33,579 nucleotides of DNA, from the NCBI GenBank assembly GCA_002724585.1, contig PBPE01000046.1, positions 5,163 through 38,741 of the forward strand, given 5' to 3'. The position numbers were made by a program, and so were the translations under genes. Positions 1-33,579 of the stretch are shown in pieces (position 1 is the first letter of the stretch; each line of letters opens with the position of its first letter). Under the pieces are notes generated by a model. The model was not told the DNA's origin. It worked only from the letters and a program-made list of their open reading frames with translations, and made no database searches. Source of the stretch: Dehalococcoidia bacterium (lineage in GTDB: Bacteria; Chloroflexota; Dehalococcoidia; Lucifugimonadales; UBA3495).

Positions 1-1
1 A

Positions 2-733
2 CTGCTCGGGCTATTTATTGTAGTACAAGGCCGAACCGGTGATCCATTTGTAGAGTTCAAATATTTCAAAGAAAAAGCTTTCTCAATGGCCCTTTACAGT
101 AATACCACATTCCATCTATCAATGCTTGCAGTTACAACTCTGATACCAATAGTTATTGAGAACGGGTTAGGTTATTCACCGATAGTAGTTGCTCTAGTAA
201 TAATGCCGAACCAGCTAATGGGGTTATTCCTACCTGCCTTGGCCGGCTGGATCTATGACAAATATAATCCTCGGTGGCTTAGACCATCCGCGCTGATGGG
301 AATAGCTTTGGGTTTTGTCCTTGTAGGATTCTTCGCCGGGGTTGTACCAGTGTGGGGCATTCCAATACTATTACTACCAGCGTACATAGGATCTAACCTG
401 TTTAACACCGCCAACAATGCTTTGGTAATGAACACTTTACCGGAGAGTACTGCCTTCGCTTCAGGAATGTTGGAGACCACTAGGCAAATGGGGCACACTG
501 TAGGAGCAACCATTAGTGCGGCCGTTGTCAGCTTGGCTATCCCTGTTACCATCGAGTTCTTGAGTCCAAGCGACCTCCAAGCAGTCTATAGAGAAGGATT
601 CAGGTATGCTGCCATCGCAGTCGTATGGATAATGGTATCAGGAAGCATAGTAGCAGTATTCCAAAAAATGCCAGAGAGTATGCAAAAACGTAAAGACTCT
701 GATCCCAAACCTCAACCAACCGGTGGAGACTAA
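2..733 (+). CDS. MFS transporter, DHA2/EmrB-QacA type, C-terminal part (5' truncated by window edge)
   Basis: The reading frame is open from the first bases of the window, so this is the last 243 residues of a longer protein and the ATG at 86 is internal. The stretch before that ATG, with a charged loop (GDPFVEFKYFKEKAFSMA) leading into a hydrophobic segment, resembles the Pro-x-(hydrophobic)-x-Leu-Phe loop seen before late helices of 14-TM DHA2 exporters. Several membrane segments follow, including a glycine/proline-rich one near GWIYDKYNPRWLRP, a motif A-like cytoplasmic loop typical of MFS proteins. The tail after about residue 225 is polar and charged (KRKDSDPKPQPTGGD), as expected for a cytoplasmic C-terminus. 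By family it should be a proton-driven efflux pump in the inner membrane; the substrate cannot be read from this part. It ends 117 nt before the next gene, on the same strand. Confidence 0.8.
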   Translation: MLGLFIVVQGRTGDPFVEFKYFKEKAFSMALYSNTTFHLSMLAVTTLIPIVIENGLGYSPIVVALVIMPNQLMGLFLPALAGWIYDKYNPRWLRPSALMGIALGFVLVGFFAGVVPVWGIPILLLPAYIGSNLFNTANNALVMNTLPESTAFASGMLETTRQMGHTVGATISAAVVSLAIPVTIEFLSPSDLQAVYREGFRYAAIAVVWIMVSGSIVAVFQKMPESMQKRKDSDPKPQPTGGD

Positions 734-850
734 CGAACAGCCTAGCACTGGCAATTAGGAACGTCACTTAATAAAACACCTTCCCAGTCATTGCTACTAG
801 GTAATCACGCAGGTAGACTGTTTGTAATGTTATTCCCATAGGAGACTAAT

Positions 851-1804
851 ATGGCGATATTCCTACGGGACACTGAGGTGTCCGAAACATTATCCATGGC
901 GCAAATGATTGAGAAAATCGAATCAATGCAGTCATACTATGGAAATGGAGAAGCCTCTAATCTACCGAGAAGAAAGCTCATAGCCAGTAGCGGTATGCTA
1001 GCTGTCATGGGGGGAGGTTTATTTTACGAGGGCGTTCTAGGAGTAAAAACGTACACCGTTGTAAAAGGACAGTATTCTTTTCAGGTAAGCCTTTATGATG
1101 CCGAAACTGGAAAACTCTTATGCTATACCCAAGCCAATCGCCTAGGACAACTACGAACTGGCGCTACGAGCGCTGTTGCCGCAAAATATTTGACTGATAA
1201 TTCCGATATCACAGTTGGAATTATTGGAACTGGCTACCAAGCAGCAACGCAATTAGAAGCACTTTCTATAGTCCGCAACATCACAAACATCCGAGCTTTC
1301 AGCCGTACCGAATCCAGCAGGAAACTATTCGCTGAAAACATGAGTAATGCACTACAAGTACCTGTAAGAGCAGCCGAATCGGCTGAAGAAACTGTCAGAA
1401 ATTCTGACATAGTAATATGTATAGCCGCAACCATGGATCCCGTCATAAACGGAGATTGGCTCTCAGATGGTTCTACCATCATAGCCGCAGGTCCTACTAC
1501 ATGGAGAGCGAAAGAAGTAGATATCTCAGCTATAAAGCGTGCGGACAAAATCATAGTTGATTCTGCCGAGCAAGCTCCCATGGAATCAGGAGATCTATCT
1601 AATGCCGTTGATCAAGGAATTGTTCAATTGAGTCAATTAATCGAATTGAGGCACGTTGTATCCGGAAAACAACCAGGACGAGATAATAACAATCAGATAA
1701 TATATGCCAAATTGATGGGTACTGGAGTAGCGGACGTAGCAGCTGCCAAGTTGGCATATGACACCGCCAAACGCCTAGGTATCGGCACTGACATGGAGTG
1801 GTAG
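851..1804 (+). CDS. Ornithine cyclodeaminase / mu-crystallin family protein
   Basis: This 317-residue protein has the usual family length (about 310-330). It shows the family motif RLGQLRTGATSAVAAKYL near residues 95-113, followed by a Rossmann dinucleotide-binding start, GIIGTGYQA, near 123-131. Members are NAD(P)-dependent enzymes that deaminate or reduce small amino or imino acids (ornithine cyclodeaminase, alanine dehydrogenase, ketimine reductase); the sequence alone does not choose among them. The ATG at 851 follows AGGAG (841-845) at good spacing. It runs convergently toward carB, with only 5 nt between the two stop codons, so no private terminator fits there. It may share a transcript with the upstream MFS gene, which would suit an amino-acid handling or export pair, but that is inference. 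Confidence 0.85.
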   Translation: MAIFLRDTEVSETLSMAQMIEKIESMQSYYGNGEASNLPRRKLIASSGMLAVMGGGLFYEGVLGVKTYTVVKGQYSFQVSLYDAETGKLLCYTQANRLGQLRTGATSAVAAKYLTDNSDITVGIIGTGYQAATQLEALSIVRNITNIRAFSRTESSRKLFAENMSNALQVPVRAAESAEETVRNSDIVICIAATMDPVINGDWLSDGSTIIAAGPTTWRAKEVDISAIKRADKIIVDSAEQAPMESGDLSNAVDQGIVQLSQLIELRHVVSGKQPGRDNNNQIIYAKLMGTGVADVAAAKLAYDTAKRLGIGTDMEW

Positions 1805-1809
1805 ATAAA

Positions 1810-4800
1810 TCATTTAAATGACAAATACTCTATTGTAGGTTGAACGTTGTAGCTAGCCTCATCAGCTAGAAGGCTCTCAACAGCTGCTCTAGCGGTATCC
1901 AAAGACGTGAAGCACGGAATGCGCTTTTCTACAGCGGCTCTCCGAATATCAAAACCGTCTCGTAGGACGTTTGTAGACCCCGTAACAGTGTTTACAACGG
2001 CCTTTACATTTCCTCCTTCTATTACATCAATAACATTGGGATGCCCTTCATTCAATTTCTTTGTAGTCATAGTAACCGGGAAACCCATAGCGGTTATCAT
2101 TGCCGCAGTTCCTTCCGTTGCATATAGGTCGCATTTCGCATCAACTAATGACCTAATCATTGCAGTAGCCTCAGACTTATCTGTATCGGCGATGCTCAAT
2201 AATACACCACAGCCCTTCGACAAACTTAAATTCGCAGCCAATAACGCTTTTGATAATGCCTTCGGAAAATCTACATCGACTCCCATAACTTCCCCAGTGG
2301 ATTTCATTTCCGGACCAAGAAACCAATCTACTCCCACCAGCTTTGCCATTGAAAAGACTGGAGCTTTAATACCTACTAAATTCTGCTTGGGCCACAACCC
2401 GCCAGTGTAACCTAAATCTGACAACTTCTCTCCAAGCATAACTCGGGTTGCTATTTTAGCAACGGGAAGGCCGGTTACTTTTGATATGAACGGTATAGTC
2501 CGACTACCCCTTGGATTGACTTCTATTATGTATATAGATGATGAACTTGCACCAGATGATTCAACATTAGGACTTCGGTAAGCACCTCCACCACTGATGA
2601 CGAATTGAATGTTCATCAATCCAACCACTCCGAGTTCCAATCCAATGCGAGTGGTGTATTCAACAATTGTGTTTACCTCTTCTTCAGTAAGGTTCAGACC
2701 AGGATATATGGCCATTGAATCTCCACTATGCACGCCAGCTCTCTCAATATGTTCCATAATTCCCGGTATCAGCACTTGTTCGCCATCGCATATAGCGTCT
2801 ACTTCACATTCTTTGCCTTCTACATAATGATCTACTAATACCCTTTGATCAGGTGTCACTTGTGTGGCTACAGTTAAATATCTGATGAGTTCAGTGGCAT
2901 TTTGCACAATTTCCATCGCTCTGCCGCCTAGAACATAGCTTGGCCTAACAACTATCGGATATCCAATAGTTTGCGCAATATTTAGAGCTTCTTCAACTGA
3001 AGCTACTGCAGCCCCAGGGGGTTGAGGAATTCCCAGTCTAACCATGAATGATTCAAATTTGTGACGGTCCGAAGCAATATCTATTGCTTCGGCACTTGAT
3101 CCCAATATCGGCAACCCAGCTCGATCTAAAGACTGCGAAAGATTTATTGCTGTCTGCCCTCCGAATTGAACTACTGAAGCAGGTGCATGTCCATTGATAG
3201 TTTCATTATCAATGATGTCCCTAACTGCTTCTTCATCAAGGGGTTCGAAATACAACCTATTGCTGGTATCGAAGTCCGTTGACACGGTTTCAGGGTTGGA
3301 ATTGATCATCACACTATTTAAGCCAGCTTCTGACAAAGCGATAGCCGCATGCACACTACAATAATCAAATTCAATACCCTGACCAATGCGGATTGGCCCA
3401 CTCCCAATCACTATAGCCTTTTCCGTCATCAAACATGGCGCTTCATTTTCAGTATCGTAACAACTGTAGTAATATGGAGTAACTGCCTCGAACTCGGCTG
3501 CGCACGTGTCAACCATCTTGTACACGGGTCGGATTCCTAAGCCAATACGCAATTGGCGTGCCTGTTCCGGTAACATATCCGCCAATGTGGCTATTTGCTT
3601 ATCGGAGAAACCTAATCTTTTTGCCTGCAACAATAACGTTCCATCAAGTTCCTTTGATAAGAGACGTCGTTCCATATTTACTATCCGCTGAAGTGCACTT
3701 ATGAACCACGGGTCAATATATGCCCTCTTTTGAATATACTGAGAAGTGCAGTCCCTACGCAAGGCAGCCATTATCGCCCATAACCGTAGGTCATTGGGAT
3801 ACAAAGGTAGCCCATCAAGGTCTATTTCACCCGTTTGTTCTTGAAACCATGTAGAATCTTCCCAAAGCAATGTGTTATTGTCTATTTCTAAAGAACGCAC
3901 TGCTTTCTGTAGTGCTGCTTCAAATGATCTATCCACAGCCATTACTTCACCAGTAGCTTTCATTTGAGTAGTAACGGTTCGATCCCCATTCGGAAATTTA
4001 TCAAACGGCCATCTTGGTATCTTAACGACACAATAGTCTAAGGCAGGCTCAAATGCCGCCCCTGTAGTACTTGTAACAGCATTTGGAATCTCATCCAATC
4101 GTTTGCCAATAGCTATCTTTGCTGAGACTCGTGCAATTGGATATCCAGTTGCCTTACTTGCTAGGGCGGAGCTTCTACTGACACGAGGATTCACTTCAAT
4201 TATGTAATAGGGAGAGTCGGCATTCCAATCGGAAGTAATTACTTCTTCCACGTCAGGATGAGGCCTGAGAGCCATCTGAATATTACATCCGCCTTCAATA
4301 CCCAACCCTCTAATAATCTTAAGACTTGCACTGCGGAGCATCTGATATTCTTTGTCGGTAAGAGTCTGACTAGGAGCAACGACTATACTGTCGCCAGTAT
4401 GAGCTCCCATTGGATCCAGATTTTCCATATTACAGATAGTTATACAGTTATCTGCTCCGTCCCTGATTACTTCATATTCAATCTCTTTCCAACCAACAAG
4501 GGATCGTTCCAATAAAATTTGAGAAATCGGACTCGAGGCGAGCCCAGATTCAACAATCGCTTCAAATTGATCCCAAGTCTCTGCTATACCACCACCTGTA
4601 CCTCCAAGTGTGTAAGCAGGACGAATCACTAGAGGCAATCCTGTTTCTGTAGCAAATTGACGCGCCTCTTCCGCTGTAGAAACAGTGATGTTCGGCGGTT
4701 CAGGTTCACCGATATCATGTAGAAAACTGCGAAAGAAATCTCGATCTTCAGACTTTCGTATCGTATCTAACGGGGTGCCCAGTAACTTTACCCCGTATTT

Positions 4801-5130
4801 GTCTAATACACCTTCGTCAGACAGTGCTACCGCTAAATTTAAAGCCGTCTGCCCACCAAGAGTTGGCAATATACCATCCGGCCGCTCTTTGTCGATTATC
4901 CTATCGATAACTTCCACTGTGAGTGGCTCAATATACACCTTATCGGCGATATCACTATCGGTCATTATAGTCGCCGGGTTAGAGTTGATCAGAACCGTTG
5001 TTATTCCTTCTTCCCGAAGGGATTTACAAGCCTGCGTTCCTGCATAATCAAATTCCGCCGCTTGCCCTATAACAATAGGACCTGAACCTATAACCAACAC
5101 TTTCTGGAGTCTATCTAACCCTTCAACCAC
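1810..5130 (-). CDS. carB: Carbamoyl-phosphate synthase large subunit
   Basis: The protein (1106 residues) makes carbamoyl phosphate from bicarbonate, ammonia supplied by CarA, and two ATP. Two homologous synthetase halves are visible: GSGPIVIGQAAEFDYAG at 16-31 with GGTGGG at 176-181 and EVNPRVSRSSALASKATGY at 312-330; then GSGPIRIGQGIEFDYCSVHA at 576-595, QFGGQTAINLS at 655-665 and EVNPRGSRT at 870-878. An MGS-like regulatory domain follows, about 975-1090. Start is GTG at 5130, preceded by AAGGAG about 10 nt upstream. It is the last gene of the pyr operon, 49 nt after an unknown gene that separates it from carA. The second half carries a Gly/Ser-rich insertion near 846-865 where most CarB proteins have a short turn; the key motifs on either side are intact, so the enzyme should be active. 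Confidence 0.97.
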   Translation of the reverse strand: MVEGLDRLQKVLVIGSGPIVIGQAAEFDYAGTQACKSLREEGITTVLINSNPATIMTDSDIADKVYIEPLTVEVIDRIIDKERPDGILPTLGGQTALNLAVALSDEGVLDKYGVKLLGTPLDTIRKSEDRDFFRSFLHDIGEPEPPNITVSTAEEARQFATETGLPLVIRPAYTLGGTGGGIAETWDQFEAIVESGLASSPISQILLERSLVGWKEIEYEVIRDGADNCITICNMENLDPMGAHTGDSIVVAPSQTLTDKEYQMLRSASLKIIRGLGIEGGCNIQMALRPHPDVEEVITSDWNADSPYYIIEVNPRVSRSSALASKATGYPIARVSAKIAIGKRLDEIPNAVTSTTGAAFEPALDYCVVKIPRWPFDKFPNGDRTVTTQMKATGEVMAVDRSFEAALQKAVRSLEIDNNTLLWEDSTWFQEQTGEIDLDGLPLYPNDLRLWAIMAALRRDCTSQYIQKRAYIDPWFISALQRIVNMERRLLSKELDGTLLLQAKRLGFSDKQIATLADMLPEQARQLRIGLGIRPVYKMVDTCAAEFEAVTPYYYSCYDTENEAPCLMTEKAIVIGSGPIRIGQGIEFDYCSVHAAIALSEAGLNSVMINSNPETVSTDFDTSNRLYFEPLDEEAVRDIIDNETINGHAPASVVQFGGQTAINLSQSLDRAGLPILGSSAEAIDIASDRHKFESFMVRLGIPQPPGAAVASVEEALNIAQTIGYPIVVRPSYVLGGRAMEIVQNATELIRYLTVATQVTPDQRVLVDHYVEGKECEVDAICDGEQVLIPGIMEHIERAGVHSGDSMAIYPGLNLTEEEVNTIVEYTTRIGLELGVVGLMNIQFVISGGGAYRSPNVESSGASSSSIYIIEVNPRGSRTIPFISKVTGLPVAKIATRVMLGEKLSDLGYTGGLWPKQNLVGIKAPVFSMAKLVGVDWFLGPEMKSTGEVMGVDVDFPKALSKALLAANLSLSKGCGVLLSIADTDKSEATAMIRSLVDAKCDLYATEGTAAMITAMGFPVTMTTKKLNEGHPNVIDVIEGGNVKAVVNTVTGSTNVLRDGFDIRRAAVEKRIPCFTSLDTARAAVESLLADEASYNVQPTIEYLSFK

Positions 5131-5179
5131 TGCTACTGGCTCCTTCCGCCGTAATACCCTTTAATATACCAAACTTTAT

Positions 5180-5599
5180 CTAAACCTGAGGAAGCCTGCC
5201 TGGTAGATCTATTAGTTGCCTATCATAAAGTGTATTAAGCATCTGATAGATGAACGAACCGTAAAGCTTTCCATCCCAATCAAATTTACTCATCCCGGGG
5301 AACTCTTGTTGCGACCTGGGGGGGACTTTGAAATTTACACGACATTCGTCCACTTTCTCCAGTTCAACACATCCCACTGGCTCATCAACAGTCTGATTAT
5401 TAGTTTTATCTATCAAGGCTACTGACAAACCCCAATTACTACCCAACTGGGCCCTATTGATTGTACCTATCTGATATCCGTAATTATTACAACTAAATGT
5501 TGGCACCACTTGGTCCAACAAACCCAACGCGTCCGACAAACTCGTCGGAAGCTCCACCTCAACCCCCTCCTCTAATAAAACCATACTAAAAGAAGACAC
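5180..5599 (-). CDS. Unknown protein encoded between carA and carB
   Basis: This 139-residue protein is not recognised. It starts at GTG 5599, preceded by a strong GGAGG at about 6 nt; the in-frame ATG at 5584 lies too far from that site to be preferred. There is no signal peptide or membrane segment. The sequence is acidic at the start (LLEEGVEVELP), has one Cys-Asn pair (FSCNNYGYQ), a mid part that looks like beta strands (WGLSVALIDKT, PVGCVELEKV), and ends LIDLPGRLPQV. It lies 103 nt after carA and 49 nt before carB on the same strand, so it should be co-transcribed with the pyrimidine genes. Its location hints at a link to carbamoyl-phosphate synthesis, but no motif supports a specific function. 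The good ribosome-binding site and operon position argue that it is a real gene. Confidence 0.7.
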   Translation of the reverse strand: MSSFSMVLLEEGVEVELPTSLSDALGLLDQVVPTFSCNNYGYQIGTINRAQLGSNWGLSVALIDKTNNQTVDEPVGCVELEKVDECRVNFKVPPRSQQEFPGMSKFDWDGKLYGSFIYQMLNTLYDRQLIDLPGRLPQV

Positions 5600-5702
5600 A
5601 AAACCTCCAAATATTGCAAAAAGAAATTAATAATAACTAGAAGAAGATTGGTGTTGGTTATCAACCTATCTGGCTGCGTTTAAATATTATTTGTCCGAAT
5701 CA

Positions 5703-6791
5703 TCACCTCTCATTAATCAAATCAATAAACTTATCAAAGAGATACTCATTATCCTTTGGACCAGGAGCAGCTTCAGAATGATACTGAATCGTGAATAATG
5801 GTATTTCCCGATGGATTAGACCTTCGACTGTCCCGTCGTTCAAATTGACGTGGGACACATCCAAACCTGGAGGTAACGAATCTCCATCTACCGCATACCC
5901 GTGGTTTTGTGCAGTAATATAGATTCGTCCCGTTTCCATATCTTTGACCGGATGGTTACCACCTCTATGGCCAAATTTTAACTTATACGTATTAGCTCCC
6001 AGTGCCCTGGCTATCAACTGATGACCAAGGCATATTCCCATTACAGGCACCTTTCCCAAGACCTTCTTGACATTTTCAACAATGTAATCGAGGTGCCGCG
6101 GGTCTCCCGGACCAGGCGAAAATAGAATCCCTGAAGGCTCAAGAGCTAACATATCTTCTGCCGTTGTGTTAGCTGGTATTGCTATTACTTCGCAACCACG
6201 CTGTTCCAAGAGGCGAAGGACATTGTATTTCAGCCCTACATCATTCACCAAGATACGATACGACGAGTTTACCCCGGTTTTAGTCCCCGGCTCCCATGTA
6301 TAGTGCTCCGAAGTTGTTACAGTGCTAACTAAATCCAAATCATCATAATTAGGGAGTGTAGCTAATCTTTTTAAAGACTTACTCGGATCATCTGTCGAAA
6401 TAATGCCCGACATCACACCTTGGTTTCTCAATCGTTTAGTGATAGCACGAGTATCCACACCTGCTATACCTGGTATACCATACTCTGATAAATACTCATG
6501 CAGTGTAGTTCTACTGGACCCGTGACTAGGTTCATCACAACACTCTCTAACAACCAACCCGGATACTTGTATCGTTCTGGACTCTACATCATCAAGGTTA
6601 ATACCATAATTACCTATAAGAGGATAGGTCAAAGTTACTAGTTGCCCAGCATATGATGGGTCCGTTAATACTTCTTGATAACCCGTCATACTTGTATTAA
6701 ATACCACTTCACCATGAGCATCACTTACGGCACCAAATGCTTCTCCCATATGAACTGATCCATCAGCCAACACCAAATATGTTACAGCCAC
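5703..6791 (-). CDS. carA: Carbamoyl-phosphate synthase small (glutaminase) subunit
   Basis: CarA hydrolyses glutamine and channels ammonia to CarB. The N-terminal CPSase domain begins VTYLVLADGSVHMGEAFG and includes FNTSMTGYQEVLTDPSY. The C-terminal class I glutamine amidotransferase domain has the nucleophile in GICLGHQ (Cys254) and the partner His338 and Glu340 in IQYHSEAAPGP, all numbered from the chosen start. An upstream in-frame GTG at 6809 would overlap the end of pyrC; I prefer GTG 6791 because AAGGAG (end of pyrC) sits 5-7 nt before it and the protein then begins right at the conserved domain. That gives 362 residues, normal for the family. It starts 4 nt after the pyrC stop, so translational coupling is likely. 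The 103 nt after it contain no clear terminator. Confidence 0.95.
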   Translation of the reverse strand: MAVTYLVLADGSVHMGEAFGAVSDAHGEVVFNTSMTGYQEVLTDPSYAGQLVTLTYPLIGNYGINLDDVESRTIQVSGLVVRECCDEPSHGSSRTTLHEYLSEYGIPGIAGVDTRAITKRLRNQGVMSGIISTDDPSKSLKRLATLPNYDDLDLVSTVTTSEHYTWEPGTKTGVNSSYRILVNDVGLKYNVLRLLEQRGCEVIAIPANTTAEDMLALEPSGILFSPGPGDPRHLDYIVENVKKVLGKVPVMGICLGHQLIARALGANTYKLKFGHRGGNHPVKDMETGRIYITAQNHGYAVDGDSLPPGLDVSHVNLNDGTVEGLIHREIPLFTIQYHSEAAPGPKDNEYLFDKFIDLINER

Positions 6792-6795
6792 ACTC

Positions 6796-8157
6796 CTACT
6801 CCTTTCCACCTACATCTGGACATTGATACACGATCTCTCCATCTACAATGGTCATTTGTACTAGCCCTCGTAATGTCGCCCCATTTAAGGGGGTATTCCG
6901 GCCTTTGGAGACAAACAATTCGGAATCGACCGTCCATTCTTTATCAGGGTCTATCAGTACTAAATCTGCAGCTGTATTAGGTTCTAAACTTTTATAGGCG
7001 TCGAATTGAGCTCCGAGCACTTTTGCGGGACCTACTGTCAATCTATCTATTAGAGTAGATAAACTCAGCTGACCAGAATAAACCAACTGACACAGAGATC
7101 CCACCGCGGTTTCTAATACACTGATACCAAAAGACGCTTCTTCATAAGTCACCTGTTTACTGGCAATGTCATGGGGGGCATGATCAGTAGCTATACAATC
7201 TATAACACCATCGTTAAGCCCGTCTATCAAAGCTCGCACATCATTCGATGTGCGTAACGGGGGATATACCTTCGTAGAAGTGTCGTAACTATCATTAGGG
7301 GACATACCATTAATATCATCATACGGGGTCAAAACCCTCTCGTCAGTCAATAATAAATGGTGAGGGCAAACCTCTGCTGTTATACTCAAGCCTCTATTTT
7401 TCGCTTCCCGTACCAGTGCTACAGATCCAGCAGTACTTAAATGTGCAACGTGCAACTTACCACCAGTTAACTCAGCTAGAGCTATATCTCTAGCCACCAT
7501 AGCTTCCTCAGCTGCGGCCGGTATACCGGGGAGTCCTAACCGAGTCGACACTGAACCTTCACCCATGACCCCGCCTTTGGATAGAGTATGATCCTGACAG
7601 TGATTACTAATCGGGAGATCCAAGTCTTTACTGTACGCCAGAGCTAGTCTCATAATATTAGAATCCCAGACAGGGTCCCCATCATCGCTGAAAGCAACCA
7701 CGCCAGCAATAGCCAGCTCTTCCATTTCCGACAACTCGTAACCTTTCCGACCTTTAGTAACACAGCCAATTGGCCAAACTCGAACTACTCCATCCTCAAC
7801 AGTTTTAGCACGGATATAATCGACCACTGCTACATTATCAATAGCGGGTTCCGTATTAGGCATACTGCATAGTGTGGTAAACCCTCCTCTAGCAGCTGCT
7901 CTGGTCCCTGTTGATATAGTCTCCTTATATTCAAACCCTGGCTCCCTTAGATGGCAATGTAAATCAATAAACCCAGGGCAAACTATTAGCCCGCCGGCGT
8001 CAACAATGATTACATCAGATAAGGACTCTTTCTCTATATGAGTTTCTCTGGCAACTATCGTTCCATTATTTATAAGTAAGTCTCCGTTACCATCATATCC
8101 CGAACACGGATCAATAATGCGCCCATTAGTTATCAAAATTCCTGGTTTACTGACCAT
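6796..8157 (-). CDS. pyrC: Dihydroorotase
   Basis: This 453-residue amidohydrolase cyclises carbamoyl aspartate to dihydroorotate, the third step of pyrimidine synthesis. The metal-binding signature GFIDLHCHLREPG (about 62-74; His67 and His69) is the class I dihydroorotase pattern, and the arginine after the second histidine binds the substrate carboxylate. Further metal and catalytic motifs are HVAHLST around 237-243 and ATDHAPHD around 322-329. Length and motifs fit the long bacterial class I (PyrC/AllB-like) type; an allantoinase is excluded mainly by context, since it lies between pyrB and carA. The ATG at 8157 follows AGAGGAG by about 8 nt and overlaps the 3' end of pyrB by 11 nt, indicating coupling. 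Confidence 0.95.
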   Translation of the reverse strand: MVSKPGILITNGRIIDPCSGYDGNGDLLINNGTIVARETHIEKESLSDVIIVDAGGLIVCPGFIDLHCHLREPGFEYKETISTGTRAAARGGFTTLCSMPNTEPAIDNVAVVDYIRAKTVEDGVVRVWPIGCVTKGRKGYELSEMEELAIAGVVAFSDDGDPVWDSNIMRLALAYSKDLDLPISNHCQDHTLSKGGVMGEGSVSTRLGLPGIPAAAEEAMVARDIALAELTGGKLHVAHLSTAGSVALVREAKNRGLSITAEVCPHHLLLTDERVLTPYDDINGMSPNDSYDTSTKVYPPLRTSNDVRALIDGLNDGVIDCIATDHAPHDIASKQVTYEEASFGISVLETAVGSLCQLVYSGQLSLSTLIDRLTVGPAKVLGAQFDAYKSLEPNTAADLVLIDPDKEWTVDSELFVSKGRNTPLNGATLRGLVQMTIVDGEIVYQCPDVGGKE

Positions 8158-9175
8158 TAGGATGCTCCTCTTCTATCTGGTAGCCACCTGCACTTACTTG
8201 ATATAACAAAGCCATTCTGAGTGCTACTCCATTAGTTACCTGTTCTTCAATCAACGATCTGCCTCCGTGAGCTACCTCAGTACTGATCTCTATTCCCTCA
8301 TTCATTGGACCAGGATGCATTACTAGCACTTCCTTGCTGGCGCTTGAAAGTCTATCTTTTGTAATTTGCCAACGCCGGATATATTCCCTCAAAGAGGGCA
8401 GATAACCCCCATTTTGACGCTCATTTTGCAATCGCAAAGCCATTACCACGTCCGCCCCGCGGATAGCATCATCCAAATCAGGTTGAACGCTAACCGGGGG
8501 TAAAACATTAGCCCTACCATCTACAAGATTCAATCCAACGGGCATCAAGGTATTTGGTCCGCTTAAAACTATCTCGGCCCCTAATTTGGTAAAAGCCCAA
8601 ATAGCAGAACGGGCCACCCTGCTATGCAGAACGTCACCTACAATAACAATTTTCAGGCCCTTTAGAGATCCCAATTTAGACCGGACTGTATAAGCGTCTA
8701 AAAGGGCTTGGGTCGGGTGAGCATGCAATCCGTCACCCGCATTAATGATGCTAACCTTCGGCAAGTGTTTAGCCAATAAATTAGGAGCACCTGAGTATGG
8801 ATGCCTGACCACAATCACATCTACTCCCATCGCCTGAAGCGTTAGTCCTGTATTAAGCAGGGATTCCCCTTTATCAACACTACTACCGGAAGAACTCATG
8901 TTAATAACATCTGCGCTGAGTATTTTCCCTGCTTCCTCAAACGAAATACGAGTCCGCGTACTTGCTTCATAAAATAAAGTCACTATCACTCGGCCTCTGA
9001 GAGCCGGCACCTTTTTTATATCCCTTCGTAAAACTTCCGACATTGCGTCGGTTTGGTCTAGGATATTTAAGATTTCGTCCTCAGACAAAACATCCACATC
9101 CAAAATGTGTTTTCTATTTGTGCCAGCCGCGTTAACATTCTGGGAACCTATTACATTACTTTCAACATCAACCAT
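8147..9175 (-). CDS. pyrB: Aspartate carbamoyltransferase catalytic subunit
   Basis: The enzyme joins carbamoyl phosphate and aspartate to give carbamoyl aspartate. Diagnostic motifs are [13 protein letters not shown] (STRT carbamoyl-phosphate site, about residues 72-75), SVDKGES with the catalytic lysine-containing loop (Lys102), [10 protein letters not shown] and [14 protein letters not shown] place the start at ATG 9175, which overlaps the end of pyrR by 8 nt. An in-frame start at 9190 or 9217 would push further into pyrR; no candidate has a perfect ribosome-binding site, so coupling to pyrR translation is likely. The protein is then 342 residues, about 30 longer than the usual 310, the excess being a polar N-terminal lead before [12 protein letters not shown]. 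No pyrI regulatory subunit is nearby, consistent with regulation by PyrR. Confidence 0.94.
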
Positions 9176-9722
9176 TAGAGTTATTACCATCCCCAGACCT
9201 GACAATAACAACGTCATCCGTTCCGTCGGTCTCTATTAATCTGACCCTAACTTGCTCTTCTAGACTAGTTGGTATGTTTTTCCCTACATAATCGGCTCTA
9301 AGAGGCAATTCACGGTGGCCTCTATCGACCAATACTGCCAACTGTATTTCCTTCGCCCTCCCGAAGTCCTGGAGGCTATCCATAGAAGCCCTGATACTCC
9401 TCCCTGTAAACAACACGTCGTCTACTAGGACCACTTTCATACCACTGATATCTGCGGCGAGTGTTGTAGGTTTTATGGGTTGAGCTATTCTTAGCTGCAC
9501 GTCATCCCGATATAAGCTTATATCTAGAGATTCCACCGGAACTATGGTCCCCTCAAATTTTTGAATGTTTTCTGACAACCTTTGAGCGATAGTGACACCC
9601 CGTGTATACAGGCCGACCATTATAAGGTCATCTGTTCCTTTGTTTCTTTCCAATATTTCGTGAGAGATCCTCGCCAAGGCTCTCCTGACATCCTGATCAT
9701 TCATTACTTTGTGTTGATTCAT
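9168..9722 (-). CDS. pyrR: PyrR: pyr-operon attenuation regulator / uracil phosphoribosyltransferase
   Basis: PyrR binds UMP and the pyr leader RNA to favour transcription termination, and often has uracil phosphoribosyltransferase activity. The protein begins [19 protein letters not shown], closely matching the PyrR N-terminus, and carries the PRPP-binding signature [16 protein letters not shown] near 93-108, then [20 protein letters not shown], another strongly conserved PyrR stretch. Its length of 184 residues is typical. An in-frame GTG at 9743 exists, but it lies beside the leader terminator stem, so ATG 9722 with a GGGG just upstream is the better start. It is the first gene of the operon, directly after a leader with a PyrR-binding hairpin, so autoregulation is strongly supported. 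Confidence 0.96.
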
Positions 9723-9745
9723 AACCCCAAATGCCCGTTTCACAT

Positions 9746-9781
9746 AAAAGAGGCCTTACCCATCAACTGGCAAGGCCTCTT
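9746..9781 (-). terminator. Attenuator terminator hairpin of the pyr leader
   Basis: On the - strand, AGAGGCCTT and its partner form a perfect 10-bp stem (arms 9772-9781 and 9748-9757) with a 14-nt loop, followed by a short run of T. It lies just before pyrR, where a Rho-independent attenuator is expected. The 5' arm and loop contain TTGCCAG (9767-9773), which can instead pair with CTGGCAA (9831-9837) inside the PyrR-binding hairpin, so the terminator and an antiterminator exclude each other. Confidence 0.85.
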
Positions 9782-9818
9782 ACGTGTTCTTATGATCACT
9801 AGTGTATATGAACATGTT

Positions 9819-9851
9819 AGTCCTAGTACTTTGCCAGCCTCTCTGGACTGT
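9819..9851 (-). promoter_or_regulatory. PyrR-binding hairpin (anti-antiterminator) in the pyr leader
   Basis: The - strand reads ACAGTCCAGAGAGGCTGGCA, which matches the PyrR-binding loop consensus known from Bacillus-type pyr leaders (AGUCCAGAGAGGCU core). AGTCC (9845-9849) pairs with GGACT (9819-9823) to close the hairpin. PyrR-UMP binding would stabilise this hairpin, hide the antiterminator strand at 9831-9837 and let the terminator at 9746-9781 form. Confidence 0.92.
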
Positions 9852-9862
9852 CTTAAAAGCGT

Positions 9863-9880
9863 GGCGCTCTTATTCGCGCC
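9863..9880 (-). other. Short GC hairpin between the VWA gene and the pyr leader
   Basis: GGCGC and GCGCC form a 5-bp stem with an 8-nt loop. It lies between the stop of the VWA gene (9954) and the PyrR-binding hairpin. It could be a weak terminator for the VWA gene, although its T-run is separated by a few bases, or the first hairpin of the pyr transcript. I could not identify a convincing promoter for the pyr operon in 9852-9950. Confidence 0.35.
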
Positions 9881-9953
9881 GGACCCCATCTATTAAATTG
9901 TTCGGCATATACTAACAGCTTTATGAAGTATATGGAAGTGTCGCCTATTAACG

Positions 9954-11984
9954 CTAAGCAGCGATTCTTTTACGACGGCTGCTTATATAGTCTACTAAAA
10001 CATATTGGCCCAAACTATCGGAGCTACTATAAAACGCTCGTCCACGATTTATTCTAGTCAGATTATCTACAAAATTTACTAACTGATAATTGTTCTCCAA
10101 CATGAAAGTATTGATAATAATCCCTTCTTGCGTACATTGCCGAACTTGTTTTAGAGTCTCCAACTCAGTGCGATAGCTGGGAGGATAATTAAAGTAGGCT
10201 TGTCCATTCTCCAAGTGAGCTGTCGGCTCTCCGTCTGTTATCAAGAGTATCTGCCGAGTGCTGCCCCTGTGTTTTGACAATAATTTCCGGGCTAGCATTA
10301 ACCCATGCTGTAGATTAGTCCCCGAATCCCACATGTTCCAACTAGTAGTAGCTAAGTCCTTTTCAGATATTTCGTGGGCGTATAACGAGAATCCCACAAT
10401 ATCAATAGAGTCCCTAGGATATTGCATCTTAATCAGCTCCAGCAATGCAAGTGTGACCTTTTTGGCCGCTTGAAAATTATTGTAAAGCTCCATGGACCTA
10501 CTTTGGTCTAACAAAACCACCGTCGCTGCTCGGGTACTATGCTCCTCTCTATATATTTCAAAATCCTCAGGAGATATTCTGACAGGTATATCAGTTCCAG
10601 ATCTTAGGATACCGTTTTTCAGTGTGGCCTGCATATCTAACTGTAGTGGATCTCCAAATTCATAAGGTTTGGTATCTCCTAAGATATCTCCGCCGGCTCC
10701 CCTTATATCCGTGTCATGCCCACCTAGGCGGTCTTTCTTAAGATTTACAAATACTTCTTTAAGGGCCTTTTGCCCTATTTTACGCATCCCTCTTGCTGTC
10801 AGCTGTAGTTTCTCATCACCATCCAAATATCCGGCATCTTTCAACATCTGGACCATCCGCTCCATCTCCTCAAAAGCTGCCCGTGCATCGTCTCCTAGTA
10901 GAGATTCCAATGCATCAATATCTACATCACTTAAGTCACCGGTTCTGGCCGCTTCTCTAAGTGCTTGTTCTAGCTTATCCAGATCCTGTAATTGCTCCAT
11001 TATCTCCCTAGCTTTACTCATACTAAGAGTGTCGTCCCCTAGGAACGGATATTGTCTAGAAAGATCCGACATCGGTAAGATTTGCCCCATAAGTTCGGCC
11101 ATTTGAGCCATCATTCCTTGTAGTTCAGGATCAAGAGCAGAGTTTAATGAATCCTCTAACTCTCTTCTCGCATCCGGAGACATACTGTCCAACATGGATT
11201 GCATTTGGCTAAATTGCTGGGATAGCATCTCTAATAATTCTTCAAAAGTACGAGGCTTATCCGGGGCAAACATATCTCCAAATTTATCCATAAATCCTTC
11301 GAAATCAGGGGCAACACCATCTGATTTATCACGCAACATTTCAACTATGGCTCGAACCATATCTTTCATTTGTTGAATCTGTTCCGGACTCACCCCCTGC
11401 ATCTGATCCTTAAGTTCACTCGATATATTATTAGCCATTTGACTTTTGAGTTGGTCCAACAATTCCTGAAACTCCTGGCGCGCTTGTTGGTCCAGAAAGT
11501 CATAGTCCATCAACATTTGGATCCTACCACTAGGAGACACCGGCAAATTATCGAGAAAATGTAAATTCTGCTTTAAGCGACTGGCTTGCATATCTTGTAA
11601 CGCTGATATTTCATCAGATGTGAAATTATCAAGATTGAAATCATCGCTATCCGCAGCAACAGAACGATCGTGAATAGTGCCTCTTTCAGTTTCTATGATG
11701 TGATCTAATTTCTGAGATAAATCATCAATAATAGAATCTAAATTATGCTTCTGAAGTTCTTGACGACGCCGATTTTTCACCTGCTCCATTAAATCTCTCA
11801 GCCCCGAACTTCCATCTTGTTCCAATGATTTAACACCATTCCGTAGCATATCTCGAAGCGCGGAAGAAATATCTCCTCGTTTCAAGAAATCTTCTGACAG
11901 ACTGTCCATCAAAGTCGACGCGTCGAATTCGAAGATACGCTGTGTGCCATCCCATTTAGCATACCTATAATTGCGATATAGCAT
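9954..11984 (-). CDS. Large VWA-domain protein (CoxE/ChlD-like MIDAS)
   Basis: The C-terminal ~185 residues form a von Willebrand factor A domain: ATVVLLDQSRSM carries the MIDAS DxSxS motif (Asp493 to Ser497), followed by DSGTNLQHG and LLITDGEPTAH, which supply further metal ligands. The preceding ~480 residues are highly helical and rich in Met, Gln, Leu and Asp, with many short amphipathic stretches (for example QMLKDAGYLDGDEKLQLTARG just before 410), and have no signal peptide or membrane segment, so it is probably cytoplasmic. Proteins of this build usually work with a MoxR/RavA-type AAA+ ATPase as metal-dependent adaptors in enzyme or complex maturation; no such ATPase gene is in this window. 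Start is ATG 11984 because GGAG lies 6 nt before it; GTG 11996 and ATG 11990 lack a spaced site. Its target is unknown. Confidence 0.8.
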   Translation of the reverse strand: MLYRNYRYAKWDGTQRIFEFDASTLMDSLSEDFLKRGDISSALRDMLRNGVKSLEQDGSSGLRDLMEQVKNRRRQELQKHNLDSIIDDLSQKLDHIIETERGTIHDRSVAADSDDFNLDNFTSDEISALQDMQASRLKQNLHFLDNLPVSPSGRIQMLMDYDFLDQQARQEFQELLDQLKSQMANNISSELKDQMQGVSPEQIQQMKDMVRAIVEMLRDKSDGVAPDFEGFMDKFGDMFAPDKPRTFEELLEMLSQQFSQMQSMLDSMSPDARRELEDSLNSALDPELQGMMAQMAELMGQILPMSDLSRQYPFLGDDTLSMSKAREIMEQLQDLDKLEQALREAARTGDLSDVDIDALESLLGDDARAAFEEMERMVQMLKDAGYLDGDEKLQLTARGMRKIGQKALKEVFVNLKKDRLGGHDTDIRGAGGDILGDTKPYEFGDPLQLDMQATLKNGILRSGTDIPVRISPEDFEIYREEHSTRAATVVLLDQSRSMELYNNFQAAKKVTLALLELIKMQYPRDSIDIVGFSLYAHEISEKDLATTSWNMWDSGTNLQHGLMLARKLLSKHRGSTRQILLITDGEPTAHLENGQAYFNYPPSYRTELETLKQVRQCTQEGIIINTFMLENNYQLVNFVDNLTRINRGRAFYSSSDSLGQYVLVDYISSRRKRIAA

Positions 11985-12168
11985 AGCCATCTCCACAACC
12001 CATGAAGTGTGTTATGTTATGTAAATGATAAACGTTACTAACATATACCTGCAATAAGGATTATTTGTCATTACCTATATAATACTAGTACGTATTACAA
12101 AGATTTGGTGACATTCACAACATAACTGATTAAAATCGCAAAAATCTTCGCGCACTTCAGAGCTTATT

Positions 12169-13482
12169 ATGAGAATAGATTTAATATATTGGATCGGGCG
12201 TCAGAATAAGATAGCTTGGGCTAGCTGCACATTGTTACTGCTAGTACTGTATATCTGTATCCTTACGTTTCTAGAGCTCCCTCAAGATATGAGCGACTTT
12301 CCCAGAGTAAATCCGATAAGAACTTTACTGGGTTCTATCGCTACTGGCCTAATAACCGCTCAAGCTCTAATATTTACCATCACCCTAGTCGCAGCCCAAC
12401 TTAATGCCAGGTACTCCCACAGCATGATTTCTAGTGTATTCACTTGGCCAACTGCACTGTTAATGAGCCTGTTCATGTTTAGTTGTATCTATTCCATGAT
12501 TACGCTAGCAGCGCTAAGTAGTCGCCCCTCCAGCTTCATAATAAATTTGCCTATCTCAACACTTAATATACATCCAGTATCGATCAGTATATGTTTAGCA
12601 GCCACATGTTTAATCTTACTGCTACCGTACCTTTGGTCTTTCAAAAGTATTCTTAATCCGGAATACATGGCTAGCCACGAATATCACCGCCAATTAAATA
12701 AACTGCGCAAAACTCATCAATTAGCTAGCGAAGATACATCAACATTATCTGATATAACTCTGAGCGCTTTCGGATACCGGGATTACAAGACATTCGAATT
12801 CGCTTTCAAAAAGCTGTCTGATTTATCACTCATGGCATGGCACCAGTCCATCATTGGAACTGCAGAGACCATTAACAGACATCTAATCGAAATAACTATA
12901 AACAGTATTGAAGATCCTAGATGCCCTCGCGTAGCTTACAGGGTGCTTGAAACGATGGGCGCCGACTTGGTGGCTCAATCGTCCGCGGAAGGTGCGCGGC
13001 AAATCATAATTGCACTATCAGAGATAGGTGAAATAGCTCTTGAAAAAGCCAATTACTCACTTACTAGAGAGCTATGCGCTGTAATAAGTGACATAGGAGA
13101 GAGAGGAGCCGCCAATAATCTAGGTGTGATTTCGGAAGAAGCCTCATATTCATTAGGTCAAATAGGCGAGACCGCTGCCAAACATAATTCATCCGATTTA
13201 GTGCGACAGGTATCAACTTATATTCGCCGAGTCGGATACACATCACATAGTAACAGCCAGTCTCTCGGAACAACCCAGGCGTTGAGATCACTTTGGAACA
13301 TCGGTGCGTATCTTCCCATATCTATGGGAGATTCCTTAAGAACTGTTAGTCGAGAAATAGAACTTCTTGAACAAACAACCAGCACAGACCAATCTGATAA
13401 GGCATACGAATCTACACCACAAAGTGAAAGTTTAGAGGCTTTCAGGGATTATTACATTGAGAACATACGAGGCTTGAGGTAA
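12169..13482 (+). CDS. DUF2254-like membrane protein with C-terminal 23-residue repeats
   Basis: This 437-residue protein has four predicted membrane segments at about 16-37, 50-76, 94-116 and 136-158. The second, with RTLLGSIATGLITAQALIF followed by ITLVAAQLNARYS, resembles the conserved N-terminal region of DUF2254 predicted membrane proteins (LLG-I-x-G-x-I, then TLVA-QL---YS). The soluble part, about 165-437, ends in an unusual array: six units of exactly 23 residues at 257-394, each with a glycine in column 8. The C-terminal tail is polar. The gene is divergent from the VWA gene across 184 nt, and the start at ATG 12169 has only a weak upstream GAG. The function of the family is unknown. 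The repeats suggest a cytoplasmic helical scaffold, but that is inference. Confidence 0.65.
   Translation: MRIDLIYWIGRQNKIAWASCTLLLLVLYICILTFLELPQDMSDFPRVNPIRTLLGSIATGLITAQALIFTITLVAAQLNARYSHSMISSVFTWPTALLMSLFMFSCIYSMITLAALSSRPSSFIINLPISTLNIHPVSISICLAATCLILLLPYLWSFKSILNPEYMASHEYHRQLNKLRKTHQLASEDTSTLSDITLSAFGYRDYKTFEFAFKKLSDLSLMAWHQSIIGTAETINRHLIEITINSIEDPRCPRVAYRVLETMGADLVAQSSAEGARQIIIALSEIGEIALEKANYSLTRELCAVISDIGERGAANNLGVISEEASYSLGQIGETAAKHNSSDLVRQVSTYIRRVGYTSHSNSQSLGTTQALRSLWNIGAYLPISMGDSLRTVSREIELLEQTTSTDQSDKAYESTPQSESLEAFRDYYIENIRGLR
12937..13350 (+). repeat. Six tandem 23-residue protein repeats within the DUF2254-like gene
   Basis: Glycines at residues 264, 287, 310, 333, 356 and 379 are exactly 23 residues apart. 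Around them the pattern is hydrophobic (L/I) in column 4, hydrophobic (I/V/M) in column 7 and Gly in column 8, seen as VLETMG, ALSEIGE, VISDIGE, SLGQIGE, YIRRVG and SLWNIG. DNA identity between units is low, so the repeat is old and held at the protein level. Confidence 0.75.
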
Positions 13483-13510
13483 GTTCCTTCGCCACATTAC
13501 ATTCTAATAA

Positions 13511-14380
13511 CTACGCTTGGGGATTATATATCTCTGAAGTCTGTAACATATCGGACAGACCGACCATGTCAAACGCTTCACTAACAGCTAGCATATTTTC
13601 TACAAGGTGCCCTGTAGATCCAAATTGTTTTAGTTCATTCATGACGTTTGATACTACATTGCAGACTGTCAGCAAAGCACTAACCGGATATATAACTATT
13701 TTAAATCCTATATCCTCTAATTCTACAATGTTGTACAGAGGTGATTTACCTGTCTCAACGAAGTTATAGAGCATGGGCACTGGGAACAATTTAGCTATAG
13801 CTTCAACCTCGTGACGGCTCCTCAAAGCTTCCACAAATAATGCGTCAGCTCCGGCGTCAATATATTGCCAACATCTATCGATAGTGTCATCCCAACTCGT
13901 CACAGCAAGAGCATCAGTCCTTACTATCAAGGTGAAATTGGGATCGTCCCTAGCATCCACTGCTGCTTTAATCTTGGACACCATGTCGGATGTTTCTATA
14001 ACTTGCTTGCCATCAAGATGTCCGCATCGCTTCGGAAATTCTTGATCCTCTAAATGGACCGCAGCTACTCCCGATCGTTCATAATCTCTGATGGTTCTCT
14101 GAACATTCAAAATTCCACCATATCCGGTATCGGCGTCCGCTATTACTGGGATATCAACAATTGAACATATGTCCCTAGCGCTAGAAATCATTTCAGTGGC
14201 CGTGGTCAATGCAAGATCTGGGTACCCATATTTCGCTACAGACGTACCTGCTCCAGTCATGTAGACAGCGGAGAATCCTGAATTTTCTATGATTTTTGCG
14301 GTGAGACAATCATACGCTCCTGGAGCAGCGATAATCCCAGGAGTTTCTAATAGAGTCTTAAACCTTTGTTTTTGATTCAT
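13511..14380 (-). CDS. Isocitrate lyase / PEP mutase superfamily protein, methylisocitrate-lyase-like
   Basis: The protein has a phosphoenolpyruvate mutase-type barrel. It shows MTGAGTSVAKYGYPDL near 41-56, the metal site motif IADADTGYGG near 80-89 and EDQEFPKRCGHLDGK near 111-125. KRCGH holds the catalytic cysteine typical of C-C lyases such as 2-methylisocitrate lyase (PrpB), which splits methylisocitrate into pyruvate and succinate. Oxaloacetate decarboxylases and other relatives share much of this fold, and no prpC or prpD is in the window, so the substrate is open. I prefer ATG 14380 over GTG 14389; neither has a strong ribosome-binding site. It is the last gene of the hydratase-plsX-fabG run, 20 nt after fabG, and ends 28 nt from the convergent DUF2254-like gene. 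Confidence 0.8.
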   Translation of the reverse strand: MNQKQRFKTLLETPGIIAAPGAYDCLTAKIIENSGFSAVYMTGAGTSVAKYGYPDLALTTATEMISSARDICSIVDIPVIADADTGYGGILNVQRTIRDYERSGVAAVHLEDQEFPKRCGHLDGKQVIETSDMVSKIKAAVDARDDPNFTLIVRTDALAVTSWDDTIDRCWQYIDAGADALFVEALRSRHEVEAIAKLFPVPMLYNFVETGKSPLYNIVELEDIGFKIVIYPVSALLTVCNVVSNVMNELKQFGSTGHLVENMLAVSEAFDMVGLSDMLQTSEIYNPQA

Positions 14381-14400
14381 GCTATTCACACCGTATGGTC

Positions 14401-15159
14401 TTAAGCGATTAATCCGCCATCTATTGTAAAGACTTGTCCAGTGATATATCCCGCATTGGGTGTACTCAAGAAAGCTACCAATTCTGCCACTTCCTCCCCT
14501 GATCCAAACCTACCCATCGGAATACGATTCAAGATAGTGTCTTTGGAGTCATCGGACAACTGTTCCACCATACCACCATTATCAATGAAACCCGGCGCCA
14601 CTGCATTCACTGTAACATTTCTTGAAGCCACTTCCCTAGCTACAGCTTTAGTGAAACCGATGAGACCTGCCTTCGCAGCTGCATAATTTGCTTGACCTGG
14701 GTTACCTCCAATACCTACGACAGAAGAAATATTTATTATACGCCCATTTCTACGCCTTATTAATTGTGGCATTACATATTTGGTACACAGAAAAGCACTC
14801 TTTAGGTCAACGTCGATAACATTTTCCCAGTCCTCAAGGCTCATGCGCATCAACAGTTTGTCCCTAGTAATACCAGCATTATTGACTAATATGTCCACTT
14901 GCCCCCAATGCTGATTGATTTTTTCCACTACATCCGATGCTTCTGTATCCAAAGAGACATTGCCTTGTACAGTGACAGCATCGCCGCCTGCTTCGATGAT
15001 CACTCTCGCTACATATTCCGCCTCATCTCGACTAGCATTGTAATTTACTCCAACCTTAGCCCCCATAGCAGCTAGTGTCATGGCTATCGCAGATCCTATA
15101 CCGCGAGAGCCCCCGGTGACCAAGGCTACTTGCCCGGATAAAATATCCTGTGTGAACAC
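14401..15159 (-). CDS. fabG: 3-oxoacyl-[acyl-carrier-protein] reductase
   Basis: This 252-residue short-chain dehydrogenase matches FabG along its length. It shows the NADPH loop TGGSRGIGSA (15-24), NNAG (93-96), and the catalytic set Asn118-region, Ser146, Tyr159 and Lys163 (YAAAK). It ends in GYITGQVFTIDGGLIA, the usual FabG tail. The enzyme reduces 3-oxoacyl-ACP in fatty-acid elongation. The GTG start at 15159 directly abuts the TAA stop of plsX, so translation is probably coupled. The plsX-fabG order is a common fatty-acid/phospholipid operon arrangement in bacteria and supports the FabG role over a generic dehydrogenase. Confidence 0.92.
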   Translation of the reverse strand: MFTQDILSGQVALVTGGSRGIGSAIAMTLAAMGAKVGVNYNASRDEAEYVARVIIEAGGDAVTVQGNVSLDTEASDVVEKINQHWGQVDILVNNAGITRDKLLMRMSLEDWENVIDVDLKSAFLCTKYVMPQLIRRRNGRIINISSVVGIGGNPGQANYAAAKAGLIGFTKAVAREVASRNVTVNAVAPGFIDNGGMVEQLSDDSKDTILNRIPMGRFGSGEEVAELVAFLSTPNAGYITGQVFTIDGGLIA

Positions 15160-16188
15160 TTAACCGCTCTTCGCCATTAACGCTGTGACCTCAGCCAATT
15201 CATTCCGCATACTATCTACCAGATTAAGGTCGAAACACCGTACGGCTGTATTAATTGCACCCGAAACTCCATCTGATTTAGAAGAGCCATGACCCAAGAC
15301 TACAGGAGCGTTAACTCCAAACAATGGGCCACCCATCTTTCTTGGAAGGTTAGTTATGCGCCACAGATCAGAAATAATCGAATCGGCTTGGGAATTATCC
15401 ATCTGCGAAGATAGTCCTTTTTGCAAGTACGATCCTAGCGCCGTTCCAAGCCCTTCAGTAAATTTCATAAGTATATTACCAACGAAACCATCACAAACTA
15501 TCACATCAGCTTTGTCGGTAAAGAAATCCATACCCTCGACATTGCCAATGAAATTCATATGGCTATCATCAAATAATTTATAACATTCTTGAACTTGCCT
15601 ATTACCCTTAGCCTCTTCTGAACCGACGCTCAGCAAACCCACTCTCGGATTCTCTAAGCCAATGAATGTTCTAGAAAAAGCTGTACCTAAAGCCGCAAAA
15701 CTAAGAAGTAAAGACGGCCTACAATCCACATTACTTCCCATATCAACTAACATTGTCTTCGGAGACATACCAAGGAATGGGCCTCCAATACAAGGCCTTT
15801 CTAATCCGTCCATCAGTCCCAATATCATCACTGCGCTAGCCATAGATGCTCCAGTAGAACCCATAGAGACTAGTACATCAGCCGCCCCAGATTTCAATAA
15901 CTTTGTCGCGACTATTATTGAAGCGTCGGGTTTTGATCTCATCGCATGAACCGGGTGTTCATCGTCCCCTATCTTATCAACAGCATGGACTACTGTAACC
16001 AAAGAATCATCATAATCATGTTTAGACAATTCTTCTTCCACAGACTTTTGATCCCCAACCAATAACACTTCTATGTCAGATACTTTAAGCGCCTCTAACG
16101 CTCCCACAACCGTTTCTTTGGGGGCAAAATCACCACCCATAGCATCAACTACCACCCGAACCCGAGACATTTTGCCGCTACCATCCAT
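15160..16188 (-). CDS. plsX: Phosphate acyltransferase PlsX
   Basis: PlsX makes acyl-phosphate from acyl-ACP for the PlsY-dependent first step of phospholipid synthesis; it is a peripheral membrane enzyme. The sequence begins RVVVDAMGGDFAPKETVVGA, the hallmark N-terminus, and contains LVSMGSTGASMASAV, ADVIVCDGFVGNILMKFTEG, and APVVLGHGSSKSDGV near the end, all characteristic. The length of 342 is normal. The ATG at 16188 follows AAAGGA by about 8 nt; an internal ATG at 16170 is a weaker option. It lies 11 nt after the upstream MaoC-type gene and directly before fabG. Confidence 0.95.
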   Translation of the reverse strand: MDGSGKMSRVRVVVDAMGGDFAPKETVVGALEALKVSDIEVLLVGDQKSVEEELSKHDYDDSLVTVVHAVDKIGDDEHPVHAMRSKPDASIIVATKLLKSGAADVLVSMGSTGASMASAVMILGLMDGLERPCIGGPFLGMSPKTMLVDMGSNVDCRPSLLLSFAALGTAFSRTFIGLENPRVGLLSVGSEEAKGNRQVQECYKLFDDSHMNFIGNVEGMDFFTDKADVIVCDGFVGNILMKFTEGLGTALGSYLQKGLSSQMDNSQADSIISDLWRITNLPRKMGGPLFGVNAPVVLGHGSSKSDGVSGAINTAVRCFDLNLVDSMRNELAEVTALMAKSG

Positions 16189-16199
16189 ACTAATATCCT

Positions 16200-16631
16200 T
16201 TAATTATTCAAGGAAGCTGCTAAAAGGTCTATTTGCAGCTTTGCAGTTCCTGTGATAATTTCTTGATTATCGCGCCCGTTGATTATACCAACAGAACACT
16301 CAATAAACCTTCTATTTCTTTCCTCATGCCATTTTTCGACCTTTCCATATGATTCTATAACATCTCCTATGTAGGCAGGGCCCTTAAACCGCACTTTTAG
16401 AGAACCCGATTCTATCCAATCCAGTCCAAACTGAGATGTCATCATTTCGTAAATCAGTGATAATGTTAGCATCCCGTGAGCAATTCTATCCCCGAATGTT
16501 GTTGTTTCAGCGAACTCTTTATCGAGATGAAGTGGGTTGGTGTCCTGTGATACATCGGCATAATCATATAGTTGTTGTTCCGTAATTTTCATTGTTAAGG
16601 CAGGTAAAGATCCCAACATGGTCTCACACAT
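16200..16631 (-). CDS. MaoC-like (R)-specific acyl hydratase/dehydratase
   Basis: This 143-residue hotdog protein carries the hydratase-2 motif: YADVSQDTNPLHLDKEFA (about 24-41) with the catalytic Asp30 and His35, then FGDRIAHGMLTLSLI, and later VRFKGPAYIGD. Such enzymes hydrate or dehydrate (R)-3-hydroxyacyl thioesters. The start is not certain: ATG 16631 has AGGAG about 15 nt upstream, while ATG 16619 and ATG 16592 are in frame, the last just before the domain (MKITEQQ). It lies 18 nt after a gene for an N-terminal-type partner hotdog protein and 11 nt before plsX. The pairing resembles mycobacterial HadA/HadB, dehydratases of a fatty-acid synthase II, so it may do the job of FabZ here; this is inference from order. 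Confidence 0.85.
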   Translation of the reverse strand: MCETMLGSLPALTMKITEQQLYDYADVSQDTNPLHLDKEFAETTTFGDRIAHGMLTLSLIYEMMTSQFGLDWIESGSLKVRFKGPAYIGDVIESYGKVEKWHEERNRRFIECSVGIINGRDNQEIITGTAKLQIDLLAASLNN

Positions 16632-16649
16632 AATTTAAGGATATTGCTC

Positions 16650-17030
16650 CTAAATATCAAAAGGTTGTAAAACTGTTGTCTTTCCGGTTTGAATAATCTC
16701 CCCCAACAAAGTAGCAACAGTGTAATCAACAGTTGTAAAGATTACCGAACCTCGTGCCCGAGATCCAGATACAATGGCAGAGCCTTGTATCTTCTCACCA
16801 AACTGTACAGACTTGAGGGCATTAATTTCCTGTAAACTGTGAATTGTACCGCTGGGCAGTTTAAGTACACTCAGTAATGCGCCTAAAATTCTGGCGGAGA
16901 TAAACAACGGGGGGATAACTTCAGACGACAAATACAATTGATTCTTATCCCCAACAGCTTCCAGGTACTCTATCACTGTCTCTCGTGAAGTTTCCAATAC
17001 TCCTAGATTCAGTTGTTGTTGTTCCGACAT
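16650..17030 (-). CDS. FAS1-type dehydratase-like hotdog protein (MaoC N-terminal type)
   Basis: This 126-residue protein resembles the N-terminal, usually non-catalytic hotdog half of MaoC-type dehydratases. It has VIEYLEAVGDKNQLYL near 19-34, followed by VIPPLF, in place of the (Y/F)A-AVGD-NP-Y...APP-F pattern, then a strand-rich end (VQFGEKIQGSAIVSG, FTTVDYTV, TGKTTVLQPFD). It lacks the Asp...NPxH catalytic pair seen in the next gene, which supports a structural partner in a heterodimer. The ATG at 17030 follows AGAGG closely. It is the first gene of the hydratase-plsX-fabG operon; the 90 nt before it separate it from the L-2-hydroxyglutarate oxidase gene, which lies upstream on the same strand. 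Confidence 0.7.
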   Translation of the reverse strand: MSEQQQLNLGVLETSRETVIEYLEAVGDKNQLYLSSEVIPPLFISARILGALLSVLKLPSGTIHSLQEINALKSVQFGEKIQGSAIVSGSRARGSVIFTTVDYTVATLLGEIIQTGKTTVLQPFDI

Positions 17031-17120
17031 TACCCTCTAAAAACCACTCTGGCAAAGATTATATTTATGATACCCACAAAAGTTTTCATCTGAATATAAG
17101 ATTGAGTAAAGTAGACATGA

Positions 17121-18344
17121 TTAATTATCTGTTGCAATGCCAAATGCTTCGATAGCCAAATCAACTATGTATTCTCCTATGGCCAATGAGGATGTAGCCC
17201 CCGGAGATGGTGCGTTTAGCACGTGAACAGCTATGTTTCCCTGTAATATGTTGAAATCATCCGATAAACTCCCGTCCTTAGCAACAGCTTGCGCCCTAAC
17301 TCCTGAGCCTCCTGTATCCAGATCTGAGCCAGATATCGTAGGGATCAATTTCTGCAGATCCCTCACGAATACATTCTTACGATAAGACCTATTCATTTCC
17401 GATATCCCAGTTTTCCAATGCTTCGCAGACATTTTCCAAAACCCCGGAAACCGCAACATATCCAACGATTCCCCAAGTTTGACATCACTTTTCTTGTAGC
17501 CTTCCCTTGACCAAGCTAACACTGCATTTGGACCAGCTTCAACCTGCCCGTGTATGTTTCTAGTGTAATGCACACCCAAAAATGGAAACCTTGGATCTGG
17601 AACCGGATATATCAACCCTTTCACCAAATATTGGCTATCTGGCTTCAGCGTATAATATTCTCCCCTAAAAGGCACAATCTGCAAATTGGTCTCCTCTCCC
17701 ATAAGACGCGCCACTTTATCAGCATATAGCCCAGCGCAGTTGATAATATGCCTACCTAAAATAGATCCTTTCTCAGTCTGCACTTCCTGTATGCCAGAAG
17801 TCGGAATAATATTAGATACGCCTGCTCCCAGATAGATTTCTCCACCAGCTTCCTGGAATCGGCCCGCATAAGCTTTCGCAACCTTGACATAATCCACAAT
17901 ACCGGTGCGAGGCGCCCAAAGTGCTTTAACCCCATACGCATGAGGTTCGATTTCAGCTAACCTTTCCGGACCTACTATTTCTAAGCCTTGAACTCCGTTT
18001 GCTACTCCACGTTCATAAAGATCCTGGAGCCTACCCAGCTCACTCTCATCAGTGGCGATAATCGCTTTACCACACCGATCGTATTCAATCTCATTCGCAT
18101 CACAAAAATCTACCAATTTCTGAACACCCGCGACGCAAAACTTAGATTTCCATGATCCCGGGCGATAATATATTCCAGAATGTATCACCCCACTATTGTG
18201 ACCTGTTTGGTGCGAAGCTAATTCTGATTCTTTTTCCACTACAGCTATTTTTCCGGACGAATACCGTTCGGACAGTTGCATTGCTGTAGACAACCCAAGA
18301 ATACCCCCGCCGATAATAACTACATCATATTGTTGTGATTGCAT
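17121..18344 (-). CDS. lhgO: L-2-hydroxyglutarate oxidase/dehydrogenase (FAD)
   Basis: The protein (407 residues) begins with an FAD-binding motif, VVIIGGGILGLSTAMQLSE (about 8-26), of the DAO/GlpD type. The stretch SHQTGHNSGVIHSGIYYRPG (about 44-63) is characteristic of the L-2-hydroxyglutarate oxidase family, and the C-terminal RAQAVAKDGSLSDDF followed by HVLNAPSPGATSSLAIG is also typical. The enzyme oxidises L-2-hydroxyglutarate to 2-oxoglutarate, passing electrons to the membrane quinone pool or to oxygen, and serves metabolite repair or glutarate/lysine breakdown. The ATG at 18344 opens the gene; the upstream AGTA-rich region has only a weak ribosome site. It is divergent from the luciferase-like gene at 18531. 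Confidence 0.92.
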   Translation of the reverse strand: MQSQQYDVVIIGGGILGLSTAMQLSERYSSGKIAVVEKESELASHQTGHNSGVIHSGIYYRPGSWKSKFCVAGVQKLVDFCDANEIEYDRCGKAIIATDESELGRLQDLYERGVANGVQGLEIVGPERLAEIEPHAYGVKALWAPRTGIVDYVKVAKAYAGRFQEAGGEIYLGAGVSNIIPTSGIQEVQTEKGSILGRHIINCAGLYADKVARLMGEETNLQIVPFRGEYYTLKPDSQYLVKGLIYPVPDPRFPFLGVHYTRNIHGQVEAGPNAVLAWSREGYKKSDVKLGESLDMLRFPGFWKMSAKHWKTGISEMNRSYRKNVFVRDLQKLIPTISGSDLDTGGSGVRAQAVAKDGSLSDDFNILQGNIAVHVLNAPSPGATSSLAIGEYIVDLAIEAFGIATDN

Positions 18345-18443
18345 ATACTACTCGAGATTAAGATTAATTGATCAACGCATATCCTAGCATCCGGACTATC
18401 TAGTGTAAATCTAACGTCATGGGCCAAAGAAATCTTATAATTC

Positions 18444-18472
18444 TTGACCCGTATGAATCGCTATGCTTAACT
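18444..18472 (+). promoter_or_regulatory. Possible sigma-70-type promoter for the luciferase-like gene cluster
   Basis: TTGACC (18444-18449) is followed after 17 nt by TTAACT (18467-18472). The -35 box is good but the -10 box matches the TATAAT consensus at only three positions. It lies about 60 nt before the start codon of the + strand trio, in the divergent region. Confidence 0.35.
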
Positions 18473-18530
18473 GTAGATTATCCACTATTCTTTCTCGTCT
18501 AAAAAGATAATCTCCAATAAAGGAGGATCC

Positions 18531-19580
18531 ATGGAATTCGGCATGTTCATGGAATTCGGTACTAGACATGGTGCCTCAGAACAAGAAGCATTTACGGAAG
18601 GTTTTTCATTAGTCGATGCCGCTGAATGCTGGGGACTAGATGGAGCTTGGCTAGCTGAATTACATTTCAACCCAGGCAGATCAGTCTTGTCGTCTCCCAT
18701 AACTATAGCCAGTTCAATCGCTACCCGAACCAAATCACTCAAAATAGGCATGGCGGTGTATGTCCTTCCCTTAAACAATCCGATCCGAATCGCTGAAGAG
18801 GTAGCAACAATAGACCAAATCAGCGAAGGGAGATTTGAATTGGGGATAGGTAGAAGCGGATTTCCGAGAGCTTATGATGTTTACGGGATACCATACGACC
18901 AGAGTAGGGCCAGGTTCGATGAAGCTTTGGAAATCCTGATAAAATGTTGGAGCAGCTCCGAATTCAGTTACGACGGAGAGTTCTATAAGATAAGCAATGC
19001 ACATCCTACACCTCAGCCCTATCAAAAACCTCACCCTCCCATACGGATAGCCGCTACTACTCCAGAAACATTTATTAGACTAGGAGAACAAGGCTGGCCC
19101 ATCTTTGTAGGGTTAAGAGGAATGGATATCAGTGAATTATCCTCAAACATCAATGCGTACCGAAAAGCATGGTCTGATTCAGAACATCCGGGGCAAGGAA
19201 AGGTCTCACTGAGAATACCCGTGTATGCAGCTGATACCGATGCAGATGCAGCTGACCAGGCCTACGACAGTATCAGTTCATATTTTGGACGAATGGGAAC
19301 ACTATATAGGGAAGCAGCAGGTTCTTCCGGTATTGATGCTACAGAGTTGAGAGATAATAGAGCTGATCGTTTGGCAACTATGTCTTATGAGGAAATGCTC
19401 GATACCAAAGTCGCCTTCGGTAGCCCCGGTTCACTTATAGAAAAATTTAAACATCTCGAAGATATACTCGGCGTAAACGGCATAGTAGCAGAGCTTAATC
19501 CCGGAGGTCTTATCCCCTCTGAAAAAGTCTTAAAGAGTTTAAAACTGATAACGCATAATGTAATGCCAAATTTTAAATAG
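18531..19580 (+). CDS. LLM-class flavin-dependent oxidoreductase (luciferase-like monooxygenase)
   Basis: This 349-residue protein belongs to the bacterial luciferase-like family that uses reduced F420 or FMN. It starts MEFGMFMEFG and has WLAELHFNPG near 44-53, SLKIGMAVYVLPLNNPIRIAE (in two parts near 69-89), ISEGRFELGIGRSG near 97-110 and PHPPIRIAA near 166-174, all typical of LLM barrels. The motif around the active site and the long C-terminal part resemble alkanal monooxygenase-like members; the substrate cannot be told. The ATG at 18531 has a strong AAAGGAGG 3-5 nt upstream. It leads a + strand trio with a hydroxyacid dehydrogenase and a quinone reductase, suggesting a small catabolic unit. 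Confidence 0.88.
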   Translation: MEFGMFMEFGTRHGASEQEAFTEGFSLVDAAECWGLDGAWLAELHFNPGRSVLSSPITIASSIATRTKSLKIGMAVYVLPLNNPIRIAEEVATIDQISEGRFELGIGRSGFPRAYDVYGIPYDQSRARFDEALEILIKCWSSSEFSYDGEFYKISNAHPTPQPYQKPHPPIRIAATTPETFIRLGEQGWPIFVGLRGMDISELSSNINAYRKAWSDSEHPGQGKVSLRIPVYAADTDADAADQAYDSISSYFGRMGTLYREAAGSSGIDATELRDNRADRLATMSYEEMLDTKVAFGSPGSLIEKFKHLEDILGVNGIVAELNPGGLIPSEKVLKSLKLITHNVMPNFK

Positions 19581-19629
19581 TACTCACCCATAAAAATCGT
19601 GGCAGGAACTGCCAGACAGGAGACATACT

Positions 19630-20598
19630 TTGAGAGTCGCAATCTTGGATGACTATCAATCTATAGCAAAAGATATGGCTGACTGGAATAGCCTTTCATC
19701 GACAACCATATCTTTCTTTCCGGATCACCTATCACAGGAGCACGACTTAGTCAGTAGATTAAAGGACTTCGACATAATTATGGGAATGAGAGAGCGGACT
19801 CCTTTCCCCAAAAGTCTAATCGACCAACTGCCTAATTTGAAGCTTTTAATCACCAGCGGCGCACGAAACGCTTCCTTCGACCTAGAAGCCGCAACTAACC
19901 AGGGTATTCTAGTCTGCGGCACACAAGGCTCTGGAGAGGGCCCAACAGAGTTAACTTGGGGTTTAATCCTAGCCCTTCTGAGAAATATACCCCAAGAGGA
20001 CAGGCTCACACGGGAGGGCAAATGGGGAACATCAGTTGGAATCGGATTAAAAGGTAAAACTATTGGCTTGTTAGGATTAGGCCACATAGGTTCGCTAGTT
20101 GCTAAAATAGCCAACGCATTTGACATGAAGGTTGTTGCATGGAGCCAAAATCTTACGCCTGAACGAGCTGAAGCATGTGATTCCACTCTGGTCTCGAAAA
20201 CGGAATTATTCCAACTCTCGGATATTCTATCCATCCACGTCAGATTAAGTGAACGGACTCGCGGTTTAGTTGGCGAACCCGAACTAAATTTAATGAAAAA
20301 GACAGCATATTTAATCAATATCTCACGCGGTCCTATTGTAGATGAATCCGCGTTAATATCACATTTGGAATCACAACAATTGGCTGGTGCGGGTTTAGAT
20401 ACTTTTGATGTAGAACCTATTAGCCCAAATCACCCACTGCTGTCCCTGCCCAATGTTGTATTGACTCCTCACATTGGATACGTAACGCAAGAAGGATACA
20501 GAGCTTTCTACCAAGGGGTTGTAGAAAATATCAAGGCCTTCATGTCTGGCGAACCGATAAGAGTAATAAACCAAGAAGTATTGAATAAGAAAACTTAA
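19630..20598 (+). CDS. D-isomer-specific 2-hydroxyacid dehydrogenase
   Basis: This NAD(P)-dependent enzyme interconverts 2-oxoacids and D-2-hydroxyacids. The Rossmann motif GLLGLGHIGSLVA is at about 146-158; the catalytic triad is visible as Arg233 in INISRGPIVDE, Glu262 in FDVEP and His281 in LTPHIGYVT. Its length, 322, is normal for the GyaR/SerA-like family. The start is TTG 19630, supported by AGGAG 7 nt upstream and by the protein beginning right at strand one (MRVAILDDYQ). It lies 49 nt after the luciferase-like gene and 9 nt before the quinone reductase. It is not an obvious SerA, since no C-terminal regulatory domain exists; the substrate remains open. Confidence 0.9.
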   Translation: MRVAILDDYQSIAKDMADWNSLSSTTISFFPDHLSQEHDLVSRLKDFDIIMGMRERTPFPKSLIDQLPNLKLLITSGARNASFDLEAATNQGILVCGTQGSGEGPTELTWGLILALLRNIPQEDRLTREGKWGTSVGIGLKGKTIGLLGLGHIGSLVAKIANAFDMKVVAWSQNLTPERAEACDSTLVSKTELFQLSDILSIHVRLSERTRGLVGEPELNLMKKTAYLINISRGPIVDESALISHLESQQLAGAGLDTFDVEPISPNHPLLSLPNVVLTPHIGYVTQEGYRAFYQGVVENIKAFMSGEPIRVINQEVLNKKT

Positions 20599-20607
20599 GG
20601 AGGCACC

Positions 20608-21576
20608 ATGAAAGCTGTCAGGATAAGAGAATACGGTGGAGTTGAGGTCCTTAGGTGGGAGGAATCCGACATCCCTACTCCTCGGCCACATCAAGTTCTA
20701 ATAAAAGTAGAATCCTCCGGGGTAAATTACGCCGACATAATGCGACGCCAGGGGAATTACCCGGGTCCTGATTTACCTGCTACATTGGGTCTTGAAGCCG
20801 CTGGAATAATCGAACAGATAGGTTCTGATGTTTCCTCTTCTCTAGAGGTCGGGCAAAGAGTAATGGGTATGGGTCCCCAAGGAAACGCCGAATATGTAGC
20901 AATTAACGCTAATCTAGTATTTCCATATCCAAGCAATATAGACCCGCAAATAGCGGGCGGCATGCCCATAGCCTTCTTAACAGCATATCATTTGCTTCGT
21001 AGCAGAGGCCAAGTCCAAAAAGGAGATAATATATTGATTCAAGCAGGCGCCTCCGGTGTCGGTACAATAGCCACACAAATGGCACACGCTTGGGGCGCTA
21101 AAGTGATAACCACTGCTTCAACAACAGATAAACTTGAACTAAGCAAGTCTCTTGGAGCAGATGAAACTATTAACTATACCGAGCAAGACTTTGAGAAAAG
21201 CGTCATGGAACTTACAGAGGGCAAAGGAGTCCAACTCATACTTGAATGCGTTGGGGGGCAAATATTGGAAAAAAGCATCCGATGCCTAGCTCCATACGGA
21301 CAACTGATAAGCTACGGCAACGCCTCCGGGATAACCGCAAACATACCATCAACTGACTTCACATCCGCTAATCGGCGTATTACTGGATTTAGCATGGGTC
21401 GTTCTCCAGTAGGAACATTAGACCATGAATCCGCTATGAAGGAATTAACTCCTATGATAGAGGCTGGCAGTTTAAAGTTAATAGTAGATCGGATACAACC
21501 CATGTCTGAAGTTGCTAAAGCCCATCAGCATCTTTCTGACAGGGGAACCCGCGGCAAAGTGATACTGATTCCTTAA
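20608..21576 (+). CDS. NADPH:quinone oxidoreductase, zinc-independent MDR family
   Basis: The protein (322 residues) is a medium-chain dehydrogenase/reductase without the zinc ligands of alcohol dehydrogenases. It shows VESSGVNYADIMRRQGNYPG near 32-51, a nucleotide-binding motif IQAGASGVGTIATQMA near 144-159 and the ending HLSDRGTRGKVILIP, all typical of the quinone oxidoreductase (QorA) branch. Members reduce quinones or enoyl groups of small molecules. The ATG at 20608 has AAGGAGG 5 nt upstream, overlapping the stop of the preceding dehydrogenase, so the two are co-transcribed. A strong inverted repeat follows the stop at 21587-21626. Confidence 0.9.
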   Translation: MKAVRIREYGGVEVLRWEESDIPTPRPHQVLIKVESSGVNYADIMRRQGNYPGPDLPATLGLEAAGIIEQIGSDVSSSLEVGQRVMGMGPQGNAEYVAINANLVFPYPSNIDPQIAGGMPIAFLTAYHLLRSRGQVQKGDNILIQAGASGVGTIATQMAHAWGAKVITTASTTDKLELSKSLGADETINYTEQDFEKSVMELTEGKGVQLILECVGGQILEKSIRCLAPYGQLISYGNASGITANIPSTDFTSANRRITGFSMGRSPVGTLDHESAMKELTPMIEAGSLKLIVDRIQPMSEVAKAHQHLSDRGTRGKVILIP

Positions 21577-21586
21577 AATTAGGTTA

Positions 21587-21626
21587 TGGGGTGTGCAACA
21601 TTAGTCTCCTAAATATGCACACCCCA
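21587..21626. terminator. Hairpin between convergent genes, probable bidirectional terminator
   Basis: TGGGGTGTGCA (21587-21597) and TGCACACCCCA (21616-21626) form a perfect 11-bp stem with an 18-nt loop. It lies between the quinone reductase (+, ending 21576) and the 89-aa gene (-, ending 21634). Neither side has a good T-run, so it may slow or protect 3' ends more than it terminates. Confidence 0.6.
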
Positions 21627-21633
21627 ATCCATA

Positions 21634-21903
21634 TTAGTCATTAATTTGCTCTTCCCCTGACAGCAGACCTATTTTCAACTGGTTTATCCACCACCACAGT
21701 CGACCCCAAACTATCCTTCTTTCCGAATCGGTTAGCCCTCGCCCCAAATGATCCTTACAGGCTATAACACCCTGGCCAGCCAAAAAACCCCAGCTTCCAG
21801 GTTCATTTCTAAACAGTCCCACGACCATCTGCTGGTTTTCGCGCAAGACATTTATCAGTATCTCATTCAAATCCGAATCATTTAGTTCAAGATTTGATGA
21901 CAT
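21634..21903 (-). CDS. Unknown small protein overlapping thiS
   Basis: This 89-residue protein is not recognised. It has no signal peptide. The middle, GSWGFLAGQGVIACKDHLG, and the Trp-rich stretch IVWGRLWWWINQLK are notable; the latter could be an amphipathic helix at a membrane or a core helix of a small bundle. The ATG at 21903 lies 22 nt inside the end of thiS. Its likely ribosome-binding site, GGAGGG about 11 nt upstream, falls on the codons for the Gly-Gly-Gly of ThiS, so its translation should be coupled to thiS. The overlap and strand place it as the last gene of the thiG-tenI-thiS operon; whether it acts in thiamin synthesis is not shown by sequence. Confidence 0.65.
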   Translation of the reverse strand: MSSNLELNDSDLNEILINVLRENQQMVVGLFRNEPGSWGFLAGQGVIACKDHLGRGLTDSERRIVWGRLWWWINQLKIGLLSGEEQIND

Positions 21904-22115
21904 ATCAAATCCAGCCCTCCACCGACAGGGCGAACTATTTCCAAGAGATCGCCATCAGAGAGTTTAATTTTGGAAAAATTCTGTTTTTGGATAACCTCGC
22001 CATTATAACCAACTGCGACGAATTTAAGGTCTACATCGATAGTCATCAAGTAAGCTTCTAACGAGGTATTATCGCCCGCCTGGCGTGGTTTGCCATTAAC
22101 TATAAGATCAATCAA
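21882..22115 (-). CDS. thiS: ThiS sulfur-carrier protein with residues beyond Gly-Gly
   Basis: ThiS is a small ubiquitin-like protein whose C-terminal Gly-Gly is converted to a thiocarboxylate that gives sulfur to ThiG. This one is 77 residues, starts at TTG 22115 with AGGA about 9 nt upstream, and shows the usual opening (IDLIVNGKPRQ), the core VAVGYNGEVI (about 33-42) and DGDLLEIVRPVGGG (about 54-67). It does not stop there: ten more residues, LDLICHQILN, follow. Typical ThiS proteins end at the glycines, so this one would need trimming before adenylation, or the tail is tolerated in some other way. It lies 38 nt after the TenI-like gene and overlaps the next small gene by 22 nt. Confidence 0.88.
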   Translation of the reverse strand: MIDLIVNGKPRQAGDNTSLEAYLMTIDVDLKFVAVGYNGEVIQKQNFSKIKLSDGDLLEIVRPVGGGLDLICHQILN

Positions 22116-22153
22116 TTATCGGCTTCCTAACTTCGAAGTTACCCGTATATAAG

Positions 22154-22792
22154 TTATGTAACATTATCATATAACACATCCTTTAGTCTCTTCGCCGATT
22201 CACAAGGATCGGCAGAGCCTAATACACTGTCTATGACCGCAACACCGGAAGCTCCGGCCGATAATACGAGCTGAGCATTAGTTGGAGTTATACCTCCTAT
22301 GCCCAATATCGGAATATCAACCTCGCCAGATTCTTTCATACGTCGTATCAACTCTGGCCCCTCGGGTATTTTACTTGGGTGAGAATTTGTCGGAAACATA
22401 GTACCAACAATCAAAAAATCTGCCCCGTCTTTCTCAGCGGCTATAGCACTGTTAACACTATGTACAGATTTGCCGACAAGAGCGTCCGGTCCGATAATAG
22501 TACGGACCTGCGATATTGGCTCACTGTTCTCCGGTAAATGCAGGCCAATTCCTTCTTTTTTTGCGATCCTAGCATGCCCATTTATTAGAATATGCGTTGT
22601 ACTTGAAACTCTTCCGACAACACTCTGAACTAGATGTTCCAGTTTTTCACCTTCGAGAGATTTTTCCCTGATCTGAATCATATCTGCCCCACCGTTGACT
22701 GCATACGCTAAACTATCCACAAGATCATCCATATGATATCTTTGTGAATCAGTCACTACGCACAGACATGGCAATCTCAACAGCTTTTTCAC
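22154..22792 (-). CDS. tenI: ThiE/TenI superfamily protein, probably thiazole tautomerase TenI (alternative: thiamine-phosphate synthase)
   Basis: The fold family is clear from CVVTDSQRY, MIQIREKSLEGE (about 39-50), GTMFPTNSHPSKIPEGPELI (about 136-155) and ILGIGGITPTNAQ. It could be annotated as thiamine-phosphate synthase, but the magnesium site of ThiE (INDR... then HxGQ-D) is replaced by LINGHARIA and LHLPENS. The pattern ING(R/H)...LP--S...GKSVHS matches what I recall of Bacillus TenI, where the histidine in SVHS is catalytic. TenI aromatises the thiazole tautomer made by ThiG. The adjacent thiG (6 nt upstream) and thiS support this. The start is GTG 22792, 6 nt after the thiG stop. The length of 212 fits either enzyme. 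Confidence 0.75.
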   Translation of the reverse strand: MKKLLRLPCLCVVTDSQRYHMDDLVDSLAYAVNGGADMIQIREKSLEGEKLEHLVQSVVGRVSSTTHILINGHARIAKKEGIGLHLPENSEPISQVRTIIGPDALVGKSVHSVNSAIAAEKDGADFLIVGTMFPTNSHPSKIPEGPELIRRMKESGEVDIPILGIGGITPTNAQLVLSAGASGVAVIDSVLGSADPCESAKRLKDVLYDNVT

Positions 22793-22798
22793 TACTAA

Positions 22799-23578
22799 TC
22801 AGCCAGGCTGTGGAACATCTGACGTTGGACTGCTCGCATTAGCATAATTTCTAGTAGGGATCCTACCCGCCAAGTACGCCTTCCGACCTGCCTCTACTCC
22901 CAATTTAAAAGCCTCTCCCATGAGAGCAGGGTCCTCCGCTTGTGCTATAGCAGTATTAACTAAGACAGCATCTGCTCCTATCTCCAACGCTTTAGCGGCG
23001 TCCGACGGAACTGCCAACCCAGCATCCACAACAACAGGAACGTTCGCACGTTCGATAATGATTCTTACTTCCTCTACTGTATGTATCCCTTGCCCTGAGC
23101 CAATAGCCGAACCAAGGGGCATCACGGTTGCACATCCTACCTCTTCAAGTCTTAAAGCTAACATAGGATCAGCGTGTATGTACGGCAACACTGTAAATCC
23201 ATCTGATACCAACTGCTTGGCTGCCTCTAGAGTAGCCGAGGGGTCTGGAAATAAGTACTTCGCGTCAGGAATAACTTCTAGCTTAACAAAATCTGTCTTG
23301 GTAACTTCTCTACCCAGCTTAGCAACGAAGACAGCCTCTTCTACGGTCTGACATCCGGCTGTATTAGGTAAAATATTGTATTTATTCCAATCAATGTAAT
23401 CCAGTATGGTCTTCTCATTTGGATTGTCCAGATCCAACCTCCTTATGGCTACCGTCACCATCTCTGTCCCAGACGATTCCAATGCTTGAACCATATCTTC
23501 CATACTGCGATATCTACCAGTCCCGACTATCAATCGAGATGTAAAGGTTTTACCGCCTATAACCAAATCATCAGACAT
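22799..23578 (-). CDS. thiG: Thiazole synthase
   Basis: ThiG forms the thiazole phosphate of thiamin from deoxyxylulose 5-phosphate, dehydroglycine and ThiS thiocarboxylate. The protein of 259 residues starts with [17 protein letters not shown] and shows [11 protein letters not shown] (about 40-50), [13 protein letters not shown] (71-83), the Schiff-base lysine in TDFVKLEVI (Lys99) and [20 protein letters not shown], a strongly conserved ThiG stretch. The ATG at 23578 follows GAGGAG by about 8 nt. It is the first gene of the small thi operon. The 267 nt upstream contain a hairpin at 23610-23627 but no THI-box pattern that I can recognise. Confidence 0.96.
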
Positions 23579-23609
23579 TCTCTATCTCCTCAACCACCGA
23601 ATAAGGACC

Positions 23610-23627
23610 GCTAACGTAATCGTTAGC
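23610..23627. other. Hairpin in the thiG upstream region
   Basis: GCTAACG (23610-23616) and CGTTAGC (23621-23627) form a perfect 7-bp stem with a TAAT loop, extendable by a few pairs across a bulged base. It lies about 32 nt before the thiG start. No T-run follows on the - strand, so it does not look like a plain terminator; an RNA leader element or a protein-binding palindrome are both possible. The rest of 23579-23845 shows nothing I can name. Confidence 0.4.
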
Positions 23628-23845
23628 CGGTTTATATTAATTTCAGATGCGTACCACTTAATTGATTCCTACGGCAACTTAATTTCAGCCAAGGCATCCA
23701 CCAATATCCAATCCCCAAAGTGATACCAGAATCCTTAAAATGGAACATGCTTCCTGATTTTGAAAGGTATTTTTGGTTGTCTAACCCGAGATTAGCACCC
23801 GACAAATGCTAAGTCAACGTAGACAGGACTCACTCACAATCACTC

Positions 23846-24517
23846 TTACAACTCGTATTCCTTAACATCGTCCGTTATTATCAAATGGGCCAAAGTAATA
23901 GATTGCACTTCGTCGACATCCCAGCCCGGAGCTATTTCCTTCAAAACTAAACCTTCATGTGTTGGCTCCATGACAGCAACGTCTGTAACTATCAGTGACA
24001 CACATTCTTTACCAGTAATTGGAAACGTGCACTCATCCACTATTTTTGAGTTATTGGTACGGTCGGTATGTTCCATAGCAACTATTACCTGCTTTGCCCC
24101 TGCAGCCAAGTCCATCGCACCGCCTATATTACCCACACCTCTTTCTGGCAACATCCAATTAGCCAAGTCTCCTTTTGCAGAAACCTGATGCGCTCCAAGA
24201 ACGGTCACATCGACGTGGCCTCCGCGTATCATGGCAAATCCATCAACTGAGCTGAAGAAAGCCATCCCAGGCACAGTGGCCAAGAATTGACCTCCAGCAT
24301 TTATCAAGTCAATATCTTGACTATCCTCATCAGCCAATGGGCCGCAATTAAGAACACCACTCTCACTGTGATAAAAGACCATGCTTTCATCTGACACAAA
24401 AGTCGACACGAGGGTAGGTATACCTATTCCCAAATTTACATATCCACCATCTGGTAATTCTTTCGCCACTCTCATGGCAACTACTTCTCTTGGCAGCCTT
24501 TCTTTATCTTCCAGCAT
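23846..24517 (-). CDS. CoA-transferase family 1, beta subunit (3-oxoacid type, catalytic Glu present)
   Basis: The protein of 223 residues matches subunit B of 3-oxoacid/3-oxoadipate CoA-transferases (ScoB/PcaJ/AtoA). It shows YVNLGIGIPTLV (about 26-37), the active-site FYHSESGVL with Glu52, which forms the glutamyl-CoA intermediate, DLINAGGQFLATVPG, FAMIRGGHVDVTVLGAHQVS, GDLANWMLPE and GAMDLAAGAKQVIV. The ATG at 24517 follows a weak GAGTGG. It is the last of three CoA-transferase genes on this strand, 22 nt after a beta*-alpha fusion gene. The likely partner is the alpha part of that fusion or the standalone alpha gene. The acid it activates is not known; the family moves CoA between succinyl- or acetyl-CoA and a 3-oxoacid. 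Confidence 0.93.
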   Translation of the reverse strand: MLEDKERLPREVVAMRVAKELPDGGYVNLGIGIPTLVSTFVSDESMVFYHSESGVLNCGPLADEDSQDIDLINAGGQFLATVPGMAFFSSVDGFAMIRGGHVDVTVLGAHQVSAKGDLANWMLPERGVGNIGGAMDLAAGAKQVIVAMEHTDRTNNSKIVDECTFPITGKECVSLIVTDVAVMEPTHEGLVLKEIAPGWDVDEVQSITLAHLIITDDVKEYEL

Positions 24518-24539
24518 AAACCACTCTTAATCCTGAAAA

Positions 24540-25919
24540 TTATTCGTATGGGGAGAAATCTTTTGGTCTGATAACTATCCGATCAATATAAATGCCTGGC
24601 GTGACAATTTCATCAGGCTCCAAAGTGCCAACTTCCACTACTTCATCGACTTCGACAATAGTTATATCGGCAGCAGGGGCCATAACAGGATTAAAGTTCC
24701 TCGATGTACCCTTGTATATTACATTGCCTAATTTGTCCGCCTTATAACCTCTTATAATACAAAAATCGGCTCTCAAGCCCTTTTCCAAAATATATTCCTT
24801 ACCTTTGATAATCCTAGATTGTTTACCTTCTGCAATTAATGTTCCCACTCCGGTAGGAGTGAAGAACGCGGATATACCTGCCCCCCCAGAACGCAGTCGC
24901 TCAGCAAGAGTTCCTTGAGGAACGAGCTCTAACTCAACATCACCCCTCCGGTAGGCCAATTCAAAAGCGGTAGGACGAGAAGCAGATGGCGACACTGGAT
25001 ACGACGCCACAGCTTTAGACACCTGCCCGTTGTCTATCAATAATGTATGGTCAATTGCTTGTTTGCCCGCTGGTGTTCCAAAATTTACTACTCTTGCTAT
25101 TCCGGCTGTGTTACCTATGATAGTAAGTTCCTTCGCCCCATGGTCACGTAAAGAAACCAGCAAATAATGAGGCATTCCACCTGGACCTGCAAAGCCATCG
25201 ATCATAACCGTAGCGCCATCAGGCAAATCTGACATCGCTGCAACACCGGTATCATATAATTTAGATAGCTCTGTTTCTTCTTCTTTATCCACTTCGCCAT
25301 CTGTAATTGATTGTGATGATTCAATGTGTATGCTACCGTCGGCAGTCAAGTCGTCAATATCCCAGCCATCAACTAATTCTTTTAAAACGAATCCGTTGTC
25401 ACCTATTTCCAAAACAGCTATATCGGTAATGATCATATCTACGCAACCAATACCATCAGGATTCACGGTACAATTACTCTTTAAGACACTCTCCCCCATA
25501 CTATTAAAGTGTTTCGCTACTGCTATCACTCTCCTGGGATTATCGAGTAAATCCACGGACCACCCGGGAGCTAGCAACCCTGCCGTGCTCAGAGTTGATA
25601 GCGAAACAATATCTCCTGATGCCGTTATCTCTCCCGCCTCAACAATCGCGATATCGACGTGCCCTCCGTGCATGATCGAAGCAACATCGCTAACACCATG
25701 AAAAGAACTTCCTTGTTTATCCTTAGAAGACTTTGAAGCGCCGTGTGTTGAGATCAATCCTCCATACCCATCTATTATCCACGCGTCGGGCGCACTAGAT
25801 AAACGTTTCCCAATTACATCCGCCATTCCATGCCCAACGGCAACAACATTACCAGGTCTTATTTCCCGGGCTACTTTAAATGCCAATTCATCTAAACTTA
25901 GGACCTTTTTATCAAGCAT
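24540..25919 (-). CDS. CoA-transferase fusion: degenerate beta domain plus alpha domain
   Basis: This 459-residue protein joins two family 1 CoA-transferase domains in the order beta-alpha. Residues 1-205 resemble subunit B (MHGGHVDIAIVEAGEITASG, then SVDLLDNPRRVIAVAKHF, IITDIAVLEI), but the active-site segment reads WIIDGYGGLIST: Tyr52 stands where the standalone beta has Glu52, and the region after it is shorter. A charged linker, about 205-222, leads to an alpha domain with MIDGFAGPGGMP, LAERLRSGGAGISAFFTPTG, ADFCIIRGYKADKLGNVIYKG and EIVTPGIYIDRIV, all typical of subunit A. The alpha domain could pair with the complete beta encoded next. The beta-like part should not be catalytic by the usual mechanism and may be structural or pair with the standalone alpha. 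ATG 25919 lies 20 nt after the upstream alpha gene. Confidence 0.85.
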   Translation of the reverse strand: MLDKKVLSLDELAFKVAREIRPGNVVAVGHGMADVIGKRLSSAPDAWIIDGYGGLISTHGASKSSKDKQGSSFHGVSDVASIMHGGHVDIAIVEAGEITASGDIVSLSTLSTAGLLAPGWSVDLLDNPRRVIAVAKHFNSMGESVLKSNCTVNPDGIGCVDMIITDIAVLEIGDNGFVLKELVDGWDIDDLTADGSIHIESSQSITDGEVDKEEETELSKLYDTGVAAMSDLPDGATVMIDGFAGPGGMPHYLLVSLRDHGAKELTIIGNTAGIARVVNFGTPAGKQAIDHTLLIDNGQVSKAVASYPVSPSASRPTAFELAYRRGDVELELVPQGTLAERLRSGGAGISAFFTPTGVGTLIAEGKQSRIIKGKEYILEKGLRADFCIIRGYKADKLGNVIYKGTSRNFNPVMAPAADITIVEVDEVVEVGTLEPDEIVTPGIYIDRIVIRPKDFSPYE

Positions 25920-25939
25920 ATGCTGGTACCACCATCTCT

Positions 25940-26626
25940 TTACGATTGTCCAGACTGGATTAACCGATTCACGAATATACCAGGAGTGATGATTAATTCT
26001 GGATCTAAATCTCCAGCGTCGTAAATATCAGTTACTTCAGCAATCGTTATATCAGCTGCCATGGCCATGACTGGCCCCCAATTTCTTTCCATTCCCTTGT
26101 ATATGAGATTACCCAAGTTATCGGACTGTTGCGCTCTTACCAAAGCAAAGTCACCTCTCAATGCCTCAAGGAAAAGACATTGTCTACCATCAATCTCTTG
26201 AGTCTCGTATCTAGTAGACCAAGAAGTACCGATTCCAACCGGCGTAAACACACCGCCTAGACCGGCCCCACCCGCACGAAGTTTTTCGGATAATAATCCT
26301 TGAGGTATCACTTCTATTGACAAATTGCCAGAACTCCATTGAGATTCAATCAAACTGCCAGTATTCTGATAGAACGGAAAAGCGGTGATAAGTCGAGAAA
26401 TCTGACCCCTCTTAAGCAAAGGGTCTAAGGCAGTCAATGGAAACGCACCAAATTCACTGCAAGGAGAAAATACGCACACCAATTCAGATATATCTTTATC
26501 TGCGAGGGCGTTGATTAACGTCTTTGGTATGCCATATTGTGAGATACCTCCGATCAACAAAGTAGCACCACTAAATACATCCGCTAAAGCATTCTCAGAC
26601 GAGGCATAAACTTTCCTAGCAGCCAT
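25940..26626 (-). CDS. CoA-transferase family 1, alpha subunit
   Basis: This 228-residue protein matches subunit A of 3-oxoacid-type CoA-transferases: GATLLIGGISQYGIPKTLI with the glycine-rich GG-xxxGIP motif near 20-37, QGLLSEKLRAGGAGLGGVFT (about 108-127) followed by PVGIGTSWSTRYETQEI, LRGDFALVRAQQSDNLGNLI, and ELIITPGIFVNRLI at the end. The ATG at 26626 follows GGAGG at 5 nt. It heads the three-gene CoA-transferase run, separated from groEL upstream by the groEL terminator. Its beta partner is uncertain: the adjacent beta-like domain (in the fusion) lacks the catalytic Glu, while the complete beta is two genes on. Confidence 0.9.
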   Translation of the reverse strand: MAARKVYASSENALADVFSGATLLIGGISQYGIPKTLINALADKDISELVCVFSPCSEFGAFPLTALDPLLKRGQISRLITAFPFYQNTGSLIESQWSSGNLSIEVIPQGLLSEKLRAGGAGLGGVFTPVGIGTSWSTRYETQEIDGRQCLFLEALRGDFALVRAQQSDNLGNLIYKGMERNWGPVMAMAADITIAEVTDIYDAGDLDPELIITPGIFVNRLIQSGQS

Positions 26627-26694
26627 AGCACCTCCATTCAGTCCTTATGCAGATCATACAACACTCTTTTATTGTCAATGGTTATTTCACAATT

Positions 26695-26731
26695 TCTAAA
26701 AATAGCCGCCCCACTATCGCGAGACGGCTAT
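26695..26731 (-). terminator. Terminator of groES-groEL
   Basis: On the - strand, ATAGCCG (26725-26731) pairs with CGGCTAT (26702-26708), a 7-bp stem with a 16-nt loop, followed by a run of five T. It lies 36 nt after the groEL stop and before the CoA-transferase genes. A second small inverted repeat, CTATAC / GTATAG (26742-26760), lies between the stop and this hairpin. Confidence 0.75.
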
Positions 26732-26766
26732 AACTAAACGCTATACTACTTGGGTATAGATCTATA

Positions 26767-28398
<1,632 letters not shown>

Positions 28399-28421
28399 TT
28401 ATACTAATCTACTTGATAATA

Positions 28422-28721
28422 TTATGATATTTTCGCTAAAACATCGCTTTCGCGCAGTATGAGGTACTCGTCGTCGCCGTCTTTGTATTCAGTACCAGCG
28501 TATTTAGAGTAGATTACTTTATCACCTGCGCTTAATTCCATGGCAACACGAGTTCCATCATCAGTGACTCTGCCAGGACCCACCGCCACGACTTCTCCCT
28601 CCTGTGGCTTTTCTTTCGCCGTATCTGGAAGGAATATTCCGCCTTTGGTTGTTGACTCTTGTTCGCTAGGTTTGACAATAACTCTCTCACCCAACGGTTG
28701 AAGCGTTACTTTGGTTACCAC
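28422..28721 (-). CDS. groES: 10-kDa co-chaperonin GroES
   Basis: GroES caps the GroEL ring. The 99-residue protein shows [16 protein letters not shown] at 7-22, the mobile loop [19 protein letters not shown] (24-42), [10 protein letters not shown] (42-51), and [17 protein letters not shown] (64-80), all standard. The start is GTG 28721 with GGAGG 5 nt upstream. A promoter with TTGACA and TACGAT lies at 28812-28840, giving a leader of roughly 80-85 nt. No full CIRCE operator (the HrcA site) is seen; a single TTAGCAC half lies just after the -10 box. Confidence 0.96.
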
Positions 28722-28811
28722 TTTTGCCTCCTTCTCTGTTTACTCACAGTAACGTTCTGTTTATTACGTGCGATTTCACACATCATGCATTCCACAGAGA
28801 TGTGCTAAATT

Positions 28812-28840
28812 ATCGTAAATAAGCAGGACCTACTTGTCAA
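28812..28840 (-). promoter_or_regulatory. Sigma-70-type promoter of groES-groEL
   Basis: On the - strand a perfect TTGACA (28835-28840) is followed after 17 nt by TACGAT (28812-28817). It lies 91 nt before the groES start. TTAGCAC (28802-28808), identical to the first seven bases of a CIRCE half-site, follows the -10 box, near the expected transcript start, but the matching second half is absent. Confidence 0.7.
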
Positions 28841-28902
28841 GAGATAAAGTGAACATTAACATCTTTACTGAGTCTTACGATTTAACCACGTAGAGAACGG
28901 GC

Positions 28903-29679
28903 ATGAATAACAACAAAGCGTACGTGACTATCAAAGATAAAATCGCAACTGTAGTGCTAAACAATCCTTCTGAAATGAATATTATAGACGAAGACATGGC
29001 GAGTAAACTCAACGGGATTTTGGAGCAATTACATGAAGATGAGAGTATCTCCGTCATGGTTATTTCTGCTACAGGATCTGTCTTCTCCTCAGGACGAACA
29101 TCAATTAGTCCCGAACGTTCCCTTGAAGAACGCAGACGAATATTATCTGAATTGAATATTTCTAAGAATTTAACGAACCTTCGCATCCCTACCATATCTA
29201 GCATCAACGGCGATGCTATGGAACATGGCTTGGAAGTAGCTCTCTGCACAGATATACGATTGTGCACCACCTCGGCGCGATTCCGATGCAATGATCTCTT
29301 TAATGGATCGGATTTTCCGATAGACGGCGGTACCCAGAGATTGCCGCGAGCTATTGGCGCCTCTTGGGCCATGGATATGCTGCTTACAGGTCGTACGGTA
29401 TCTTCCCAAGAAGCCTTATTAATCGGATTGGTAAACAGAGTAGTAACAGATGATAGCCTTGAGAAGACCACTGGTGAACTAGCGGCATTAATTGCTTCTG
29501 GCGCTCCTGTTGCAAATCAATATGCTAAAGAAGCCGTTTACTGCGGCATGGAAATGAGTCTCACGGAAGGATTACGACTAGAAACTGATCTGAATGTCAT
29601 ACTACAAAGCACATATGATCGATCAGAAGGAATCGAGTCTTTTCTTCAAAAGCGCTCTCCCAAATTCGAAGGGAGATAA
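28903..29679 (+). CDS. Enoyl-CoA hydratase/isomerase (crotonase) family protein with altered active-site acids
   Basis: The protein (258 residues) has the crotonase fold signs: VMVISATGSVFSSGRT (about 51-66), INGDAMEHGLEVALCTDIRL (101-120) and DGGTQRLPRAIG (141-152). The two catalytic glutamates of enoyl-CoA hydratase are changed: the usual PE is ND (Asp131) and the one in MEM-LTG is MDMLLTG (Asp158). The oxyanion hole glycine region is kept. It may act as an isomerase, hydrolase or other crotonase, or act slowly as a hydratase. It is divergent from groES, with the ATG at 28903 and only a weak AGAG upstream. It heads a + strand run with a PHP protein, another crotonase and an acyl-CoA synthetase. 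Confidence 0.82.
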   Translation: MNNNKAYVTIKDKIATVVLNNPSEMNIIDEDMASKLNGILEQLHEDESISVMVISATGSVFSSGRTSISPERSLEERRRILSELNISKNLTNLRIPTISSINGDAMEHGLEVALCTDIRLCTTSARFRCNDLFNGSDFPIDGGTQRLPRAIGASWAMDMLLTGRTVSSQEALLIGLVNRVVTDDSLEKTTGELAALIASGAPVANQYAKEAVYCGMEMSLTEGLRLETDLNVILQSTYDRSEGIESFLQKRSPKFEGR

Positions 29680-29701
29680 TCACACAAAAGGACACCACCA
29701 A

Positions 29702-30247
29702 GTGCAATTAAAACTAGATCTACACACTCACATTTGGGAAGCATTTAACTTCCAACCAGTATCACTGCAGATCGTGGAGCAGGTCATAGCAGAAGTAAAA
29801 TCAAAAGGCATAGACGGAATCGCTATAACCGATCACCATAACAAGGACTGGGCTTTCCAGTTTTGCAAAATAGCCGAAGAACATTTTCCCGGCCAGATCA
29901 TAGTAATACCTGGTTGGGAGATAGAAGTTAGACCTCCGGACAGTCCTTTCGACGAATATCAAGTGACCGAATTATTTTTGGATAGCGGTGACATATTTCG
30001 CATATACTGCCACCCTGGATATTACAGTCCGAATATAATAATCGAGGAGAACATCCACGCTATAGAAATAGATAACTACATCCATAACTGGCACATTAGA
30101 AAACAACAGGTTCAAAAGGTCGCAGACGAATACAATCTAATGACCGTGCAAGTCAGCGACGCGCACAATATAGAAAACGTAGGCCTAAGGTACACTGAAC
30201 TCAATCTTGACGAACTGTACCGACGTGCTTCAGGGACTCCTTTCTAA
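29702..30247 (+). CDS. PHP-domain metal-dependent phosphoesterase-like protein
   Basis: This 181-residue protein has the PHP metal motifs in order: DLHTH near 6-10, ITDHHN near 44-49, GWEIEV with the bridging Glu near 72-77, IYCHPGY near 103-109 and VSDAHN near 156-161. PHP proteins are usually phosphoesterases (histidinol phosphatase, 3',5'-nucleoside bisphosphate phosphatase, DNA polymerase domains); this is a compact stand-alone one with no insertion domain. The start is GTG 29702 with AAGGA about 10 nt upstream; a longer frame reaches back into the crotonase gene but has no site and no homology-like content. Its stop TAA overlaps the ATG of the next crotonase gene by one base, so the genes are translationally coupled. 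Its substrate in this acyl-CoA context is unknown. Confidence 0.8.
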   Translation: MQLKLDLHTHIWEAFNFQPVSLQIVEQVIAEVKSKGIDGIAITDHHNKDWAFQFCKIAEEHFPGQIIVIPGWEIEVRPPDSPFDEYQVTELFLDSGDIFRIYCHPGYYSPNIIIEENIHAIEIDNYIHNWHIRKQQVQKVADEYNLMTVQVSDAHNIENVGLRYTELNLDELYRRASGTPF

Positions 30248-30945
30248 TGAATTCTGCATACTCCACCATACGCGTAACAAAAAATAACAATACCGCTCGC
30301 ATTTCACTTAATAGACCAAAATATCTTAACGCTTATAACATTCAAATGAGGGATGAATTTTCTCAAATATTGAACCTTATGAAACACGATCCAGATATTC
30401 GTTGCGTACTAATCACCGGAGAAGGATCTGCTTTTTGTGCTGGGGCAGACTTAACTGAATTCGGTAGCGCTCCTTCCCAAACAGTTGCTCGATATGTTAG
30501 GTGGCAGAGAGATGTATGGGGGCAGATGATATCACTTCAAAAACCCATAATTGCAGCTGTTCACGGGTATTGTATCGGTTCGGGATTAGAAATAGCCCTC
30601 TTAAGTGATATCAGAATCGCAAGTGAGAACACGATTTTCGCCATGCCTGAGACACATTTAGGAATGATTCCAGCTGCAGGCGGGACACAAACTTTACCCC
30701 GCGTGTCACGAACCTCTCCCGCATTAGATATTCTGTTAACAGGGGAGAGATTGAACGCCAGCATGGCTTTATCATCAAAAATAATTTCACGAGTGGTATC
30801 GGATGACCAATTATTGCAATATGCCAATGAAATGGCTAATGAGGTCTCATGTATTTTGCCTCAAAAATCAGCCGCACTAAAATTAGCAATTGAAAACCAA
30901 GGCAGCCTTTGGCGATCTGAATCTTTTCCTTTGGAAAACACTTAG
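30247..30945 (+). CDS. Enoyl-CoA hydratase/isomerase family protein
   Basis: A second crotonase, 232 residues, slightly short at the C-terminus. It shows ISLNRPKYLNAYN (19-31), the oxyanion-hole strand AFCAGADLTEF (62-72), AVHGYCIGSGLEIALLSDIR (104-123), FAMPETHLGMIPAAGGTQTL (131-150) with the first catalytic Glu135 kept, and ALDILLTGE where Asp161 replaces the second Glu. It is therefore closer to an active hydratase or isomerase than its upstream relative. The ATG overlaps the stop of the PHP gene (TAATG). It ends 60 nt before an acyl-CoA synthetase, and together they would activate an acid and act on its CoA ester. Confidence 0.88.
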   Translation: MNSAYSTIRVTKNNNTARISLNRPKYLNAYNIQMRDEFSQILNLMKHDPDIRCVLITGEGSAFCAGADLTEFGSAPSQTVARYVRWQRDVWGQMISLQKPIIAAVHGYCIGSGLEIALLSDIRIASENTIFAMPETHLGMIPAAGGTQTLPRVSRTSPALDILLTGERLNASMALSSKIISRVVSDDQLLQYANEMANEVSCILPQKSAALKLAIENQGSLWRSESFPLENT

Positions 30946-31005
30946 GTAGTCTTGGAATATAATACAAGCTGATCAAACAGTTATGCACAACATTTTTCAC
31001 TCGGG

Positions 31006-32568
31006 GTGAAAGTCTTGAATACTTCTGAATTCCTAACCATCACAAACCTTATTGTTCCTGAAAGAACAGCTCTAATTTTCGACGATGCCAAAACAACTTT
31101 TTCAGAGCTGCAAGATCGGGTCAACATGCTAGCGAATGCTATGTCCAACATGGGAATACGTAAAGGCAGTAGAGTTGCTTTCATGCACGTAAACACTAAC
31201 CAAGCAATTGAAATATATTTCGCTACGGCTCAACTCGACGCAATTTATGTCCCAATTAATTTTCGCGCTAAAGAAGACGAGCTGCACCAGATGCTTGAAA
31301 TATCTCAACCAGATTTGTTGTTCATAGGTAATAGATATCTCCCATTAACCCACAGTCTGATTGACAGAAATACTTTGCAAAAAGATCAACTTATAACTCT
31401 CGATTTTCAAGAAACCGATACATTCCAATACTATGAGGGTATGTTAGAGGGTCAATCTAAAGACCAAATGCATTTTCCGGAAGATGATGATTCGGACACC
31501 ACAGTCATAATGTTCACCGCTGGTACCACCGGTACCCCAAAAGGCGTCATGTTAAGTCATAATAGTTTCTCGTCTTACTTGCTTTCCACAGTATCTCCAG
31601 CCGACCCAGATATAAATGAAACTAATTTGATTACGGTTCCGTTTTATCACATAGCAGGGCTACAGGCAGCACTAGCAGCGATTTACGGCGGGCGTACAAT
31701 GGCGATAATGAGGCAATTTGACCCTCTAGATTGGCTCAGAACCGCAGAGGATCATAAAGCAAACAGAGCGATGCTCGTGCCAACAATGCTAAAACGGATC
31801 ATCGAACACCCAAATTTTGGGGAGTTCGATTTATCAAACCTGAGCGTCATTACATATGGAGCAGCACCAATGCCGTTAGATGTCATCAAGAGATCAATCA
31901 CAAATTTTCCTAACACGATGTTCATAAACGCTTTTGGACAGACTGAAACAGCATCTACAATTACCATGTTGCCCCCAGAAGATCACATATTGGAGGGATC
32001 TCCGTCTGACATAGAAAGAAAGTTGAAGCGACTCACATCGATTGGCAAACCATTGGAAGATGTAGATATATTGATAGTGTCAGAAGCAGGGGAACCAGTC
32101 AACACAGGAGAAATTGGCGAAATAGTGGCTCGTGGAGATAGATTAATGACTGGATATTGGAATCAAGAATCAGCCACATCAGAAACAATAAAATCCGGAT
32201 GGCTTTACACCGGAGACTTAGCTTATCAAGACGAAGACGGTTACATTTTTCTAGCCGGAAGAGCAAAAGATTTCATTAAACGAGGAGGAGAAATGATATC
32301 TCCCGAAGAGGTTGAACAAGTTCTTAGGTCCCATCCCCAAGTGTCTGATGCAGCTATCATAGGGACCCCAGACGATGAATGGGGAGAAGAAGTAGTCGCT
32401 GTCGTCGTTGCTGCGACCACGGCACCATCTGAAGATAGTCTAATAGAACATTGTGGAGAACATCTAGCAAGTTATAAGAAACCAAAATATGTATTCTTCC
32501 TCGACGAACTCCCTCGAAACGCTATGGGTAAAGTGCTCAAAAGAGATCTTAGAGAGTTATACAGTTAG
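31006..32568 (+). CDS. Acyl-CoA synthetase (AMP-forming)
   Basis: This 520-residue ANL-superfamily enzyme activates a carboxylic acid to its CoA thioester through an acyl-adenylate. Motifs in order: MFTAGTTGTPKGVMLSH, the phosphate loop, at 169-185; INAFGQTETASTITM near 308-322; YTGDLAYQDEDGYIFLAGRA near 405-424, followed by KDFIKRGGEMISPEEVE; and the C-terminal catalytic lysine in RNAMGKVLKRDL (Lys509). It resembles the FadD/long-to-medium-chain or 4-coumarate-CoA ligase-like group; substrate is not assigned. The start is GTG 31006, though TTG 31015 has a better-spaced GGGGTG. It follows the second crotonase by 60 nt and precedes a ketopantoate-reductase family gene by 38 nt. Confidence 0.92.
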   Translation: MKVLNTSEFLTITNLIVPERTALIFDDAKTTFSELQDRVNMLANAMSNMGIRKGSRVAFMHVNTNQAIEIYFATAQLDAIYVPINFRAKEDELHQMLEISQPDLLFIGNRYLPLTHSLIDRNTLQKDQLITLDFQETDTFQYYEGMLEGQSKDQMHFPEDDDSDTTVIMFTAGTTGTPKGVMLSHNSFSSYLLSTVSPADPDINETNLITVPFYHIAGLQAALAAIYGGRTMAIMRQFDPLDWLRTAEDHKANRAMLVPTMLKRIIEHPNFGEFDLSNLSVITYGAAPMPLDVIKRSITNFPNTMFINAFGQTETASTITMLPPEDHILEGSPSDIERKLKRLTSIGKPLEDVDILIVSEAGEPVNTGEIGEIVARGDRLMTGYWNQESATSETIKSGWLYTGDLAYQDEDGYIFLAGRAKDFIKRGGEMISPEEVEQVLRSHPQVSDAAIIGTPDDEWGEEVVAVVVAATTAPSEDSLIEHCGEHLASYKKPKYVFFLDELPRNAMGKVLKRDLRELYS

Positions 32569-32606
32569 CATCAGTGGATAATATCAGCCTAAGGAGGCAT
32601 ACGGAC

Positions 32607-33539
32607 ATGAAAATTACAATCATGGGTACAGGCGGCGTCGGCGGTTACTTCGGAGGCCTTTTAGCTAGAGATAATCCTGACGTAACGTTCATAGCTAGAG
32701 GAGAGCATCTCGCAGCGATTCAATCAAAAGGCTTACAAGTAAACAGCCAAAATGATGGCACCTTTACTGTTTACAACGCTGCTACGGATGACCCGTCCAG
32801 TCTCCCTAAGCAAGATCTAATTTTATTCACTGTGAAAATGTTCGACAATATTTCCGCAATGGACTCAATAAAGCCTATTGTAGGCGACGATACCACGATT
32901 CTTACACTTCAGAATGGGGTAAGTAACGGATACGATCTATCGGACGTATTCGGAAGTGAACGTGTCATGATCGGCACAGCTATGCTAGAAGGACGAATAT
33001 CTGAACCCGGAGTAGTAACACAAGGAGGGCCTGGCGCAGCCCACTTCGGAGAAATGTACCGCGGCATTAGTGAAAGAGGCAAACATCTACTTTCCATTTT
33101 TCAGGCTTCCAACTGGAAAGTGGAACTCCAGGAAAACATGCTCGATACGTTGTGGAAGAAGTTTGCCTATTTATCAGCATGTGCATCCACTTGCACCGCT
33201 AGTAATTCAAGCATGGGAGAAATGCGTTCTGTCCCGGAAACCCGTGACCTAATACTCAACGCTATAGCCGAAGGATTCGAGGTCGGTAGAGCGTACGGCG
33301 CACCAATCGCAGATGACGCAATGGATTGGGCTATTTCAGCACTAGATAATTTCCCTTATTCTGGAAAATCCTCAATGGCTAAAGACTTCGCTGAAAATCG
33401 CGCAGTAGAACTTGAAGGATTAACCGGAACCGTCATAAAAATGGGGAAACGCCTAAACATCAATACCCCAATCAACGACATGTTATATGCTGTACTAAAA
33501 CCATGGGCAGAACGCATAAATCAACAAAATGGAGCTTGA
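32607..33539 (+). CDS. Ketopantoate reductase (PanE/ApbA) family protein
   Basis: The protein starts at ATG 32607 (KITIMGTGGVGGYFGGLLA), supported by AAGGAGG about 10 nt upstream; an in-frame ATG at 32574 would add 11 residues outside the domain. The NADPH-binding GTGGVGGYFG is at 8-17, LILFTVKMFD (about 71-80) and TILTLQNGVSNGYDL (about 95-109) are typical, and the family lysine and following segment appear as LWKKFAYLSACAS. Length is 310. PanE reduces 2-dehydropantoate to pantoate for coenzyme A; many close homologs reduce other 2-oxoacids. Here, in a cluster of acyl-CoA genes and without panB or panC, either role is possible, so I leave the symbol empty. The gene ends 40 nt before the window edge. 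Confidence 0.88.
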   Translation: MKITIMGTGGVGGYFGGLLARDNPDVTFIARGEHLAAIQSKGLQVNSQNDGTFTVYNAATDDPSSLPKQDLILFTVKMFDNISAMDSIKPIVGDDTTILTLQNGVSNGYDLSDVFGSERVMIGTAMLEGRISEPGVVTQGGPGAAHFGEMYRGISERGKHLLSIFQASNWKVELQENMLDTLWKKFAYLSACASTCTASNSSMGEMRSVPETRDLILNAIAEGFEVGRAYGAPIADDAMDWAISALDNFPYSGKSSMAKDFAENRAVELEGLTGTVIKMGKRLNINTPINDMLYAVLKPWAERINQQNGA

Positions 33540-33558
33540 ATCCCAATATTTATAACGG

Positions 33559-33578
33559 ATGAGCGAAACTTAGCTCAT
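33559..33578 (+). terminator. Possible terminator hairpin at window edge
   Basis: ATGAGC (33559-33564) and GCTCAT (33573-33578) form a 6-bp stem with an 8-nt loop, 20 nt after the stop of the ketopantoate-reductase family gene. The window ends at the base of the stem, so a following T-run cannot be checked. Confidence 0.4.
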
Positions 33579-33579
33579 G

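Follow-up and report, generated by a model that had tools for sequence, protein, structure and literature searches.

The window analysed here, a stretch of 33,579 nucleotides from a Dehalococcoidia bacterium, carries three adjacent genes for subunits of a family I CoA-transferase. We propose that their products probably assemble into an asymmetric heterotetramer, (alpha1-beta*)(alpha2-beta), in which one site is active and the other degenerate. In textbooks, family I CoA-transferases are symmetric; if our reading is true, the trio is a natural asymmetric member with living intermediates. Four families of the order (f15, f10, f4 and the window's own, f1) would then form a natural series in which one enzyme half turns non-catalytic or newly purposed while it is retained. 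The intermediates, from f15 through f10 and f4 to f1, offer a way to ask why evolution keeps a dead half, be it for assembly, regulation or half-of-sites behaviour. In the open-access literature searched, we found no description of such a trio.

We infer that two unlike alpha-beta pairs come together as like pairs do in the usual (alpha-beta)2 heterotetramer, the interface of which was judged biologically relevant in CtfAB crystals, and that the linker between beta* and alpha2 ties these halves at a fixed stoichiometry. The alpha2-beta half would perform ordinary CoA transfer via anhydride and glutamyl-CoA intermediates at Glu52 of beta. The alpha1-beta* half would keep the fold and stay in the complex with its transferase site broken, most likely as a structural or regulatory pseudo-subunit.

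Gene order and domains of the trio

Because the gaps between alpha1, the beta*-alpha2 fusion and beta are only 20 and 22 bp (Table 1), the three genes probably form one operon; a GGAGG ribosome-binding site lies ahead of alpha1. All three proteins matched family I CoA-transferase models of Pfam and NCBIfam. According to NCBIfam, alpha1 (E 1.5e-59) and residues 219-450 of the fusion (E 6e-75) are subunit A and beta is subunit B (E 2e-82), while residues 10-194 of the fusion matched subunit B weakly and below cut-off (E 5e-21). For alpha2 and beta, PF01144 and TIGR02428/TIGR02429 exceeded their cut-offs, which assigns both to the CoA_trans fold. The fusion can thus be split into 213 N-terminal residues with a weak and 245 C-terminal residues with a strong match, to subunits B and A, respectively. 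An earlier note, made from the sequence alone, had described an alpha, a fusion of an altered beta with a second alpha, and a complete beta; open reading frames and domain matches bear this out. As the note also held, beta* can be aligned with beta (27% identity, E 2e-24). The two alphas are 36% identical.

Table 1. Features of the trio and its conserved neighbour in the window (positions in nucleotides).
Feature	Position	Strand	Description
alpha1	25940-26626	-	228 aa; CoA-transferase subunit A-like; fast-evolving; putative partner of beta*
beta*-alpha2 fusion	24540-25919	-	459 aa
beta* domain	25280-25919	-	fusion residues 1 to ~213; subunit B fold; Gly51 at the catalytic Glu position
alpha2 domain	24540-25279	-	fusion residues ~214-459; conserved CoA-transferase subunit A
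beta	23846-24517	-	223 aa; complete subunit B; catalytic Glu52 (HSESG)
groEL	26767-28386	-	conserved same-strand neighbour on the upstream side of the trio

The fusion was modelled with AlphaFold from a 32-row alignment (pLDDT 83, pTM 0.83). In this model, residues 216-459 adopt the alpha fold (VIA-align Z about 29 to AtoD, CtfA and ScoA) and residues 7-213 the beta fold (Z 21-22 to CtfB). Foldseek and VIA-align matched each domain singly, and neither found a structure that beta*-alpha2 matches over its full length.

The trio resembles AtoDA, CtfAB and ScoAB (e.g. 5dbn, 9csc, 3cdk) in that alpha2 is 40-45% identical to their alphas across the entire domain, beta can be aligned from end to end and has its catalytic Glu in the matching position, and alpha precedes beta in the operon. 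However, those enzymes have one alpha and one beta gene, whereas the trio has two of each, the middle two fused as beta-alpha and one of the betas without its site. Mammalian SCOT, like the trio, has both domain kinds in one chain, but there alpha is followed by the beta with which it forms one active pair, and the protein is a homodimer, whereas beta* would be joined to the alpha of the other pair.

We searched 250 genomes of the order for the fusion and found it in 46 of the 50 genomes of f1, as well as in f15 (G071, G037, G068, G070), f10 (G032, G095) and f4 (G026). The rest of the order has only a stand-alone alpha2 (52-63% identical), which beta adjoins in most loci inspected. Within f1, order and strand of the trio are the same wherever contigs are complete, and alpha1 is kept in nearly all genomes with a complete locus. 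Since the same trio recurs in 46 genomes of the family, it is not a chance arrangement. The search for the same gene order that the earlier note had suggested thus found it widely, and the local decay that the note allowed for is refuted by a fusion kept in 53 genomes at dN/dS ratios well below 1. A class-wide search with the beta* region of f15 returned mostly ordinary betas.

Two loci deviate in arrangement. In the f4 genome, alpha1 and beta*-alpha2 stand without an adjoining beta (L065, G026:C1:2136000-2154000); its best match to the beta of the window (75% identical) lies 1.6 Mb off at G026:C1:562980. This locus is a natural unlinking of the trio; that alpha1 and the fusion persist despite the distant beta speaks for the proposed assembly. 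In an f15 genome, a fusion with intact beta* Glu adjoins beta (L062, G071:C1:834000-852000), and alpha1 has moved by ~12 kb to the opposite strand (G071:C1:855967-856644).

Loss of the transferase site in beta*

In the alignment, Glu52 of beta stands opposite Glu46 of CtfB (9csc_B), the catalytic residue of the Thermosipho enzyme, at which the acyl anhydride and glutamyl-CoA thioester are formed. Within the S-E-x-G motif, this Glu is present in 50 of 50 trio betas and 19 of 19 unfused relatives. The note was right that beta* of the window lacks it, but the residue it named, Tyr52, is one position off: in a gap-free stretch of the pairwise alignment, Gly51 stands opposite Glu52, and Tyr52 opposite Ser53 of beta. 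No other Glu of beta* falls in the motif in this alignment, and a glutamate elsewhere in beta* that might have occupied the active site was thus not found there. Besides the Gly at the Glu position, the window's beta* has Asn28, Asn73, Gly108, Asn120 and Gly133 replaced or missing.

Over 53 beta* sequences, position 52 is D (22), E (15), A (6), N (4), H (2), T (2), G (1) or P (1), and all eight residues are represented in f1. Judged as an active pair, alpha1-beta* of f1 lacks both the catalytic Glu, present in nine of 46 beta*, and the invariant beta residues: N28, N73 and G108 are kept in none (Asn28 is Ala in 40), N120 is kept in one (G014), and all four residues are absent from the nine that have Glu. 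On the alpha side, alpha1 of f1 has lost N270, G273, F352 and F409, residues that never or hardly vary among the alphas of catalytic pairs. The tree of alpha2 and beta requires at least 16 changes at position 52 of beta*, with at least six losses of the carboxylate, and A, N, D, T and P all occur within a single genus. Because Asn28, Asn73, Gly108 and Asn120 are lost and position 52 was repeatedly changed, the alpha1-beta* transferase site is, judged by its residues, broken throughout f1, and the Gly of the window is one of many end states. The four f15 beta* have kept Glu, N28, N73, G108 and N120 together with most other invariant residues. Judged by these residues, the families form a graded series with both sites apparently intact in f15, partly altered sites in f10 and f4, and one broken site in f1.

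The residues at position 52 also raise the question of whether the alpha1-beta* half might have gained a different activity, as a hydrolase where Asp is present or through repurposing as in IpdAB and AibAB. In CtfAB, E46S and E46A are dead enzymes, and E46D is an acyl-CoA hydrolase in which N22 positions the Asp. These laboratory mutants (E46D, 9cq2; E46S, 9cry) are altered at the same residue as beta*, but they were engineered in a symmetric enzyme, whereas the trio was altered naturally, in one half only and at further site residues. Asp occupies position 52 in 22 of the 46 f1 beta*, many of which have recurring Q108, Q111, H120 and D168; more generally, a carboxylate (D or E) occurs there in many f1 genomes, commonly accompanied by His120 and almost without exception by Asp168. 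Asp168 is found in 45 of 46 beta*, and 42 of 43 f1 alpha1 have Trp at 409 (fusion numbering). Moreover, IpdB (Gly57) and AibB (Cys56) have the same fold and, like beta*, no Glu at this position, yet IpdAB is a steroid ring hydrolase and AibAB a 3-methylglutaconyl-CoA decarboxylase. In those enzymes, however, which have one alpha-beta kind, the whole enzyme changed its chemistry, whereas the trio keeps a complete transferase pair beside the altered one. Their sequence similarity to alpha1-beta* is low; a PDB sequence search with the fusion listed betas of the ScoB/CtfB/AtoA type and no IpdB or AibB, and the beta* model scored Z 15 to AibB, below its score to CtfB.

Against a second activity, A, N, D, T or P within one genus and Gly in the window are not compatible with a single chemistry family-wide. 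Furthermore, the Asn that holds the Asp in the CtfB E46D hydrolase (N22, corresponding to N28 here) is missing in 46 of 46 beta*, and the window's beta* has neither H120 nor Q111. We therefore regard a second activity of this half as rather unlikely, though it is the strongest competitor of a pseudo-subunit. A particular version of it, in which this half would be catalytic in its own right in most f1 members, through Asp or Glu with the recurring His120, Asp168 and Gln108, so that a transferase and an acyl-CoA-processing site would share one tied complex, with the site lost again in some lineages including that of the window, seems doubtful to us. For the window's own protein, catalysis at the beta* site is unlikely, judging from its residues.

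Selection, pairing and origin of the two halves

dN/dS was estimated for same-genus pairs by a simple method, with high dS for some pairs. The ratios were 0.10-0.46 for beta*, 0.07-0.27 for alpha1, 0.03-0.12 for alpha2 and 0.03-0.18 for beta, so alpha1 and beta* remain under purifying selection, albeit a relaxed one. In one genome (G011, L030), the alpha1 and beta* branches are extreme, with ~4.5 and 6.6 changes per column, and those of alpha2 and beta are near 0.3.

The fast evolution of alpha1 and beta*, deletions around residues 59-75 of beta* and the strong drift of both in G011, G026 and the window would fit a half on its way to loss, retained only through the fusion of beta* to an alpha2 that is needed. 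However, alpha1 is a separate gene and free to go, yet it persists in nearly all complete loci under the purifying selection described above. In addition, G54, G116 and E194 are fixed in 46 of 46 f1 beta*, and Asp168 nearly so. A half en route to loss is thus improbable.

Partial correlations of pairwise distances in a mirror-tree analysis of 45 genomes were 0.72 both for alpha1 with beta* and for alpha2 with beta. The remaining combinations gave -0.08 (beta* with alpha2), -0.13 (beta* with beta), 0.29 (alpha1 with alpha2) and 0.26 (alpha1 with beta). That beta* and alpha2 are one chain without co-variation argues that each has its partner in another chain. The correlations support, but do not prove, contact of alpha1 with beta* and of alpha2 with beta, and shared relaxation of constraint could cause part of the alpha1-beta* correlation. 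Of the three readings that the earlier note had offered, these two pairings best support the alpha-beta*-alpha-beta assembly, in which one site works and the other is dead. Its idea that two alphas of different specificity share one catalytic beta as a switchable enzyme, which the gene content of two alphas and one Glu-bearing beta would by itself suggest, is very improbable given the low correlation of alpha1 with beta and the loss in alpha1 of residues invariant in alphas of catalytic pairs.

The fused alpha2 sequences form one clade (SH-aLRT 99), sister to the order-wide two-gene alpha, and the fusion has a single origin. In the trees, beta groups with the order-wide two-gene pair, and alpha1 and beta* fall outside on long branches. 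Because alpha1 and beta* lie outside the alpha2 and beta clades, they are more likely an older paralogous pair, with the caveat of long-branch effects. A recent local duplication of alpha2-beta was considered and judged less likely, as even the slowly evolving alpha1 and beta* of f15 lie outside these clades.

Genomic neighbourhood

Directly upstream of the trio lie groES and groEL (26767-28721, - strand), which flank it in many f1 genomes and in members of f15, f10 and f4. Between groEL and alpha1, reading by eye showed a terminator-like stem with a T run behind it, and groEL is probably a transcription unit separate from the trio. A promoter shared with groESL was considered and is not proposed in view of this stem; a promoter scan performed at chance level.

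A conserved divergent set follows at 28903-33539 (+ strand), in which two genes of the enoyl-CoA hydratase type flank a PHP-domain gene and are joined by one gene each of the AMP-binding acyl-CoA synthetase type and the ketopantoate reductase type; in its listed extent, the PHP-domain open reading frame runs into the end of the first hydratase gene. By its gene content, the neighbourhood fits acyl-CoA metabolism and names no substrate. The trio belongs to marine SAR202-type bacteria, a group discussed for its CoA-transferase repertoires. These repertoires are rich and are linked to the degradation of recalcitrant marine organic matter, mainly through a different CoA-transferase family (PMC5395668). 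Apart from the trio, the window's genome encodes an ordinary alpha-beta CoA-transferase pair that belongs to another subgroup (L001, G000:C26:46400-47789) and is about 46-49% identical.
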